Shown: positions 1-64,000 of the stretch, piece by piece
Numbering within the stretch: the first letter of the stretch is position 1
How the letters are laid out: the number at the start of each line of letters is the position of its first letter
Source of the DNA: Pseudooceanicola sediminis
Lineage (GTDB): Bacteria; Pseudomonadota; Alphaproteobacteria; Rhodobacterales; Rhodobacteraceae
Assembly: GCF_003575965.1 (NCBI RefSeq)
Contig: NZ_QWJJ01000002.1
Location: 310,001 to 374,000 of the forward strand
DNA length: 64,000 bases
Reading direction: 5' to 3'
Notes under the pieces: model-generated
Databases searched by the model: none
Told to the model about the DNA's origin: nothing
Seen by the model: only the letters and a program-made list of their open reading frames with translations
Program-made: the position numbers and the translations under genes

Positions 1-1
1 G

Positions 2-553
2 ATCATCATCCTGGACGGAGCCAATCGCGACATTACCGAAGCGATGGTAGATGCCGCGCTGAGCCGGGCAAAACCGGGCGATACCGCGATCTTTCAGAAT
101 GAAACCAGCGTGCAGGACCACTTTGCCCGTGCCGCACGGGCCGCCGGCCTGCGCCTGGCCTACGCGGCCGCGCCGTTCGAGGCCGCGGCGGTTGCTGCGG
201 TGATGGAGCATCTGGATATCCTGGTGATGAATGCCGTCGAGGCCGAACAGCTGGAGGCCGCATTGGGGCAGCCACCCGAGGCATTGCCGATTGCGGATGT
301 AGTGATCACGCTGGGCGGCGAGGGCTGCCGCTGGATCAACACCGCAACAGGCACGGTGCGCACCTTTGCGGCGCCCAAGGTGACGCCGGTCGACACCACC
401 GGGGCAGGCGACACCTTTACCGGATACCTCATCGCGGGTCTGGATCAGGGGTTGGCCATGGAGGCCGCGCTGGAGATGGCGCAGAAGGCCGGGGCGCTGA
501 TGGTCACGCGCCTTGGAACGGCAGATGTCATCCCGACGCGGGACGAGTTGTAA
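2..553 (+). CDS. PfkB-family sugar kinase, ribokinase-like, 5' truncated by window edge
   Basis: The reading frame is open from the first bases, so the N-terminal part lies outside the window; 183 residues remain. The fragment carries the family's C-terminal signature DTTGAGDTF at fragment residues 131-139; its second Asp is the catalytic base and GAGD forms the anion hole. Further upstream are a NAVEAEQ segment that matches the N-x-x-E metal/phosphate motif and an ITLGGEG nucleotide-binding loop. The overall arrangement resembles ribokinase (ATP-dependent phosphorylation of D-ribose to ribose 5-phosphate, cytoplasmic), but other PfkB sugar kinases cannot be excluded without the N-terminal substrate-binding half. 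The gene ends with TAA and no neighbour to its left is visible. Confidence 0.88.
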   Translation: MIILDGANRDITEAMVDAALSRAKPGDTAIFQNETSVQDHFARAARAAGLRLAYAAAPFEAAAVAAVMEHLDILVMNAVEAEQLEAALGQPPEALPIADVVITLGGEGCRWINTATGTVRTFAAPKVTPVDTTGAGDTFTGYLIAGLDQGLAMEAALEMAQKAGALMVTRLGTADVIPTRDEL

Positions 554-624
554 CGCATCGGTGAAGCGACGTGATCGCGATTTCGCATTTCGCGGGAAAC
601 ACTTCGGCCGCGCGGGACGTGTCT

Positions 625-659
625 GTTCAGGATCGGGGCAAGGATGGCCCCGGCTGAAC
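625..659. other. imperfect hairpin ahead of the DUF7282-like gene
   Basis: GTTCAG and CTGAAC at the outside and CGGGGC/GGCCCCG inside form a stem-loop just upstream of the start at 683. No U-tract follows, so it may be a 5' leader structure or a leftover terminator of the kinase gene. Function unknown. Confidence 0.35.
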
Positions 660-682
660 CGATACAAACAGGGAATTATGAG

Positions 683-1102
683 ATGAACCGCATTCTGACT
701 GCTGCCGCCCTTTCGCTGACCACATTTGCCGTTCCGGCGATTGCGGCGGATCACATGATGTCGCCGATGGTCGAGGCGATGGACCAGGACGTCTCCAACG
801 GTGTTGTCAGCGCCAGCAAGGTGATGGCGCCGTCGAACGGCTGGATGGTCGTGCACCGTACGGACGCCGAGATGAAGCCCGGCCCCGTGGTCGGCTATGC
901 GCCGCTGCGCATGGGCGAAACCGATGATGTGGCCGTGATCCTGCAAGAGCCGGTGATGTCCGGCGACATGCTGATGCTGATGGTACATGCCGAAGAGGGT
1001 GGCATGAAGACAGGCGTGTTCGAATACACGCTGGGCGCCAAGGAAGACGGTCCGATCAAGCCCGACGGCAAGCTGGTCATGTCGGTGATCACTGCGAAAT
1101 AA
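683..1102 (+). CDS. small exported protein with a DUF7282-like domain
   Basis: The protein has 139 residues. A Sec signal peptide is plain at residues 1-22 (MNRI, hydrophobic stretch, PAIAA cleavage region), which is why the start at 683, preceded by GGGA, is preferred over an in-frame ATG 39 bases upstream that would bury the signal. The mature part is acidic and methionine-rich, with a NGVVSASKVMAPSNGWMVVH segment that resembles DUF7282, a beta-sandwich of unknown role found in exported proteins. Expected location is the periplasm. The gene stands alone: a sugar kinase lies upstream and a strong terminator (1131-1160) follows. No catalytic residues are recognisable, and the function is not known. 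Confidence 0.8.
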   Translation: MNRILTAAALSLTTFAVPAIAADHMMSPMVEAMDQDVSNGVVSASKVMAPSNGWMVVHRTDAEMKPGPVVGYAPLRMGETDDVAVILQEPVMSGDMLMLMVHAEEGGMKTGVFEYTLGAKEDGPIKPDGKLVMSVITAK

Positions 1103-1130
1103 GCGTCTCTCATCAATCTATTTGAGGCGG

Positions 1131-1160
1131 GGTCGGGGCAGGGATGCCCCGGCCCTTTTT
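1131..1160 (+). terminator. intrinsic terminator after the DUF7282-like gene
   Basis: Ten-base-pair stem GGTCGGGGCA / TGCCCCGGCC (one G-U pair), loop GGGA, followed by C and five T. It lies 28 bases after the stop codon. Confidence 0.85.
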
Positions 1161-1261
1161 GCGTCTATTGGCTTTTGTGTGCGTCGGGCCTAGCCTCGGG
1201 GCGAACAGGGGCTGTCGTTTCGGGTGCCCCTTGTCACACGTGAAACAGGATGGGATTCTAT

Positions 1262-1981
1262 ATGAAGCTGGCAGTCTGGTCCGGGCCGCGCAATATTTCC
1301 ACCGCGATGATGTATGCCTTTGGCAACCGGGCAGATTTTGCGGCGGTGGATGAGCCGTTCTATGCGGCCTACCTGGCGCTGACGGGGTTGCAGCACCCGA
1401 TGCGCGATCAGATCATGGCCGCGCAGAGCCAGGATGCTGCGGACGTGATTGCCGCGCTGACGGGCCCGGTGCCCGAGGGGCGCACGCATGTCTATCACAA
1501 GCACATGGCGCAGCACATGCTGCCCGAGATTCCGCGCGACTGGTTCAACGGAATGCGGCACGTGTTCCTGATCCGGCATCCGGCGCGCGTCGTGCCCAGT
1601 TTCGCGGCCAAGTATGACCAGACCACGCTGGCCGATATCGGGTTTGTGCAGCAGGCCGAGCTATACGATCAGCTGGTGGCCGAGGGGCACGCGCCGGTGG
1701 TGGTCGACAGCGTCGATATCCGCGCCGACCCAGAAGGAATGCTGCGCGCGCTCTGCGACGAGGTCGGGCTGGAGTGGGACCCGGCGATGCTGAACTGGCC
1801 AGCAGGCGCGAAACCATACGACGGCGTATGGGCAGATGTCTGGTACGGGGCCGTGCATGGGTCGACCGGGTTCGCGGGACCGGAGGGCGATCTGCCGGTG
1901 CTGAGCGGGGAGCTGGCTGAGATGGCCGAGGCGGCCTTGCCGTCTTACGAAAAACTGGCGGCCGTACGGCTGCGCACCTAA
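1262..1981 (+). CDS. sulfotransferase-like protein
   Basis: The protein has 239 residues. Residues 5-12 read WSGPRNIS, a version of the 5'-phosphosulfate-binding loop of PAPS-dependent sulfotransferases, and a later HVFLIRHPARVVPSF segment (around residues 100-114) matches the 3'-phosphate-binding region with its R-x-P and Ser. The start at 1262 was chosen because AGGATGGGA sits six bases before it; an ATG at 1250 lies inside that ribosome-binding site. No signal peptide is present, so a cytoplasmic enzyme is likely. Similar proteins are often annotated as sulfotransferase family proteins near aminotransferase or HAD genes, and their substrate is unknown. Its stop codon interlocks with that of the convergent SCP2 gene. 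It is unrelated to the larger sulfotransferase at 52969. Confidence 0.75.
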   Translation: MKLAVWSGPRNISTAMMYAFGNRADFAAVDEPFYAAYLALTGLQHPMRDQIMAAQSQDAADVIAALTGPVPEGRTHVYHKHMAQHMLPEIPRDWFNGMRHVFLIRHPARVVPSFAAKYDQTTLADIGFVQQAELYDQLVAEGHAPVVVDSVDIRADPEGMLRALCDEVGLEWDPAMLNWPAGAKPYDGVWADVWYGAVHGSTGFAGPEGDLPVLSGELAEMAEAALPSYEKLAAVRLRT

Positions 1982-2262
1982 CCCAGCATCTTGCCCAGTT
2001 TCATCGCGACGGACATGTCGCCCGAGACCTTGATCTTGCCCATGGCGAAGGCGGTCACCGGGTTCAGCTTGCCCGCGATCAGCTTTTCCAGGTTCTTGTG
2101 CGAAATGTGGATCGTGCAATCGGCCGGGTCATCGGCCAGACGGGCAGTGCCGTCGCTGATGGTGATCGCGCCATCTTCGCCGCAGTCGAATTTCAGGCTG
2201 TCATCGATCGGTTTGCGATCCAGCCCACGCTGAAACTTGTCCGCGATCTCTTGTAGGGTCAT
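1978..2262 (-). CDS. SCP2 sterol-carrier domain protein
   Basis: This is a 94-residue single-domain protein. The whole length matches the SCP2 fold: an N-terminal helix (MTLQEIADKFQRGLD), beta strands around DGAITISDG, and the C-terminal FAMGKIKVSGDMSVAMKLG segment typical of bacterial SCP2 proteins, which bind acyl chains or other hydrophobic ligands in the cytoplasm. The start at 2262 is preceded by GGAGGAGA with good spacing; the open frame continues upstream but without a ribosome-binding site. It is a monocistronic gene between argG (same strand, separated by a terminator) and the convergent sulfotransferase-like gene, whose stop it overlaps by four bases. The ligand is unknown. Confidence 0.88.
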   Translation of the reverse strand: MTLQEIADKFQRGLDRKPIDDSLKFDCGEDGAITISDGTARLADDPADCTIHISHKNLEKLIAGKLNPVTAFAMGKIKVSGDMSVAMKLGKMLG

Positions 2263-2280
2263 GCGCTGTCTCCTCCCATG

Positions 2281-2313
2281 AAAAACGCCGCTCCAACGCG
2301 TATTGGAGCGGCG
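2281..2313 (-). terminator. intrinsic terminator of argG
   Basis: Perfect 11-bp stem CGCCGCTCCAA / TTGGAGCGGCG with loop CGCGTA; read on the minus strand it is followed by five T. It lies 29 bases beyond the argG stop. Confidence 0.92.
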
Positions 2314-2341
2314 CAATATATGCAGCAAGTGTGACGTTACA

Positions 2342-3565
2342 TCACTTCATGCGGCGGTTCCGGGCGGCCAGCAGCTTGAGACGCAGGGCGTTCAGCTGGA
2401 TGAAACCGGCAGCGTCCTTTTGATCGTAGGCACCGGCGTCTTCCTCGAAGGTCACGTGCGCTTCGGAATAGAGCGAGTGATCGGACCAGCGACCAACGGT
2501 GGTGGCTGCGCCCTTGTAGAGTTTCAGGCGAACAGTGCCGGTCACGTGTTCCTGGCTCTTGTCGATCAGGGCTTGCAGCATTTCACGCTCAGGGCTGAAC
2601 CAGAAACCGTTGTAGATCAGTTCCGCATAGCGGGGCATGATCGAGTCTTTCAGGTGGCCAGCACCGGAATCCAGCGTGATCTGTTCGATCCCGCGGTGCG
2701 CCTCAAGCAGGACGGTGCCGCCCGGCGTTTCGTAGATGCCACGGGACTTCATGCCGACAAAGCGGTTTTCAACGAAGTCGAGACGGCCGATGCCGTGCTT
2801 GCCGCCAAGCTCGTTCAGCTTGGTCAGGATCGTTGCGGGCGACAGCGCCTCGCCGTTGATCGCGACGGCGTCGCCTTTTTCAAACGTGATCTCGACGAAC
2901 TCGGGGTCGTTCGGCGCGGCCTCGGGCGAGACGGTGCGCTGGTAGACGTAATCGGGCGCGGCGACGGCGGGATCTTCCAGCACCTTACCCTCGGAGGATG
3001 TGTGCAGAAGGTTCGCGTCAACCGAGAAGGGTGCCTCGCCACGTTTGTCCTTGGCGATCGGGATCTGGTTCGCCTCGGCAAATTCCAGCAGGCGGGTGCG
3101 GCTGGTCAGATCCCATTCGCGCCAGGGTGCGATGACCTTGATGTCGGGGTTCAGCGCATAGGCGGACAGTTCAAAGCGGACCTGATCGTTCCCTTTGCCG
3201 GTAGCACCATGCGCCACGGCATCCGCGCCGGTCATCGCGGCAATCTCGACCAGGCGTTTGGAAATCAGCGGGCGCGCGATGGAGGTGCCGAGCAGGTAGA
3301 GACCTTCGTACACAGCGTTGGCACGGAACATCGGAAAGACGAAATCGCGCACGAATTCTTCGCGAACATCTTCGATATAGATGTTTTCGGGTTTGATCCC
3401 CAGCAGTTCGGCCTTTTTACGGGCCGGGTCCAGTTCCTCGCCCTGACCGAGGTCAGCGGTGAAGGTGACCACTTCGCAACCGTATTCGGTCTGAAGCCAC
3501 TTCAGGATGATCGAGGTGTCGAGGCCGCCGGAATAGGCCAGCACGACTTTCTTGGGCGCGGACAT
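2342..3565 (-). CDS. argG: argininosuccinate synthase
   Basis: This 407-residue protein ligates citrulline and aspartate with ATP to argininosuccinate, the penultimate step of arginine synthesis, in the cytoplasm. The N-type ATP pyrophosphatase P-loop SGGLDTS is at residues 12-18. Further family landmarks are the [13 protein letters not shown] region and DPEREML-like segments toward the C-terminus. Length is normal. The start MSAPKKVV was chosen because the codon six positions upstream lies within the GAGGGAAG ribosome-binding site. The gene diverges from ilvA with 106 bases between them, ends in a strong intrinsic terminator, and is not in an operon with other arg genes; argJ is 25 kb away. 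Confidence 0.98.
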
Positions 3566-3671
3566 GTCTACTTCCCTCATTCGGATTTTCGAGCGGCGAT
3601 AGCGGGTTTTGCGGCCGGGCACAAGGTCGGGCCCCTTGCGTACAAGGCTTAAGAGCGTAAGACATCGCCCC

Positions 3672-4898
3672 ATGAGTGAGTTTCAGGATAAAGCCCGTGC
3701 AGCCATGCACGCGATGCGAGAGGTGTTCCCCGCAACGCCTTTGATGCGCAATGACCACCTGTCGGCGAAATATGACGCCGATATCTGGTTGAAGCGCGAG
3801 GATCTGAGCCCAGTGCGCAGCTACAAATTGCGCGGGGCGTTCAACGCGATGCGCAAGGTAGAGGGGGCAAGTGCCTTTGTCTGCGCCAGCGCGGGCAATC
3901 ATGCACAGGGCATGGCGTTCATGTGCCGGCACTTTCAGGTGCCGGGCGTGATTTTCATGCCGGTGACGACACCACAGCAAAAGATCGACAAGACGCGGAT
4001 TTTCGGCGGCGAATATGTTTCGATCAAGCTGGTCGGGGATTATTTCGATGACACGCTGGCCGAGGCGCAGCGCCATTGCACCGAGATCGGCGGGCATTTC
4101 CTGGCCCCCTTTGACGACGATGACGTGATCGAGGGGCAGGCCAGTGTCGGGGCCGAGATCGAGGAAGACCTGCCAGAGCTGGCCGACATGATCGTGCTGC
4201 CGGTGGGTGGCGGCGGTTTGTCGTCGGGGATGCGCAGTTATTTTGGCGACCGTGTTGCCCTGCGCTTTGTTGAGCCGTCGGGCGGCATGTCATTGCGCGC
4301 AGCCGTGGAGGCGGGTGAGCCCGTCACGTTGAAAAAGGTCGACAGTTTCGTCGATGGTGCGGCGGTGGCACGGATCGGGGCAAAGCCCTTTGCGCGCCTG
4401 AAGGGGATCCGGGCGGAGGATGTTCTGGCCGCGCCCGAAGATCGCATCTGCATCACCATGCTGGAGATGCTGAATGTCGAAGGCATCGTGCTGGAACCTG
4501 CGGGGGCCCTGTCGGTGAACGCGCTGGAGGATCTGCGCGACGAGATCCGGGGCAAGCGGGTGATCTGCGTCACCTCGGGTGGCAATTTCGATTTTGAGCG
4601 CCTGCCGGAGGTGAAGGAACGTGCGCAGCGGTTTGCCGGGGTGAAGAAATACTTCATCCTGCGGCTGCCACAGCGCCCCGGCGCGCTGCGCGATTTCCTG
4701 GATATGCTGGGACCGGACGATGATATCAGCCGGTTCGAGTACCTCAAGAAATCTGCCCGCAACTTCGGCTCTGTCCTGATCGGGATCGAGACCAAGGACG
4801 CGGCCAACCTGGATGCGCTGTATGCGCGGATGGAGGCGGACGGCTTTGCCTATCGCGATATCACGACCGATCCGGTTCTGGCCGAGTTCCTGATCTAG
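3672..4898 (+). CDS. ilvA: threonine ammonia-lyase (threonine dehydratase), short form
   Basis: The protein has 408 residues. It is a fold-type-II PLP enzyme converting threonine to 2-oxobutanoate and ammonia, the first step of isoleucine synthesis. The PLP lysine is Lys52 in RSYKLRG, and the phosphate-binding glycine loop is VGGGGLSSG. The last 85 residues ([22 protein letters not shown] onward) form a single ACT-like regulatory domain, so feedback control by isoleucine/valine is plausible; E. coli IlvA has two such domains. The start at 3672 gives [12 protein letters not shown], the usual N-terminus of alphaproteobacterial homologues. Its TAG stop interlocks with the TAG of the convergent HPt gene through the palindrome CTAG. 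Confidence 0.95.
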
Positions 4899-5218
4899 GC
4901 GGCCAGCCGGGCGGGGAGTTCCGCCAGGAAGATCGCCTTGCTTTCAGCGTAGGAGAGGTGGATTGCGTCAAGGTCGACGGTATCGGCCTGACCCTGCGCC
5001 GCCCGTCGCTCCCCCTCGGCGCAGAGGGCGGCGCAGGCGTTGAAGCCAAGGGTCAGGGCGCTGCCCTTCAGGCTGTGCATGTCCTCTTGCAGATGAGGCG
5101 AGACGGAGAGCTGGTTCAATGTTTCCTCGAATTCCTCAAGAAAAATTGCGACGACTTCGTCGAAACCGTCCTGGCCGACGTCGTTGCGCAATTCCAATAC
5201 CTGACCCCATGATATCAT
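4895..5218 (-). CDS. histidine phosphotransfer (HPt) domain protein
   Basis: The protein has 107 residues and is essentially one HPt four-helix bundle. The phosphorylatable histidine is His48 in the motif HSLKGSALTLG. Helix A carries the acidic run FLEEFEETL, a typical docking face. The start at 5218 was chosen because the upstream extension is Arg/Pro-rich and lacks a ribosome-binding site. HPt proteins pass phosphoryl groups between a hybrid kinase and a receiver. The likely partner here is the receiver domain of the divergent gene at 5449. A perfect CtrA-type box lies in the shared intergenic region, 86 bases from this start codon. No histidine kinase is in the window. Confidence 0.9.
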   Translation of the reverse strand: MISWGQVLELRNDVGQDGFDEVVAIFLEEFEETLNQLSVSPHLQEDMHSLKGSALTLGFNACAALCAEGERRAAQGQADTVDLDAIHLSYAESKAIFLAELPARLAA

Positions 5219-5303
5219 GTCGTCCCGTCCCGTGCTGCGATCCCGGTGGCAGGGTAGGGAAGGTATGTTAAGCGAACCTGAAAGATTAGGCAAAAATAGA
5301 CCT

Positions 5304-5318
5304 TTAAGCGGCTCTTAA
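5304..5318. promoter_or_regulatory. perfect CtrA-type binding box
   Basis: TTAA-N7-TTAA with both half-sites exact and the spacer GCGGCTC, in the intergenic region between the HPt gene (minus) and the receiver-PP2C gene (plus). TTAA-N7-TTAA is the consensus for the cell-cycle/GTA regulator CtrA of alphaproteobacteria. Such an AT-only motif is rare by chance in DNA this GC-rich. Confidence 0.75.
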
Positions 5319-5448
5319 ACCCGCGCTCCTATTTTGCGGCGTGAGGGTCGGGGTCGGCTCGGGCGAATGCGGCAGGGGCAGGTCAATCAGCGTGCAATCA
5401 AATCGGGAACGGAGACAGGCAGACCGGCCGCGCCCGGCAGGGTCCGAC

Positions 5449-6696
5449 ATGGATGGCCGTCAGGCGGTGGACCCGCCCCTGCGCCGCGTCCTGGTGGTTG
5501 ACGACAGTCGCTTGCAGCGCCGGGTTCTGGCGACCTTGCTGGGCGGCTGGGGGTTTGAGGTCCACGAAGCGGACGGGGGAGAAGAGGCGCTTGCCCTGTG
5601 CCATAGCGTCAATCCGGATCTTGTCATCAGTGACTGGATGATGCCGGGTATGGATGGCATCAGTTTTTGCAAGGCGTTCCGGCAGATCCCGCGCGAACAC
5701 TACGGATATTTCATCCTGCTGACATCAAAGGCGGACAAGACCGATGCGGCTGCGGGGCTGGATGCGGGGGCAGATGATTTCCTGACCAAGCCGGTCAACA
5801 AGGCCGAGCTGCGGGCGCGCCTGAATGCGGGCGAACGGATCCTGGACATGCAGCGCCAACTGACCGAGAAAAACCGCATCATCCGCCAGACGGTGGACAA
5901 GTTGCAGGCGGCGCATGATTCCATCGACAGCGACCTGATCGAGGCGAAAAAGCTGCAACAATCCTTGGTCCGCGAAAGGTACCGCGATTTCGGCTTGGCG
6001 AAAGTATCGCTGTTGTTGCGTTCGGCGGGGCGCGTGGGGGGGGACCTGGTCGGATATTATCCGATCAACGCCCGGTGCTTTGGCTGCTTTGCCATTGATG
6101 TGTCCGGGCACGGCATCACATCGGCGCTGATGACGGCTCGGCTGGCGGGATATCTTTCGTCAGCGGTGCCGGAGCACAACGTGGCAATTCAGGCGCTCGG
6201 CGATGGCAGCTATGTTCCGCGCCCGCTGGCCGAGGTGGCGCGGCACCTGAACGACCTTGTTCTGAGCGAGGTCAGGACCGAACACTATTTTACCATGGTT
6301 CTGGCGCATGTGTCGCTGATCGATGGAAGCGTCCGCCTGGTCCAGGCAGGGCACCCGCATCCCGTCGTGCAGCGTGCCAACGGCACGATCGAGGAGATCG
6401 GGCAGGGAGGTGTGCCGGTCGGGCTGCTGCCGGATGTCACCTTTGAAGAGGTCGCCGTGACGCTGGAACCGGGGGACCGTCTGCTGATTCAGTCAGACGG
6501 GATTGTCGAGTGCCCGGACGCCAGCGGCGCCTTGCTTGGCGAAAAAGGATTGTTCGAATTTCTGAATGATCTCAGAGATGTCGCAGGGGCCCCCTTGCTT
6601 GAGGCGATCCTTTGGAAGCTGGGCGACTACGCCGGTGCGGATGAATTTCCCGACGATATTTCAGCGGTGCTTGTCGAATACCAGGGGCACACATGA
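5449..6696 (+). CDS. response regulator with PP2C-type (RsbU/SpoIIE) phosphatase output, RbaY-like
   Basis: The protein has 415 residues. Residues 12-130 are a receiver domain: acidic pair Asp18-Asp19, phosphoacceptor Asp62 in VISDWMMPG, and Lys114 in FLTKP. A helical linker with coiled-coil character (about 130-185, LTEKNRIIRQTVDKLQAA) leads to a C-terminal PP2C/SpoIIE phosphatase domain with metal-binding acids in GGDLVGYY, FAIDVSGHG and a late DDIS. Such proteins dephosphorylate anti-sigma-factor antagonists in partner-switching systems. In Rhodobacter capsulatus the analogous RbaY acts with RbaV and RbaW and is linked to CtrA and gene transfer agent output. The matching antagonist and anti-sigma kinase are not in the window. 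The open frame extends upstream to a GTG at 5341, but the ATG at 5449 directly precedes the conserved domain and is preferred, with moderate certainty. Confidence 0.85.
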   Translation: MDGRQAVDPPLRRVLVVDDSRLQRRVLATLLGGWGFEVHEADGGEEALALCHSVNPDLVISDWMMPGMDGISFCKAFRQIPREHYGYFILLTSKADKTDAAAGLDAGADDFLTKPVNKAELRARLNAGERILDMQRQLTEKNRIIRQTVDKLQAAHDSIDSDLIEAKKLQQSLVRERYRDFGLAKVSLLLRSAGRVGGDLVGYYPINARCFGCFAIDVSGHGITSALMTARLAGYLSSAVPEHNVAIQALGDGSYVPRPLAEVARHLNDLVLSEVRTEHYFTMVLAHVSLIDGSVRLVQAGHPHPVVQRANGTIEEIGQGGVPVGLLPDVTFEEVAVTLEPGDRLLIQSDGIVECPDASGALLGEKGLFEFLNDLRDVAGAPLLEAILWKLGDYAGADEFPDDISAVLVEYQGHT

Positions 6697-6714
6697 TCGC
6701 AGGTCCGCACAGCG

Positions 6715-7146
6715 TCACAGTAGGGCGTTCAGGAAATCCCGGTCACCGTCACTGGCGATCAGGTCCAGCGCGGCCTCGGGCGCGAGCCAGAGCGCGGTGT
6801 GGTCCGGCTCTTTCGGGGCAGAGCGCCGCAAGATGGGTCGGGCCAGAAAGACATGGCACAGCTTTTCTGCGTGCAGGTCATAGTCCGGCATGTAGACGAA
6901 CCGGCGATAGGCGCCCAGACGACGCGGCGCACCGATGGCCCAGCCGGTTTCCTCCCACACTTCGCGGTGCAACGCCTGAATGGCGGATTCACCATCATCG
7001 ATCCCCCCGCCGGGCAGCTGAAATTCGGGGTCGGGTTGCGCCTGAAAGGTCACCAGCAGCTTGCCATCGCGGGGCAGGATTGCATAGGCACCGGGCCGCA
7101 GCGTGTAGTTCTGGCCCGTCACGGGAGGGCTACCATAGCGGCGCAT
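6715..7146 (-). CDS. NUDIX hydrolase
   Basis: The protein has 143 residues. The NUDIX box is complete (GGGIDDGESAIQALHREV followed by WEETGW), supplying the glutamates that bind Mg2+ for nucleoside-diphosphate hydrolysis. The start at 7146 (MRRYGSPPVTGQNY) was preferred over earlier in-frame starts because the upstream extension is low-complexity Arg/Ser/Thr and would overlap hslO. Substrate specificity is not predictable; the fold is shared by pyrophosphohydrolases of many nucleotides and by mRNA-decapping RppH. The gene is convergent with the receiver-PP2C gene and divergent from hslO. It is distinct from the CoA-type NUDIX at 8202 and mutT at 27854. Confidence 0.88.
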   Translation of the reverse strand: MRRYGSPPVTGQNYTLRPGAYAILPRDGKLLVTFQAQPDPEFQLPGGGIDDGESAIQALHREVWEETGWAIGAPRRLGAYRRFVYMPDYDLHAEKLCHVFLARPILRRSAPKEPDHTALWLAPEAALDLIASDGDRDFLNALL

Positions 7147-7158
7147 AGGGGGTTTGTC

Positions 7159-7185
7159 CTTGAAGGTGGGTCGCTTGCCCCTTAC
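7159..7185 (+). promoter_or_regulatory. candidate heat-shock (RpoH) promoter of hslO
   Basis: CTTGAAG, then 15 bases, then CTTAC within CCCCTTAC. The same arrangement, CTTGNAG-N15-CTTA, occurs before dnaK (42985-43014), which supports recognition by the same sigma factor. It lies about 45-70 bases before the hslO start. Confidence 0.5.
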
Positions 7186-7228
7186 CTCGCACCGCGTTAT
7201 GCCAAGAGCAAGCGCATAGGATACCCCC

Positions 7229-8212
7229 ATGACCCTCAGCACGAAAATCGCCTGGGACGACACGGTTCTGCCGTTCCAGCTAGACAAAGCAGACGTTCGC
7301 GGCCGCGTGGCCCGGCTCGACGGGGTGCTCGAAGGCATCCTTAAACAACATGATTACCCGCCGGCGGTCGAGGCACTGGTCGCGGAGATGGCCCTGCTGA
7401 CCGCCCTGATCGGTCAGACCATAAAGCTGCGTTGGAAACTGTCATTGCAGGTTCAGAGCCGCGGCCCGGTCCGGATGATCGCCACCGATTACTATGGCCC
7501 GCAGGAAGACGGAGAGCCGGCGCGCATTCGGGCCTATGCCAGTTTCGACCGCGACCGTCTGACGGACAGCAATCCCTTTGACCAGGTGGGCGAGGGGTAC
7601 TTTGCCATCATGATCGACCAGGGTCAGGGCATGGCCCCGTACCAGGGCATCACGCCCCTGGCCGGGGGATCCCTCACCTCCTGTGCGGAGGCGTATTTTG
7701 CGCAATCCGAACAGATACCGACGCGCTTCAGCCTGTCGTTCGGACGCTCGACCGAGAGCGGCGGCGAAGAGCATTGGCGTGCGGGCGGGATGATGGTGCA
7801 GACCATGCCCAAGGTCGGCATGCACGTGTCCGAAGGATCCGGCGATGGCGGGCTGTTGCAGGCGCAGGATCTGGTCAGCGGCGATACCGAGGAAAACTGG
7901 AATCGGGTGAATTTCCATCTGGATACGGTCGAGCAGCTGGAGCTGATCGGGCCCAGCGTGGCACCGACCGACTTGTTGATCCGGCTGTTTCACGAGGAAC
8001 AGCCACGCGTCTTTGATGCGCAGCCGGTACGGTTCGGCTGTTCGTGTTCCGAGGACAAGGTGCGGCAGAGCCTTTCGATCTATTCCGCCAAGGACATCGA
8101 AAAGATGACCACGGACGATGGGAAGGTGACGGCCGATTGCCAGTTCTGCGGCGCCCATTACGTGATGGACCCCGCGACCGTGGGGTTCGAGGCCGGAGAC
8201 GATGAAGGCTGA
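7229..8212 (+). CDS. hslO: redox-regulated chaperone Hsp33
   Basis: This 327-residue cytoplasmic holdase is activated by oxidative unfolding. The zinc-binding cysteines are in the expected C-terminal pattern: Cys271-x-Cys273 in FGCSC and Cys304-x-x-Cys307 in DCQFC. The N-terminal core has the usual substrate-binding segment around TALIGQTIKLRWKLSLQVQ. Length is slightly above the roughly 290 of E. coli but normal for alphaproteobacteria. It overlaps the following NUDIX gene by 11 bases, so the two and cca (one-base overlap) form a translationally coupled operon. The upstream region holds a candidate heat-shock promoter. Confidence 0.96.
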   Translation: MTLSTKIAWDDTVLPFQLDKADVRGRVARLDGVLEGILKQHDYPPAVEALVAEMALLTALIGQTIKLRWKLSLQVQSRGPVRMIATDYYGPQEDGEPARIRAYASFDRDRLTDSNPFDQVGEGYFAIMIDQGQGMAPYQGITPLAGGSLTSCAEAYFAQSEQIPTRFSLSFGRSTESGGEEHWRAGGMMVQTMPKVGMHVSEGSGDGGLLQAQDLVSGDTEENWNRVNFHLDTVEQLELIGPSVAPTDLLIRLFHEEQPRVFDAQPVRFGCSCSEDKVRQSLSIYSAKDIEKMTTDDGKVTADCQFCGAHYVMDPATVGFEAGDDEG

Positions 8213-8804
8213 CGCGGCAACACTTGATCGCATTTCCCAAGCTCTGAAGACGGCGCGCGCGCCGTCTTCGGATTTCGATCTGAACGACGATGCCCACCTG
8301 ATTGCGGGGATCAAGACCCGGCCCGCAGGTGTGTTGTGTGCCCTGCAAGACGTCGGCGGCACATTGCAGGTGATCCTGACGGTGCGATCCTCGGCGTTGA
8401 AGCACCACCCTGGCCAGATTGCCTTTCCCGGCGGCAAGCAGGAGGACAGCGACGCGGATGTCATTGCTGCCGCCCTGCGTGAGGCCCGGGAAGAGATTGG
8501 CCTGCCCTCCGAAATCGTCGAGGTTCTGGGCTGTCTGCCCCCACATCAGACGGTAACATCCTTTCAGGTGACGCCGGTGGTTGCGCGCGTCCACGGTGAT
8601 TTCATCGTCCGGCCCGAACCGGGCGAGGTGGCCGAGGTGTTTCGCGTGCCGCTGGCGCATGTGCTGGATTCCGGGGCCTATTCGGTGCAGTCGCGGGCAT
8701 GGCGCGGCACCATGCGGCACTATTTTACGGTCCCCTGGGGGCCGTATTACATTTGGGGTGCGACGGCGCGGATGCTGCGCGAGTTGGCAGAGGCGGTGGA
8801 GTGA
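8202..8804 (+). CDS. NUDIX hydrolase, CoA diphosphatase-like (NudL/YeaB group)
   Basis: The protein has 200 residues. It carries the CoA-pyrophosphatase signature upstream of the NUDIX box: LTVRSSALKHHPGQIAFPGG runs into the box, which continues KQEDSDADVIAAALREAREE and IGL. The helix glutamates are present. Members cleave CoA and oxidised CoA to 3',5'-ADP and 4'-phosphopantetheine; the exact substrate here is inferred from the family. The start ATG lies inside the hslO end (11-base overlap), preceded by CCGGAGA. Its TGA overlaps the ATG of cca by one base. Confidence 0.9.
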   Translation: MKADAATLDRISQALKTARAPSSDFDLNDDAHLIAGIKTRPAGVLCALQDVGGTLQVILTVRSSALKHHPGQIAFPGGKQEDSDADVIAAALREAREEIGLPSEIVEVLGCLPPHQTVTSFQVTPVVARVHGDFIVRPEPGEVAEVFRVPLAHVLDSGAYSVQSRAWRGTMRHYFTVPWGPYYIWGATARMLRELAEAVE

Positions 8805-9961
8805 TGGCGGTGGTTGCGGGTGACTGGCTGAGTCGCGACGCAACGCAGGCGGTCTGCCGAATGCTGACGGATGCGGGGTATCTGGCCTATTTCGTTGGCG
8901 GTTGCGTGCGCGATGCGCTGCTGGGCCTGCCGGTCGGTGATGTCGACATCTGTACCGATGCGCGCCCGGCCACAATTCAGGACCTGGCCGGGAAGGCGGG
9001 GCTGAAGGCGATCCCCACGGGCATCGACCACGGCACGATCACCGTCGTATCCGATGGCATTCCGCATGAGGTGACGACGTTCCGCCGCGACGTCGAAACC
9101 GATGGTCGGCGGGCGGTCGTGGCTTTTTCAAGCTCGATAGAGGAGGACGCGCGGCGGCGCGATTTCACGATGAATGCCCTTTATGCCGATCCGCAGGGGC
9201 AGGTTCTTGATCCGCTGGGCGGCATGGCGGATCTGAAGGCGCGCCGCCTGCGCTTTATCGAGGATGCGGATCTGCGCATTCGTGAGGATTATCTGCGTAT
9301 TCTGCGATTTTTCCGGTTTCATGCCCGCTTCGGGGACCCTGAGGCGGGACTGGACCCGGAGGCGCTGAATGCGATCGCGTCGAATGCAGAAGGTCTTGAA
9401 ACACTTTCGGCCGAACGGGTCGGTTCGGAAATGACGCGGCTGCTGGGCGGGGCCGATCCCGCCCCCGCGATGGCCGCGATGCAGCAGACCGGAGCCTTGG
9501 TGCATGTGCTGCCCGGGGCGAACCCGGCGCCTTTGGCACCGTTGATCCACGTGGAGCGGTTGGTCGGGCTGGCGCCTGATTGGGGCGCGCGGCTGGCAGC
9601 ATTGGGCGGTGAGGATACCGCCGAGCGGCTGAGGCTGTCGCGCAAGGACACGGCCCGGCTGATGCTTTTTCGCGAAGAGGTCGGCTCGGCGCGCGGGCCG
9701 GGTGCGCTGGGGTATCTGTATGGCGCGACCGAGGCGGCGCATATCCTGACGCTGCGGGTTGTTCTGTTGGAACAGCCCTTTGACGCGCAGCTCTTTCAGG
9801 AGGCGCGCGAGGGCGCAACGGCGACCTTTCCATTGTCCGCGCGGGATCTGATGCCGGCATATGAGGGCGCGGCCCTGGGCCAGCGTCTGGCCGTTCTCAA
9901 GGACCGTTGGATCGGATCAGGCTTTACGCTGGATCGTGCGGCGCTGCTGCGCGAGGAATGA
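8804..9961 (+). CDS. cca: CCA tRNA nucleotidyltransferase / poly(A) polymerase family
   Basis: The protein has 385 residues. It adds or repairs the 3'-CCA end of tRNAs. The class-II nucleotidyltransferase head is clear: GGCVRDALLG at about residues 29-38, then DVDICTDARP with the catalytic acids, FRRDVETDGRRAVV, and RRDFTMNALYAD followed by LRFIEDADLRIREDYLRILRFFRFHARFG. This last segment is the CCA/PAP signature. The C-terminal half is helical. Which activity (full CCA-adding, A-adding or polyadenylation) dominates cannot be read from the motifs alone. Start ATG overlaps the upstream stop by one base. Confidence 0.93.
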   Translation: MAVVAGDWLSRDATQAVCRMLTDAGYLAYFVGGCVRDALLGLPVGDVDICTDARPATIQDLAGKAGLKAIPTGIDHGTITVVSDGIPHEVTTFRRDVETDGRRAVVAFSSSIEEDARRRDFTMNALYADPQGQVLDPLGGMADLKARRLRFIEDADLRIREDYLRILRFFRFHARFGDPEAGLDPEALNAIASNAEGLETLSAERVGSEMTRLLGGADPAPAMAAMQQTGALVHVLPGANPAPLAPLIHVERLVGLAPDWGARLAALGGEDTAERLRLSRKDTARLMLFREEVGSARGPGALGYLYGATEAAHILTLRVVLLEQPFDAQLFQEAREGATATFPLSARDLMPAYEGAALGQRLAVLKDRWIGSGFTLDRAALLREE

Positions 9962-10048
9962 CCAGATGTCGCGTCGGCTAGGCCGGTGCGCGGATCGGTC
10001 TAGATAGACTGGCAGACCGCAGGCGGTTCGCCCGCAAGGAAACAACAC

Positions 10049-11905
10049 ATGATGCACCCCGAGAACATGATCGACCCGTTCCGTCAGACGGACACGGCCC
10101 CGCCCCAGACGTTAATGCGTTTCATGGGCTGGGCGCTGAGCGGGGCCTTTCCGGCGTTGATCATGGCATCGCTGTTTTCGGCGCTTGCAGGCGGGATGGA
10201 GGCGGCGACAGCCTGGATCCTGGGCCGGGTCGTGGATGGCGCGCAGGCCGCCGGGCCCGAGGGGTTCTTTACCTGGGCCAACCTGCCGCTGGTCATCGGA
10301 GGGGTCGTATTCTTTCTGGTCGCGCGACCGGTCTTTTTCGGCCTGTCGTCTGCCTCGAATGCGATCATCGTGCAGCCGAACGTCTTTGCGCTGGTGCTTC
10401 AGCGGTTGAATCGCTGGACCCTGGGCCAGTCTGTCACGTTTTTTGACAACGATTTCGCCGGGCGCATCGCGCAAAAGCAGATGCAGACGGCGCGTGCCAC
10501 GACCGAGGTCATGGTCGAGATGATCAACGTGGTCGCCTTTGCTTTGGCATCGGCAGGCGGCGCAGTGGCGCTGATCCTTTCGATCAACGGCTGGCTGGGC
10601 GCCTATTTCATGGTCTGGCTGGTGGCCTATTGCCTGCTGATCCGGTGGTTCATCCCACGCATACGCAAGCGTGCGGGCAAACGCGCCGCTGCCCGTGCCA
10701 TGGTATCGGGGCAGATCGTCGACACGGTAACAAACATCAAGACGGTAAAGTTGTTTGCCCATGCCGATCACGAGGACAAGGCGGCACTTGGCGCGCTGGC
10801 CAGCTATCGCGCGGCGGCGTTGCAGTTCGGCTATGTCTCCGCGGCGTTTCGGGTTTGCCTGATGGTGATCGGTGGCGTTCTGCCAATCCTGCTGGTGGGG
10901 GGTGCGCTGATCTTTTGGACCGGCGGATCGGCCACGGTCGGTGATATCGTGGCAGCGGGAGCCGTGTCGGTGCGCATGGCGCAGATGACCGGCTGGGTGT
11001 CCTTTGCCCTGATGGGCATCTACGCAAATGTCGGCGAGGTCGAGGACGGGATGCGCACCCTTGCCGCGCCGCATCGTCTGCATGATGCACCAGACGCGAA
11101 GGAATTGCAGGTGCCGCGCGGCGAGATCCATTTCAGCGATGTCAGTTTTGCCTACGGACAAAAGAAGGGCGGCGTCCATGGCATCGACCTGACCATCCGA
11201 CCGGGAGAAAAGCTCGGCATCGTCGGGGCCTCGGGGGCGGGAAAATCGACGCTCGTTTCCCTGCTGCTGCGCTTGTACGATTCCGAGAGTGGAACGCTGC
11301 GCATTGATGGGCAGGACGTCACTGGCGTGACGCAGGACAGCCTGCGGCGCGAAATCGCGCTGGTGACGCAGGACACCGCGATGTTCAACAGATCGGCGCG
11401 GGAAAACATCCTGTATGGTCGCCCGGATGCGAGCGAAGAGGACCTGTTTGCCGCAGCACGCAAGGCCGAGGCGGATGCGTTCATTCGGGATCTGGTCGAT
11501 CTATATGGCACGACCGGGTATGACGCGCGACTGGGCGAGCGTGGTGTCAAGCTTTCAGGTGGGCAGAGACAGCGCGTGGCGCTGGCACGGGCCATTCTGA
11601 AGGATGCTCCGATCCTGGTGCTGGACGAGGCGACAAGCGCGCTGGACAGCGAGGTCGAGGCACAGATCCAGACGGCGCTGGAACGTGTGATGGAGGGCAA
11701 GACGGTGCTGGCCATCGCGCACCGTCTGTCGACGATTGCGCACATGGACCGGATCGCGGTGATGGAAGCGGGCCGGATCGTCGAACTGGGCAGTCACGCA
11801 GAGCTGCTGGCGCTGGACGGGGTCTATGCCCGCTACTGGGCGCGGCAATCGGGCGGTTTCCTGAATGCCGAGGACGGAGAGCGCGACGATCAGGCCGCCG
11901 AATAG
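10049..11905 (+). CDS. ABC exporter, fused membrane and ATPase domains
   Basis: The 618-residue protein is a half-transporter. The N-terminal 330 residues hold about six membrane segments (for example PALIMASLFSALAGG, LPLVIGGVVFFLVA, VCLMVIGGVLPILLVGGAL). The ATPase follows with Walker A GASGAGKST (about residues 391-399), signature LSGGQRQR, Walker B ILVLDEATSALD and switch His in AIAHRLST. It would dimerise in the inner membrane and export a hydrophobic compound. Family members include lipid flippases and drug exporters; substrate is unassigned. The start has AAGGAA at good spacing and a second ATG immediately downstream. The gene is 87 bases after cca and 39 before the RNA methyltransferase. 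Confidence 0.95.
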   Translation: MMHPENMIDPFRQTDTAPPQTLMRFMGWALSGAFPALIMASLFSALAGGMEAATAWILGRVVDGAQAAGPEGFFTWANLPLVIGGVVFFLVARPVFFGLSSASNAIIVQPNVFALVLQRLNRWTLGQSVTFFDNDFAGRIAQKQMQTARATTEVMVEMINVVAFALASAGGAVALILSINGWLGAYFMVWLVAYCLLIRWFIPRIRKRAGKRAAARAMVSGQIVDTVTNIKTVKLFAHADHEDKAALGALASYRAAALQFGYVSAAFRVCLMVIGGVLPILLVGGALIFWTGGSATVGDIVAAGAVSVRMAQMTGWVSFALMGIYANVGEVEDGMRTLAAPHRLHDAPDAKELQVPRGEIHFSDVSFAYGQKKGGVHGIDLTIRPGEKLGIVGASGAGKSTLVSLLLRLYDSESGTLRIDGQDVTGVTQDSLRREIALVTQDTAMFNRSARENILYGRPDASEEDLFAAARKAEADAFIRDLVDLYGTTGYDARLGERGVKLSGGQRQRVALARAILKDAPILVLDEATSALDSEVEAQIQTALERVMEGKTVLAIAHRLSTIAHMDRIAVMEAGRIVELGSHAELLALDGVYARYWARQSGGFLNAEDGERDDQAAE

Positions 11906-11944
11906 GGCTTTGCCGGCGGCGGGTGCTGCGGTAGAGGGGCGGCC

Positions 11945-13162
11945 ATGAACACATATGACATTCAGAGACTGGGCCATCACGGCGATGGTGTGGCAGAGGG
12001 GCCGATCTTTGCGCCCATGACCCTGCCGGGCGAACGCGTCAGCGGCGTGCTGAACGGGCAGCGGCTGGAGAACGTGAAGATCATCGAGCCGTCGGTGGAT
12101 CGTGTCGCGGCGCCGTGTCGACATTTCAAATCCTGCGGTGGCTGCGCGGTGCAGCACGCGGGCGACGACTATGTGGCGGCATGGAAACGCGGGATCGTCG
12201 AGACGGCCTTGCAGGCGCAGGGGATCGAGGCCCAGTTTGCCGGGGTCGTCACATCGCCTGCGCAATCGCGACGCCGGGCCACCCTGTCGGCGCGGCGCAC
12301 GAAGGGCGGCGCGATCGCGGGGTTTCATGGTCGGGCCTCGGGTGCGATTGTCGACGTGGTGGATTGCAAGCTGTTGCACCCCGATCTGATGCGCGCCTTG
12401 CCGGTGGCCGAGGCGCTGGCGATTGCCGGTTCCGGGCGCAAGGGCGAGATCGCCGTATTGGCAACGCTGTCCGAAGGAGGGCTGGACGTGGCCGTCAGCG
12501 GCGGCAAACCGCTGGACGAGGCGCTGCGGTTGAAGCTGAGCGAGGCGGCGCAGCATCTGGACCTGGCGCGGCTGGCCTGGGATGGTGAGGTGGTTGTCAC
12601 CCGACAGCTGCCGGTGCAGCGCTTTGGACGTGCGCAGGTCGTGCCGCCACCGGGGGCGTTCCTGCAGGCGACGGCACACGGGGAAGCAACGCTGCGCGAT
12701 GCCGTGATGGGCATCACCCGTGGCGCGAAAACCGTCGCTGATCTGTTCGCGGGCTGCGGGACATTTGCCTTGCCCCTGTCGGAGCAGGCCGAAGTGCTGG
12801 CCGTCGAGGGCGATCGCGACATGACCGATGCCCTTGAGCAGGGATGGCGCCGCGCAGGGGGGCTGCATCGGCTGCGCCCCATGGTGCGTGATCTGTTTCG
12901 CAATCCGCTGACGCCGGAGGATCTGAAGGGAATAGAGGCCGTCGTCATCGACCCGCCACGCGCGGGCGCCGAGGCACAGACCCGTCAGCTGGCCGAGGCA
13001 CACATACCGGTCATCGCGGCCGTGTCGTGCAACCCGATGACCTTTGCCCGTGACGCGCGGTTGCTGATTGAGGCGGGGTATCGCATGGGGCCGGTGCAGG
13101 TTGTCGATCAGTTCCGCTGGTCTGCCCATGTCGAGCTGGTAACCGAATTTTCACTCAACTAA
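11945..13162 (+). CDS. SAM-dependent RNA m5U methyltransferase, TrmA/RlmD family
   Basis: The protein has 405 residues. Features in order: an N-terminal TRAM-like beta domain (residues 1-55); a cysteine cluster CRHFKSCGGCAVQH for a [4Fe-4S] centre; the SAM-binding motif DLFAGCGTF; the target-uracil-binding DPPRAG; and the catalytic nucleophile Cys in VSCNP. These define the family that makes 5-methyluridine in rRNA or tRNA. Alphaproteobacterial members are usually annotated as RlmC/D-like 23S rRNA enzymes; the exact target base is not predictable. It follows the ABC exporter by 39 bases. Confidence 0.93.
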   Translation: MNTYDIQRLGHHGDGVAEGPIFAPMTLPGERVSGVLNGQRLENVKIIEPSVDRVAAPCRHFKSCGGCAVQHAGDDYVAAWKRGIVETALQAQGIEAQFAGVVTSPAQSRRRATLSARRTKGGAIAGFHGRASGAIVDVVDCKLLHPDLMRALPVAEALAIAGSGRKGEIAVLATLSEGGLDVAVSGGKPLDEALRLKLSEAAQHLDLARLAWDGEVVVTRQLPVQRFGRAQVVPPPGAFLQATAHGEATLRDAVMGITRGAKTVADLFAGCGTFALPLSEQAEVLAVEGDRDMTDALEQGWRRAGGLHRLRPMVRDLFRNPLTPEDLKGIEAVVIDPPRAGAEAQTRQLAEAHIPVIAAVSCNPMTFARDARLLIEAGYRMGPVQVVDQFRWSAHVELVTEFSLN

Positions 13163-13249
13163 TCGTGAGGGCAGGATTGCCTCTTCTGTGAAAAGCCCGG
13201 TTTTGATAAGGTGCGCACCAGAGCATCAATCAAAAAAAGATCGAAAACG

Positions 13250-13738
13250 ATGATACGGGCAGTATTGATCCTGGTCCTGGCGTTTGCCGCGGCCGGGTGT
13301 TCTTCTAAGTTTCAAAGGTACGACGGGCCCGAAGTGACCCGCATTCATGTCTTCAAGGAAGATCGTCGCATGTACCTCATGCACGGTCCTCAGGTGTTGA
13401 AGGCCTATGATATCGGGTTGGGATTCGCCCCGGTCGGGACCAAGCAGTTCAGCGGTGATGGAAAGACGCCGGAGGGCGATTACTTTATCGACCGGCGCAA
13501 TCCGAATTCCGCCTATCACCTGTCGGTGGGTATTTCCTATCCAACGCCGGAACAGGTGGCGTTTGCACAGACGATCGGAAAAAGTCCGGGCGGGGACATC
13601 TTTATCCATGGCGGGCCGGGCAAACTCCGCAACGTCCCCCAGGATTGGACGGCGGGCTGCATCGCGGTCACGGACAAGGAAGTCGAGGAGATCTATGCGA
13701 TGGTGCAGGACGGCACGCCGATCTCGATCCACCCCTGA
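13250..13738 (+). CDS. L,D-transpeptidase (YkuD) lipoprotein
   Basis: The protein has 162 residues. Residues 1-18 are a lipoprotein signal with lipobox AAAGC, so the mature protein would be anchored by a lipidated Cys. The YkuD catalytic core is in the last third: HGGPGKLRNVPQDWTAGCIAV with the His and the nucleophile Cys. Such enzymes form meso-DAP cross-links or attach proteins to peptidoglycan in the periplasm. The start at 13250 was chosen because it begins the signal peptide directly; an in-frame start 39 bases upstream would add basic residues. The ribosome-binding site is weak and the 5' leader is A-rich. A second, Tat-type YkuD protein is at 14550. Confidence 0.92.
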   Translation: MIRAVLILVLAFAAAGCSSKFQRYDGPEVTRIHVFKEDRRMYLMHGPQVLKAYDIGLGFAPVGTKQFSGDGKTPEGDYFIDRRNPNSAYHLSVGISYPTPEQVAFAQTIGKSPGGDIFIHGGPGKLRNVPQDWTAGCIAVTDKEVEEIYAMVQDGTPISIHP

Positions 13739-13751
13739 GAATTTCGATGTG

Positions 13752-13784
13752 AAAAAAGGGCGGTCCTTCGGGGCCGCCCTTTTT
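13752..13784. terminator. bidirectional intrinsic terminator with UUCG loop
   Basis: Stem GGGCGGTCC / GGGCCGCCC (one G-U pair) closed by the stable C(TTCG)G tetraloop and flanked by six A on one side and five T on the other. It can serve both the L,D-transpeptidase gene (plus) and the convergent CAP gene (minus). Confidence 0.93.
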
Positions 13785-13822
13785 CATGCCTATCGAGTCG
13801 GCCGTTTCCTGGCTGAACGCCC

Positions 13823-14380
13823 TCAGTTCGAGGTCAGCAACATCGGTTGATCGGTCATCTGGCGGCTGCCGAGGATCATCGTCCACCAGATCTTGCCATT
13901 GCGTTCCTGGTACCAGGCAAAGCCTAGATCCGTCGCGCGTTTGTCCAGGATCACACGGCGCGTTCCGTCGTCATCCATCCATGCGGAGAGAGTCTCGATC
14001 TCGGTCTCGAAGGTTTCCGAGATGTTTTCACCGATCAGGTGACCCGGATATCCAACGCGCTGCACCCGATCGAGCGGCGAAGATCCGTCCGACCCAAAGT
14101 GCCAGGGCCGGTTCTGGTTCGACATGTCGCGCGAATGGGTGGCAGCCGCAGCCGTCAGCGCCGAGTCGAGGGTCAGCGGCTGGGCACCCGCAGCGGCGCG
14201 CAGCGTGTTTACGGAATCAAGGATCTCGTACGGGATGCGGTTTTCTGCGTTGCTGGGGATCCGGTAAAGTCTGGGCAGGGGTTTTCCGTCCGCGGCAAGG
14301 CGCGGTGGCTCTGACCCGGGCATGGTGGCGCAGCCAGACAGCGCGAGAAGAGCCGAAACGAGAAGAATTGTAATGCGCAT
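13823..14380 (-). CDS. CAP-domain (SCP/PR-1-like) lipoprotein
   Basis: The protein has 185 residues. A lipoprotein signal (MRITILLVSALLALSGC) fixes the start at 14380; the frame remains open upstream but would bury the signal. The CAP domain shows LDSVNTLRAAAGAQPLTLDSAL, then ATHSRDMSNQNRPWHFG with the conserved His, GENIS and a C-terminal DLGFAWYQ...WWTMILG segment. Bacterial CAP proteins are periplasmic or outer-membrane-associated and of mostly unknown function, sometimes nucleases or lipid binders. It sits between two L,D-transpeptidase genes, which suggests a cell-envelope role. Confidence 0.9.
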   Translation of the reverse strand: MRITILLVSALLALSGCATMPGSEPPRLAADGKPLPRLYRIPSNAENRIPYEILDSVNTLRAAAGAQPLTLDSALTAAAATHSRDMSNQNRPWHFGSDGSSPLDRVQRVGYPGHLIGENISETFETEIETLSAWMDDDGTRRVILDKRATDLGFAWYQERNGKIWWTMILGSRQMTDQPMLLTSN

Positions 14381-14549
14381 ATTCGTCCTGCCGATTAGGA
14401 GAGCTATCTTACCGCTTATCGCGGTGCTTGATCTGTAGCAAACGCTCAAGGATGTGAAGTGGTTCACTGACACTTGTTTGATTTGCGACTGCGGCATCTG
14501 CGCCATACAATCGTTACAAAATTCCGATGCGACGGACACGGAGACATAC

Positions 14550-15170
14550 ATGAGCATCCCCCCCGACACAAAACAGTCGCGCCGCGCGTTCCTGGCAACA
14601 GGCGCAGTGTTTCTGGCAACGCCGGCACTGGCGCAGACGCAGTCCGCGACCTATGCGACACCCTTCGAAAACTCTACCGAAGTGGAGCGCGACCCGACCG
14701 AGTCAACCCGCAGGAACGTTTCTTCTTTCCGGGCGCTGGATTGGCGGCCCTATTTCGACAACACCGTAAACGGCGCCATCCTGGTGGATATCGATTCGCG
14801 GGCCCTGCACTTCTGGTCCGAAGATCGCAGTATCTATAAACTTTACCCTACGTCTGTGCCGGTAACGGACGACCTGACGCGGCGTGGCAGCACCAGCGTT
14901 GTACGCAAGGTCGAGAACCCATCCTGGGCGCCGACGCCGGCGATGAAGGTGCGCAACCCGGAATGGCCGGATTTTGTTGGCCCCGGTCCCGATAACCCAT
15001 TGGGAACACGCGCACTTTACCTGAGCTGGACCTATTATCGCATCCACGGCACACACGATACGCGTAAAATTGGCCGACGTTCGTCCAATGGTTGCATCGG
15101 CCTGTACAACGAGCACATCGAAGAGCTGTACGAACTGGCGAAAGTGGGCACGCAGGTGTTGCTAATTTGA
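14550..15170 (+). CDS. L,D-transpeptidase with Tat-like signal
   Basis: The protein has 206 residues. The N-terminus MSIPPDTKQSRRAFLATGAV carries a twin-arginine (SRRAFL) signal and an LATPALAQ cleavage region; this decides the start at 14550 over an upstream in-frame ATG. The YkuD catalytic motif is at the C-terminus: IHGTHDTRKIGRRSSNGCIG with His and Cys nucleophile. Export in a folded state is unusual for a Cys enzyme of this class, but Tat-like signals are common in roseobacter YkuD proteins. It is divergent from the CAP lipoprotein gene, so the three envelope genes at 13.2-15.2 kb may be co-controlled. Confidence 0.92.
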   Translation: MSIPPDTKQSRRAFLATGAVFLATPALAQTQSATYATPFENSTEVERDPTESTRRNVSSFRALDWRPYFDNTVNGAILVDIDSRALHFWSEDRSIYKLYPTSVPVTDDLTRRGSTSVVRKVENPSWAPTPAMKVRNPEWPDFVGPGPDNPLGTRALYLSWTYYRIHGTHDTRKIGRRSSNGCIGLYNEHIEELYELAKVGTQVLLI

Positions 15171-15317
15171 CGACATTTCCCTGTGGCCGTGAGAGCTTAC
15201 GCATCTTCCAATTGCATTGGTATGGGTGTCCCGCTTATGACGGAATCACGAGGTAAGTCTTGGGTGCTTGCCGTGGTAACTCCTGTTCACTACGCAGGCC
15301 TTTATCTGGAGGATAAT

Positions 15318-15500
15318 ATGAAGAAACTCGTTCTCGCCGCTGCTCTGGCCGCCGCCGCTTCGTCCGCGACCGCTGGTGCATACTCTGAGCCGGTCATCGA
15401 AGCACCGGTTATCGTCGAAGAAACCACCAGCTCGTCGACCGGCATCGTTCTGCCGCTCATCCTGCTGGCTGTGGTTGCAGCTGCTGTTGCCGCCAACTAA
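15318..15500 (+). CDS. 60-residue exported or membrane protein of unknown function
   Basis: A well-formed small gene: ribosome-binding site TGGAGG seven bases before ATG, signal sequence MKKLVLAAALAAAASSATAG, a short acidic Pro/Val-rich segment (YSEPVIEAPVIVEETTSSS), then a hydrophobic segment GIVLPLILLAVVAAAVAA ending the protein. Third-position GC matches its neighbours, and a strong terminator follows 24 bases after the stop, so it is transcribed as its own unit. The mature protein would be a single-span membrane peptide with about 20 residues in the periplasm. I recognise similar peptides next to hemH in related bacteria but know of no function. Confidence 0.75.
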   Translation: MKKLVLAAALAAAASSATAGAYSEPVIEAPVIVEETTSSSTGIVLPLILLAVVAAAVAAN

Positions 15501-15523
15501 TCGGCGAACAACACCTGAAGATG

Positions 15524-15555
15524 AAAAGGCGGTGGAGCAATCCACCGCCTTTTTT
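15524..15555. terminator. intrinsic terminator between the 60-residue gene and hemH
   Basis: Stem AAAAGGCGGTGGA / TCCACCGCCTTTT with loop GCAA (a GNRA tetraloop) and six T. The A-run on the left makes it work in both directions, so it also ends hemH. Confidence 0.95.
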
Positions 15556-15595
15556 CGTGTCCGTTATCCTCCGAGGCTCAGCCAAGCCTGTCGTG

Positions 15596-16642
15596 TCAAA
15601 GCCAGCCAGCGAGGTTTGCCTCGATTCGCCCCATCAGGGCGGCGATGTGCGCGTCATCGTCATTGAGGCAGGGAATATAGGTGAAATTTTCGCCACCTGC
15701 GTGCTCAAAGCTTTCACGGATTTCTTCGTTGATTTCTTCCAGCGTTTCTATGCAGTCCGCCGAAAAGGCGGGGGCGATGACGGCAATCTTCTTTTTCCCA
15801 GCCTCGGCAAGTGCGGCAACATGCTTGACCGTATAGGGTTGCAACCATTCCTCGGGCCCGAATTTGGACTGGAAGGTGGTGGTAATCCTGTCGTCCGCCC
15901 AGCCAAGGCGTTCTTTCAGCAAGCGCGTCGTCTTAACGCATTGGCAATGGTAGGGATCGCCCTGCGTCAGGTACCGGAAGGGCAACCCGTGGTATGAGCA
16001 GACCAGAATATCCGGTTCCGTATCCAGCTGGGCATAGGCCTTTTCCACCGATTGGGCGAGCGCATCGATATAGGCGGTGTCGCTGAAATAGGGCGGAAGG
16101 GTCCGGCTGGCCGGCTGCCAGGTTTCGTCCATCAGGGCACGAAAGAACTGATCGTTTGCGGTGGCGATCGTGGCCCCTGCGTATTGCGGATACAGCGGGC
16201 AGAACAGGATCTTGGTGCAGCCGGCGGCAACCATGGCGCGGACCTTTGATTTGGTCGATGGGTTTCCGTAGCGCATGCAGTAGTCGACCATCACATCGGC
16301 GCCATAGCGATCATGCAGCGCGTCAGACAGCTTGGCGGTCTGCTGTTTGGTAATCGTGAGCAGCGGGCTCTCATCCGCCTCGGTGTTCCAGATCGATCGA
16401 TATGCCTTGCCCGATTTCGAGGGTCGGATCGTCAGGATGATACCCTGAAGGATCGGCTGCCATTTCCATCTGGGGTAATCAATCACCCGCCGATCCGACA
16501 GGAATTCAGAGAGATAGCGGCGCATCGACCAGTAGTCCGTCCCATCGGGCGTGCCGAGGTTGGCAAGTAGTATGCCCACCTTTTCGCGGGGGATGGCAGG
16601 GTGATCGGCGGCGGCATGGGCAGGTCTGGTCGCGTCGGTCAT
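15596..16642 (-). CDS. hemH: ferrochelatase
   Basis: The 348-residue protein inserts Fe2+ into protoporphyrin IX, the last step of haem synthesis, at the inner face of the cytoplasmic membrane. Landmarks: LLANLGTPDG near the N-terminus, MRYGNPS, the catalytic His in CSYHGLP, the metal-binding Glu in CIETLEEINEE, and the C-terminal IPCLNDDDAHI. The start has GCAGGAG at good spacing. It stands alone on the minus strand; the terminator at 15524-15555 follows it. Confidence 0.97.
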   Translation of the reverse strand: MTDATRPAHAAADHPAIPREKVGILLANLGTPDGTDYWSMRRYLSEFLSDRRVIDYPRWKWQPILQGIILTIRPSKSGKAYRSIWNTEADESPLLTITKQQTAKLSDALHDRYGADVMVDYCMRYGNPSTKSKVRAMVAAGCTKILFCPLYPQYAGATIATANDQFFRALMDETWQPASRTLPPYFSDTAYIDALAQSVEKAYAQLDTEPDILVCSYHGLPFRYLTQGDPYHCQCVKTTRLLKERLGWADDRITTTFQSKFGPEEWLQPYTVKHVAALAEAGKKKIAVIAPAFSADCIETLEEINEEIRESFEHAGGENFTYIPCLNDDDAHIAALMGRIEANLAGWL

Positions 16643-16737
16643 GGTCGTCTCCTGCAGGGGATTACGGGTGGATCATAAGGAATATCGTTCAAAACTGCGC
16701 CATGTCGCCGTGGCGATATGTCCACCCCGGATGGGTG

Positions 16738-17565
16738 TCATGATTTCAACGGGTTCTCATCGGTGCCGAGCGCCGCTGCAAGGGACGACATTGCGGAACC
16801 CGGACGCAGCGGCTTCTGCTGGGAGTCGTCCGGAGCCCAGCCTGTCAGCGTGATCAGCTCGAAGGTCGCGGGAATGCGGCCCTGCGCGTCGGCATGCCTT
16901 TGCACGTACAATTCCATCGCGCGCATGATGATGGCGCGACGGGTGGGTTTGCGCAGCCGATCATTCAGGGCATTCGCCTCGCCCATGTGACGCAGATCGC
17001 GCAGCAATTTCAGGGGCGAGCTGAAGGTGACCTTCATGGCGTCACTGTCTGCCACGGGCAGCGCCAGACCGGCGCGTTGCAGCAGGCCGCCCAGATCGCG
17101 GACCTCGCCCATCGGGGCGATACGGGGCGACAGGCCGCCGGTGATTTCCACCTCGGCCTCGGCCAGGCAAATCCGCAATTCCGTCAATGTGTTGCCGCCA
17201 AAAAGCACTCCCAGGAACAAGCCGTCCGGCCGCAGCGCACGGCGGCACTGGATCAACTGGCCCACAAGGTCGTTGCTCCAGTGCATATCGAAGACGTGCA
17301 TCACCAGATCGGCAGAGCCGGGAGCAAGGTCGAGGACATCCGATGCTGGCACGATGCGCGGTGGCACCGCAAACCGCTGGGCCAGGTTCTGCCAATGGGC
17401 GGGAAAAGGCGTTACCAGGACCGGATCCTTAAAGGTCCTGTTAACGAAACTTATCCGATCCTGCAGGTCCTCGGCCACCAGCGCGTGCAGGAAGAGCCCA
17501 TCCGCCGTCGCGCGGGCGCGGCGGTGTTGCAGGGCGACGGGGTCAGTCAGGATCGGATGTGTCAT
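16738..17565 (-). CDS. NDUFAF5-like methyltransferase-fold protein
   Basis: The protein has 275 residues and resembles the alphaproteobacterial relatives of mitochondrial NDUFAF5, a complex I assembly factor. Shared features are RRARATADGLFLHALVAEDLQDRI at the N-terminus, VMHVFDMHWSNDLVGQL, RRALRPDGLFLGVLFGGNTLTELR and APMGEVRDLGGLLQRAGLALPVADSD. The classic SAM-binding glycine-rich motif I is not visible: the corresponding stretch reads FKDPVLVTPFP. Human NDUFAF5 hydroxylates an arginine of NDUFS7 rather than methylating, so a non-methyltransferase role in complex I maturation is possible. The start codon at 17565 is 37 bases from the divergent comF start. Confidence 0.8.
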   Translation of the reverse strand: MTHPILTDPVALQHRRARATADGLFLHALVAEDLQDRISFVNRTFKDPVLVTPFPAHWQNLAQRFAVPPRIVPASDVLDLAPGSADLVMHVFDMHWSNDLVGQLIQCRRALRPDGLFLGVLFGGNTLTELRICLAEAEVEITGGLSPRIAPMGEVRDLGGLLQRAGLALPVADSDAMKVTFSSPLKLLRDLRHMGEANALNDRLRKPTRRAIIMRAMELYVQRHADAQGRIPATFELITLTGWAPDDSQQKPLRPGSAMSSLAAALGTDENPLKS

Positions 17566-17602
17566 GGGCCGGATAGATAGGTCGTTGGGAACGGCAGTTC
17601 AA

Positions 17603-18334
17603 ATGGCAATGCGGCTGATCTACCCGCCGCGGTGCCTGGGATGCGGGGGGCTGGTGGAAACCGACTTTGGTCTGTGCGCCGCCTGCTGGAGCGACACCCC
17701 GTTTATCGGCGGCGTCGTGTGCGACGGGTGTGGCCTGCCGTTGCCGGGCGGTCAGCGCGATGAGACCGCCCATTGTGATGAGTGCCTGACGTATCCGCCC
17801 ATCTGGACGCAGGGACGGGCCGCTACGATGTACGCAGGGCAGGCGCGCAAGCTGGTCATGGCGCTGAAGCACGGGGATCGGCACGATATCGTCGCGCCCG
17901 CGGCGGATTGGCTGGCCGAGGCAGCCGAACCCTTGATCTGCCAGGGAATGATCGTCACTGCCATTCCCCTGCATTGGCGACGGCGCGTCATGCGGGGGTA
18001 TAACCAGTCTGCCTTGCTGTCGCGCGCCGTCGCGAAGCGGCTGCGTGAGCGGACCGCCGATCTGGACCTGATTGATCAGCCGGATCTGCTTTTGCGCACA
18101 CGCGCGACCGCCTCGCTTGGGTCCATGGGGCGGGAGGAGCGACATTCCGTGCTGAGCGGGGCGATTTCCATCAATCCCAGATGCCGCGACACGCTGGAGC
18201 AGCGGCCTGTCCTGATCGTTGATGATGTAATGACCTCTGGCGCGACGTTTTCGGCAGCGGCGGCGGCCTGCATTGCTGCCGGATCGGGGCCGGTTTCAGT
18301 GCTGGCTCTGGCGCGAGTGGGCAAAGCATCATAG
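17603..18334 (+). CDS. comF: ComF family phosphoribosyltransferase-like protein
   Basis: The protein has 243 residues. The N-terminus has zinc-finger cysteine pairs (CLGC, CAAC, CDGC, CDEC) and the C-terminal half a phosphoribosyltransferase fold with the PRPP loop VLIVDDVMTSGATF. ComF takes part in uptake of transforming DNA, and in Rhodobacter capsulatus homologues are needed by recipients of gene-transfer-agent DNA. The start at 17603 gives MAMRLIYPPRC, matching family N-termini; an ATG at 17564 would share bases with the start codon of the divergent gene and is less likely. It is the first gene of a run with grxC, a nitrilase and marR. Confidence 0.9.
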   Translation: MAMRLIYPPRCLGCGGLVETDFGLCAACWSDTPFIGGVVCDGCGLPLPGGQRDETAHCDECLTYPPIWTQGRAATMYAGQARKLVMALKHGDRHDIVAPAADWLAEAAEPLICQGMIVTAIPLHWRRRVMRGYNQSALLSRAVAKRLRERTADLDLIDQPDLLLRTRATASLGSMGREERHSVLSGAISINPRCRDTLEQRPVLIVDDVMTSGATFSAAAAACIAAGSGPVSVLALARVGKAS

Positions 18335-18379
18335 GTTAAGCGCAAACGCAACTCGCGCCAAATCTGAACGGAGCCAACG

Positions 18380-18640
18380 ATGCAGACGATTGATATCTAT
18401 ACTTCTCCTATCTGCGGATTCTGCCATGCGGCCAAGCGGCTGCTGAATGAAAAGGGCGCAGAGTTCAATGAAATCAATGTTCTGGGTGAGCCGACAGTCA
18501 AGGAGGCGATGATCCAGCGCGCGAAAGGGGGGTACACTGTCCCGCAAATCTTTATCGGTGACACGCATGTGGGTGGCTGCGACGAGCTGTATGCGTTGGA
18601 GCAGGCAGGCAAGCTGGACGCCCTGCTGGCCGGCGCATGA
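18380..18640 (+). CDS. grxC: glutaredoxin 3
   Basis: The protein has 86 residues with a thioredoxin fold. The active site is Cys-Gly-Phe-Cys (SPICGFCHAAKRLL) where the textbook Grx3 has Cys-Pro-Tyr-Cys; the cis-proline region TVPQIFIG and glutathione-binding GGCDELYAL are intact. It reduces protein disulfides and mixed disulfides using glutathione in the cytoplasm. The CGFC variant keeps both cysteines, so a dithiol mechanism is still possible. TGA overlaps the ATG of the next gene (ATGA), indicating translational coupling. Confidence 0.95.
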   Translation: MQTIDIYTSPICGFCHAAKRLLNEKGAEFNEINVLGEPTVKEAMIQRAKGGYTVPQIFIGDTHVGGCDELYALEQAGKLDALLAGA

Positions 18641-19470
18641 AGGCGGCACTGCTTCAGATCACGTCGTCGGACGACCCGGTTGCGAACCTGGCGATGGTTA
18701 AGGCGATGGTGGCCGAGGCGGCGGCAAACGGTGCCGGCTTCGTCCTGACGCCAGAGGTGACGAATTGCCTGTCGTCGTCGCGGGCGCGCCAGACCGAGGT
18801 GTTGCAGTCGCAGGAGGACGATCTGACACTGGCCGGGCTGCGGGCCCAGGCCGCCGAACTCGGCATCTGGCTGCTGATCGGGTCGCTTGGCCTCAAGACC
18901 GGCGATGCGGACGGACGTTTTGCCAATCGTTCATTCCTGATCAATCCGGCTGGCGACATCGCGGCATGGTACGACAAGATCCACATGTTCGATGTGGATG
19001 TCGATGAGCGGGAAACCTATCGGGAATCCGATGGGTACCGACCCGGCGACCGCGCCGTCGTGGCGGAGACCCCATTTGGCAAAGTTGGCCTCACGATCTG
19101 CTATGATGTCCGTTTCCCTTATCTGCACCGCAGTCTGGCACAGGCCGGCGCAACCATCCTGACGGGACCGGCGGCATTTTCGCCCGTGACGGGGCAGGCG
19201 CACTGGGAACCCCTGCTGCGCGCCCGCGCGATCGAAACCGGGTGCTATGTCCTGGCACCGGCACAGACGGGAACACACCCGCGCACCACTGGAAAGGAGC
19301 GTCGCACCCATGGCCATGCGATGGCAATTGCGCCTTGGGGCGAGGTCCTGCTGGACATGGGCGCGCAGCCAGGTATCGGGTATGTCGATCTGGATCCCGC
19401 GGCGGTCGACGCGGCGCGCAAACGCGTGCCTGCCCTTCGCCATGACAGGGACTATTCGCTAAGCCAATGA
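18637..19470 (+). CDS. carbon-nitrogen hydrolase, deaminated-glutathione amidase (Nit1/Nit2) type
   Basis: The 277-residue protein contains the full nitrilase catalytic set: Glu in LTPEVTNCL, Lys in WYDKIHMFDVDV, and the nucleophile Cys in GLTICYDVRFPYLHRSLA. The sequence around YDKIHMFDV-x-V and QTGTHPRTTGKERRTHGHAM fits the Nit1/Nit2 amidase group, which repairs deaminated glutathione. Its position directly after glutaredoxin, with an ATGA overlap on each side, agrees with a glutathione-related job. Omega-amidase activity is the alternative. Confidence 0.9.
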   Translation: MKAALLQITSSDDPVANLAMVKAMVAEAAANGAGFVLTPEVTNCLSSSRARQTEVLQSQEDDLTLAGLRAQAAELGIWLLIGSLGLKTGDADGRFANRSFLINPAGDIAAWYDKIHMFDVDVDERETYRESDGYRPGDRAVVAETPFGKVGLTICYDVRFPYLHRSLAQAGATILTGPAAFSPVTGQAHWEPLLRARAIETGCYVLAPAQTGTHPRTTGKERRTHGHAMAIAPWGEVLLDMGAQPGIGYVDLDPAAVDAARKRVPALRHDRDYSLSQ

Positions 19471-19910
19471 GTGACCCGAGAAATTCGCTAGCCATCGCGC
19501 TTTTTTCAGAGGTGCTGGCGGCCGATCAGATGATCCGCAATCGCCTCGCGCGGGTGCTGCCGAAAGGAATGGAGTTGTCGCATTTCTCGGTGCTGAACCA
19601 CCTGGGACGCGCCAGCGACGAAAAGAGCCCGGCCCAGCTGGCCCAGACATTCCACGTGACGCGGGGGGCGATGACCAACACGCTCTCCAAGCTGGAATGG
19701 GCCGGCTATGTGCATATCCGGCCCGACTGGGATGACGCCCGCCGAAAGATGATCTCGATCAGCCCGGCGGGGCGCCTGGCGCGCGATGCGGCACTGTCTT
19801 CCATTGCGCCAATGATCTCCGGCGTGCTCGATGAACTGGGCGAAGACAAGGTCCGCGCCGCCCTGCCGATCCTGCGCGAATTGCGCAGCAAGCTGGAAGA
19901 CGACCGCTGA
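19467..19910 (+). CDS. MarR-family transcriptional regulator
   Basis: The protein has 147 residues. It is a winged-helix protein: recognition helix region SPAQLAQTFHVTRGAMTNTLSKLEWAGYVHIRPDWDDARRKMISISPAG, the hallmark helix-turn-helix plus DxRxK wing of MarR proteins. It would bind DNA as a dimer and respond to a small ligand, so far unknown. The start overlaps the nitrilase stop (ATGA), so it is expressed with grxC and the nitrilase and might autoregulate this run. It is convergent with ubiG, nine bases away. Confidence 0.92.
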   Translation: MSDPRNSLAIALFSEVLAADQMIRNRLARVLPKGMELSHFSVLNHLGRASDEKSPAQLAQTFHVTRGAMTNTLSKLEWAGYVHIRPDWDDARRKMISISPAGRLARDAALSSIAPMISGVLDELGEDKVRAALPILRELRSKLEDDR

Positions 19911-19919
19911 GGTCGTATC

Positions 19920-20666
19920 CTACGCCGGGCGCAACGCTGCGGTAACGTAGTTCACGCTCAGATCGCGATCCGAAATGCGCCACTGCCAGCTGACCGGATT
20001 GAAGACATAGCCCTTGCGGTCCACGGGTGTCAGGCCCGCCTGGCGCATCAGGTCGTACAATTCATCCGGCGTGATGAACTTGCGCCAGTCATGCGTTCCC
20101 TTGGGCAGCCAGCGCATGATGACTTCGGCCCCGACGATGGCCACAGCGAAGCTCTTGGGATTGCGATTGATCGTGGAGCAGAGGTGAAGGCCGCCAGGCT
20201 TGAGAAGATCGTGGCACGCAGTCAGATAGGCAAGTGGATCTGCGACGTGTTCGACAACTTCCATGTTCAGAACCACGTCGAACTGTTCACCTGCGGCGGC
20301 CATGGCCTCCGCCGTGGTGTGGCGATAGTCGATGTCCAGGCCGGATTGTTCGGCGTGTAATTGTGCCACGGGAATGTTTCGCGGTGCAGCGTCCGCACCA
20401 ACCACCGAGGCGCCCAGTCTTGCCATCGGTTCGCACAACAGGCCGCCGCCACACCCGATATCCAGCAGGCGCAACCCTTCAAAGGGGCGCTCCTGCCCAA
20501 GATCCCTGTCGAATTCCGCCGCGATCTGACGCGTGACAAAGTCCAGACGAACCGGGTTCATCATGTGGAGCGGCTTGAATTTTCCCGCCGGATCCCACCA
20601 CTCTGCGGCCATCGCCTCGAACTTGGCGACTTCACCGGGGTCAATCGTATTTATGTCGGTTTGCAT
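19920..20666 (-). CDS. ubiG: 3-demethylubiquinone-9 3-O-methyltransferase / 2-polyprenyl-6-hydroxyphenol methylase
   Basis: The protein has 248 residues. It catalyses both O-methylations of ubiquinone synthesis. Motif [21 protein letters not shown] binds [12 protein letters not shown] and the [15 protein letters not shown] tail are typical UbiG. The N-terminus [24 protein letters not shown] is diagnostic. The start at 20666 follows AAGGAGCGCGGA; an upstream in-frame start is rejected for lacking a ribosome-binding site. It diverges from pip across 53 bases. Confidence 0.96.
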
Positions 20667-20719
20667 TCCGCGCTCCTTGCGGTCATGGTGCCTTTTGCCC
20701 CTTACTATACGAGACAATC

Positions 20720-21688
20720 ATGGATAGAAACTCGGGCCAAATGCGCGCAGGGCAAGTGTTGTACCCAGCCACGGACCCGTTCGACCAGCAGATGCTGGAC
20801 GTCGGGCAAGGCCATAGCATTTACGTCGAGCAATCCGGCAATCCGGCGGGCCAGCCGGTCGTGGTGCTGCACGGCGGCCCGGGGGGCGGCTGCTCACCCG
20901 CCATGCGCCGCTATTTCGACCCAGATCATTACCGGGTGATATTGTTCGATCAGCGCGGTTGCGGGCGCTCCCGGCCCCACGCCAGCGTCATCGACAACAC
21001 AACCTGGCATCTGGTGCGTGATATCGAACTGATCCGCGAAACCCTGGGGATCGACACATGGGTCGTTTTCGGTGGCAGCTGGGGCGCCACCTTGGCGTTG
21101 ATCTATGCGCAGGCGCACCCCGATCGTGTCACGCATCTGGCCCTGCGTGGCGTCTTCATGATGACGCAGTCGGAACTGGACTGGTTCTACGGCGGCGGCG
21201 CGGCGGCCTTCTGGCCGGAAACCTGGTCGCGCTTTGCCGACCTCATTCCGCCTGATGAACAGGGGGACATGATTGGCGCCTATCATCGCCGGCTGTTCAG
21301 TGGAAACCAGGCCGAGGAAATAAAGTATGCCAAGGCATGGTCGGCTTGGGAAAATGCCCTGGCATCCATGTCCAGCAACGGCAACGGCGGTGAACCTCCA
21401 GGACAGTATGCCAGGGCCTTCGCGCGCCTCGAAAACCACTATTTCACTCACCTCGGCTGGCTCGAGGAAGGTCAGCTTCTGAAACAGGCCGATCGCATCG
21501 CTCATATCCCCTGCTACATCGTGCAGGGCCGTTTCGACATGATCTGCCCGCCCCGTATGGCCTACGCGCTCGCCGCGAAACTGCCACTCGCGGACCTGCG
21601 CATGATCGGGGATGCTGGCCATGCCCTTTCAGAGCCGGGCATTTCCGCCGAACTAGTTCGGGTGATGAACCGCATTGCCAACGACTGA
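20720..21688 (+). CDS. pip: proline iminopeptidase (prolyl aminopeptidase)
   Basis: The 322-residue alpha/beta-hydrolase releases N-terminal proline from peptides. The oxyanion region HGGPGGGC, the nucleophile elbow [10 protein letters not shown] with Ser, DQRGCGRS, and the C-terminal [11 protein letters not shown] (catalytic Asp) and DAGHALSE (catalytic His) are all present, placing it in peptidase family S33. No signal peptide; cytoplasmic. It is monocistronic, followed by a 20-base repeat plus hairpin that may end transcription. Confidence 0.96.
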
Positions 21689-21708
21689 CCCCGTTCGTTT
21701 CCCTGTTC

Positions 21709-21728
21709 AAAGTATCCCCGCCGGAGGC
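21709..21728. repeat. dispersed intergenic 20-mer, copy 1
   Basis: The sequence fits AAARTAYCCCCGCCGGAGGC; a second copy with two differences is at 39569-39588. Both copies lie just after or between genes and each is followed within six bases by a hairpin. I recall similar C-rich/GGAGG intergenic motifs in roseobacter genomes but cannot check here. Confidence 0.7.
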
Positions 21729-21751
21729 TTGGCGCCGCTTCGGGGCGCCAA
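21729..21751 (+). terminator. hairpin after pip
   Basis: Perfect 8-bp stem TTGGCGCC / GGCGCCAA, loop GCTTCGG, followed by TTTCCTTTC. Immediately adjoins repeat copy 1. Confidence 0.7.
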
Positions 21752-21764
21752 TTTCCTTTCCCCC

Positions 21765-21793
21765 TTGCGATTCGTCAGACCTCGGCGTATATG
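21765..21793 (+). promoter_or_regulatory. candidate sigma-70-type promoter of the rimP-nusA-infB operon
   Basis: TTGCGA and TATATG separated by exactly 17 bases. Transcription would begin near 21800 and give a leader of about 90 bases before rimP. Confidence 0.5.
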
Positions 21794-21850
21794 CCGGTCA
21801 TCAGCGGCGTGTCGGTGCCTCTTGGAACCAACGCTCCACCGGAAGCAACG

Positions 21851-21873
21851 ACGGGCCGCGCGCCCGTTTTTTT
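21851..21873 (+). terminator. terminator-like hairpin in the rimP leader (possible attenuator)
   Basis: Stem ACGGGC / GCCCGT, loop CGCGC, followed by an unbroken run of seven T ending 15 bases before the rimP ATG. It lies downstream of the candidate promoter and inside the leader, so transcripts would need read-through to express the operon. A structured rimP leader RNA has been described in alphaproteobacteria; whether this is a member needs a covariance search. Confidence 0.7.
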
Positions 21874-21888
21874 GTGCCCGGATATTCC

Positions 21889-22473
21889 ATGACCGACCTG
21901 ATCGCCAAGACCACAATCGATACCCGCCTGGCCGAGATCGTCACCCCCGTGATCGAGGACATGGGATTCGAACTGGTTCGCATTCGCCTTATGGGCGGTG
22001 AAACCAAGACGCTGCAAATCATGGCGGAACGCCCCGGCGGCGGTATCGAAGTGGACGAATGCGCCAGGATTTCGACCGCTGTCTCGGCCATTCTCGATGT
22101 CGAGGACCCGGTCAGCGACAACTACAACCTCGAAGTATCCAGCCCGGGAATTGACCGGCCGCTGACCCGCCTGAAGGATTTCGATACATTCGAGGGCTAT
22201 GAAGCACGGCTTGAGACCGCTGAAATGGTTGGCGGCCGAAAACGCTTCAAAGGCATCCTTGCCGGGGTCGAAGGGGACGAGGTTCTGATCAATATCGAGG
22301 ATCGCGGCGAAGAAGTGACCGTGGGTCTGGAGTTCGACTGGCTGGTTGATGCCAAGCTGGTGCTGACGGACGAGTTGATCAAGGAAATGCTGAAGGCTCG
22401 CAAGGATGCGGGCGTTCTGAATGAAGACAGTTTTGACGAGATCGAGACCGATCCGGACTCCCAGGAGGACTGA
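21889..22473 (+). CDS. rimP: ribosome maturation factor RimP
   Basis: The protein has 194 residues. It assists assembly of the 30S subunit. Family features: the N-terminal KH-like domain with [25 protein letters not shown], then the invariant [15 protein letters not shown], then an SH3-like C-terminal domain with [23 protein letters not shown]. The start at 21889 (MTDLIAKTT) is preferred over the GTG at 21874, which abuts the U-run of the leader hairpin. It is the first gene of a conserved operon, followed by nusA after five bases. Confidence 0.96.
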
Positions 22474-22478
22474 GAAGA

Positions 22479-24101
22479 ATGGCCATCACCTCTGCAAACC
22501 AGCTTGAGCTGCTGCAAACTGCCGAAGCTGTTGCCCGCGAAAAGATGATCGACCCAGGTCTGGTCGTCGAAGCGATGGAAGAATCCCTCGCCCGTGCAGC
22601 AAAGAGCCGCTATGGCAGCGAAATGGACATCCGTGTCAAGATCGACCGGAAGACAGGTCGCGCCACCTTCACCCGCGTGCGCACGGTTGTCGGCGACGAA
22701 GAGCTTGAAAACTACCAGGCCGAGATGACCGTCAAGCAGGCCAAGCAATACATGGCTGATCCGCAAATCGGTCAGACATTCGTTGAAGAGGTGCCACCTG
22801 TGGAAATGGGCCGGATCGCGGCCCAATCCGCCAAGCAGGTCATCCTGCAAAAGGTCCGCGAGGCTGAGCGCGATCGTCAGTACGAAGAATTCAAGGATCG
22901 TGCCGGCACGATCATCAACGGTCAGGTCAAGCGCGAAGAATATGGCAACGTCATCGTCGACGTGGGTCGTGGCGAAGCCATCCTGCGCCGCAACGAAAAG
23001 ATCGGCCGCGAAAGCTATCGCCCGAACGATCGGATCCGCTGCTATATCAAGGACGTGCGGCGCGAAGCCCGCGGCCCGCAGATCTTCCTCAGCCGTACCG
23101 ATCCGCAATTCATGGCCGAACTTTTCAAGATGGAAGTGCCCGAGATCTACGATGGCATCATCGAGATCAAGGCAGTCGCACGTGACCCCGGTTCGCGCGC
23201 GAAGATCGCGGTCATCTCGTTTGACAGTTCGATCGACCCTGTCGGGGCCTGCGTGGGTATGCGCGGCAGCCGCGTTCAAGCCGTCGTGAACGAGCTTCAG
23301 GGCGAGAAAATCGACATCATCCCGTGGTCGGAAGACATGCCGACGTTCCTTGTGAACGCGTTGCAACCGGCGGAAGTCACCAAGGTGGTTCTCGACGAGG
23401 AAGCAGAGCGCATCGAAGTCGTCGTACCGGAAGAGCAACTGAGCCTTGCCATCGGTCGTCGCGGCCAGAACGTGCGCCTTGCGTCGCAGCTGACCGGCCT
23501 CGACATCGACATCATGACCGAGGCCGAAGAATCCGCCCGTCGTCAGAAGGAATTCGAGATCCGCACCAAGTTGTTCATGGATGCGCTGGATGTCGATGAA
23601 TTCTTTGCGCAGCTGCTGGTGTCCGAAGGCTTCACCAACCTCGAAGAAGTTGCCTATGTCGAGGTGGACGAACTGCTGGTGATCGACGGTGTCGATACGG
23701 ATACCGCAGCCGAATTGCAGGCGCGTGCGCGCGACAACCTGGAAGCACAGGCAAAGGCGGCGCTTGATCACGCTCGTGAACTGGGTGCCGAGGACAGCCT
23801 TATTGAATTCGACGGACTTACGCCCCAAATGGTGGAGGCATTGGCCGAAGATGGTGTTAAGACCCTCGAGGATTTCGCCACCTGCGCCGATTGGGAGCTC
23901 GCTGGCGGCTGGACCACTGTAAACGGCGAACGCGTCAAGGATGAGGGTCTTCTCGAGAAATTCGAGATGTCCCTCGAAGAGGCGCAGCACCTTGTGATGT
24001 CCGCCCGTGTCCTTCTGGGCTGGGTGGATCCGTCCGAGCTTGAGCCTGATGTTGAAGAAGACGCCGAAGAAGATGGCGATGCGGAGGAGGCCGAGGCCTA
24101 A
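22479..24101 (+). CDS. nusA: transcription termination/antitermination factor NusA
   Basis: The 540-residue protein binds RNA polymerase and RNA to modulate pausing, termination and antitermination. Order: N-terminal polymerase-binding domain (1-125), S1 RNA-binding domain (about 135-200, GTIINGQVKREEYGNVIVDVGRGEA...), two KH domains (about 230-345, GACVGMRGSRVQAVVNELQGEKIDI and LAIGRRGQNVRLASQLTGLDIDI), then C-terminal helix-hairpin-helix repeats and an acidic Glu/Asp tail. Length is normal for alphaproteobacteria with the C-terminal extension. It lies five bases after rimP and 24 before ylxR. Confidence 0.98.
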   Translation: MAITSANQLELLQTAEAVAREKMIDPGLVVEAMEESLARAAKSRYGSEMDIRVKIDRKTGRATFTRVRTVVGDEELENYQAEMTVKQAKQYMADPQIGQTFVEEVPPVEMGRIAAQSAKQVILQKVREAERDRQYEEFKDRAGTIINGQVKREEYGNVIVDVGRGEAILRRNEKIGRESYRPNDRIRCYIKDVRREARGPQIFLSRTDPQFMAELFKMEVPEIYDGIIEIKAVARDPGSRAKIAVISFDSSIDPVGACVGMRGSRVQAVVNELQGEKIDIIPWSEDMPTFLVNALQPAEVTKVVLDEEAERIEVVVPEEQLSLAIGRRGQNVRLASQLTGLDIDIMTEAEESARRQKEFEIRTKLFMDALDVDEFFAQLLVSEGFTNLEEVAYVEVDELLVIDGVDTDTAAELQARARDNLEAQAKAALDHARELGAEDSLIEFDGLTPQMVEALAEDGVKTLEDFATCADWELAGGWTTVNGERVKDEGLLEKFEMSLEEAQHLVMSARVLLGWVDPSELEPDVEEDAEEDGDAEEAEA

Positions 24102-24125
24102 GGCCTCGGTTCGGAGGTGCCGAAT

Positions 24126-24716
24126 ATGACACGCGGCGGCACAAACAAGGACCACGGCGACGGTCCTGAACGTAAATGTATCGTGACGGGAGAGGTGCAG
24201 CCGGTTGGCGGCCTCGTCCGTTTCGTTGTCAGTCCTGATGGCCTGATCGTACCGGATGTGTTTGAGAAACTGCCGGGGCGGGGCATCTGGGTGTCAGCGA
24301 ATCGTGATGCGATCGAAGCGGCGGTGAAGAAAAAGCTGTTTGCGCGGGCGGCAAAGACTCAGGTGACGCTGCCCGACGGTTTGGCGGATCTGGTCGAAGA
24401 CCAATTGCTGCGGCGTGTGACTGACCTGTTGGCGCTGGCCCGTAAATCGGGTGACGCGGTCGCGGGATATGAAAAAGTAAAAGACTGGCTGTCCAAGGAC
24501 GTGGCCGAAGTCCTGATCCAATCCTCGGATGGATCAGAGCGTGGCAAGTCCAAGCTGTCTACGCCCTACATGGGCAAATTTATCGGCTGGCTCACCTCGA
24601 ATGAGCTGGGCTTGGCCTTTGGCAGGGAAACTGTCATACACGCCGCCTTAGGAACTGGCGGTTTGAGCAAACGTGTTGTAGAGGAAGCCGCAAGGCTTAA
24701 GGGCCTGCGGGTCTGA
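24126..24716 (+). CDS. YlxR-type RNA-binding protein with L7Ae-like C-terminal half
   Basis: The protein has 196 residues. The N-terminal half is DUF448/YlxR: PERKCIVTGE, then GGLVRFVVSPDGLIVPDVFEKLPGRGIWVS, a basic RNA-binding surface. The C-terminal half (about 95 onward: RRVTDLLALARKSGDAVAGYEKV) resembles the L7Ae/L30e fold, a fusion usual in alphaproteobacteria. Role uncertain; YlxR proteins have been linked to RNase P and to translation genes. The start at 24126 is set by GGAGG eight bases upstream; the GTG at 24117 overlaps that ribosome-binding site. It lies between nusA and infB. Confidence 0.92.
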   Translation: MTRGGTNKDHGDGPERKCIVTGEVQPVGGLVRFVVSPDGLIVPDVFEKLPGRGIWVSANRDAIEAAVKKKLFARAAKTQVTLPDGLADLVEDQLLRRVTDLLALARKSGDAVAGYEKVKDWLSKDVAEVLIQSSDGSERGKSKLSTPYMGKFIGWLTSNELGLAFGRETVIHAALGTGGLSKRVVEEAARLKGLRV

Positions 24717-24758
24717 CGCAGAGGCGGGAGGGTCCCGCCTGAAAGGATTAAGAGCCAT

Positions 24759-27263
24759 ATGAGCGACAACGACGGTAAAAAGACTTTGGGTGTGCGTGGC
24801 GGCGGGTCCCGGCCAGGGAACGTGAAGCAGAGCTTCAGCCATGGGCGCACCAAAAACGTCGTGGTGGAAACCAAGCGCAAACGTGTTGTCGTACCCAAGC
24901 CGGGTACAGGCAAGGCGGGCGGTGGTAACGCGTCCCTGGGTGACCCCTCGAAACGCCCCGCCGGGATTACCGACGCGGAGATGGAGCGTCGGCTGAAGGC
25001 GGTTCAGGCTGCCAAGGCGCGCGAGGTCGAGGAAACCGCGCAGCGTGAGCGCGATGAACGTGAGCGTGAAGAAGAACGCCAGCGCCGCCGCGAAGAAATG
25101 GAATTGAAAGAGCGCGAGCAGCGCGAGGCCGAAGAAAAGGCCAAGGCGAAAGCCGAAGAGGAAGAGCGCAAACGCCGCGAAGAGGAAGAGGCCGCCAAGC
25201 GCGCCGCTGCCCAGGCTGCCGCTGGTCCCGCGGAAGAAGCCCAGCCTGCACGCAACGTTGGTGGCAAGACCGCTGCTGCTCGTGTCAACAAACCGGGCGG
25301 AACGCCCGAACGTGCCAGCGATCGTGACGACCGTTCCGGACGTGCAAAAGCGCGTGACGATGGCCGCCGCTCTGGCAAGCTGACGCTGAACCAGGCGCTG
25401 ACCGGTGGCGAAGGCGGCCGTCAGAAATCCATGGCCGCCATGAAGCGCAAGCAGGAGCGCGCGCGTCAGAAAGCCATGGGCGGAAACGTCCAGCGGGAAA
25501 AAGTTGTGCGCGATGTGCAGGTGCCTGACGCCATCATGGTGTCGGAACTTGCAAACCGCATGGCGGAACGTGTGGCTGATGTGGTTAAATCGCTCATGAA
25601 AATGGGTATGATGGTCACGCAGAACCAGACGCTCGATCAGGATACTGCTGAGCTGATCGTCGAAGAATTCGGCCATCGCATGGTGCGCGTGTCGGATTCA
25701 GACGTCGAAGATGTGATCCAGCAAACCGAAGATGATCCCAAGGATCTGAAATCGCGCCCGCCGGTCATCACGATCATGGGTCACGTTGACCACGGCAAGA
25801 CCTCTCTGCTTGATGCGATCCGCAAGACGAAAGTCGTTGCTGGCGAAGCCGGCGGTATCACCCAGCACATCGGGGCCTATCAGGTTACCACCGACAGCGG
25901 TGCGGTTCTGTCGTTCCTCGACACACCGGGTCACGCGGCCTTCACCTCGATGCGCTCGCGCGGTGCCCACGTGACGGATATTGTTATCCTGGTTGTGGCT
26001 GCCGATGACTCGGTCATGCCGCAGACGATCGAAGCGATCAATCACGCGAAAGCGGCGAAAGTGCCGATGATCGTGGCGATCAACAAGTGCGACAAACCTG
26101 CGGCAAATGCCGACAAGGTGCGTGCCGAGTTGCTTCAGCATGAGATCGTCGTCGAAAAGATGTCGGGTGACGTTCAGGACGTGGAAGTTTCGGCCATTAC
26201 CGGTCAGGGCCTCGACGAATTGCTTGAATCCATCGCGCTTCAGGCTGAGATCCTCGAGTTGAAAGCCAACCCGGATCGCCCCGCCGAAGGTGCGGTGATC
26301 GAGGCTCAGCTTGATGTGGGGCGTGGCCCTGTTGCGACCGTTCTTGTTCAGAACGGGACGCTGAAGCAAGGCGATATCTTCGTCGTGGGCGAGCAGTACG
26401 GTAAGGTCCGTGCGCTGGTGAACGACAAAGGCGAACGCGTGACCGAAGCAGGTCCGTCAGTTCCGGTCGAGGTGCTTGGCCTAAACGGTACGCCAGAAGC
26501 AGGTGATGTTCTGAACGTGGTTTCGACCGAGGCGCAAGCCCGTGAGATTGCCGAGTATCGTTCGAACGTTTCGCGCGAAAAACGTGCGGCTGCGGGTGCC
26601 GGTACGACGCTTGAACAGCTGATGGCGAAAGCCAAGGCTGACGAAAGCGTCAATGAACTGCCGGTTATCGTCAAGGCTGACGTTCAGGGGTCTGCCGAGG
26701 CAATCGTTCAGGCGATGGAAAAGATCGGCAACGACGAAGTGCGCGTTCGCGTTCTGCACTCCGGCGTTGGCGCCATCACCGAGAGCGATATCGGTCTGGC
26801 CGAGGCATCCGGTGCTCCGGTGTTTGGCTTCAACGTGCGGGCAAACGCTCCCGCTCGTCAGTCAGCCAACCAGAAGGGCGTCGAGATCCGCTATTACAGC
26901 GTTATCTATGACCTTGTGGATGATGTTAAGGCGGCGGCCTCGGGCTTGCTGTCCGCGGAAATCCGCGAACACTTCATCGGCTATGCGAAGATCAAAGAGG
27001 TCTTCAAGGTTTCCAACGTCGGCAAGGTTGCCGGGTGCCTGGTGACCGAAGGCGTTGCGCGTCGTTCCGCAGGCGTACGTTTGCTGCGCGACGACGTGGT
27101 AATCCACGAAGGCACGCTGAAAACGTTGAAGCGCTTCAAGGACGAAGTTGCCGAAGTACAGTCGGGACAGGAATGCGGCATGGCGTTTGAAAGCTATGAC
27201 GATGTCCGCCCGAACGATGTGATCGAGATCTTCACGCGTGAGGAAGTGACGCGGACACTTTGA
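24759..27263 (+). CDS. infB: translation initiation factor IF-2
   Basis: The 834-residue GTPase places initiator tRNA on the 30S subunit. The N-terminal 240 residues are a long charged, partly coiled-coil region (runs of Glu/Arg/Lys around 70-150) followed by IF2_N ([29 protein letters not shown]). The G domain starts with [12 protein letters not shown] near residue 341, then DTPGHAAF and NKCD. C-terminal domains C1 and C2 follow. The start has AAAGGATTAAGAG upstream. It ends the operon, with a strong terminator 27 bases after the stop. Confidence 0.98.
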
Positions 27264-27290
27264 TCCGCATCCCTCACAGTTTGAAATTAC

Positions 27291-27321
27291 AAAAGGCCGC
27301 TCGGATTGAGCGGCCTTTTTT
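27291..27321 (+). terminator. intrinsic terminator of the infB operon
   Basis: Stem AAAAGGCCGCTC / GAGCGGCCTTTT, loop GGATT, six T. Confidence 0.95.
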
Positions 27322-27380
27322 GCGGTCGGGATTTGGAAGAGCAGAACCATCGCGACACGAGGGAAACCGTGAAGCAAAAG

Positions 27381-27405
27381 AAAAAGAGCAGCCCGCAGGC
27401 TGCCC
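27381..27405 (-). terminator. terminator of the 46-residue gene
   Basis: On the minus strand GGCAGCC / GGCTGC with loop TGCG and a tail of TCTTTTTCTTTT. It lies 26 bases beyond the stop of the small gene at 27431. Confidence 0.8.
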
Positions 27406-27430
27406 TTTCGTCATCGCTCAGTCGTTGATT

Positions 27431-27571
27431 TCAGGCTGCTGCGGTCTGCGAAACGGGCGTACCCGCGAACAGTTTCTCGCCCACACGTACTTCGACTTTC
27501 CCGTTCGGGAGCGCACGTACGAACGTGCCTTGAACGGAAACACATGTGCCCACTGTGATGGTCTTCAGCAT
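27431..27571 (-). CDS. 46-residue conserved-looking small protein
   Basis: This ORF is short but has good gene structure: ATG at 27571, AGGAT ribosome-binding site seven bases before it, TGA at 27431-27433 and a dedicated intrinsic terminator. The product starts MLKTITVGTCVSVQGTFVRA and continues LPNGKVEVRVGEKLFAGTPVSQTAAA, i.e. alternating hydrophobic/polar residues that would form four or five beta strands, with glycine turns; a single Cys at residue 10. No signal peptide or membrane span, so cytoplasmic. I have the impression of having seen this peptide in other roseobacters but cannot name a family. Function unknown. Confidence 0.7.
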   Translation of the reverse strand: MLKTITVGTCVSVQGTFVRALPNGKVEVRVGEKLFAGTPVSQTAAA

Positions 27572-27853
27572 TGTCAATCCTAGCCCCCTTTAATGTTGCT
27601 TCCCCAATTGTATCTCGGAGGTTGTTAACAAATCATCTAAAAAATACTCATTCTTAACTATTTCGTCATAAAATCTGCGTAAATTCACGCCGCAATGCAG
27701 AGGAAGATGCTGCGCCGCCGCATTCATCGCCTCAAAACACATTCCAGCAAGGTGTTGTGCGTTTAAGTTTTGGGCAAGTGCCTAATATTCATCAAAAATA
27801 TGCCCTTACCCTGCGGCAACGACTTGATCTCTCGCAGCGAGATGATTCGCGGC
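27572..27853. other. AT-rich intergenic region
   Basis: 282 bases between the small gene (minus) and mutT (minus), clearly richer in A+T than the neighbourhood, with many short A and T runs. It should hold the promoter of the 46-residue gene and the end of the mutT transcript. I see no convincing gene, tRNA or strong terminator; a short hairpin TCTCG/CGAGA lies near 27833. Confidence 0.5.
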
Positions 27854-28255
27854 TCAGAGCCAATCTCGAAGGATCGGGATAAGCGGCACGTCGGCGGGAG
27901 GCATCGGATACTTGGAAAACTCCGAGACACGCGCCCACGCGAGTTTCTGCCCTTCCTTGCCGTGCGGCACACCATCCCACCGCCGGCAGGCGAACAGCGG
28001 CATCAGCAGATGAAAATCATCATAGGCATGGCTGGCGAATGTCAGGGGGGCCAGGCACGACGACCATGTGTCGATACCAAGCTCCTCTTTCAGTTCCCGG
28101 ATCAGCGCGACTTCGGGGCTCTCGCCCGGCTCTACCTTGCCGCCGGGGAATTCCCACATCCCGGCAAGGCTCTTGCCTTCGGGGCGTTGCGCCAGAAGAA
28201 CACGCCCATCTACATCAATCAGGGCTACAGCCGAAACCAGTACGACCTTGGTCAA
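27854..28255 (-). CDS. mutT: 8-oxo-dGTP diphosphatase (MutT)
   Basis: The 133-residue protein hydrolyses oxidised purine nucleoside triphosphates, preventing A:T to C:G mutations. The NUDIX box is exact: GGKVEPGESPEVALIRELKE then ELGI, preceded by KSLAGMWEFPGGK, the MutT signature. The start is TTG (28255), overlapping the argJ TGA by four bases, so it depends on translation of argJ. The operon order argJ-mutT behind a parvulin isomerase is shared with related bacteria. Confidence 0.93.
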   Translation of the reverse strand: MTKVVLVSAVALIDVDGRVLLAQRPEGKSLAGMWEFPGGKVEPGESPEVALIRELKEELGIDTWSSCLAPLTFASHAYDDFHLLMPLFACRRWDGVPHGKEGQKLAWARVSEFSKYPMPPADVPLIPILRDWL

Positions 28256-29481
28256 GATCGGTAATCCGCGTTGATCGAAATGTAGCCGTGGGTCAGATCA
28301 CAGGTCCAGACGGTGCTGCTACCTCCCCCCAGGCCAAGGTCCACTGAGATCTTGATCTCCTGCTGCTTCATCACCGCGGCCCCCTGTTCTTCCTTGTAGG
28401 TGGGCGAGACCCAGCCATTTTCGGCAACCAGGACATCATCGAAACGGATCGTCAGCAGATCGCGATCAGCCAGCGCACCGCTCTTGCCGATCGCCATGAC
28501 GACGCGACCCCAGTTCGGATCTTCGCCGGCGATAGCGGTCTTGATCAGTGGCGAATTGGCGATGGCCATGGCGTGGGTCTTGGCATCGGTGTCAGAGGCC
28601 GCACCCGACACATGGATCTCGACAAACTTGGTTGCACCCTCGCCATCTTTGACGACCTGGTGCGCCAGGTCCATCATGACCCCACGCAGTGCGTCCAGGA
28701 AGGTGGTGCTGTCTGCGGTGACCTCCACACCCGAGGCGCCGGTTGCGCCCATGAGAAGGGTGTCTGACGTCGACGTGTCGCTGTCGACCGTGATGCAATT
28801 GAACGTGATGTCGGTCAGAGCCGATAGCATGTCCTGCAGCACCGAGCGTTCAATTCGCGCGTCGGTGAAGATGTAGACCAACATCGTGGCCATGTCCGGC
28901 GCGATCATGCCGGAACCCTTGGCGATCCCGGCTATCTTAACCGTGCCCCCGGGAAGGTCGACCTGTGTCGTGGCGCCCTTGGGAAAGGTGTCGGTGGTCA
29001 TGATGGCGTGCGCGGCTTCTTCGATCTTGCCCGCATCAAGGGATGCGACGAGATCATCAAGTTTCGCGGTCACTCGGTCATGTGGCAGCGGCTCTCCGAT
29101 CACTCCGGTCGAAGAGGAAAACACACGGCTTTCCTCGATCCCGAGCGCGGCCGCTGCGGCAGTCGTCACGGCGCGCGTCGCTTCGATGCCGTTCTTGCCG
29201 GTGAACGCATTGGCATTGCCGGAATTCACGACGATTGCCGCGCCACCAGTGCTGTCCAGGCCGATCTTTTCCTGGCAATCCAACACGGGCGCGGATCGTG
29301 TCGCTGAGCGCGTAAAGACCCCGGCCATGGTTGAGCCGGGGGCCAAACTGGCGAGCATCACATCTTTGCGCCCCTTGTATCGTACGCCCGCTTCCACGGT
29401 TGCGAAACGAACACCATCAATGACCGGCAGCGCCGGAAAGGAAGTCGGTGCGAGGGGAGACGTGGGATATTTGCCCGCCAT
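28252..29481 (-). CDS. argJ: bifunctional ornithine acetyltransferase / N-acetylglutamate synthase
   Basis: The protein has 409 residues. It transfers acetyl from N-acetylornithine to glutamate, closing the arginine acetyl cycle, and may also make N-acetylglutamate from acetyl-CoA. The self-cleavage site between Ala and Thr is in KGSGMIAPDMATMLVYI; cleavage gives the alpha and beta chains, with the freed Thr as nucleophile. Other landmarks: VNSGNANAFTG, STGVIGEPLP, SDTSTSDT, GEDPNWGRVVMAIGKSG. The start is six bases after the ppiC stop and mutT overlaps its end. Confidence 0.97.
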   Translation of the reverse strand: MAGKYPTSPLAPTSFPALPVIDGVRFATVEAGVRYKGRKDVMLASLAPGSTMAGVFTRSATRSAPVLDCQEKIGLDSTGGAAIVVNSGNANAFTGKNGIEATRAVTTAAAAALGIEESRVFSSSTGVIGEPLPHDRVTAKLDDLVASLDAGKIEEAAHAIMTTDTFPKGATTQVDLPGGTVKIAGIAKGSGMIAPDMATMLVYIFTDARIERSVLQDMLSALTDITFNCITVDSDTSTSDTLLMGATGASGVEVTADSTTFLDALRGVMMDLAHQVVKDGEGATKFVEIHVSGAASDTDAKTHAMAIANSPLIKTAIAGEDPNWGRVVMAIGKSGALADRDLLTIRFDDVLVAENGWVSPTYKEEQGAAVMKQQEIKISVDLGLGGGSSTVWTCDLTHGYISINADYRS

Positions 29482-29487
29482 TGGGGA

Positions 29488-30405
29488 TCACTCCAAAAGA
29501 CCAGTGTTGTCCAGAACCGAAGGGTCGATACCTTCGGATGCGCTCTTGTCCACATCGGCCTTTGCGACGAGTTCGTCAATATAGGCGTTGGTGACCTGCT
29601 CCTGCAGTTTGGAGCGGATCTCGCCCTCAACATCGGCCAGTTCAGGCGCCTGCTTGCGGGTCTCGATCAGCTCGATCACATGCCAGCCGAACTGGGTCTG
29701 CACGGGTTCGCTGACCTGACCGGGTTCCAGCGTCTTGACCGCATCTTCGAAGGGTTTCACCATCATGCCTTCGCTGAACCACCCCAGATCGCCGCCGTTG
29801 GGGCCGGACGGCCCGGTCGAATTGTCGCGGGCGAGTTTGCCGAAATCGGTGCCATCGTTGTATTGCTTGATCAGGTCTTTCGCTTCGTCTTCGGTTTTCA
29901 CCAGGATATGCGCGGCGTGGTATTCCTCTTTCGGTTCATAGCCGTCGCCGTATTCGGCGTTGTATTCCTTCTGCACCATCTCATCGGTGACTGCGGTTTC
30001 CAGATAATCTGCCAACGAAACAGCGGCCATCATGGAGCGGCGCGTATTGTCGAGAGAGACCTGCACACCTTTGGGCACCTCGCCCGTAAACGCCTGTTCC
30101 AACACAGTCTGGTTGATCAGCTGGCTCAAAAGCCCAGGAAACAGCAGGTTCGCGGGCATTTGCTGGTATTGTTCGGGCAGCGACGCGCGCGCCGTGACCA
30201 GGTGGCCGAGCGTAATGTCGGTGCCGCCAACGGTTGCCACGACCGTATCGGCGGTAACTGGCTTGTCCGTAGCGTCCTGAGCAGGTGCAGCTGAGTCAGC
30301 TGCGCTGGTTTCGGGGGTTGCCGTCGGTGCGGCAGCGTCCTGCGAAAATGACGCGATCGGCATCGAAACCACCAGAACGGCGGCGCATGCGAGACGGTGC
30401 AACAT
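29488..30405 (-). CDS. periplasmic peptidyl-prolyl isomerase, parvulin (PpiC/SurA type)
   Basis: The protein has 305 residues. Signal peptide MLHRLACAAVLVVSMPIASFSQ sets the start at 30405, with AAAGGAAAA upstream; the longer open frame is rejected. A low-complexity Ala/Thr/Asp/Pro segment (to about 50) precedes a SurA-like N-terminal domain. The rotamase domain starts near 155: EYHAAHILVKTEDEAKDLI, then GGDLGWFSEGMMVKPFEDAV and QTQFGWHVIELIE. It would fold outer-membrane or secreted proteins in the periplasm. It heads the ppiC-argJ-mutT run and diverges from secA, which fits a shared link to protein export. Confidence 0.93.
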   Translation of the reverse strand: MLHRLACAAVLVVSMPIASFSQDAAAPTATPETSAADSAAPAQDATDKPVTADTVVATVGGTDITLGHLVTARASLPEQYQQMPANLLFPGLLSQLINQTVLEQAFTGEVPKGVQVSLDNTRRSMMAAVSLADYLETAVTDEMVQKEYNAEYGDGYEPKEEYHAAHILVKTEDEAKDLIKQYNDGTDFGKLARDNSTGPSGPNGGDLGWFSEGMMVKPFEDAVKTLEPGQVSEPVQTQFGWHVIELIETRKQAPELADVEGEIRSKLQEQVTNAYIDELVAKADVDKSASEGIDPSVLDNTGLLE

Positions 30406-30580
30406 GGGTTTTCCTTTGCATTGCCGCACTGGGGCGCGGCGTTGACACTTATGGACCCGCCCACTACATCGCCTTATGGCAAAGGGGCGGACGGCCGGTT
30501 CGGGCCTTTTGTATGGGTCCTGATCGTAACGCACAAGCCGGGCCCGAAACACGATGGCGTCAGAGAGCGGAACATAGATT

Positions 30581-33301
30581 ATGCTGGGTATCGGAACACT
30601 CGCCAAGAAGGTCTTCGGGACCCCGAACGAACGGCTGGTGAAGGCGACGCGCCCACTGGTCGCGAAAATCAACGCACTGGAGGCCGAGTTCAAGGCCCTG
30701 ACAGATGCGCAATTGGTCGAAAAAACCAATGAATTCAAAAAACGCGCCGCAGAGGGCGAAAGCCTGGACGATCTGTTGCCGGAGGCTTTTGCAAACTGCC
30801 GCGAAGGCGCCCGCCGCGCGATCGGCCTGCGTGCCTTTGATGTGCAGCTGCTGGGGGGCATCTTTATGCACCGCGGCAACATCGCTGAAATGAAGACGGG
30901 TGAGGGCAAGACCCTTGTGGCGACCTTCCCGGCCTATCTGAACGCGCTGAGCGGCAAGGGTGTGCACGTTGTCACCGTGAACGACTATCTGGCCAAGCGC
31001 GACGCCGAATGGATGAGCAACGTCTACGGCTTTCTCGGCCTGACCACCGGGGTCGTCCACCCGGGACAGTCGGATGCCGACAAGAAGGCCGCCTATGCCA
31101 GCGACATCACCTATGCGACGAACAATGAACTCGGGTTCGATTATCTGCGCGACAACATGAAGTCGGACCTGAACGACCTCTACCAGCGCGAACACAACTT
31201 TGCGATCGTGGACGAGGTGGATTCGATCCTGATCGACGAAGCACGTACGCCGCTGATCATTTCCGGGCCGTCGCAGGACCGCAGCGACCTGTATGTCGCG
31301 ATCGACAAGCTGATCCCCGAGCTTTCCGAAGAACATTATGCTGTAGATGAAAAGCAGCGCTCGGTTACCTTCTCGGAAGAGGGCAATGAACTGCTTGAGC
31401 AGCTCTTGCATCAACATGGCCTGCTGGAAGAGGGGCAGACCCTGTATGACCCGGAAAGCACGACCATCGTGCACCACGTCAACCAGGGTTTGCGCGCGCA
31501 CAAGCTGTTCCTGAAGGACCAGCATTACATCGTGCGCGATGGCGACGTCGTGCTGGTGGATGAATTCACGGGCCGTATGATGGCGGGTCGGCGTCTGTCT
31601 GATGGCCTGCACCAGGCGATTGAAGCCAAGGAAGGCGTTCAGATCCAGCCGGAAAACGTCACGCTGGCACAGGTCACCTTCCAGAATTATTTCCGCCTTT
31701 ACAACAAGCTGTCTGGCATGACCGGTACGGCGCTGACCGAGGCGGACGAGTTTCACGAGATCTATGGCCTTGGTGTTGTCGAAGTGCCGACAAACCGGCC
31801 GATTGCGCGGATCGATAACGACGACGCGATCTACCGCACGCAGCGCGAGAAATTCGAAGCAATCATCGAAGAGATCAAGACATCTCATGCAAAGGGGCAG
31901 CCGGTTCTGGTCGGGACGACGTCGATCGAAAAATCCGAGCTTTTGTCCGATCTGCTGAAAGCGGCCAAGCTGCCGCACAACGTGCTGAATGCACGCCATC
32001 ACGAACAGGAAGCCCAGATCGTCGCCGACGCAGGCAAGCTGGGCGCCGTGACCATTGCAACGAACATGGCGGGGCGTGGCACGGACATCAAGCTGGGCGG
32101 CAACGTCGAGATGAAGGTGATGGAGGCGCTTGCCGCCAACCCCGAATCCGACCCCGATGCGGTGCGCAGCAAGATCGAAGCCGAACACACCGAAGCCGAG
32201 GAGCAGGTGAAAGCCGCCGGCGGCCTGTATGTTCTGGCAACCGAGCGCCATGAAAGCCGTCGTATCGACAATCAGCTGCGCGGGCGGTCGGGTCGCCAGG
32301 GCGACCCCGGCCGGTCGAGCTTCTTTCTGTCGCTCGAAGACGACCTGATGCGTATTTTCGGTTCTGAACGGCTTGAAAAGGTGCTGTCCGGTCTCGGTAT
32401 GAAGGAAGGTGAGGCGATCATCCACCCGTGGGTGAACAAGTCTCTGGAACGCGCGCAGGCGAAGGTTGAAGGTCGCAACTTCGACATGCGCAAGAACGTC
32501 CTGAAATTTGATGACGTGATGAACGATCAGCGCAAACTGGTGTTCAGCCAGCGCCGCGAGATCATGGAAGCCAAGGATGTGTCCGAGATCACTCAGGATA
32601 TGCGGTACGAGGTGATTCAGGATCTGGTTGTCGAATACATGCCGCCAAAAACCTACGCGGATCAGTGGGATACCGAAGGTCTCTATGTTGCCTGCATCGA
32701 AAAGCTGGGGATCGATGTGCCGGTGATCGATTGGGCCGGAGAAGAAGGCGTGGATGACGAGGCGATCATCGAGCGCCTTGAAAAGGCCAGCGACGAAGCA
32801 ATGGCCAAGAAAGCCGCCGCATTTGGCCCCGATAACATGCGCACGATCGAAAAGCAGATCCTGCTGCAAACCATCGACGGCAAATGGCGTGAGCACCTGC
32901 TGACGTTGGAGCACCTGCGGTCGGTCGTCGGTTTCCGGGGGTATGCACAGCGTGATCCGCTGAACGAATACAAGAACGAGGCATTCGCCCTGTTTGAAAC
33001 GATGCTGGATGGGTTGCGCGAAGACGTGACGGCAACGCTGGGCCGTGTGCGCCCCCTGACCGAAGAAGAGCAGCAGGCCCAGATCCAGATGCTGCAACAG
33101 CGCATGGCAACACAGCAAGCCGCGGTCGACGATGCCTTTCACAAAGCCGAGGCCGCTGCGTCAGATGAGCCGGGCAACGAAGGTGCCCAACCGGGCTTTG
33201 ACGAGAATGACCAATCCACCTGGGGTGAACCGGGACGCAATGCACCCTGCCCATGCGGATCTGGCAAGAAATTCAAGCATTGCCACGGCGAAATCGTCTG
33301 A
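30581..33301 (+). CDS. secA: preprotein translocase motor SecA
   Basis: The 906-residue ATPase drives Sec-dependent export. Walker A is in MKTGEGKT (about residues 105-112); [13 protein letters not shown] carries Walker B; GTDIKLGG and [10 protein letters not shown] are helicase motifs of NBD2. The preprotein-binding and helical wing regions follow. The C-terminus ends in the zinc-binding SEC-C motif [15 protein letters not shown], which binds SecB and lipids. Length is standard for the group. It is monocistronic, divergent from ppiC (175-base shared region). Confidence 0.98.
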
Positions 33302-33314
33302 GCGGGCAGTATGG

Positions 33315-33334
33315 CCGGGGCGAACGTGCCCCGG
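33315..33334. other. hairpin after secA
   Basis: Stem CCGGGGC / GCCCCGG with loop GAACGT, 13 bases after the secA stop, without a T-run. May be a Rho-independent terminator of weak type or an mRNA end-stabilising structure. Confidence 0.4.
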
Positions 33335-33471
33335 TCTCCGTGCACTCACCAATCTGCCGCAGGCCGCCCCTGGCATTGTGGCGTATTCACGACCGCCTTT
33401 CGTAGGTTGAAAAATCGGTGCGATGGCCCGACACTCCGGCCTACGTGGTCCTGGGTTCCCGAGGTTTATTG

Positions 33472-35031
33472 ATGCGACTCCTACGTGCGGTGTGCTGCGC
33501 CGCACTCTTTCTGGCGGCCATCGCGGGCAGCGCCGTTTCGCAGGATGTGACCCTGACTTCGCGTGACGGCCTGGTTGCCGTCGGCGGCAACCTTCTGGGC
33601 TACGACGGAGAGTTCTATCGCGTTGATACCGAGTACGGCGTTCTGACGTTGGATGGCTCCGGTGTGCTTTGTGATGGTCCGGGGTGTCCAAACCTGGATG
33701 ACTATGTCGCCGAACTGACGATTTCGGGGGCGGCGACGATTGGCAATGTCCTGATGCCTGCTTTGGTCGAAGGGTTCGGGCTGCGATACGGCTACAGCCT
33801 GCGACGCGAGGAGGTGGCGCCGAACAGCATCCTGTATACGCTGACCGAGGCCACGCAGAATCGTGTCGCAGGCAAGTTCACGATCACGAGCAGCAATACA
33901 GATGCGGGATTTGATGATCTGCTGAACGAAGGCACGGATCTGGTGATGGCGCTGCGCGAGATCCGCAAGCCCGAGATCAGGGCGGCCATCGCCGGGGGGC
34001 TGGGCGATCTGCGGCAAAAAGGGCGCTTTCGTGTATTGGCACTGGACGCATTGGTGCCGATCGTGGCGCCGGGCAATTCCGTGCACACCATTTCCATGCC
34101 GGATCTGGCCCGCGTCCTGTCGGGCGAATTCGACAATTGGAGCCAGCTTGGTGGGCCAGATGCGCCCATTTCTGTCCATCTGCGTGCGACGACCTCCGGT
34201 CTGGGACAGGCGGTGGAAGATACGTTGCTGACGCCGGTCGGTGCGGTACTGTCCGACCAGGCGGTGCAGCATGATAGCGACGCCGGTCTGCGTGAGGCCG
34301 TGTTGGCCGATCCGTTTGCCATCGGCATATCGTCTGCCAGCGAGACAGGGACGGCAATGCGCCTTGCCGTGGGTGGGGCCTGCGGTGCCACGCTCACCGC
34401 CACGCCGCGCAACGCCAAGACCGAAGATTATCCGATGACCGCGCCGGTGTTCCTGTATCAGCCCGCGATCCGTTTGCCCAAGCTTGCGCGCGAATTCCTT
34501 GGCTACACCGGGAGTGCCCACGCGCAATACGTGATCCGGCGTGCCGGTTTCGTCGACCAGCTGCCAGAAGAGGTACCCATCGACGCTCAGGGTGATCGTT
34601 TGGCCAACGCGATCCGCCAGGCTGGGCAAGAGGTGCCGCTGGAAGAGTTGCAGCGCATGATGACCACGCTTGCCGGAATGACGCGCCTGACGACATCGTT
34701 CCGGTTTCAGGCAGGCTCAGCCCAGCTTGACGCGCAGTCGAGGTCAAACGTGGCCTTGATGGCACGCGCGCTGGAAAGTGGCCAATACGATGGCCGGCAG
34801 GTGCTGTTTGCCGGTTTCTCGGACAGTGACGGCCCCGCCGAGGCCAACCGCGTGATCGCCGCCCAGAGGGCCGAGGCGGTGCTACGGGCGGTTCTGGCGG
34901 CAGGGCAAACCATTGACACGGCCCGTATCAACCTGACCGCGGATGCCTTTGGTGAAGCGATGCCAATGGCCTGCGACGACAGCGCCTGGGGGCGCAAGAT
35001 CAATCGGCGTGTCGAGGTCTGGATCCGCTAG
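33472..35031 (+). CDS. PstS-like substrate-binding domain fused to an OmpA peptidoglycan-binding domain
   Basis: The protein has 519 residues. Signal peptide MRLLRAVCCAALFLAAIAGSAVSQ fixes the start at 33472 (GAGG seven bases before). Residues about 70-360 resemble a phosphate-binding-protein fold (PBP-like: LTISGAATIGNVLMPALVEGF, PNSI, ALDALVPIVAPGNSVHTISMPDLARVLSGEFDNWSQLGG, then TSGLGQAVEDTLL). Residues about 400-519 are an OmpA/MotB domain: LTTSFRFQAGSAQLDAQSRSNVALMA and VLFAGFSDSDGPAEANRVIAAQRAEAVLRAVL, ending in GKINRRVEVWIR-like RKINRRVEVW. Expected periplasm, held to peptidoglycan. The ligand is unknown. Stop interlocks with iclR. Confidence 0.88.
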   Translation: MRLLRAVCCAALFLAAIAGSAVSQDVTLTSRDGLVAVGGNLLGYDGEFYRVDTEYGVLTLDGSGVLCDGPGCPNLDDYVAELTISGAATIGNVLMPALVEGFGLRYGYSLRREEVAPNSILYTLTEATQNRVAGKFTITSSNTDAGFDDLLNEGTDLVMALREIRKPEIRAAIAGGLGDLRQKGRFRVLALDALVPIVAPGNSVHTISMPDLARVLSGEFDNWSQLGGPDAPISVHLRATTSGLGQAVEDTLLTPVGAVLSDQAVQHDSDAGLREAVLADPFAIGISSASETGTAMRLAVGGACGATLTATPRNAKTEDYPMTAPVFLYQPAIRLPKLAREFLGYTGSAHAQYVIRRAGFVDQLPEEVPIDAQGDRLANAIRQAGQEVPLEELQRMMTTLAGMTRLTTSFRFQAGSAQLDAQSRSNVALMARALESGQYDGRQVLFAGFSDSDGPAEANRVIAAQRAEAVLRAVLAAGQTIDTARINLTADAFGEAMPMACDDSAWGRKINRRVEVWIR

Positions 35032-35798
35032 GGTGCACGGCCACCCATTGCCTGTGACAGGTCGGCGGCGATCCGTTTCACGATGTCGCCGCACCGGGCC
35101 ACCTTTTCCGGCGTCATGCGCGCGGCCAGGCCGGAAACCGAGACGGCGCAGACCGGTTCACCCTCCGGGCCCCAGACAACGGCGGCGACACAGCGCAGCC
35201 CTATCACGTATTCCTCGTCATCCACCGCATAGCCGCACTTTCGGATACGGGCGATTTCGGTCTGAGTGGCAGAGCGATCCGTCAGGCTGTGCGATGTTGC
35301 TGCGCGAAAACCGTGGCGGCGCACCAGGCGTTCGATCTCGGTATCGGGCCGGGTCGCCAGAATTGCCTTTCCCATTCCCGAGCACAGCACCGGCACACGC
35401 CCCCCCGGTGGGGAAATGGCACGCACGATCTCTCGACTTTCCACCTGGCTGAGGGTCACGACCTCGCCATCCTCGATCACACCAAGATTTGCCGTCTCAT
35501 GAGTGGCATCCCTGAGCCTGCGCAAGAACGGGATCGCAGGCGCCACCAGATTCCGCGACAGGGCATAGGCCGCCCCGACGGTATGGGCCCGCCGCCCGAT
35601 ATGCCAATGGCCTGAATGTGCGTCCGATTGCAAAAAGCCGCGTTGTTCCAGCGTGGTCAGAAGCCGGTGCGCGGTGGAGGCCGCCAGGCCTGCACGCCGT
35701 GCGGCTTCGGACAGGCGCAGGCCATCAGGCTCGCCTGCGATATGCTCCAACAAGGTCAGTGCGCGGTCGACAGATTGCACGATCTGACTGTCACCCAT
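35028..35798 (-). CDS. IclR-family transcriptional regulator, probable regulator of glcB
   Basis: The protein has 256 residues. Winged helix-turn-helix at residues 1-65 (LRLSEAARRAGLAASTAHRLLTTLEQRGFLQSD), then the IclR effector domain (about 75-250) with the Cys-rich ligand pocket (VLCSGMGKAILA, YVIGLRCVAAVV). It likely represses malate synthase and binds glyoxylate or a related acid, as E. coli IclR does for the glyoxylate shunt; this is inferred from divergent placement next to glcB and the palindrome at 35828. The start at 35798 follows AAAGGACC. A giant open frame continuing upstream antisense to glcB is not real. Confidence 0.93.
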   Translation of the reverse strand: MGDSQIVQSVDRALTLLEHIAGEPDGLRLSEAARRAGLAASTAHRLLTTLEQRGFLQSDAHSGHWHIGRRAHTVGAAYALSRNLVAPAIPFLRRLRDATHETANLGVIEDGEVVTLSQVESREIVRAISPPGGRVPVLCSGMGKAILATRPDTEIERLVRRHGFRAATSHSLTDRSATQTEIARIRKCGYAVDDEEYVIGLRCVAAVVWGPEGEPVCAVSVSGLAARMTPEKVARCGDIVKRIAADLSQAMGGRAP

Positions 35799-35827
35799 CC
35801 GTGGTCCTTTCCAAATCCCGTTCAATC

Positions 35828-35846
35828 CTTTCCACATCGTGGAAAG
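35828..35846. promoter_or_regulatory. palindromic operator, IclR type
   Basis: Perfect inverted repeat CTTTCCAC-ATC-GTGGAAAG in the 117-base region between iclR and glcB. TTCCA/TGGAA half-sites in such spacing are typical of IclR-family operators. A related half-site CTTTCCA is 22 bases to the left. Confidence 0.7.
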
Positions 35847-35915
35847 CGGCGCAAATCTGATCGCACAGCGCGCCATGCAGAGTATGGTGCCCTCAACGAG
35901 ATCAGGAGAGATGCC

Positions 35916-38069
35916 ATGACCCAATATGTGACACGCGCGGGCCTGTCGGTTGCCGCTGAACTGGCCGATCTGGTCGAAACCCGAATGCTGGACGGACTGG
36001 ATATCGATGCCGATCGTCTGTGGCAGGGCTATGCTGCCCTGCTGGCGCGGCTGGTGCCCGAAAACCTGCGCCTGCTTGAGGTCCGTGAAAACCTGCAACG
36101 CCAGATCGACGCCTGGCTGATCACCCGCAAGGGCCAACGCTGGGATGCCGCGGCCTACAGGGCATTTCTGACGGACATCGGGTATATCGTGCCCGAAGGT
36201 CCGGACTTTGAGATCGGCACCGAAAATGTCGACCCCGAGATCGCGACAATTCCCGGTCCGCAGTTGGTCGTGCCGGTGATGAACGCCCGCTTTGCCCTGA
36301 ACGCTGCAAACGCCCGTTGGGGGTCGCTCTACGACGCGCTGTATGGCACGGACGCGCTGCCCGGTGCGCCCGAGGGCAAGGGGTACGTCCCCGTGCGCGG
36401 ACAACAGGCGGTGACCTGGTCTGCTGAATTCCTGGATCTTGCCGTGCCGTTGAAAAGCGCCAGCCACGCCTCCGTCACGGCCTACCGTCGCGACGGCGAT
36501 CGCCTTGTGGCCGAGGTGGACGGGACAGCCCATGGCTTCAAGGATCCGTCGATCTTTGTCGGCTATGTCGAGGATGGCGCCACGGCCACCTACATGCTGC
36601 GCCACAACGCGTTGCATATCGGCCTGGTCATCGATCCGGCGCACCCGGTCGGCAAGGACAGCCCAAGCGGTCTGCGTGACGTGCTGCTGGAAAGCGCGAT
36701 CACCGCCATTCAGGACTGTGAAGACAGCGTCGCCGCGGTCGACGCGGCAGACAAGACTGCGGTTTATGCCAATTGGCTGGGCCTGATGAAAGGCGACCTG
36801 AGCGAGACATTCGTGAAGGGTGGCAAGGAGATGACCCGGGCACTGAACCCCGACATGGCATTGATTGCACCGAATGGTGATCCTTTGTCGCTGCCCGGAC
36901 GGGCCTTGATGCTGGTGCGCAATGTCGGCCACCTGATGACGACGGACGCCGTCAAGTTCGAGGGCGAAGAAACCCCGGAAGGGATGCTCGACGCGCTGCT
37001 GACGGTCACCGCAGCCCTGCATGACCTGAACAAGACCGACGGGCTGCGCAACTCTCGCTGCGGCTCCGTCTATGTGGTCAAGCCCAAGATGCACGGCCCC
37101 GAGGAGGTTGCCTTTGCCGACGCGCTCTATGCCGGGGTCGAAGATATCCTGGGGTTGCCGCGCAATACGGTAAAGCTCGGCGTGATGGACGAAGAGCGCC
37201 GCACCTCGGTCAACCTGCGCGAATGTATCCGTGCGGTTAAGGATCGGCTGGTCTTCATCAACACCGGCTTCCTTGATCGCACCGGGGACGAGATCCACAC
37301 GTCGATGCAGGCCGGTGCCTTTGTTCCGAAGGGCGAGATGAAGGACGCCGCCTGGCTCACGGCCTATGAAAACGGCAATGTCGATGCTGGCCTTGCGACA
37401 GGCATGCAGGGCAAGGGCCAGATCGGCAAGGGCATGTGGGCGAAACCGGATGTCATGTCCGAAATGCTGACGGCCAAGCTGGGCCACCCGATGAGCGGCG
37501 CCAATACCGCCTGGGTGCCGTCGCCCACGGCCGCCACGCTGCACGCCACGCATTACCATCAGGTCGATGTCTTTGCCCGCCAGGACGCGCTGAAATCGCG
37601 CCAGCGTGCCAGCCTGGATGACCTGCTGCGCCCGCCCTTGCTGGGGGGCCGCAACCTGACCGAGGCCGAGGTCACGCGCGACCTTGAGAACAATTGCCAG
37701 GGCATCCTGGGCTATGTCGTGCGTTGGATCGACCAGGGTGTCGGCTGTTCCAAGGTGCCCGATATCCATGACGTCGGCCTGATGGAGGATCGCGCAACGC
37801 TGCGGATCTCGTCGCAATATCTTGCGAACTGGTTGCTGCACGGGCTGATCACCGAGACCGAGGTCGAGGATGCCCTGCAACGCATGGCGGTCAAGGTCGA
37901 CGCCCAGAATGCGGATGATCCGGCCTATACGCCGATGGCACCCGGGTTTGACGGGGTTGCCATTCAGGCCGCCCGCGACCTTGTTTTCAAGGGGGTTCAG
38001 CAACCTTCCGGGTATACCGAGCCGGTGCTGCACGCCCGCCGCCGGCAAGCGAAGGGAGAGGCGGCATGA
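35916..38069 (+). CDS. glcB: malate synthase G
   Basis: The 717-residue protein condenses acetyl-CoA and glyoxylate to malate, the second step of the glyoxylate shunt and of glycolate use. Length fits the G form (about 720). Features: SVTAYRRDG, TTDAVKFEGEETPEGMLDALLTV, ILGLPRNTVKLGVMDEERRTSVNLRECI with the catalytic Arg, and the C-terminal ARQDALKSRQRASLDDLLRPPL with the catalytic Asp; GFLDRTGDEIHTSM and GKGMWAKPDVMSEML are diagnostic. The start has CAGGAGAG seven bases before. It overlaps the next gene by four bases (ATGA) and diverges from iclR. Confidence 0.97.
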   Translation: MTQYVTRAGLSVAAELADLVETRMLDGLDIDADRLWQGYAALLARLVPENLRLLEVRENLQRQIDAWLITRKGQRWDAAAYRAFLTDIGYIVPEGPDFEIGTENVDPEIATIPGPQLVVPVMNARFALNAANARWGSLYDALYGTDALPGAPEGKGYVPVRGQQAVTWSAEFLDLAVPLKSASHASVTAYRRDGDRLVAEVDGTAHGFKDPSIFVGYVEDGATATYMLRHNALHIGLVIDPAHPVGKDSPSGLRDVLLESAITAIQDCEDSVAAVDAADKTAVYANWLGLMKGDLSETFVKGGKEMTRALNPDMALIAPNGDPLSLPGRALMLVRNVGHLMTTDAVKFEGEETPEGMLDALLTVTAALHDLNKTDGLRNSRCGSVYVVKPKMHGPEEVAFADALYAGVEDILGLPRNTVKLGVMDEERRTSVNLRECIRAVKDRLVFINTGFLDRTGDEIHTSMQAGAFVPKGEMKDAAWLTAYENGNVDAGLATGMQGKGQIGKGMWAKPDVMSEMLTAKLGHPMSGANTAWVPSPTAATLHATHYHQVDVFARQDALKSRQRASLDDLLRPPLLGGRNLTEAEVTRDLENNCQGILGYVVRWIDQGVGCSKVPDIHDVGLMEDRATLRISSQYLANWLLHGLITETEVEDALQRMAVKVDAQNADDPAYTPMAPGFDGVAIQAARDLVFKGVQQPSGYTEPVLHARRRQAKGEAA

Positions 38070-38488
38070 TCTCGGTTCAGCGTCTTGACGCCGCAGATGC
38101 GCAGCTGATGCTCGCCGGGGCACGTGCCTGCGCGACCGAAATCGGGGTGCCGATGTGTATCGCGATCACCGACGAAGGCGGCAACCTCGTCGCCTTCGAA
38201 CGGATGGATGGTGGCAAGGTCACCTCGATCACCATCGCCATCGACAAGAGCTTTACCGCCTCCGGGGCGAAACGCGCGACGCATGACTACGGCGCGGCCA
38301 GTCAGCCGGGCGCCCCGGCCTACGGCATCGCCTCTGCAATCGGCGGTCGCCTCATGGTGGTGGGCGGTGGCTTGCCCGTCATGGTCGACGGCGCCTGCGT
38401 TGGCGGCATCGGAGTGAGCTCCGGCACCGCTGATCAGGACATGCAGGTGGCGCGCGCCGGCGTAGACGCCTTCCTCGCCAGCCTCTGA
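38066..38488 (+). CDS. GlcG/HbpS family protein
   Basis: The protein has 140 residues. The alpha/beta fold of GlcG/HbpS is clear: MLAGARACATEIGVPMCIAITDEGGNLVAFERMDGGKVTSITIAIDKSFTA, then a GAPAYGIASAIGGRLMVVGGGLPVMVDGACVGGIGVSSGTADQDMQVA segment with the GG-loops. Members can bind haem or small ligands; GlcG is encoded in glycolate operons but has no established function. Here it is translationally coupled (ATGA) to glcB, which supports a role near glyoxylate metabolism. Confidence 0.9.
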   Translation: MISVQRLDAADAQLMLAGARACATEIGVPMCIAITDEGGNLVAFERMDGGKVTSITIAIDKSFTASGAKRATHDYGAASQPGAPAYGIASAIGGRLMVVGGGLPVMVDGACVGGIGVSSGTADQDMQVARAGVDAFLASL

Positions 38489-38539
38489 CGGATCCGGGAC
38501 CGACTGACCTGCCGGCGCGTGCCGGCGGGCCAGACGGGC

Positions 38540-39301
38540 CTAGAGATACCCATCGGCGCGAAAGCTGAGTTCGCGCGATTTGCCGATGATGATATGGTCG
38601 TGCAGGGTGATCCCAAGCGCCTTTGCCGCCGCTTCGACCTGGGCAGTCATGTCGATATCCGCCTCCGACGGGGTCGGATCACCGGATGGATGATTGTGCA
38701 CCAATATCAAGGCACTGGCATTGATCTGAAGGGCGCGTTTCACCACTTCGCGCGGATAGACCGGAACATGATCGACGGTGCCCCGCGCCTGCTCCTCGTC
38801 CTCGATCAGCACGTTCTTGCGATCGAGATAGAGCACCCGGAACTGCTCGGTCTCTCGATGCGACATGGTCATGTGGCAATAATCCAGCAGCGCGTCCCAT
38901 GAACTCAGCACCTGTTTCTGCATGATCCGCGCCCGCGCCAATCGTTGCGCTGCCGCCTCGATCAGCTTCAATTCGCATATGATGGCATCCCCGACCCCGC
39001 TGACCGCCATGAGCCGATCCGGCGGCGCGGTCAGCACACCGTTGAAATCGCCGAAGCTTTCCAGAAGGGCATGGGCAAGCGGCTTCATGTCCTGCCGCGC
39101 ATTGGCACGAAACAACACCAGCTCCAGCATCTCGTAGTCGGGAAGCGCTGCGGCACCACCGGCCATGAAGCGCGTGCGCAATCGCTTGCGATGATCCCGG
39201 ATATAGGAGGGCAGCCGCCCGGCCGGCAGAGGGGTCAACGCGACCTCATCGGCGTCGAACAGGGGCAGGGATGCTTCGTGAAAGGCGGGCGGTCGAGTCA
39301 T
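38540..39301 (-). CDS. radC: RadC family JAMM/MPN domain protein
   Basis: The protein has 253 residues. N-terminal helix-hairpin-helix region (about 40-110: LELVLFRANARQDMKPLAHALLESFGDFNGVL, AVSGVGDAIICELKLI) and a C-terminal MPN+ domain with the metal-binding JAMM motif HNHPSGDPTPSEADID. The family is tied to DNA recombination and competence although its enzymatic role is not settled; E. coli RadC has no clear repair phenotype. The start region carries a CtrA-like box 25-39 bases upstream. It is convergent with glcG-like gene, 51 bases apart. Confidence 0.94.
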   Translation of the reverse strand: MTRPPAFHEASLPLFDADEVALTPLPAGRLPSYIRDHRKRLRTRFMAGGAAALPDYEMLELVLFRANARQDMKPLAHALLESFGDFNGVLTAPPDRLMAVSGVGDAIICELKLIEAAAQRLARARIMQKQVLSSWDALLDYCHMTMSHRETEQFRVLYLDRKNVLIEDEEQARGTVDHVPVYPREVVKRALQINASALILVHNHPSGDPTPSEADIDMTAQVEAAAKALGITLHDHIIIGKSRELSFRADGYL

Positions 39302-39325
39302 GCCTCAGAGGATGCGCGACGCCGG

Positions 39326-39340
39326 TTAGCAAGTGGTTAA
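39326..39340. promoter_or_regulatory. near-perfect CtrA-type box before radC
   Basis: TTAG-N7-TTAA (spacer CAAGTGG), one mismatch from the consensus TTAA-N7-TTAA, 25 bases before the radC start codon. Confidence 0.55.
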
Positions 39341-39428
39341 TGCCTGCCGTGGACACCCTGCGGGGCACCGACGTCGGCATCGCGGGAAAATGACGGCTCA
39401 AGCCGTTGAAAACGCTGGAATCCAACGT

Positions 39429-39466
39429 CGGTATCCTGACGGTATCAGAGCGGTATCTGAACGGTG
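39429..39466. repeat. three and a half tandem 11-mers upstream of radC
   Basis: CGGTATCCTGA, CGGTATCAGAG, CGGTATCTGAA and a partial CGGT follow one another at exactly 11-base steps. A common core CGGTATC lies on the same helix face. This looks like an array of binding sites or a degenerate mini-satellite. Confidence 0.65.
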
Positions 39467-39568
39467 AAAAAATCGCCACGGCAGAGGACCATCGCGGGAC
39501 CTGTGCCAGCCCACGGCACCACCCCCGCAGCCTGCCGCCGTCGGCGGTGGCGCCTTGTCATCTGGCCG

Positions 39569-39588
39569 AAAATACCCCCGCCGGAGGC
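39569..39588. repeat. dispersed intergenic 20-mer, copy 2
   Basis: Second copy of the AAARTAYCCCCGCCGGAGGC element (first at 21709-21728). It is followed after five bases by the hairpin at 39594-39622. Confidence 0.7.
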
Positions 39589-39593
39589 AACAC

Positions 39594-39622
39594 GAGCGGT
39601 TTTCCCAACGGGAAAACCACTC
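39594..39622. other. hairpin linked to repeat copy 2
   Basis: Arms GAGCGGTTTTCCC and GGGAAAACCACTC pair with a single C-A mismatch around the loop AAC. The arms differ in sequence from the hairpin after copy 1. Confidence 0.7.
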
Positions 39623-39666
39623 GGCACAGGCAGCGCGCCGCAGGCGCACAATCCGGCTCGATCAAG

Positions 39667-39690
39667 AAAGGGCGGCCCGTGGGCCGCCCT
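39667..39690 (-). terminator. terminator of dnaJ
   Basis: Perfect 9-bp stem AGGGCGGCC / GGCCGCCCT with loop CGTG; on the minus strand TTCTTGATC follows, a weak U-tract. Confidence 0.75.
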
Positions 39691-39727
39691 CATCCTGTCT
39701 GACTGATCGGGAAAAGTGATTGCCGCC

Positions 39728-40876
39728 TCAGCCCTTCATCGAATCCCAGAAGTTCTTCACCGAGCGAAAGAAACCTTCGCTCTCGGGATTGTTCTCTTCC
39801 GAGAGATCCTCGAATTCGCGCAGAAGTTCCTTTTGACGGCCGGTCAGGTTCACCGGGGTCTCGACCGCCATTTCGATGAACATGTCGCCATACCCACCGC
39901 CGCGCAGCGCGGGCATCCCCTTGGAACGCAGGCGCATCTGGCGGCCAGACTGGCTGCCTTCGGGAATCTTGACTCGGCTGCGTCCACCGTCGATCGTGGG
40001 CACCTCGATATCGCCGCTGAGCGCGGCCGTGGTCATCGACACGGGCACCCGGCAGAACAGGTTGTTGCCCTCGCGCTCGAAGATCGCGTGCTTGGCCACC
40101 TCGATAAAGATGTAGAGGTCGCCGGACGGACCGCCGCGCATCCCGGCTTCGCCCTCGCCGCCCAGGCGGATGCGCGTGCCGGTTTCCACGCCTGCGGGAA
40201 TGTTCACCGAAAGCGCACGGTCGCGTTCGACGCGGCCCTGGCCATGGCAGACCGAACAGGGGTTCTTGATGATCTGGCCCATGCCGGAACAGGTCGGGCA
40301 GGTGCGTTCCACCGTGAAAAAGCCCTGCTGCGCCCGCACCTTGCCCATACCGGCACAGGTGGGACAGGTGGTCGGTTCGCCACCGCCTTCGGCACCGGAG
40401 CCTTCGCATTTGGTGCAGGTGACCGCGGTCGGCACCTTGATCGACTTTTGCAGGCCCGAATAGGCCTCCTCAAGCGTGATCCGCATGTTGTAGCGCAGGT
40501 CGGCGCCTCGGGTGGCGCGCTGGCGGCCACCGGGCTGCCGCCCGCCCATGAAGTCACCGAACAGGTCGTCGAACACATCCGAAAAGGCCGAGGCGAAATC
40601 ACCCTGGCCCGCACCGCCGGCGCCGGGACGCTGACCGCCGCCCATGCCGCCCTCAAAGGCGGCGTGGCCATAGCGGTCATAGGCTGCCTTCTTCTCGGCA
40701 TCCTTCAGCACCTCGTAGGCTTCGTTCACTTCCTTGAACTGGTCTTCTGCCTTCGGGTTGTCGGAATTGCGGTCGGGGTGCAGTTCCTTCGCCTTGGAGC
40801 GATAGGCTTTCTTGATCTCATCCGCTGCGGCCCCCTTCTGGAGGCCGAGGACGTCGTAATAATCGCGTTTTGCCAC
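39728..40876 (-). CDS. dnaJ: co-chaperone DnaJ (Hsp40)
   Basis: The 382-residue protein stimulates DnaK ATPase. J domain with HPD at residues 33-35 (KELHPDRN), a Gly-rich linker ([17 protein letters not shown]), the zinc domain with four CxxCxGxG-type repeats ([32 protein letters not shown]), and the C-terminal peptide-binding domain. Class A DnaJ of normal length. It follows dnaK on the same strand, 86 bases away with a GC-rich hairpin between, and ends with a terminator. Confidence 0.98.
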
Positions 40877-40905
40877 TTCAGGTCATCCCTTCCTTGGAAC
40901 GGATA

Positions 40906-40936
40906 AGGCCGGCCCGCCCGAGGGGAGGACCGGCCT
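40906..40936 (-). other. GC-rich hairpin between dnaK and dnaJ
   Basis: Outer stem AGGCCGG / CCGGCCT enclosing a C/G-rich loop that can extend the stem, no T-run. It could make transcription past dnaK partial or protect the dnaK message. Confidence 0.45.
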
Positions 40937-40962
40937 CAGAGGTTCCTCAGCGTCGGTGCAAC

Positions 40963-42873
40963 TTACCCACGCTTGTTGTCATCCAGGTCCTCGAAGTCGG
41001 CATCGACGATATCGTCGTCCGAGGTATTACCGGCATCTGCCGCGGCGGGTTCGTCGTCGGACTCAGCCGATTGCGCCTTGTAGATGGCTTCGCCCAGCTT
41101 CATCGCCGCTTCGGTCACGTTCTGGATGCCCGCGCGGATCTTGTCGGGGTTCTTGCTCTCGATCTCGTCCTTGAGCGCGGCCACGGCCAGTTCGATGGCC
41201 TCGACAGTGGTCGGGTCGACCTTGTCGCCATGCTCCTCGAGCGATTTCTCGGTCGAGTGGATGAGGCTTTCGGCCTGGTTGGTCGATTCGACCAGATCCT
41301 TGCGCGCCTTGTCGGCATCGGCGTTTTCTTCGGCGTCCTTGACCATCTTCTCGATGTCGGCTTCGGACAGACCGCCGGAGGCCTGGATCGTGATCTTCTG
41401 CTCCTTGTTGGTGCCCTTGTCCTTGGCGCCGACGGACACGATGCCGTTGGCGTCGATGTCGAAGGTCACTTCGATCTGGGGCATGCCGCGCGGAGCGGGG
41501 GGGATATCCTCAAGGTTGAACTGGCCGAGCATCTTGTTGTCGGCCGCCATTTCCCGTTCGCCCTGGAAGACGCGGATGGTCACGGCGTTCTGATGATCCT
41601 CGGCGGTCGAGAAGACCTGGGATTTCTTGGTCGGGATCGTCGTGTTGCGGTCGATCAGACGGGTGAAGACACCGCCCAGCGTTTCGATACCCAAGCTCAG
41701 CGGCGTCACGTCGAGCAGGACGACGTCTTTCACGTCGCCTTGCAGAACACCGGCCTGGATGGCGGCGCCGAGGGCGACGACTTCGTCCGGGTTCACGCCC
41801 TTGTGCGGCTCCTTGCCGAAGAACTTGGTCACTTCCTCGACCACTTTCGGCATACGGGTCATACCGCCGACCAGAACGACTTCGTCAATGTCGGAGGTCG
41901 AGAGACCGGCGTCTTTCAGAGCGGCCTGGCAGGGCTTCATCGAGGCCTTGATCAGGTCACCGACCAGCTGTTCCAGCTTGGAACGGGTCAGTTTCATGAC
42001 CATGTGCAGCGGCTGGCCGTTCGAGCCCATCGAGATGAACGGCTGGTTGATTTCGGTCTGGCTGGAGCTGGACAGTTCGATCTTGGCCTTCTCGGCGGCT
42101 TCCTTCAGCCGTTGCAGGGCCATCTTGTCCTGCGTCAGGTCGACGTTGTGCTCTTTCTTGAACTCACCGGCGAGGTAGTTGACGATGCGCATGTCGAAGT
42201 CTTCACCACCCAAGAACGTGTCGCCGTTGGTGGATTTCACTTCGAACAGGCCGTCGTCGATTTCCAGGATCGTGACATCGAAGGTCCCGCCGCCGAGGTC
42301 ATAGACCGCGATCGTCTGCGTTTCCTTCTTGTCGAGACCATAGGCCAGCGCGGCAGCCGTCGGTTCGTTGATGATGCGCAGCACCTCGAGACCGGCGATC
42401 TTGCCGGCGTCCTTGGTGGCCTGACGCTGGGCGTCGTTGAAATAGGCAGGCACGGTGATGACGGCTTGCGTCACTTCTTCGCCGAGGTACGATTCGGCGG
42501 TTTCCTTCATCTTGCCGAGGATGAAGGCGGAAATCTGGGAGGGGGAGTATTTCTCGCCCTTGGATTCGACCCATGCGTCGCCGTTGCCGCCATCAATGAC
42601 GTTGAACGGCAGGTTCTTCTTGTCCTTGGCCAGATCCGGGTCGTCGAAACGGCGACCGATCAGGCGCTTGACGCCGAAGATGGTGTTGGAGGCATTGGTC
42701 ACGGCCTGCCGCTTGGCGGATTGGCCGACAAGGCGTTCCTCGTCGGAAAAGGCGACGATGGACGGGGTGGTGCGTGCACCTTCGGAGTTCTCGATCACCT
42801 TGGGTTGCGAACCATCCATGATGGCCACGCAGGAGTTGGTGGTGCCGAGGTCGATACCGATCACTTTGGACAT
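40963..42873 (-). CDS. dnaK: chaperone DnaK (Hsp70)
   Basis: The 636-residue protein has the nucleotide-binding domain (1-385) with [12 protein letters not shown] at the N-terminus, [32 protein letters not shown] and [12 protein letters not shown], followed by the substrate-binding beta domain ([14 protein letters not shown]...) and helical lid. The C-terminus ends in an acidic [18 protein letters not shown] tail. Length and order are standard. Transcription probably starts from the heat-shock promoter at 42985-43014, giving a leader of about 105 bases. dnaJ is downstream. Confidence 0.99.
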
Positions 42874-42951
42874 GTTTTCGATCCCTTCTACTTAAGGCGA
42901 TATTTCGGGCGCTGACCCATTCCGGCATCTGCGTCCCGATCCGGTTGCAGC

Positions 42952-42972
42952 AGCCAGAGAGCCTGTCTGGCT
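42952..42972. other. stem-loop in the dnaK leader
   Basis: AGCCAGA / TCTGGCT, 7 bp, loop GAGCCTG, about 80 bases before the start codon, inside the inferred 5' leader of dnaK. Confidence 0.5.
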
Positions 42973-42984
42973 AGCTTCTGGGCG

Positions 42985-43014
42985 TATATAAGGAGGGGGT
43001 CTGTGGCCTGCAAG
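42985..43014 (-). promoter_or_regulatory. heat-shock (RpoH-type) promoter of dnaK
   Basis: On the minus strand: CTTGCAG, 15 bases, CTTATATA. The element resembles the alphaproteobacterial RpoH consensus (CTTG... and a C-rich/AT -10) and shares the exact 15-base spacing with the hslO candidate. Confidence 0.65.
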
Positions 43015-43126
43015 CCGCTCACGGGGGGGCAGACGGCAAAAAAGCACCATTTTTACCCGCTTCGGTGAATGCCTGGCCGTTGAATGGTCAAGGACACAAG
43101 GCGCAGGCGGAAGAGGAGGCAGGATC

Positions 43127-43726
43127 ATGCCGTTGAACATTCGGGGTGTCGAAATACACCAGCACATTCTGGATCGCCCGGCACAGGAGGCGATGGTGGA
43201 AGAATTGCGCGCGGTTCAGGCGGCGGCACCGCTGTTTTCGCCGAAAACCCGCTGGGGCAAGGAGATGTCGGTGCGCATGACATCGGCGGGCAAGTACGGC
43301 TGGTATTCCGACGCGCGGGGCTATCGCTATGAGGCGCGCCATCCCGACGGTGGGGCCTGGCCGCCCATTCCGCCCAGCGTGCTGGCGCTGTGGCACGATC
43401 TGACCGGCCTTGCGCGCGCCCCGGACTGCTGCCTGATCAATTACTATGGCGAGACGGCGCGCATGGGGTTGCATCAGGATCGCGACGAGGCCGATTTCAC
43501 CTGGCCGGTGATGTCGGTGTCGCTGGGCGATGACGGGTTGTTCCGCATCGGCAACGAGGCGCGCGGCGGCAAGACCGAATCGATCTGGCTGGCCTCGGGC
43601 GATGTGGCCATGCTGACGGGGGCGTCGCGATTGCTGCACCACGGCATTGACCGCATCCGGCCGGGATCATCGACCCTGCTGGCACGGGGCGGGCGGATCA
43701 ACCTGACCTGCCGCGTGGTGGACTGA
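43127..43726 (+). CDS. alkB: alkylated-DNA repair dioxygenase AlkB
   Basis: The 199-residue protein is an Fe(II)/2-oxoglutarate oxygenase that removes 1-methyladenine and 3-methylcytosine. The iron ligands are His and Asp of LHQDRDE and a later His in LLHHGIDRI; the 2-oxoglutarate arginines lie in the RINLTCR tail. The substrate loop MTSAGKYGWYSD and NYYGETARMG are typical. The start has CAGGATC upstream. It diverges from dnaK with 253 bases between them, and a tandem-repeat patch follows the stop. Confidence 0.95.
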   Translation: MPLNIRGVEIHQHILDRPAQEAMVEELRAVQAAAPLFSPKTRWGKEMSVRMTSAGKYGWYSDARGYRYEARHPDGGAWPPIPPSVLALWHDLTGLARAPDCCLINYYGETARMGLHQDRDEADFTWPVMSVSLGDDGLFRIGNEARGGKTESIWLASGDVAMLTGASRLLHHGIDRIRPGSSTLLARGGRINLTCRVVD

Positions 43727-43742
43727 GCTGAGTTGCCGGGAT

Positions 43743-43837
43743 GATTTGGCGGGGTGATTTGACGGGGTGATTTGTCGGGCCGGGCCGGGCCGGGCGTGAC
43801 GTGATGGGCGTGATGTGAAGGGCGTGATGTGAAGGGC
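43743..43837. repeat. composite short tandem-repeat patch
   Basis: Three adjacent micro-repeats: three units of a 13-mer GATTTGRCGGGGT (43743-43781, last unit diverged), four units of CGGGC (43776-43795), and two units of a 14-mer GTGATGTGAAGGGC (43810-43837) with a shorter partial copy before. It fills the gap between the convergent genes alkB and the KpsM-like permease. Confidence 0.85.
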
Positions 43838-43859
43838 GGTGGTTGCGCCGGGGTGCGGC

Positions 43860-44681
43860 CTAGCGCCGGGCATCCCAGGAGATGGAGGCGCGGCGCGAGG
43901 TGTAGAATTCACCGATCATGCCGATGCAGAACAGTGCCAGCGCGACATAGAGCGCATAGCTGAGCGAGGAAAAGTGCGGGTTGTAGTTGATGAAGATGTC
44001 GCCGCGCGCCTGGTCGATGGAATGGTACAGGGGGTTCCAGTCGAACAGGTTGCGCATCTTGGGATTGATCTGGTTGGCCACGAACATCTTGCCCGACGCA
44101 ATCATGTTGGCGCGCTGGTAGACGGTGGAAAGGATGCCGGTGATTTCCGGCGCCCAGGGTTTCAGCGCCAGAAAGACCGTGCCGACCGCGATACCGTATA
44201 GCCACGCGACCAGGATGCAGCCAAAGGCTCCTGCCGGATCCTGGATCGAGAAGTGCGAGATGGCGACGTAGTATACGAACAGGATCAGCGCCATCGTCAG
44301 CACCTGTATATATAGTGTCGAGATGGCGGCGGCGGCGATGGAGACGATCGTGTTCATCGGCGCATGTTTCATCATCGGAGAGGCCGGGCCTTCGGACCCC
44401 ATGACGGCACTGACGGTACGCACGTGGGTCATGTAGATAAAGACGCCGGACATCATGAACAGCACGAAGTCGCCGCGAATGGCCGCCCGCCGCAGCCCCA
44501 GCACGGTATAGAGCAGATAGAATATGACGATCAGCAAGATGACGCGCACCATGTTCGTCACGATCGACATCACGGCATTGCGGTGCCCCTTTCGGATGGT
44601 GTGGGCGCTGCTGTGAAAGATCAGCTCGACCATCGAAACGGCGGATTGCAGGCGGGTCTCGTTCGCTCTTTGCTGAAACAT
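43860..44681 (-). CDS. ABC-2 type polysaccharide export permease (KpsM-like)
   Basis: The protein has 273 residues with about six hydrophobic segments (VRVILLIVIFYLLYTVLGL, FVLFMMSGVFIYMTHV, TIVSIAAAAISTLYIQVLTMALILFVYYVAI, CILVAWLYGIAVGTVFLAL, YALYVALALFCIGMIGEF). The pattern and the motif PMNTIVSIAAAAISTLYIQ match the membrane subunit of ABC transporters that export capsule, O-antigen or exopolysaccharide across the inner membrane. The cognate ATPase is not next to it. The start at 44681 (MFQQRANETRL) has CAGGTG upstream and matches relatives; an in-frame start at 44774 is less likely. It diverges from cysQ and the glycan cluster. Confidence 0.85.
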   Translation of the reverse strand: MFQQRANETRLQSAVSMVELIFHSSAHTIRKGHRNAVMSIVTNMVRVILLIVIFYLLYTVLGLRRAAIRGDFVLFMMSGVFIYMTHVRTVSAVMGSEGPASPMMKHAPMNTIVSIAAAAISTLYIQVLTMALILFVYYVAISHFSIQDPAGAFGCILVAWLYGIAVGTVFLALKPWAPEITGILSTVYQRANMIASGKMFVANQINPKMRNLFDWNPLYHSIDQARGDIFINYNPHFSSLSYALYVALALFCIGMIGEFYTSRRASISWDARR

Positions 44682-44838
44682 GCGCACCTGCCTGTCGGGA
44701 TCGGGGTCGTCGCCCAAGGAAGTCTTGCCGTCGGGGGACCAGTGCAACATAACTTGTCCGAATGTCCCAATCAATTATGGCCGGGATAGTTGCAGAGTGG
44801 TTAACGAACCTGCTCTGAAAGACCTGAAGGAGAAACTT

Positions 44839-45636
44839 TTGGATTTCGAAAAGCTTACCCGCGTGATGCGCAAGCTGGCCTTGCAAGCCGGTGACAAGAT
44901 CATGGAAATTTACAACGCAGATGATTTCGAGGTGAAGACGAAGTCGGACGACAGTCCGGTGACGGCAGCGGATGAAGCGGCAGATGCGCTGATTTCGGCA
45001 GGGCTGCGCGCGGAATTTCCCGACGTGCTGCTGGTGACCGAGGAACAGGCCGAGTCGCACAAGGAAAGCGCGGCCACGTTCCTGATCGTCGATCCGCTGG
45101 ACGGCACCAAGGAATTCATCAACCGGCGCGGCGATTTCACGGTCAATATCGCGCTGGTCGAAAACGGCACTCCGACACGCGGCGTGGTCTATGCGCCCGC
45201 CAAGGACCGCATGTTCTATACCCTGGCCGATGGCACGACGGTGGAGGAAGCCGCGCCCTTTGACGTCGACACGGTGGGTGAGGTCACGCCGATCAGGGTG
45301 TCCAGCCCGGACAACGACGCGCTGGTGGTCGTCGCGTCGAAATCGCACCGCGATCAGGCGACGGAAGATTACATCAACAAGTATAGCGTCAAGGACAGCA
45401 CCTCGGCGGGGTCGTCGCTGAAGTTCTGCCTGGTCGCCACGGGCGAGGCGGACCTGTATCCGCGCGTCGGGCGCACGATGGAGTGGGATACGGCGGCGGG
45501 TCACGCGGTGCTGGCCGGTGCGGGGGGCGCGGTGGTGGATTTCGACACCCACGCGCCGCTGGCCTACGGCAAGGATGGCTATGCCAATTCGTTCTTTATC
45601 GCCTACGCCCCCGGCGTGGATCTGAAAAAGGCCTGA
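44839..45636 (+). CDS. cysQ: 3'(2'),5'-bisphosphate nucleotidase CysQ
   Basis: The 265-residue protein of the inositol-monophosphatase superfamily removes the 3'-phosphate of PAP (adenosine 3',5'-bisphosphate), the inhibitory product of sulfotransferases and PAPS reductase. Metal-binding motif LIVDPLDGTKEFINRRGDF is exact; TVNIALV and MEWDTAAGHAVLAGAGG follow. The start is TTG at 44839, chosen because AGGAGAAAC precedes it and the resulting N-terminus LDFEKLTRVMRKLALQAGDKI is the normal length; no ATG is nearby upstream in frame. Here it heads a cluster with a sulfotransferase gene at 52969, giving it an obvious PAP source. Confidence 0.93.
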   Translation: MDFEKLTRVMRKLALQAGDKIMEIYNADDFEVKTKSDDSPVTAADEAADALISAGLRAEFPDVLLVTEEQAESHKESAATFLIVDPLDGTKEFINRRGDFTVNIALVENGTPTRGVVYAPAKDRMFYTLADGTTVEEAAPFDVDTVGEVTPIRVSSPDNDALVVVASKSHRDQATEDYINKYSVKDSTSAGSSLKFCLVATGEADLYPRVGRTMEWDTAAGHAVLAGAGGAVVDFDTHAPLAYGKDGYANSFFIAYAPGVDLKKA

Positions 45637-45655
45637 TCCACGGGGCATCGCGGCC

Positions 45656-46909
45656 ATGCAGCCAGGATCGGCATCCCTTCGTTTCAGTGTCATCGTGGTC
45701 AGCCGGGGACGTCCGGCCGCGCTGGGGCTGTGCCTGACCGGGCTGAGCCGTCTGGCGTATGACGCCTACGAGATCATCGTCGTCGCCGATCCGGATGGGT
45801 TGGCGGCGGTGGCCCGTTCCGGGCTGGCGGACGAGGTCAAGCAGGTGGCCTGCGACGTCGCCAACATCGCGGTCGCACGCAACCTGGGGGTGGCTGCGGC
45901 GGCGGGCGAGGTGATCGCCTTTCTCGACGATGATTCGGTGCCCGAACCGGGCTGGCTGGCGCATCTGGCGCAGGCCTTTGCCCGGCCCGAGGTGGCGGCG
46001 GCGGGCGGGTTCGTGCGGGCACGCAACGGGATCAGCCATCAGTTCACGGCAGCCTCGGTCGACCGGTGCGCCGAGACGCGGCCGGTGTCGGTGGATGCAC
46101 AGGAGATCACGTGCCTGACGACAGAACCCGGCGCAGGGATCAAGACCGAGGGCACCAATATGGCGTTTCGCCGAAGCGTGCTGGCGCAGCTCGGCGGGTT
46201 CGATCCGGCCTATCGGTTCTACCTTGAGGACGCCGATCTGAACCTGCGCCTGGCCGAGCGGGGGATCGTCAGCGCCGTCGTGCCGCTGGCCGAGGTGCAC
46301 CATCACCCCGCAGAAAGCGCCACCCGCCGTGCCAGCGGCGTCGCGCGTGATCTGCACGAGGTCGGGGCCAGCACCGCCGTTTTCCTGCGCCGCCATTGCC
46401 CCGCGCCCGAGCGGCAGGCCGCCATTGCCCGGCTGCGGGCGCGGCGTCGGCGCAGCCTGGTCGCGCAGATGGTTTCGGGGCGGCTGGAGCCACGCGATGT
46501 GGGGCGGCTGCTGGCGGGATTCGACGCAGGGCTCGCCGAGGGGATGCAGCGGGAATGCCCGGACCTTGTCCCCCTGCCGGCGTCTGCGGCGGCATTCCGC
46601 CCGTTCCGGTCGCGTCGTGTTGGCGAACCGCTTGTCTTGGCGGCGCGATGGATCGGGTGGCGCGGCAAACTTGAGCAGGCGGAACAGTTGGCACGCGAAG
46701 GGCGTCCGGTGACACTCTTCGTCTTTTCTCCGACAACTCTGTACCATAGGGTCAGGATGACCACCTTCGGCGTCTGGGTTCAGAGTGGGGGAACATTCGG
46801 CAAGAGTCTGCGTTCTGACAAAGCGATCACCCTTTGGCGATTTTCCAGCAGGGTTTCGCGCGAAACCGGGCGGATTGTCCGGCAGAGATGGAACGCGCCA
46901 CTTGGCTAG
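45656..46909 (+). CDS. glycosyltransferase family 2
   Basis: The protein has 417 residues. The GT-A fold is plain: FSVIVVSRGRPAALGLCL, DAYEIIVVADPDG, NIAVARNLGVAAAAGEVIAFLDDDSVPEPGWL (nucleotide-sugar-binding D-x-D as DDD), TEGTNMAFRRSVLAQLGGFDPAYRFYLEDADLNLRL (acceptor/catalytic ED). The last 150 residues are Arg-rich and helical without a clear domain. Expected at the inner face of the inner membrane. Sugar and acceptor unknown. It lies 19 bases after cysQ, so both are probably cotranscribed. Confidence 0.88.
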   Translation: MQPGSASLRFSVIVVSRGRPAALGLCLTGLSRLAYDAYEIIVVADPDGLAAVARSGLADEVKQVACDVANIAVARNLGVAAAAGEVIAFLDDDSVPEPGWLAHLAQAFARPEVAAAGGFVRARNGISHQFTAASVDRCAETRPVSVDAQEITCLTTEPGAGIKTEGTNMAFRRSVLAQLGGFDPAYRFYLEDADLNLRLAERGIVSAVVPLAEVHHHPAESATRRASGVARDLHEVGASTAVFLRRHCPAPERQAAIARLRARRRRSLVAQMVSGRLEPRDVGRLLAGFDAGLAEGMQRECPDLVPLPASAAAFRPFRSRRVGEPLVLAARWIGWRGKLEQAEQLAREGRPVTLFVFSPTTLYHRVRMTTFGVWVQSGGTFGKSLRSDKAITLWRFSSRVSRETGRIVRQRWNAPLG

Positions 46910-47040
46910 GTCATGGTCATATTAGAGAAACTCGCAGGGGTTTCGTCACTTTTTTAATCTGGAACTCGTGCTTCGATTGCACGGTTCATGTTACAAAGCC
47001 CGTGTAATACGGGCACCAACGAATGAGTTGAGGGCACAGC

Positions 47041-47934
47041 GTGAAGAACAAGATCACCAAAGCTATCTTTCCGGTCGCAGGGATGGGGACGCGTTTCCTG
47101 CCCGCCACCAAATCGGTACCCAAAGAGATTATGACGTTGGTAGATCGTCCGCTGATCCAATATGCCATCGACGAAGCCCGGGCCGCAGGCATTACCGAAT
47201 TCATTTTTGTCACCTCGCGCGGCAAATCCGCGCTGGAAGATTATTTCGACTATGCCCCCCAGCTGGAAGACGAGCTGAACAAGAAGGGCAAGACCGAGCT
47301 GCTGGATGTGCTGAAATCCACCTACATGGATAGCGGCGCGATTGCCTATATCCGTCAGCACAGGGCGCTGGGCCTGGGTCACGCGGTCTGGTGCGCCCGT
47401 CGCCTGATCGGGGACGAACCCTTTGCCGTCCTGCTGCCCGACGACGTGATCTCGGCTGAAAAGCCCTGCCTTCAGCAGATGGTCGAAGCGTTCGAGGAAG
47501 ACCCCGCCTGCATGGTTGCGGCGATGGAAGTGCCTGCCGCAAAGGCCAGTTCCTACGGGATCCTGGACGTGAAGGAAGACAAGGGCGACGTCGTGTCGGT
47601 CAAGGGCATGGTCGAGAAGCCGAAAGAGGGCACCGCGCCGTCGAACCTGGCCGTGATCGGGCGCTACCTGCTGACGCCGCAGATCATGAAGAACCTCGAC
47701 GATCTGAAAACCGGTGCCGGGGGCGAAATTCAGCTGACCGACGCCATCGCGGACGAGATCAAGGCAGGCCGCGAGGTGAATGGCTTCCGCTTTAACGGGC
47801 AGCGGTTCGATTGCGGCTCCAAGGCCGGGTTCCTGCAGGCGACGGTGTCGTTCGGGTTGGGGCGTGAAGATTTGCGTGACGAGTTGAAAGGTTTCCTGGA
47901 AGACATCATGCATGTCGGCCACGCAGCGCAATAA
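47041..47934 (+). CDS. galU: UTP-glucose-1-phosphate uridylyltransferase
   Basis: The 297-residue protein makes UDP-glucose. Family motifs: KAIFPVAGMGTRFLPATKSVPKEIMTLVDRPLIQYAIDEA (nucleotidyltransferase signature), EDEPCMV-like ACMVAAMEVP, YGILDV, VEKPKEGTAPSNLAVIGRYLL. The start is GTG with TTGAGGGC upstream. UDP-glucose is the direct source of glucose in the glycan and the substrate of GalE 18 bases downstream. 131 bases of intergenic DNA precede it, long enough for its own promoter. Confidence 0.97.
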   Translation: MKNKITKAIFPVAGMGTRFLPATKSVPKEIMTLVDRPLIQYAIDEARAAGITEFIFVTSRGKSALEDYFDYAPQLEDELNKKGKTELLDVLKSTYMDSGAIAYIRQHRALGLGHAVWCARRLIGDEPFAVLLPDDVISAEKPCLQQMVEAFEEDPACMVAAMEVPAAKASSYGILDVKEDKGDVVSVKGMVEKPKEGTAPSNLAVIGRYLLTPQIMKNLDDLKTGAGGEIQLTDAIADEIKAGREVNGFRFNGQRFDCGSKAGFLQATVSFGLGREDLRDELKGFLEDIMHVGHAAQ

Positions 47935-47952
47935 AGCCTCGGAGCATATATT

Positions 47953-48936
47953 TTGGATCACGTTCTTGTAACAGGGGGTGCGGGCTATATCGGCTCGCAC
48001 GCCTGCAAGGCATTGAAAAAGGCCGGGTTTGTTCCGGTCACTTTTGACTCATTGGTGACGGGCTGGGAAGACGCCGTCAAATTCGGACCATTTGAAAAAG
48101 GCGATCTGCTGGATCGACAGCGGCTGGACGAGGTGTTTGCCAAGTATCAGCCGGTTGCGGTGATGCATTTCGCCGCGCTGAGCCAGGTTGGCGAAAGCAT
48201 GAAGGAACCGGGGCTGTACTGGCGCAATAACGTCGGTGGGTCGCTGAACCTGATCGAAGCCGCCGCGGCGGCCAGTTGCATGAACTTTGTCTTTTCGTCG
48301 ACCTGCGCGACCTATGGCGAACAGGACAACGTGGTGCTGGACGAAAACAGCGTGCAACTGCCGATCAACGCCTATGGCGCGTCAAAGAAGGCGGTCGAGG
48401 ATATCCTGGACAACTTCGCGGCGGCCTACGGGATGAACCACGTGATCTTTCGCTATTTCAACGTGGCGGGCGGCGACCCGGATGCGGAAGTGGGTGAACA
48501 TCACCGCCCCGAGACGCACCTGATCCCGATCATGCTGGAGGCGATCGAGGGCACGCGGCCCGCGCTGACGGTGTTCGGCACGGACTACGACACCCCCGAC
48601 GGAACCTGCATCCGGGATTACGTGCATGTCTGCGACCTGGTCGATGCGCATGTCCTTGGGTTGCGCTGGTTGCTGGATGGCAAGGGCAGCCGCGTGTTCA
48701 ACCTTGGCACCGGAGAGGGGTTTTCCGTGCGCGAGGTGATCGCGCAGTCCAACGCGGTGACCAACCGCGACGTACCGTACGAGGAAGGTCCGCGCCGGCC
48801 CGGCGATTGCACGAAGCTGGTGTCCGGGTCGAGCCGTGCGGAAACGGAGTTGGGATGGACACCGACACGTTCGACGATGAATACTATGATCACGGACGCA
48901 TGGCGGTGGCATCGGACTGGGCATTACGACAAATAA
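47953..48936 (+). CDS. galE: UDP-glucose 4-epimerase
   Basis: The 327-residue protein interconverts UDP-glucose and UDP-galactose. Short-chain dehydrogenase fold: NAD+-binding GGAGYIGSH at residues 8-16, catalytic Ser/Tyr in STCATYG and YGASKKAVE, and the GD-x-DAEVGEHHRPETHLIPIMLEA segment. The start is TTG at 47953 with CGGAG in the right place. It sits 18 bases after galU and its stop overlaps the probable true start of the family-4 glycosyltransferase. Confidence 0.96.
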   Translation: MDHVLVTGGAGYIGSHACKALKKAGFVPVTFDSLVTGWEDAVKFGPFEKGDLLDRQRLDEVFAKYQPVAVMHFAALSQVGESMKEPGLYWRNNVGGSLNLIEAAAAASCMNFVFSSTCATYGEQDNVVLDENSVQLPINAYGASKKAVEDILDNFAAAYGMNHVIFRYFNVAGGDPDAEVGEHHRPETHLIPIMLEAIEGTRPALTVFGTDYDTPDGTCIRDYVHVCDLVDAHVLGLRWLLDGKGSRVFNLGTGEGFSVREVIAQSNAVTNRDVPYEEGPRRPGDCTKLVSGSSRAETELGWTPTRSTMNTMITDAWRWHRTGHYDK

Positions 48937-49036
48937 TACTCCGCCTGCGCGGCTGCTGGATGTCACACGACTGACCAGTCGCGCAGGTCGTGGCCTGACC
49001 GGGGTTGACCGGGTCGAGGCCGCATATCTTTCAGCC

Positions 49037-50161
49037 TTGCTGGACGACGGCGTGCCGCTGTTCGGGCTGGCGCGGGTCGCGCCGGGCTATGTCCTGATGG
49101 ACCAGGCCGGGCTGCTGGCCCTGCGCGGACGATTGTGCGGAGAGGCGCCCTGGGGCCGGGCGCGCGGGGCCTTTGCGCTGGCCCGCAGGCTGAGCAGGGA
49201 CCAACAGCGGGCACAGGCGGATCTATGGCGGCACGGCTGGGCACGGTCGTCCCGGTGGGGGCTGGGCGCTATGCTGCGCCGGTTGCTGCCCCGTGGCACG
49301 ACCTATCTTAACGTCGGCCATTCGAACCTGAGCGCGCGGGTGATGCGGGCGGTGCGACAGGTGCCGGCTGTGCGGATCTGCGTGTTTTTGCACGATACGA
49401 TTCCGCTGGATTACCCCCAGTTTCAACGAGATGGCAGCGTGGCCCGGTTTCGCAGGATGCTGGATGTGGCGGGCGGTGCGGACCTGATCCTGTGCAACTC
49501 GGGGGGGACGCGGGACCGCCTGAGGGTGCATCTGGGCCCCGGCGCGCCGGGCATCCGTGTGCTGGGGTTGGGCGTTGCGCGCCCTGTGCCCCGACCGGAC
49601 GAGGTACCGGCGGGCCTGCCGCCGGACCGCCCTTATTTCGTGGTCACGGGCACCATCGAACCGCGCAAGAACCACGCCCTGCTGCTGGATGTCTGGGCCG
49701 CGCTCGAGTCCGAGGTTCCGGCGGCGAAGATGCCCGTTCTGGTGATCTGCGGCGCGCGCGGCTGGCGCAACGAGGCTGTCCTTGCCCGGCTGGACCAGCT
49801 CGGCGGCTCGGGTGCCAATATCATCGAGGTCGCGGGCCTGAGCGATGGGGCGCTGGCGGCCCTGACGCAAGGGGCGCACGCCAGCCTGTTTCCCAGCCTG
49901 GCCGAGGGCTTTGGCCTGCCCCCCGCCGAAGCCGCGGTGCTGGGGACCCAGCCGATCTGTTCCGACCTGCCGGTGCTGCGCGAGGTTCTGGGCCCTGTGG
50001 CGGTGTACCTTGCGCCGCAGGACAGGGCCGCCTGGCAACGGGTGATCCGCGATTTGTCCGACCGCGACAGGCGGCCGCTGGACCCCGAGATCGCGGCAGA
50101 GGCCGAGCAGCGTTTTGCCCCTTGGGACGCACACATCAATATTCTATTAACCATTATCTGA
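49037..50161 (+). CDS. glycosyltransferase family 4
   Basis: GT-B fold glycosyltransferase: CVFLHDTIPLDYPQF in the N-terminal half, then YFVVTGTIEPRKNHALLLDVW, VLVICGARGWRNEAV and the sugar-nucleotide-binding ASLFPSLAEGFGLPPAEAAVLG with its E-x7-E pair. The coordinates begin at the first standard start codon (TTG 49037), but the frame is open from 48890 and residues encoded before it (LLDVTRLTSRAGRGLTGVDR, then VEAAYL) look like the normal N-terminus of this family, so the true start probably lies upstream and uses an unusual codon (see findings). Donor sugar unknown. Confidence 0.88.
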   Translation: MLDDGVPLFGLARVAPGYVLMDQAGLLALRGRLCGEAPWGRARGAFALARRLSRDQQRAQADLWRHGWARSSRWGLGAMLRRLLPRGTTYLNVGHSNLSARVMRAVRQVPAVRICVFLHDTIPLDYPQFQRDGSVARFRRMLDVAGGADLILCNSGGTRDRLRVHLGPGAPGIRVLGLGVARPVPRPDEVPAGLPPDRPYFVVTGTIEPRKNHALLLDVWAALESEVPAAKMPVLVICGARGWRNEAVLARLDQLGGSGANIIEVAGLSDGALAALTQGAHASLFPSLAEGFGLPPAEAAVLGTQPICSDLPVLREVLGPVAVYLAPQDRAAWQRVIRDLSDRDRRPLDPEIAAEAEQRFAPWDAHINILLTII

Positions 50162-50235
50162 TAGCCTTTTCCTGCCGGAATTTCGACGCGGGGAAATGAC
50201 GTGCCGGCGCACGCGGGGCGGCGAAAGAGGGCGGG

Positions 50236-51246
50236 GTGGGGTTTTCACAGCGTTACCAGTTGAGGGCCGAGCGAAGGCGGTGGCTTTTTCGCGCCTTTCG
50301 CAAGCAGCGGGAGTTGCGCTGTATCGTCGACCGCAGCGCCAAGATCCGCCCGCAGGACATTTTGCTGTTCTCTACCTTGCGAAACGAACAGCTGCGCTTG
50401 CCGTATTTCCTGACGTATTATCGCGACCTCGGGGTCAACCACTTTTTCTTTGTCGACAATGGCAGCGACGACGGCTCGGCCGAGTTTCTGAGCGCGCAGC
50501 CCGACTGTAGCGTCTGGCACACCGAGGCGAGCTACAAGAAGGCGCGCTTTGGCGTCGACTGGCTCAATGGATTGCAGGCGCGCTATGGCCACGGTCACTG
50601 GACGCTGGTGGTCGATCCCGATGAATTCTTTGTCTATCCTTTCTGCGAGACGCGACCGCTGAGCGCGCTGACCGACTGGCTGGATGCATCGTCGATCAAG
50701 TCATTCTCGGCCATGCTGCTGGATATGTACCCCAAGGGACCGTTGACCGCGCAGCCCTATCGGGCCGGGCAGAACCCTCTGGACATCGCGGCCTGGTTCG
50801 ATTCGGGCAATTACACGGTTCAGCGAAACTGGAAATACGGCAACCTCTGGATTCAGGGTGGTCCGCGCACGCGGGTCTTTTTCGCGGATCGGCCTGCGAT
50901 GGCACCGGCGCTGAACAAGATCCCGCTGGTGCGGTGGGACCGGTCCTATGCCTATGTCAGTTCGACCCACATGCTGCTGCCGCGCGGTCTGAACCTGGTG
51001 TTCGACGAATGGGGCGGGGAAAAGGCCAGTGGCATCTTGCTGCATACCAAGTTTCTCGACACGTTCGGGAGCAAGGCCGAGGAGGAACTGTCGCGGCGCC
51101 AGCACTACGGCGGCAGCCGCGAATACCAAGCTTATCACGCAAGGATGAAGGCAGACCCGGAGCTTTGGTGCAAATGGTCGGAAAAGTATATTAACTGGCG
51201 GCAGCTAGAAATACTGGGGCTGATGTCCAAGGGGAACTGGGCGTAG
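50236..51246 (+). CDS. glycosyltransferase family 2/92-like
   Basis: The protein has 336 residues. The core reads LLFSTLRNEQLRLPYFLTYYRDLGVNHFFFVDNGSDDGSAEFL, followed by WTLVVDPDEFFVYP with the metal-binding D-x-D. This pattern is the Glyco_tranf_2_4 / GT92-like group. The C-terminal part has aromatic/charged patches (HTKFLDTFGSKAEEELSRRQHYGGS, WCKWSEKYINWRQLEILG). The start is GTG with GAGGGCGGG upstream. It is followed after 15 bases by the GT14-like gene and then the sulfotransferase, suggesting an operon. Confidence 0.85.
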   Translation: MGFSQRYQLRAERRRWLFRAFRKQRELRCIVDRSAKIRPQDILLFSTLRNEQLRLPYFLTYYRDLGVNHFFFVDNGSDDGSAEFLSAQPDCSVWHTEASYKKARFGVDWLNGLQARYGHGHWTLVVDPDEFFVYPFCETRPLSALTDWLDASSIKSFSAMLLDMYPKGPLTAQPYRAGQNPLDIAAWFDSGNYTVQRNWKYGNLWIQGGPRTRVFFADRPAMAPALNKIPLVRWDRSYAYVSSTHMLLPRGLNLVFDEWGGEKASGILLHTKFLDTFGSKAEEELSRRQHYGGSREYQAYHARMKADPELWCKWSEKYINWRQLEILGLMSKGNWA

Positions 51247-51261
51247 GAAAAGGGTGCGCGT

Positions 51262-52962
51262 TTGAGTGTTGGCATTGTCATGCTGGTGCATTCTGCCCTG
51301 GATCGGGCGGAGCAGGTCGCGCGACACTGGTCTGCGGCGGGTTGTCCCATAGTCATCCACTGCGACCGAAATGTGCCTGGCAAGACCTATGCTGCATTCC
51401 GCAAGTCGCTGTCGGATATCGCGACGATCCATTTTTCCCGGCGTTACCGCTGTGAATGGGGCACATGGGGCCTTGTGGCGGCCACGCAGGATGCCAGCGA
51501 AATGATGTTGGCCAGCTATCCCGATGTGCGCCATGTCTATCTTACATCCGGGTCCTGCCTGCCGTTGCGCCCCGTTGCCGAGCTGATCAATTATCTCGCC
51601 GCGCGTCCGCAGACCGATTTCATCGAAAGCGCGACGACGGCGGATGTGCCCTGGACGGTGGGGGGGCTGGACGAGGAACGCTTTACCCTGCGGTTTCCGT
51701 TTTCGTGGAAAAGGCATCGCAAGGCCTTTGACTGGTACGTCGGGGTGCAGCGCCGGACACGGTTTCGCCGCGTGATGCCCAATGGCCTGGTGCCCCATAT
51801 GGGCAGCCAGTGGTGGTGCCTGTCGCGGGCGACGCTGTCTTCGATTCTGGGGGATTCGATGCGGCCGACGTTCGACAAGTATTTCAAGAAGGTATGGATC
51901 CCGGATGAAAGCTATTTCCAGTCGCTTGCGCGGATCTATTCCAGCCACATCGAGAGCCGGTCCCTGACCCTTTCGAAATTCGATTTCCAGGGCAAACCGC
52001 ACATCTTCTACGACGATCACCTGCAACTGCTGCGGCGTTCCGATTGCTTTGTCGCGCGAAAGATCTGGCCGCGGGCCAATCGTCTGTACGATGCCTTTCT
52101 GACCGATGCCGGGGCGGCGATGAAGCGGACAGAACCGAACCCTGGCAAGATCGACCGCATCTTTTCCAAGGCCGTGGAGCGGCGCACGCGCGGGCGACCC
52201 GGCCTGTACATGCAGAGCCGCTATCCCAACGACGGCTGGGAAAATGGCCTGACGGGGGCGAAATATTCAGTTTTCCAAGGATTTTCGGAGCTTTTCGAGG
52301 ATTTCGAGGGCTGGTTGGCCCGCACGACGGGGTGCCAGGTGCATGGCCACGTCTTTGGGCCGGAGGACGCGCAATTTGCCGGGGGCCAAAGCGTGATCAA
52401 CGGCGCCTTGATGTCGTCTGCCAGGTTGCGCGACTACAATGCACGCGATTTTCTGACCAACCTGATCTGGAACACGCGGGGACAGCGCCAGTGTTTTCAA
52501 TATGGACCGCGGGCCAACCAGGATGTCGCCTGGGACATGGCAAAGGATGCCAACGCCCAGATCTCGGTCATCTCGGGGGCCTGGGCGGTGCCGTTGTTCC
52601 AATCCAACCGCAGCTTTGTCGAGATCCGGCGCGAGGCCGCGTGGTTGCAGAAGGTCGAGAGCGAATTCATCAATGCCCTGCGCTCTCCCTATTCCAAGGG
52701 GCACTTTCACATCTGGTCGATGGCGGACTTCGTCGATTCCCCGATGGAGCCGTTGCAGGCCGCGATCGAAGAGATCAGCCACCATGGTCGCCGCCTGACC
52801 GAAGTGCCCAAGATGGTGGACCTGACCGGTTTCGGCCAGTTTCTTCAGGATCTTAAAAATCAGGGTATGCACCCCTACCTGATGGGCGATTTCCCGGCGT
52901 CGTCCGACGATATACCCTTTGTTATCAAGCCGGTGCGCAAACCTTACCCCATTCAAAGGTAG
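51262..52962 (+). CDS. GT14-like beta-1,6-N-acetylglucosaminyl/xylosyltransferase with long C-terminal domain
   Basis: The protein has 566 residues. Residues 1-290 are core-2/branching-enzyme like: SVGIVMLVHSALDRAEQVARHW, FSRRYRCEWGTWGLVAATQDASEMML, HVYLTSGSCLPLRP and GSQWWCLSRATL, PDESYFQSLA. In eukaryotes this family includes branching GlcNAc-transferases and the xylosyltransferases that start glycosaminoglycan chains. Residues about 300-566 form a second domain (PGLYMQSRYPNDGWENGLTG..., NQDVAWDMAKDANAQISVISGAWAVPLF) that I link to DUF5927; its role is unknown. The start is TTG at 51262 behind AAAAGGG. The sulfotransferase gene starts six bases after its stop. Confidence 0.85.
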   Translation: MSVGIVMLVHSALDRAEQVARHWSAAGCPIVIHCDRNVPGKTYAAFRKSLSDIATIHFSRRYRCEWGTWGLVAATQDASEMMLASYPDVRHVYLTSGSCLPLRPVAELINYLAARPQTDFIESATTADVPWTVGGLDEERFTLRFPFSWKRHRKAFDWYVGVQRRTRFRRVMPNGLVPHMGSQWWCLSRATLSSILGDSMRPTFDKYFKKVWIPDESYFQSLARIYSSHIESRSLTLSKFDFQGKPHIFYDDHLQLLRRSDCFVARKIWPRANRLYDAFLTDAGAAMKRTEPNPGKIDRIFSKAVERRTRGRPGLYMQSRYPNDGWENGLTGAKYSVFQGFSELFEDFEGWLARTTGCQVHGHVFGPEDAQFAGGQSVINGALMSSARLRDYNARDFLTNLIWNTRGQRQCFQYGPRANQDVAWDMAKDANAQISVISGAWAVPLFQSNRSFVEIRREAAWLQKVESEFINALRSPYSKGHFHIWSMADFVDSPMEPLQAAIEEISHHGRRLTEVPKMVDLTGFGQFLQDLKNQGMHPYLMGDFPASSDDIPFVIKPVRKPYPIQR

Positions 52963-52968
52963 CGACAG

Positions 52969-54384
52969 ATGCCCCAGTTCTCCTCATTTGTCGTGTTCGC
53001 GGAAATGCGCACCGGATCCAACTTTCTGGAGGCCAACCTGAATGCGCTGGAGGGGGTCAATTGCCTGGGAGAGGCGTTCAATCCGCATTTCATCAGCTAT
53101 CCCAATCGTGACAGCTGCCTTGGGATCAGTCAGGCCGAGAGGGATCGCGACCCGGGCCAGCTGCTGGCGCGGATGCAAAGCGCGCCGGGGCTGAACGGTT
53201 TCCGGTTCTTCCACGATCATGATCCACGCGCGCTTGAGCATGTGTTGAAGGATCCGGCCTGTGCCAAGATCGTCCTGACGCGCAATCCTGCGGAAAGTTA
53301 TGTCAGCTGGAAGATCGCGCAGGCCACGGGACAGTGGAAGCTGACGGATGTGCGCCGCCGCCGCGCCGAAACGGTGGCGTTCGACGCGGATGAATTCGCG
53401 GCGCACCTGGGCAGGCTTCAGGCCTTTCAGGTGCGACTGCTGAATGCCTTGCAGGTCAGTGGGCAGACCGCGTTTTATCTGGATTACGAGGATTTGCAGA
53501 GCGTTGCCGTGATGAATGGCCTCGCGGCCTTTCTGGGGGTGGCGGGCCGGCTGGAGACGCTGGACCGGGACATGAAGGTGCAGAACCCATCGGCGCTGGC
53601 GGACAAGGTCGAAAATTTCGCGGAAATGGAGGACGTGCTGGCGCGGTTGGATCGGTTCAACCTGTCGCGCACGCCCAACTTCGAACCGCGCCGTGGCCCG
53701 CAGGTGCCGTCCTTCGTGGCGGCGGCGGGAATTCTGTACATGCCGATCAAGGGCGGACCGGAGGCCGCGGTCACGCGCTGGATGGCCACGCTGGACAAGG
53801 ATGGCGTGATCGAGGGCTTCAGCCAGAAATCCCTGCGCCAGTGGAAGCGGGCGCATCCTGGGCACCGAAGTTTCGCCGTGTTGCGTCATCCGGTTGCGCG
53901 GGCCCATGCGGTTTTCTGCGACAAGATCCTGTCGACGGGGCCGGGGGCCTTTGCCGAGATACGCAAGGTCTTGCGGCAGCGGTTCAACCTGCCGATACCC
54001 GAGGTGGTGGATGCAGGCTATGCACCGCATCACCACAAGGCCGCGTTCCTGGCGTTTCTTGATTTTCTGAAGATCAACCTGTCCGGGCAATCCGGCCTGC
54101 GTGTCGATCCGCATTGGGCAACGCAATCGGCGATGCTTGAGGGGATGGCGCAGTTTGCCCTGCCGGATCAGCTGGTGCGCGAAGACGAAATCACGCTGCA
54201 CTTGCCGGCGTTGGCCCGCCGGGCAGGGGGGGGTGATCACCCACTGTCCGACCCGGCTGCGGGTGCGGAGCTGCCCTATGCGTTGAATGTAATCTATGAC
54301 GCGGAGGTCGAAGCGCGCGTCGCAGAGGTGTATCAGCGCGACTACATGACCTTTGGCTTTGGCCCCTGGCAGGGTGTGCGTTGA
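52969..54384 (+). CDS. tandem sulfotransferase (two sulfotransferase-like modules)
   Basis: The protein has 471 residues. Module 1 (1-230): 5'-phosphosulfate loop region FAEMRTGSNFLEANLNAL and 3'-phosphate region KIVLTRNPAESYVSWKIA, resembling the Stf0 sulfotransferase group. Module 2 (about 250-471): GILYMPIKGGPEAAVTRWM as a P-loop-like start and RSFAVLRHPVARAHAVFCDKI as the 3'-phosphate-binding strand-loop-helix, resembling Sulfotransfer_2. If both modules work, one chain could sulfate two positions. Module 2's P-loop lacks the usual K-[TS]-x-[GS] order, so it may be degenerate. It ends a run of GT genes; CysQ would clear the PAP produced. Confidence 0.82.
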   Translation: MPQFSSFVVFAEMRTGSNFLEANLNALEGVNCLGEAFNPHFISYPNRDSCLGISQAERDRDPGQLLARMQSAPGLNGFRFFHDHDPRALEHVLKDPACAKIVLTRNPAESYVSWKIAQATGQWKLTDVRRRRAETVAFDADEFAAHLGRLQAFQVRLLNALQVSGQTAFYLDYEDLQSVAVMNGLAAFLGVAGRLETLDRDMKVQNPSALADKVENFAEMEDVLARLDRFNLSRTPNFEPRRGPQVPSFVAAAGILYMPIKGGPEAAVTRWMATLDKDGVIEGFSQKSLRQWKRAHPGHRSFAVLRHPVARAHAVFCDKILSTGPGAFAEIRKVLRQRFNLPIPEVVDAGYAPHHHKAAFLAFLDFLKINLSGQSGLRVDPHWATQSAMLEGMAQFALPDQLVREDEITLHLPALARRAGGGDHPLSDPAAGAELPYALNVIYDAEVEARVAEVYQRDYMTFGFGPWQGVR

Positions 54385-54433
54385 CGCGCCGACGACGGGA
54401 TGACAGGCTGAATTGACAGCCCGAAACCGGGAC

Positions 54434-55090
54434 ATGTCGTCGACGGGAGGCCGGATCATTTCCATCACTGTTCATCACCTCAACAACTCTCGGTCACAGC
54501 GGGTTCTGTGGCTGCTGGAGGAATTGGAGCTGCCCTATACGATCACGCGCTATCAACGTGATCCCAAGACGATGCTGGCCCCGGCCGCGCTGAAAAAGGT
54601 GCATCCCTTGGGCAAATCGCCGGTGGTCGTTGACGAAGAGGCGAACCTGACGGTCGCTGAGACCGCCGTGATCGTGGAGTATCTGATCGACCTGGCCGGG
54701 GGTCGGATGGGGCCGCCCGACGATCCTGCAGAGGCTCTGCGGTATCGGTACTGGATGCACTACGCCGAAGGGTCGCTGATGCCGCCGCTGTTGCTGAAAC
54801 TGGCCATGAGGCGGGTGCCGATCATGGGGCGTCTGGCTGTCAGGAAGGTGCAGCCGATGATTGAGGTGCATCTGGATTTCGTCGAAGCCACGCTGTCGCG
54901 GCAGGAGTGGTTTTCGGGCGAACAGATCGGTGGCGCGGACGTGATGATGAGTTTTCCGCTGGAGGCTGCTTGCAGCCGCGCCGGTCTTGACGGGTCGCGC
55001 CCGGCCACGATGGAATGGCTGGATCGGATTCATGCGCGCCCGGCGTACAAGGCGGCGTTGGCGCAAGGCGGGCCATATGCCTATGCCTGA
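54434..55090 (+). CDS. glutathione S-transferase
   Basis: The protein has 218 residues with a thioredoxin-like N-terminal domain (ITVHHLNNSRSQRVLWLLEELELPYTITRYQRDPKTMLAPAALKKVHPLGKSPVV, with a likely catalytic Ser in NNSRSQ) and a helical C-terminal domain. It conjugates or reduces substrates with glutathione in the cytoplasm; substrate unknown. The start at 54434 gives an N-terminus eight residues longer than usual for this subgroup; an ATT codon at 54459 behind a better ribosome-binding site (GGGAGG) would give the typical length. A terminator follows. Confidence 0.9.
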   Translation: MSSTGGRIISITVHHLNNSRSQRVLWLLEELELPYTITRYQRDPKTMLAPAALKKVHPLGKSPVVVDEEANLTVAETAVIVEYLIDLAGGRMGPPDDPAEALRYRYWMHYAEGSLMPPLLLKLAMRRVPIMGRLAVRKVQPMIEVHLDFVEATLSRQEWFSGEQIGGADVMMSFPLEAACSRAGLDGSRPATMEWLDRIHARPAYKAALAQGGPYAYA

Positions 55091-55120
55091 AGCCCATCAT
55101 CGCCTTATTGAAATGCAACA

Positions 55121-55144
55121 GGGCCCCGGATGGGGCCCTTTTTT
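55121..55144 (+). terminator. terminator of the glutathione S-transferase gene
   Basis: GGGCCCC / GGGGCCC stem with loop GGAT and six T; 30 bases after the stop codon. Confidence 0.9.
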
Positions 55145-55172
55145 CATGAACCTGGCAAGAGAGGCGAGCCGA

Positions 55173-55637
55173 CTAGGCGGCCTGCATGTTCTGATCAGAC
55201 GTCAGGATCGCATATAGCGTCGCAGGGTCCTGATTGGCGCGCAGCTTCTTGCACAGCGCCAGATCACGGAGACTGCGCGACACCAGGGCCAACGCCTTCA
55301 GGTGTTCGACACCAGCCTCTTCCGGCGCGAAGAGGGCAAAGACAAGATCGACCGGCAGCCGGTCGATCGAATCGAAATCGACCGGTCTTTCCAGCACGAT
55401 AAAGGCACCCTGAACCCGCTCGATGCCGGACAGGCGCGCATGTGGCAATGCCACGCCGTGACCGACCCCGGTGGGGCCAAGGCTTTCACGCTCCTGCAAG
55501 GCTTCGACAACGCGGTTCTGGTCCAGTCCATGTGCGGACTGGGCCAGTTCCCCGATGTCATGCAAGAGGCGCTTCTTGCTGGAAGCCGACGCAATCACCT
55601 TGATCGCTTCCGGCTTTAGAATCTGTGACAGTTTCAT
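55173..55637 (-). CDS. ptsN: nitrogen-regulatory PTS enzyme IIA (PtsN)
   Basis: The protein has 154 residues. A EIIA(Ntr) protein of the phosphotransferase chain NPr-PtsN; the phosphorylated His is in GHGVALPHARL. It has no sugar-transport partner and regulates potassium uptake, cell-envelope and stress targets in other bacteria. It follows hpf on the same strand, as in E. coli, and is the last gene before the convergent GST gene. Confidence 0.95.
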   Translation of the reverse strand: MKLSQILKPEAIKVIASASSKKRLLHDIGELAQSAHGLDQNRVVEALQERESLGPTGVGHGVALPHARLSGIERVQGAFIVLERPVDFDSIDRLPVDLVFALFAPEEAGVEHLKALALVSRSLRDLALCKKLRANQDPATLYAILTSDQNMQAA

Positions 55638-55688
55638 CCTGCCTCTTGTCTGCTTCGAGTGGGCCCGCCGACGGCGGGGCCCAGATGT

Positions 55689-56258
55689 CTAACTGCGTGG
55701 ATCGATCCAGCCGATATTTCCGTCGTCGCGTCGGTAGACAACGTTGATCCCGTCCTTGCCTTCCTTGCGGAACACCAGCACCGGAGCGCCGGCCAGTTCC
55801 ATGTGCATGACGGCTTCACCGACCGAGAGCGACGGAATCTGTGTCTCCATCTCTGCGACGATGACAGGTTGCAGCGTTTCCGGCTCCGAATCCTCGTCAA
55901 CTTCGTCCGAGGCGAGGATATATGAGGAGGCGCCCAGAAGTTCAACCGGCTCAGCACGCGTTTTGTGGTGATCTTTCAACCGACGCTTGTAACGGCGCAG
56001 TTGTTTTTCCATTTTATCGGAACATGCCTCAAATGCCGCATAGATTTCAGGTGCGCGCGCCTTGGCCTGTGCGGTCAGCCCGGTGCTGAGGTGAACAGTG
56101 GCTTCACAGATGAATTCGTGGGCGCTTTTGGAAAATGTGATCTGCGCGTCGGTCGGCCTTTCTGCATACTTGGCAACCGCTGTCCCCAGACCGTCCTTGA
56201 CGTGGGTCTGAAGGGCATCGCCGATATCGATCTGTTTGCCTGTGATCTGGTAGCGCAT
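55689..56258 (-). CDS. hpf: ribosome hibernation-promoting factor, long form
   Basis: The 189-residue protein has the N-terminal S30AE/RaiA domain (1-100: RYQITGKQIDIGDALQTHVKDGL, KAHEFICEATVH-like SAHEFICEATVHLSTGL) and a C-terminal domain (about 130-189: SLSVGEAVMHMELAGAPVLVFRKEGKDGINVVYRRDDGNIGWI) that dimerises to form 100S ribosomes. This long form alone suffices for hibernation in bacteria lacking RMF. It lies upstream of ptsN in the same direction; 378 bases separate it from lptB. Confidence 0.95.
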   Translation of the reverse strand: MRYQITGKQIDIGDALQTHVKDGLGTAVAKYAERPTDAQITFSKSAHEFICEATVHLSTGLTAQAKARAPEIYAAFEACSDKMEKQLRRYKRRLKDHHKTRAEPVELLGASSYILASDEVDEDSEPETLQPVIVAEMETQIPSLSVGEAVMHMELAGAPVLVFRKEGKDGINVVYRRDDGNIGWIDPRS

Positions 56259-56636
56259 TCCGTCTCCTCTTCATGACAATTCGGGCGTGATCCTGCGGCA
56301 GTGGCCGCCGGAACGCTCAGGTCCGAATGCTGCGGAAAAACGACAGCCCCGCTGCCACGATCCCGGTCGAGCCGCCGAGGCGGGTACCGGGTGTCACTAT
56401 GGCGTAACGCGTTACTGTCATGTCATCATTTGAGGATAAGAGGCCATCGTCTGTCAATGAAATGTGCTGTGATCGGTTGCCGCGCCGTTAGCGATCTTGC
56501 CAGGGGGCGCCAGCCAAGGGACCGCTGAGTGGTGCGCCGCCCTTGCAAGGCAGGCGTTCCGGGCCGTCGGTGAAAACCGCCTAAGGCCATTCTGCATCAG
56601 CGGTTTTCGGCTTTTTGCCGGAGGGTTTTGCCAGCG
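56259..56636. other. 378-base gap between lptB and hpf, at the usual rpoN position
   Basis: In E. coli and many proteobacteria rpoN lies between lptB and hpf. Here no frame resembles sigma-54. The region should hold the hpf promoter (minus). It contains a perfect 12-base palindrome GTAACGCGTTAC at 56404-56415 and an extended hairpin with arms GAAAACCGC/GCGGTTTTC around 56571-56609. No gene is called. Confidence 0.75.
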
Positions 56637-57413
56637 TCAGCTGATGCGGAAGCTGTCGCCAAGGTAGACGCGGCGGACGTTGTCGTTCTGCACGACTTCG
56701 TCCGGTGTGCCCGACATCAGAACCTTGCCATCGTGCAGAATGTAGGCGCGATCCACGATCTCGAGCGTCTCGCGCACATTGTGATCGGTGATCAGCACCC
56801 CGATTCCCCGTTTCTTGAGGTCGGAGACGAGGTGGCGGATATCCTGCACGGAAATCGGATCGACGCCTGCAAAGGGTTCATCGAGCAGGAGGTACTTGGG
56901 TTCTGCCGCCAGGCAGCGGGCAATTTCAACGCGGCGGCGTTCGCCACCTGACAGCGCCAGCGCGGGCGCGCGGCGCAGGTGTTCGATGGAAAATTCCGAC
57001 AGCAATTCTTCGAGGCGTTCGCGTTTCTTGTGGCCGTCACTATGGGTGATGTCCAGGATCGCGGCGATATTGTCTTCGACGTTCATGCCGCGAAAGATGG
57101 ACATTTCCTGGGGCAGGTAGCCGATACCGAGTTTTGCACGCCGGTACATCGGCAGGCCGGTGACATCGATTCCATCCAGCGTGACGCGGCCCCCCTCGGG
57201 TACGACCAGACCTGCAATGGCGTAGAAGCTGGTGGTCTTGCCCGACCCGTTCGGACCCAGCAGCGCCACCACTTCGCCACGATCCAGGGACATGGTGACA
57301 TCGCGGATCACGACGCGTTTCTTGTAGGACTTGCGCAGGCCTTCGATTCGCAGCCCGTGGTCGCCTTCGGTTACCGTCAGCGAGGGCTTCGCCGCAGGGG
57401 GGGGCAGGTCCAT
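56637..57413 (-). CDS. lptB: LPS export ABC transporter ATPase LptB
   Basis: The 258-residue protein is the cytoplasmic ATPase of the Lpt machine that moves lipopolysaccharide to the outer membrane. Walker A GPNGSGKT (about residues 54-61), signature LSGGERRR, Walker B YLLLDEPFAGVDP and LITDHNV. The N-terminal LRKSYKKRVVIRDVTMSLDRGEV is typical LptB. It is three bases after lptA, forming the rnd-lptC-lptA-lptB run on the minus strand. Confidence 0.97.
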   Translation of the reverse strand: MDLPPPAAKPSLTVTEGDHGLRIEGLRKSYKKRVVIRDVTMSLDRGEVVALLGPNGSGKTTSFYAIAGLVVPEGGRVTLDGIDVTGLPMYRRAKLGIGYLPQEMSIFRGMNVEDNIAAILDITHSDGHKKRERLEELLSEFSIEHLRRAPALALSGGERRRVEIARCLAAEPKYLLLDEPFAGVDPISVQDIRHLVSDLKKRGIGVLITDHNVRETLEIVDRAYILHDGKVLMSGTPDEVVQNDNVRRVYLGDSFRIS

Positions 57414-57416
57414 CGG

Positions 57417-57971
57417 TCAGTCCTTGCCGCTTTGCAGGACCGTGCGCACGCGACCCTCCATCCGGGCCGAGCCGGAGTCGAGATCGACGTGCATGATGTC
57501 GGAGGCAATGGTGCTGTTGCCCTGAAGCAGGAGCACGTTGTCACGCATGACGATGTTGCCGTTGACCACGTCGTAGTCCGCCCGGTCGCCTTCGGCGGCA
57601 TCTTCGCCGCTGACGAGGGTGACGCCGCCTGTCGCCTCTAGGCGCTCGATCTCGTCGCCGGCTTCGTTGTAGACGACCAGGACGCGGGGCGCGGAAAGCT
57701 TCATGTCGTTTTGCGCGACCTTGACGTTGCCTTCAAACACCGCTGTTCCATCGGTCTGGCTGACCGAGAGCTGGTCCGAATCGACATAGATCGGGGCCTT
57801 TGTATCGCTGCTGCCAGTGCCGAAACTGATACTGGTTTCCTGGGCTGTGGCCGGTCGTGCGATCAGCAGCGCCGTCGGCAGGGCAACAGGCAGCGCCAGC
57901 GGGACTGCGGCGAGGCACGCCATGAGCGCGGCGCGGAACGGGCGGCTCACGGCCATTTCAACAGCGGTCAA
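57417..57971 (-). CDS. lptA: LPS transport periplasmic protein LptA
   Basis: The protein has 184 residues. Signal region (to about 43, ending RPATAQ) and the OstA-like beta-jellyroll: TAVFEGNVKVAQNDMKLSAPRVLVVYNEAGDEIERLEATGGVTLVSGEDAAEGDRADYDVVNGNIVMRDNVLLLQGNSTIASDIMHVDLDSG. It bridges inner and outer membrane for LPS. The start is TTG at 57971 because AGGAG lies 11 bases before; an ATG 15 bases further in is the alternative. It follows lptC by six bases. Confidence 0.92.
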   Translation of the reverse strand: MTAVEMAVSRPFRAALMACLAAVPLALPVALPTALLIARPATAQETSISFGTGSSDTKAPIYVDSDQLSVSQTDGTAVFEGNVKVAQNDMKLSAPRVLVVYNEAGDEIERLEATGGVTLVSGEDAAEGDRADYDVVNGNIVMRDNVLLLQGNSTIASDIMHVDLDSGSARMEGRVRTVLQSGKD

Positions 57972-57977
57972 AGGGGG

Positions 57978-58598
57978 TTACTCCTGAGGCTTGTCGGGGT
58001 CGTATACCAGTTTCACACCTTCGGTGAAAACCAAATACGCATCACCCGTGGCAGGATCTGATGTCAGCACCATCCGACCTGCCGAAAACGTGCCGGGGGG
58101 GCCATCGCCCTTGATCGGCCCCTTGGATTCCGCATGAACCTCTCTCATGCCGGAGTCGAGGGCCTCGGTTCGGATGCGGTAGCCTGTGGAGGAGGTGATG
58201 ACGACGCCCCCCAGCAATGTCGCTGTATCGATCGACTGATCGATGATGCCATGATCCCCGATGAAATTGATCGTCTCACCCGAGGTCAGATTGATTTCCG
58301 AGGCGACATTTTCCGCCTCTTGCCGGTGATCGGCATCCGGGCGGGCGCTATCGGCGGTAAACGCGATCAGGTCGCCTGTTTCGTTGGTGCCCGAAAAGGT
58401 GGGTTTGGTCACGCGTTCGCTGCGCGCTGCATCCCGCAGGTCGATGTTGGAATAGGGCAATTCGGCATTCGGATCGTGGTTGCGCGAGAGCAGGAAGAGC
58501 GTCGACAGGATGCCCATGGCGCTGAGTGGCAGAATGACCTTGAGCCAGGCCACGGCGCGGGAATAGGATTTTGCGGAACGCGCCACCAGCCGTGCCAC
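57978..58598 (-). CDS. lptC: LPS export bitopic protein LptC
   Basis: The protein has 206 residues. One N-terminal transmembrane helix (AVAWLKVILPLSAMGILSTLFLLS) and a periplasmic Lpt beta-jellyroll domain with GDLIAFTADSARPDADHRQEAENVASEINLTSGETINFIGDHGIIDQSIDTATLLGGVVITSSTGYRIRTEAL. It joins the LptBFG complex to LptA. The start is GTG, one base after the rnd stop. Recognition of LptC rests on position, fold pattern and topology because sequences diverge strongly. Confidence 0.9.
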   Translation of the reverse strand: MARLVARSAKSYSRAVAWLKVILPLSAMGILSTLFLLSRNHDPNAELPYSNIDLRDAARSERVTKPTFSGTNETGDLIAFTADSARPDADHRQEAENVASEINLTSGETINFIGDHGIIDQSIDTATLLGGVVITSSTGYRIRTEALDSGMREVHAESKGPIKGDGPPGTFSAGRMVLTSDPATGDAYLVFTEGVKLVYDPDKPQE

Positions 58599-59213
58599 CT
58601 ACATATGCGCGAAGATATCGACATCCGCCCAGCCAGCCAGGTCGAGGCGGGCCCGCGTGGGCAGAAAGTCGAAACAGGACTGAGCAAGATCGGTACGCCC
58701 TTCGCGCGCCAGCCGCGCATCGAGTTCATCCCGCAATCGGTGCAGGTGGAGAACGTCCGAGGCTGCATAGTCAAGCTGGGCGGCGGTCAGTTGAGGCGCG
58801 CCCCAATCGCTCATCTGCTGCTGCTTGGAGATATCGGTCTGTAGCAGATCCTGGGTCAGGTTCCTGAGGCCGTGCCGGTCGGTGTAGGTGCGCACCAGCT
58901 TGCTGGCAATCTTGGTGCAATACACCGGTGCCGCAAGCGCGCCGAAGGCGTTGAACATCGCCGCAATGTCGAAACGACCGAAGTGAAAGAGCTTGAGCAC
59001 ATCCGGGTCGGTCAGCATCGCGCAGAGGTTCGGCGCCTCGGTCTGGCCAACGGCGATCTGCACCATGTGGGCATTTCCGTCGCCGCCCGACATCTGCACG
59101 ACACAGAGCCGGTCGCGGTGCGGATTGAGGCCCATGGTTTCGCAATCGATCGCGACAACAGGACCAAGGTCAAGGCCGTCGGGCAAATCGTTCTGATAGA
59201 GGTGATTGGTCAC
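58599..59213 (-). CDS. rnd: ribonuclease D
   Basis: The 204-residue protein is the catalytic DEDD exonuclease domain: VVAIDCETMGLNPHRDRLCVVQM (first Asp and Glu), LKLFHFGRFDIAAM (second Asp) and LDYAASDVLHLHRLRDEL (third Asp and Tyr). The E. coli protein is about 375 residues because of HRDC domains; the short single-domain form is usual in alphaproteobacteria, where it trims RNA 3' ends. The start is GTG at 59213 (MTNHLYQNDLPDGL) with AAGGA eight bases before. First gene of rnd-lptC-lptA-lptB. Confidence 0.93.
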   Translation of the reverse strand: MTNHLYQNDLPDGLDLGPVVAIDCETMGLNPHRDRLCVVQMSGGDGNAHMVQIAVGQTEAPNLCAMLTDPDVLKLFHFGRFDIAAMFNAFGALAAPVYCTKIASKLVRTYTDRHGLRNLTQDLLQTDISKQQQMSDWGAPQLTAAQLDYAASDVLHLHRLRDELDARLAREGRTDLAQSCFDFLPTRARLDLAGWADVDIFAHM

Positions 59214-59319
59214 GGGCCGCGTCCTTGGTGAACTGGCACTTGATCTAGTCGTTCGGAGGATAGGATGCAAACCGTGCGTGCGGCAATATCGGGGGAAAGC
59301 GCCTGTCAAACCGACCGAT

Positions 59320-59346
59320 GGGCCCTGCCCTGAGGCGACAGGGCCC
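59320..59346 (-). terminator. hairpin after the peptide-transporter operon
   Basis: Perfect 8-bp stem GGGCCCTG / CAGGGCCC with an 11-base loop, 58 bases beyond the oppF-like stop, without a U-tract. Likely a transcript end for the operon. Confidence 0.5.
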
Positions 59347-59403
59347 GCCAGGATGAGTTACCGGGGGTGGCGTTGCACGTCCGGGTTCTTGAGGTTTGCC
59401 CTC

Positions 59404-60393
59404 TCAGGCCGTGGCGGCGAGCTCGGGCAATGGGGGGGTGAGCTCGCCTGCATAGTGGCAGGCGACGCGATGTCCGTTGCCAAAATCGCGAAGCGCCGGC
59501 TTTTCAGTGCGGCAGCGGTCGGTCGCGAAGGGGCAGCGCCCGGCAAAGCGGCAGGCCTTGGGTGGGTTGATGGGCGATGGCGGTTCGCCCGTGACGGTAA
59601 AGCGTGCCCCTGCGCGCGAGCGGTCGTCGGGGGACAGGGCAGCGGCCATCAGCGACCAGGTGTAGGGGTGTTTCGCTGCGGCAAAGAGCTGGCCCGTCGG
59701 GGCCTGTTCGACGAATTCACCCAGGTACATCACTGCGACATGGGTACAGATGTGCTGCACCACGGCGAGGTCGTGAGAGATGAAGACATAGGTGAGGCGC
59801 TTGTCTTTTTGCAGACGTTTCAGCAGGTTGAGGATCTGTGCCTGGATCGCCACGTCGAGCGCCGAAACGGGCTCGTCACAGACGATTAGGCGGGGTTCCG
59901 TCACCATGGCGCGGGCGATGCAAAGGCGTTGTCGCTGACCGCCCGAAAACTGGTGTGGAAACAATCGCTTGGCATCGGGGTGCAGGCCGACCTGGCGGAA
60001 CATCTCGTCAACGCGGTTTTCCCGGCCGCGCACCGGGCCGAGGCCCATCAGGTCAAGCGGTTCGCGCACGGCCTGCCCTGCGCGCAGGCGCGGATTGAGC
60101 GAGGAATAGGGATCCTGAAAGACCATCTGCATCATGTGGCGGATGGTGCGCAGGGGTTCGCCGTCAAGCGACGAGAGGTCGTGCTTTTCCAATTGCATGG
60201 TGCCTGCAACCGGGTCGACCAAACGCATAAGGGCTTGGGCCGTCGTGGATTTTCCCGAGCCCGATTCCCCGACGATGCCGAAGCTGTCGCCTTCGTTGAC
60301 GGAAAAGGTGACGCCATCGACGGCGTGCACAGTCTGGCCGGAGGCGAGGGGGAAGTGGACCTTGAGGTCCCTGACATCGAGCAGAGGTTTCAT
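59404..60393 (-). CDS. peptide ABC transporter ATPase, OppF/DppF type
   Basis: The protein has 329 residues. Walker A GESGSGKST, signature FSGGQRQR, Walker B LIVCDEPVSALD, FISHDLAVV with the H-loop; the C-terminal extension PPSPINPPKACRFAGRCPFATDRCRTEKP with four cysteines is the oligopeptide/dipeptide ATPase signature that may bind an Fe-S or metal centre. Inner-membrane-associated. Start at 60393 overlaps the upstream oppD-like stop (ATGA). Fifth gene of the operon. Confidence 0.94.
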   Translation of the reverse strand: MKPLLDVRDLKVHFPLASGQTVHAVDGVTFSVNEGDSFGIVGESGSGKSTTAQALMRLVDPVAGTMQLEKHDLSSLDGEPLRTIRHMMQMVFQDPYSSLNPRLRAGQAVREPLDLMGLGPVRGRENRVDEMFRQVGLHPDAKRLFPHQFSGGQRQRLCIARAMVTEPRLIVCDEPVSALDVAIQAQILNLLKRLQKDKRLTYVFISHDLAVVQHICTHVAVMYLGEFVEQAPTGQLFAAAKHPYTWSLMAAALSPDDRSRAGARFTVTGEPPSPINPPKACRFAGRCPFATDRCRTEKPALRDFGNGHRVACHYAGELTPPLPELAATA

Positions 60394-61391
60394 GCGACGG
60401 CCTTTTCGGCGGTGGGTTTCCAGCAGAGCGCGCTGTGTCCGGGGGCGGTCTCGTACGTCGGTGGCGTGTCGGTATGGCATCGGTCATCGGCCAGTGCGCA
60501 GCGCGGTGCGAAACGGCACGCCTTGGGAAAGCGACCGAGCGGGGGGACCATGCCGGGGATTTCGCCAAGACCTTCGGCCTGCGGATCATTTGCCGCCGCG
60601 CCGAGGCGCAGGCGCGGGGTGCACGACATCAGCCCGCGCGTATAGGGGTGGGCAGGGGCGCCGAGGATCGCCTCGACGGTGCCGCTCTCGACACATTTGC
60701 CGGCGTAGAGAACGGCGACATCATCGGCCATTTCGGCGACCGCGCCGAGGTCGTGGGTGATCAGCATGATCGCGGTATCGGTCTGCATCTGCAGGTCGCG
60801 CAGCAGGCGGAAGATCTGGGCCTGCACCGTGACGTCGAGCGCGGTGGTCGGTTCGTCGGCAATGATGACCTTTGGGCGGCAGGCCAGCGCGATGGCGATC
60901 ATGACCCGTTGGCGCATACCGCCCGACAGTTCGTGCGGATAGGCGGCGAGGCGATCTTCGGGACCGGGGATCTGCACGGCGCGCAGCATTTCCAGCGCGA
61001 TCTCGCGCGCCTCGGCGCTGGATTTCTTCTGGTGCAGCTCGATCACTTCGGTGATCTGGCGTTCGACGGTCAGGACCGGGTTCAGGGCCGTCATCGGCTC
61101 CTGAAAGATCATCGACATGGCATTGCCGCGCAGCTGGCGCAGGCGCGACGGTTTCGCCGCCAACAGGTCTTCGCCTGCCAGGGTGATCGAGCCGCCGGTG
61201 ACGGCAAACCGATCCGGCAGCAGGCCCATGGTGGCCAGCGCCGTCATGGATTTGCCGCAGCCGGATTCCCCGACCACACCGAGGGTCTTGCCGGGGAAGA
61301 GTCGCAGCGAGACGCCGTCCAGCACGGATTGCACGGATTTGCCGGTGTCGACGCCGACTTTCAGGTCTTTGACTTCGAGGACGGGGTCCAT
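60390..61391 (-). CDS. peptide ABC transporter ATPase, OppD/DppD type
   Basis: The protein has 333 residues. Walker A GESGCGKSM (Met in place of the usual Thr/Ser after Lys-Ser), signature LSGGMRQR, Walker B VIIADEPTTALD, ITHDLGAV. The C-terminal Cys-rich peptide-transport extension RFPKACRFAPRCALADDRCHTDTPP is present. With OppF it energises import across the inner membrane. Separated by three bases from the upstream permease gene. Confidence 0.94.
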   Translation of the reverse strand: MDPVLEVKDLKVGVDTGKSVQSVLDGVSLRLFPGKTLGVVGESGCGKSMTALATMGLLPDRFAVTGGSITLAGEDLLAAKPSRLRQLRGNAMSMIFQEPMTALNPVLTVERQITEVIELHQKKSSAEAREIALEMLRAVQIPGPEDRLAAYPHELSGGMRQRVMIAIALACRPKVIIADEPTTALDVTVQAQIFRLLRDLQMQTDTAIMLITHDLGAVAEMADDVAVLYAGKCVESGTVEAILGAPAHPYTRGLMSCTPRLRLGAAANDPQAEGLGEIPGMVPPLGRFPKACRFAPRCALADDRCHTDTPPTYETAPGHSALCWKPTAEKAVA

Positions 61392-61394
61392 GGT

Positions 61395-62294
61395 TCATCG
61401 CCTCCGCAGTTTGGGGTTGAGGGCGTCGTTGATGCCGTCGCCGACCAGCGAGATGGCGAGGACCGTGATAAAGATCGCGACGCCGGGCAGGGTCACCGTC
61501 CACCAGGCATCCAGCAGGTAGTTGCGGTTCTGGCCGATGATCAGGCCCCAGCTCATCGTGTTGGGATCACCGAGGCCCAGAAAGGACAGGCCCGCCTCGA
61601 ACAGGATGGCGGCCCCGACGGCGAGGCCCGCGGCGACGATCAGCGGCGGCAGCGCGGCAGGCAGGATGACACGGAAGATCAGGTAGGCGTTGCGGGCGCC
61701 AGAGGTGCGGGCGGCGGCGACATAGTCGAGCTTGCGGATGCGCATGAATTCGGCGCGGGCAAGGCGGGCCACCTGCGGCCAGCTGACCGCGCCGATGGCG
61801 AAGGTGATGGTGACCAGAGAGGCGCCGAATATCGTGACCAGCACCATGGCCAGCAACAGGGTGGGCAGGATCTGGAAGAATTCGGTGACCTTCATCAGCA
61901 CCGCGTCGACCGCGCCGCCGAAAAAGCCCGCGAAAGAGCCGACGAGGATGCCGATGACGACCGAGATCACCGCCGCTGCCGCGCCGACGGCCAGGGTGGC
62001 GCGGCCGCCCTCGATGATCCCGGCCAGCATGTCACGGCCAAGGTAATCGGTGCCGAGGGGGGCGTATTCGCCGCCCGGCGGGGCGAAGGGCAGGTCGACC
62101 ATCGAATAGGGATCGACCGGATAGAGAAATGGCCCGATGAACGTGGTGCCCAGCATGATCGCCAGCAGGACAAGGCCGATGATCGCAGATTGGTTGCGGG
62201 CAAAGGCGCGCATGAATTCCGTCACCGGGTGGGCGGGTTTCGGCCCGATCGGTTCGGGGCCGCTTTGGGGCAGGGTCGCGGTGGTGTCGGTCAT
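61395..62294 (-). CDS. peptide ABC transporter permease, OppC/DppC type
   Basis: The protein has 299 residues with an N-terminal cytoplasmic segment and about six transmembrane helices. The EAA loop is ARTSGARNAYLIFRVILPAALPPLIV, where the ATPase docks; the motif GTDYLGRDMLAGIIEGGRATLAVG is typical of DppC-type subunits. Start overlaps the OppB-type stop (ATGA). Confidence 0.94.
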   Translation of the reverse strand: MTDTTATLPQSGPEPIGPKPAHPVTEFMRAFARNQSAIIGLVLLAIMLGTTFIGPFLYPVDPYSMVDLPFAPPGGEYAPLGTDYLGRDMLAGIIEGGRATLAVGAAAAVISVVIGILVGSFAGFFGGAVDAVLMKVTEFFQILPTLLLAMVLVTIFGASLVTITFAIGAVSWPQVARLARAEFMRIRKLDYVAAARTSGARNAYLIFRVILPAALPPLIVAAGLAVGAAILFEAGLSFLGLGDPNTMSWGLIIGQNRNYLLDAWWTVTLPGVAIFITVLAISLVGDGINDALNPKLRRR

Positions 62295-63298
62295 TGGGTT
62301 GCTCCTGCGGCGCGCGGCTTGGCTTTCTTGCGGCGGGGGCCGCCGATACGCGGGTCGATGCGCCCATAGGCGAGGTCGGTCAGGATGTTGGCGACCATGA
62401 CGAGGATGGCGGAGAAGAACAGGATGGCCAGCAGCGTCGGGTAGTCGCGGCGCAGGATCGATTCAAACGCCAGACGCCCCAGACCGGGCCAGTTGAACAC
62501 CGTTTCCACAAGGACGGCCCCGGCAAAAAGCTGGCCGAATTGCAGGCCGATCATCGTCACGACCGGGATCAGGCCGTTGCGCAGGGCGTGGCCGAAGACG
62601 ACGCGACGTTCGTTCAACCCCTTGGCGCGGGCGGTGCGGATATAGTCCGAGCCGAGCACATCCAGCATCGAGGCGCGCGACAGGCGCGAATAGGTGGCGA
62701 TGTAGATCGAGGCCAGCGTCACGGCGGGCAGGACCAGGTGATGCAGCACGTCCAGCACCGCGCCGTACCAGGTGTCATTGCCGCGCACGTTCATCATGCC
62801 GGAGACCGGGAACATCGGGATGATCGAGGCGAACAGGATCAGCAGCATCAGCCCGGTCCAGAACACCGGCGCGGCATATCCGACCAGCGAAAAGATCGTG
62901 ACGAAATGGCTGAGGATCCCCTTGGGCTTTTTCGCGGAAAAGATGCCCATCAACGTGCCGATGACGACGGCGAGGACCAAAGCCGACACGACCAGCAGGA
63001 TCGTGGCGGGCAGGCGTTGCAGGATCAGGTTCAGCACGGGTTGCTTGAAGTAGTAGGAAAAGCCGAAATCGCCTGTGCAGATCTTGCCGACGTAGATCAG
63101 CAGTTGCAGCCAGACGGGTTTGTCGAGGCCATATTCGGCGCGCATCTGGGCAATCAGGTCTTCGGACGCGCCGCCCATTTCACCGACGATGACCGAAACG
63201 GGATCACCCGGCGCAAGCTGGATCAGCAGGAAGTTCAGGACGACGACTGCCAGAAGCAGGCCGATGGCAGAGGCGAGTTTCTTGACGAGGGGGGGCAT
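62291..63298 (-). CDS. peptide ABC transporter permease, OppB/DppB type
   Basis: The protein has 335 residues, about six transmembrane helices. N-terminal LLAVVVLNFLLIQLAPGDPV is the DppB signature (LAPGDP). The EAA loop is RTARAKGLNERRVVFGHALRNGLIPVVTMIG. Overlaps oppC-type gene by four bases; 87 bases with a GC-rich hairpin separate it from the substrate-binding gene. Confidence 0.94.
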   Translation of the reverse strand: MPPLVKKLASAIGLLLAVVVLNFLLIQLAPGDPVSVIVGEMGGASEDLIAQMRAEYGLDKPVWLQLLIYVGKICTGDFGFSYYFKQPVLNLILQRLPATILLVVSALVLAVVIGTLMGIFSAKKPKGILSHFVTIFSLVGYAAPVFWTGLMLLILFASIIPMFPVSGMMNVRGNDTWYGAVLDVLHHLVLPAVTLASIYIATYSRLSRASMLDVLGSDYIRTARAKGLNERRVVFGHALRNGLIPVVTMIGLQFGQLFAGAVLVETVFNWPGLGRLAFESILRRDYPTLLAILFFSAILVMVANILTDLAYGRIDPRIGGPRRKKAKPRAAGATQ

Positions 63299-63336
63299 TG
63301 GCAGGTCCTCTGGCAGAGGCAGGAGGGAAGGGGTGT

Positions 63337-63360
63337 CCGGCCCCGGGGTGGCGGGGCCGG
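63337..63360 (-). other. GC-rich hairpin between the substrate-binding gene and oppB-type gene
   Basis: 8-bp stem CCGGCCCC / GGGGCCGG, loop GGGGTGGC, no U-run. Stem-loops at this place in peptide ABC operons are known to raise the amount of binding protein over the membrane subunits; the same use is inferred here. Confidence 0.55.
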
Positions 63361-63385
63361 CAGGTTCAGCTCAACAAGGATCAGA

Positions 63386-64000
63386 TCACTCGGACCACTC
63401 GACCTGATCCCAGGGCGACACGGCGCCCCAGATGGTGTCGGGCAGATGTGTCAGACCCTTTTTGTAGGCGGTGTAGAAGGGCACTTCGTTGATGTAGAGG
63501 ATCGGCGCATCCGCGACGACGATCTGCTGAAACTCCTTGTAGAGTTCGGCGCGCTTGGTCTGATCCGTCTCGATCGCGGCGGCGGCCAGCAATTCGTCTA
63601 CGCGGGCGTTGGAATATTGCTGGGTATTGGACCAGATCACGCCCTTGCGGATGTTGGAGGAGATGTAGGTGCGGTCGACGCCGATCACCGGATCGCCCCA
63701 GTTGTAGACGCTGTCCTGGGTCATGTCGAAATCGTAGTTCGCGATGCGCTGCGCCCAGGTGGGAAAGTCGGGGGCGGTGCGGACCTCAAGTTCGATCCCG
63801 ACCTGTTTGAGCTGCGTGCGCATGTATTCGACAACGTTGCGGCCAATCTCGGGCGAGCCGGGGATATAGTCGATGGTGGCCGAGAGGCGGATGCCGTTGC
63901 CGTCGGGGGTCAGGCCGGCCTCGTCCAGCAGGGAGGTCGCCTTTTCCAGATCGAAGGCATATTTTTCGACGTCATCGGTGGCCAGCGGCGAGGTGCCGGT
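63386..64000 (-). CDS. peptide ABC transporter substrate-binding protein, N-terminal part outside the window
   Basis: The frame is open from the right edge to a stop at 63386; about 204 C-terminal residues are visible. The fold pattern of family 5 extracellular solute-binding proteins (DppA/OppA) is evident: KATSLLDEAGLTPDGNGIRL, EIGRNVVEYMRTQLKQVGIELEVRT, DSVYNWGDPVIGVDRTYISSNI, and the late LYKEFQQIVVADAPILYINEVPFYTAYK. It would capture peptides or similar compounds in the periplasm. The start and signal peptide are beyond the window. It heads the operon with oppB-, oppC-, oppD- and oppF-type genes. Confidence 0.95.
   Translation of the reverse strand, partial: TGTSPLATDDVEKYAFDLEKATSLLDEAGLTPDGNGIRLSATIDYIPGSPEIGRNVVEYMRTQLKQVGIELEVRTAPDFPTWAQRIANYDFDMTQDSVYNWGDPVIGVDRTYISSNIRKGVIWSNTQQYSNARVDELLAAAAIETDQTKRAELYKEFQQIVVADAPILYINEVPFYTAYKKGLTHLPDTIWGAVSPWDQVEWSE

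Follow-up and report, generated by a model that had tools for sequence, protein, structure and literature searches.

A gene set at 43860..54384 of the window, the whole 64,000-nucleotide stretch analysed here, is on balance probably the principal locus of an ABC-transporter-dependent system for a sulfated capsule or glycolipid, dispersed over the genome and common to most of the family. Gene identities, conservation, co-occurrence and conservation of the PAPS site were computed; the unity of the genes as one machine and the identity of its product are what we infer. A sequence-only reading had placed the gene set in one 10.5-kb block, and profile searches located every gene it named there: a Vex/Kps-type permease, CysQ, GalU, GalE, three glycosyltransferases, a GT14-DUF5927 protein and a two-domain sulfotransferase. 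Its suggestion that the system is split over the genome also held, with kps genes found on contigs C28 and C43. Promoter and terminator scans gave about the same yield as shuffled sequences. The locus adjoins lptB, and the Kdo gene kdsB often lies within it. In the open-licence literature, no paper on this locus was found by title or abstract, and none on DUF5927.

The distribution of the genes was profiled in 149 genomes of the same family, one per genus. The permease, DUF5927, the sulfotransferase and KpsE2 were all present in 116 of the 149, all absent from 20 and present as a subset in 13. The threshold for a strong match was set by us, which set aside nine permease matches (E 1.7e-13 or weaker), a sulfotransferase match elsewhere in the genome of G074 and a KpsE2 match in G101; fragments, for example in G133, G147 and G148, were scored as presences, and the negatives are the complement of the genomes listed with matches. 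The earlier reading had named a lack of conserved association in relatives as a refuting outcome; this did not occur, and the grouping recurs in most of the genera sampled, so chance grouping is ruled out by this profile of related, non-independent genomes. The genes also vary together. Pairwise distances of the GT2 glycosyltransferase GT2b correlated with those of GT14 and the sulfotransferase at r 0.89-0.90, and those of GT14 with the sulfotransferase at 0.88; the three correlated with the permease at 0.75-0.81 and with DnaK, HPF and LptB at 0.37-0.62. Housekeeping proteins co-varied too (GalU with GT14 0.78, permease with DnaK 0.71). Most of the sampled family members appear to share one scattered glycan gene set.

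CysQ, GalU and GalE had been read as dedicated parts of the system, a role that we reject since they persist where the module is absent. The PAP phosphatase CysQ (44800..45636, +; likely start by eye GTG 44800 or ATG 44866) scored 263 bits on TIGR01331 (curated cut-off 229); GalU, for UDP-glucose supply (47041..47934, +), scored 334 bits on TIGR01099 (cut-off 327), and GalE, for UDP-galactose supply (47953..48936, +), 402 bits on TIGR01179 (cut-off 262). A search independent of the locus detected CysQ in 142 of the 149 genomes, among them 19 of the 20 module-less ones. The cysQ regions of 10 of these 20 genomes were fetched by cysQ position, so that cysQ is there by construction; galU was present in 7, kdsB in 8 and galE in 4, and none of the 10 contained module genes. 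GalE occurs in 56 of 69 named loci and is missing from the locus in some relatives. Because they are retained in genomes without the module, CysQ, GalU and GalE look like housekeeping residents of the locus. In nine of the 20 module-less genomes (G008, G014, G017, G029, G033, G054, G059, G083 and G090) the best CysQ match is at most 59% identical, so the module may never have been present in these possibly remote lineages. No PAPS genes were seen in the locus, and APS kinase turned up only as 40-residue fragments at contig ends, a point against the proposed system.

The glycosyltransferases are GT2a (45656..46909, +; PF13641, 73 bits), a GT4 enzyme (49037..50161, +; PF00534, 60 bits) and GT2b (50236..51246, +; PF13704, 120 bits). 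GT2a is present in 42 and GT4 in 41 of the 69 named loci; many relatives are without GT2a, and many have a second GT2b-like gene in the place of GT4. About 40% of the named loci thus swap two glycosyltransferases, giving two main variants across the family, so the glycan product probably varies across it. The next gene (51262..52962, +) encodes a GT14 (Branch) domain (PF02485, 56 bits) fused to DUF5927 (PF19349, 505 bits), and both domains were found in all 39 aligned members. Searched against the PDB, the GT14 half matched xylosyltransferase 1 best (E 3.5e-12, in two stretches); the invariant residue E216 aligns to the Glu of PAESFF in that enzyme, which we take to be the catalytic-site residue of GT14. 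The profile match and the conserved Glu place the protein in the GT14 (Core-2/I-branching) family. Peptide O-xylosyltransferases have a Xylo_C domain beside the GT14 domain; no Xylo_C was found in the window protein (E up to 0.01) or in the 39 members (E up to 0.001), and the domain composition is therefore not that of a peptide O-xylosyltransferase. The proposed glycosaminoglycan-like chemistry draws on membership of one enzyme family, GT14, and is not supported here; the protein has DUF5927, with Xylo_C undetected.

The permease (43860..44681, -) has an open reading frame extending to 44774 and a likely start at ATG 44681, giving 273 amino acids. It scored 26.1 bits on Pfam ABC2_membrane (PF01061), just below the cut-off of 26.9, and among NCBIfam models ranked VexB (NF011723, 48 bits) before KpsM (27 bits), both far below their equivalog cut-offs. 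It was matched in 133 of the 149 genomes, or 124 after removal of the nine weak matches. As the earlier reading noted, no export ATPase lies in the window; the own genome contains KpsT-type ATPase genes besides the ABC-2 permease gene, with kpsT2-kpsE2 on C28, kpsS-kpsD-kpsC on C43 and a second, canonical kpsT-kpsE-kpsM set on C50. KpsT2 is a likely candidate for the partner of this orphan KpsM; the presence of the canonical set makes the assignment ambiguous, and KpsS/KpsC could instead serve the C50 system. The Vi-model scores do not cleanly separate the two exporter sets: the canonical permease exceeds the window permease on VexB (68.5 vs 48 bits), KpsT2 slightly leads the canonical KpsT on VexC (90.5 vs 84.5) and KpsE2 leads the canonical KpsE on VexD (89 vs 61). 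For KpsE2 and the canonical KpsE alike, the general KpsE model gives the highest score (TIGR01010; KpsE2 166 bits and canonical KpsE 189, both below the cut-off of 437.5). The own genome encodes a KpsE-type co-polymerase together with a KpsD-type outer-membrane exporter (PF02563 above cut-off; NF011658, 125 bits) and the Kdo transferases KpsS and KpsC, both C43 proteins exceeding the PF05159 cut-off. PF05159, which covers KpsS and KpsC without distinguishing them, was found in 138 of the 149 genomes, weakly in five (G017, G063, G090, G102 and G125); the 129 genomes outside the 20 without the module had E 4.1e-25 or better, and among the 20 it was absent in 11 and weak in 5. In the distant relative G004, a phosphomannomutase-like gene, kdsA, kpsE2 and kpsT2 lie directly behind the sulfotransferase on the opposite strand. 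The absence of a polymerase had been counted as a missing piece; glycans that depend on ABC transporters are finished by glycosyltransferases in the cytoplasm, so it leaves no gap.

The sulfotransferase (52969..54384, +) consists of a NodH-like N-half and a C-half related to Sulfotransfer_2. Each half has a Pfam family of its own, and in the window protein neither match is strong (PF00685, 18.8 bits, below the cut-off of 22; PF03567, 22.0 bits, at the cut-off). The N-half matched PDB 9vki (E 9.4e-17), and four of the eight C-halves tested, from the window and relatives, exceeded the PF03567 cut-off (best E 9.5e-9). Both the 5' and the 3' PAPS-binding motifs are present in the N-half: in the RTGSN motif, R14, G16, S17 and N18 are each kept in 38 of 39 members and the T in 36, while R105 is kept in 39 and S113 in 38. 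From these motifs we infer that the protein probably acts in sulfation. The C-half is apparently degenerate and does not conserve these motifs; its P-loop is without the conserved basic and Ser/Thr residues, position 261 is R in 12, P in 9 and K in 8 members, 264 is Pro in 30/39, and R306 is kept in 29/39. A recent internal duplication was rejected, since the halves, compared as profiles, align over no more than 47 columns (hhalign probability 7.9, E 0.0044). These C-half losses, with a faster median dN/dS (0.49 vs 0.30 for the N-half; GalU 0.21, CysQ 0.30 from only three pairs; dS is near 0.8, near saturation, and the ratios indicate constraint only), would fit an inactive protein serving as a scaffold or relic. 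That reading is highly improbable, given that the tested PAPS residues are kept in the N-half, that P308 and R311 are kept in 39/39 C-halves and that both halves are under purifying selection. An active enzyme could also be a mere neighbour working on an unrelated lipid, metabolite or protein. Sulfotransferases are versatile, and five genomes or loci keep the remaining module, GT14 included, with the sulfotransferase absent at that place, for which reason sulfation looks separable from the rest of the module. We nevertheless regard an unrelated substrate as improbable: of the 121 genomes with DUF5927, 119 also have the sulfotransferase, its distances track those of GT14 as given above, and it directly follows GT14 in 76 of 79 named loci and in 37 of 40 fetched loci (hand-picked: 20 came from good assemblies, and most of the other 20 had an unusual layout or a weak DUF5927 match).

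With only four glycosyltransferases at the locus and two main variants over the family, each enzyme might add one sugar, and the product might be a sulfated oligosaccharide or glycolipid of short, defined structure, or a part of the LPS outer core, instead of a polymer capsule. Kdo is shared with LPS, and lptB beside the locus and kdsB often inside it suit this reading, to which we give an appreciable but minor chance. Against it, the co-occurring Vex/Kps-type permease, KpsE2 and PF05159 proteins are capsule rather than LPS-core machinery, and KpsD adjoins KpsS/KpsC in the own genome and in 10 relatives. In the dispersed capsule or glycolipid system that we prefer, KpsS and KpsC would make a poly-Kdo linker on lipid from CMP-Kdo, GT2a, GT4 (or their replacement) and GT2b would add sugars, and GT14-DUF5927 would provide a branch or side sugar. 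The N-half of the sulfotransferase would then sulfate the glycan in the cytoplasm using PAPS, and the PAP would be cleared by CysQ, as for the whole cell. KpsT2 would be the ATPase partner of the window permease, and KpsE2 and KpsD would carry the product out. A more far-reaching form of this proposal is rather unlikely: that a single type of sulfated capsule or surface glycolipid, in two or more glycosyltransferase variants, covers most of the family, and that the scattered pathway producing it is ancestral and uses a bacterial GT14-DUF5927 enzyme of new specificity.

If the preferred reading is true, members of a largely marine bacterial family would as a rule carry a sulfated glycan on their surface, with consequences for the turnover of marine sulfated glycans and for the receptors that phages and gene transfer agents use. 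A coat shared so widely could be recognised by phages, gene transfer agents and algal partners alike, and DUF5927, whose function is so far unknown, would gain a role as a GT14 partner domain. Genomes in which only the sulfotransferase, or else the whole module, is missing permit comparison without engineering.

Sulfated polysaccharides are scarcely known in bacteria outside cyanobacteria, according to PMC8205485, with exceptions described in PMC11641403 and PMC7356697. The sulfated capsule of Vibrio sp. KMM 8419, also a marine bacterium, shares Kps-type export genes and sulfotransferases with the present system; its cluster, as presented in PMC11641403, is strain-variable and has its own cysC, cysN and cysD, whereas the present one is widespread in a family. 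Synechan (xss) of Synechocystis likewise combines sulfotransferase and glycosyltransferase genes for a sulfated extracellular polysaccharide, but is plasmid-borne and of the Wzx/Wzy type (PMC8205485). The gene transfer agent receptor capsule of R. capsulatus was rejected as the same system and set apart by description as another pathway type, because a table in PMC10218006 lists wza, wzb and wzc as export genes. The Vi exporter VexABCD provides the best NCBIfam models for the window permease (VexB) and KpsT2 (VexC), far below cut-offs, and KpsE2 beats the canonical KpsE on VexD, yet fits the general KpsE model better. According to PMC12220298, Vi is without KpsS/KpsC and is anchored via VexE, whereas KpsS and KpsC are present here. 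Animal xylosyltransferase 1 resembles the GT14 half and differs from the protein here in its partner domain, DUF5927 standing where Xylo_C went undetected. Group 2 type capsules share KpsM-, KpsT-, KpsE-, KpsD-, KpsS- and KpsC-type genes and Kdo supply with the own genome; here, in contrast, the genes are scattered over several loci, GT14-DUF5927 and a sulfotransferase are included, and two main glycosyltransferase variants occupy one chromosomal place across genera.

The gene block described by the sequence-only reading (43860..54384) is present in the window as claimed. The genes from CysQ to the sulfotransferase are all encoded on the plus strand, the listed ORFs being 6 to 131 bases apart; the permease gene is on the minus strand. 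Contig C17, which holds the window, belongs to a 4.44-Mb genome that is 99.6% complete, and the best named relative of the GT14 protein was that of Pseudooceanicola sp. HF7 (76% identity), in a search that may leave out the own species. A glutathione-S-transferase-like gene at 54413-55090, 3' of the sulfotransferase, ends ahead of a terminator-like hairpin (55120-55139) and had no match in any of the 79 named loci whose downstream DNA reached far enough.

The module is real and widely conserved. Among 149 same-family genomes, one per genus, DUF5927 was matched in 121, the sulfotransferase in 122 (121 once one match elsewhere in its genome was set aside), the permease in 133 (124 without nine weak matches) and KpsE2, a second, non-canonical KpsE-type protein, in 128 (127 without one weak match). 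All four parts occurred in 116 genomes, none in 20 and a subset in 13, so the conserved association proposed for relatives was found. A phylum-wide draw gave DUF5927 in 27 of 398 genomes, 27/27 from the source family, whose share of the 398 is not given. Of 289 genomes drawn from the class, 4 had a match over the whole length of the sulfotransferase, each of them from the source family, and 3 from other families matched the N-half alone. Within these samples, neither DUF5927 nor the two-domain sulfotransferase was seen beyond the source family.

Gene order was read in 40 loci picked by us and was, with variations, dnaK, alkB, permease, cysQ, (kdsB), GT2a (45656-46909), galU, (galE), GT4 (49037-50161), GT2b (PF13704, 50236-51246), GT14-DUF5927, sulfotransferase, ptsN, hpf, lptB. 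GT14 adjoins the sulfotransferase in 37 of these loci, the permease lies within the fetched stretch in 36, and kdsB (CMP-Kdo synthetase) is present in 24; in 12, GT2a and GT4 are absent and a second GT2b-like gene stands in their stead. Among 80 named loci, downstream DNA was long enough in 79, and in 76 of those the sulfotransferase lies directly 3' of GT14. Over all loci read, the sulfotransferase alone is missing behind GT14 in genomes G057 and G074 and in the Roseobacter loci L168, L175 and L194, five cases that may represent only two or three events. In the 69 named loci with enough upstream DNA, the permease was found in 67, galU in 66, cysQ in 65, galE in 56 and kdsB in 50. Because GT2a and GT4 occur in only 42 and 41 of these 69 loci, at least two variants of the glycan backbone probably exist, which argues against one invariant product.

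CysQ was matched in 19 of the 20 genomes with none of the four parts, and ten of their cysQ regions, selected via cysQ position, were read. The permease, GT2a, GT4, GT2b, GT14 and sulfotransferase were seen in none of the ten, two stretches (L225, L227) being cut by contig ends, and kdsB was kept in 8, galU in 7 and galE in 4; the module is thus distinct from its housekeeping neighbours. In L219, L223 and L224 the site is still flanked by dnaK and ptsN-hpf-lptB. Genome G067 (L219), whose CysQ is 81% identical to that of the source, has only cysQ, galU and galE between alkB and ptsN, an arrangement that looks like module loss; in more distant genomes, a lost module would look like one that was never there. 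GT2b, GT14 and the sulfotransferase correlate with one another at 0.88-0.90 in pairwise protein distance, against 0.75-0.81 with the permease and 0.37-0.62 with DnaK, HPF and LptB. However, correlations of 0.78 between GalU and GT14, 0.67 between CysQ and the sulfotransferase and 0.71 between the permease and DnaK run counter to a sharp module boundary.

The GT14 half aligns to xylosyltransferase 1 in two stretches, and its E216 (PDES motif) is invariant. The sulfotransferase N-half is similar to the solved 'LPS sulfotransferase NodH' (9vki) and keeps the PAPS-motif residues. By sequence, the C-half is related to Sulfotransfer_2, matched by 8/8 tested halves (E 9.5e-9 to 0.08, 4 above the cut-off) and by 19/39 whole members; its P-loop is degenerate, and P308 and R311 are nevertheless invariant. 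No obvious membrane segment was seen by eye in either protein, which fits cytoplasmic action. GT14 had a median dN/dS of 0.25 and the permease one of 0.40; the sulfotransferase had 0.30 in its N-half and 0.49 in its C-half, and GalU, for comparison, 0.21 (dS ~0.8).

PAPS synthesis in the own genome is likely, not closed, since APS kinase was seen only as two 40-residue fragments, both at contig ends. These C-terminal fragments (L127, L128; C13:6-125, C19:6-125) sit at the very start of two contigs, which points to a break of the assembly in a repeated cysC. The genome carries further sulfotransferase-like ORFs at L130:14133-14969 (+; called by eye), L132:3740-4495 (-) and L133:7013-7891 (+), the latter two matching PF00685; two of the three lie on C19 in an apparent exopolysaccharide locus (by eye) and one on C10 near glycosyltransferase-like ORFs.

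The sequence-only reading had noted that the window lacks the cognate export ATPase and that the system may be split; a genome search for KpsT found a candidate, KpsT2, which shares 84% identity with its G055 counterpart and lies with KpsE2 on C28, where kdsA is absent. In ten relatives fetched at KpsE2-type matches, KpsT2 adjoins in 10/10 and kdsA is present in 7. A phosphomannomutase-like gene comes next in L117 and, by eye, in the distant member G004, where this gene, kdsA, kpsE2 and kpsT2 start directly 3' of the sulfotransferase on the opposite strand. KpsE2 (L129:8209-9924) has ~210 residues N-terminal to its KpsE-like part (72 in canonical KpsE), a stretch with no Pfam match. Because the own genome also holds canonical kpsF, kpsU, kdsA, kpsT, kpsE and kpsM on C50, the pairing of the window permease with KpsT2 is one that we infer, from the co-occurrence of permease and KpsE2 and from KpsT2 adjoining KpsE2. 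A transposase and ATPase pair like TniA/TniB (by eye; L106:312-3625) adjoins the canonical genes. The best-scoring models of the window permease and of KpsT2 are those of the Vi exporter (VexB and VexC, respectively), with all scores below cut-off; the canonical permease outscores the window permease for VexB, KpsT2 and its canonical counterpart differ only slightly for VexC, and the models are of little help in deciding the pairing. The kpsS, kpsD and kpsC genes lie between ribE and ribD on C43 and are grouped beside ribE in 10/10 relatives examined, with ribD on the other side in 7. PF05159 was matched in 138/149 genomes; the 11 without it and the 5 with weak matches alone are all module-less, and the remaining 4 of that group of 20 match it strongly.

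The glycan product of the module, and sulfate on it, are predictions from these genes. Searches of the open-licence literature found no paper on a family-wide bacterial sulfated glycan, nor any DUF5927 function. PMC8205485 describes sulfated polysaccharides as scarcely known from bacteria other than cyanobacteria, and PMC11641403 and PMC7356697 report exceptions, so sulfated glycans in bacteria are in themselves not new. In ABC-dependent systems, as described in PMC12220298, the poly-Kdo linker is made by KpsS and KpsC, and the Vi system is without both.
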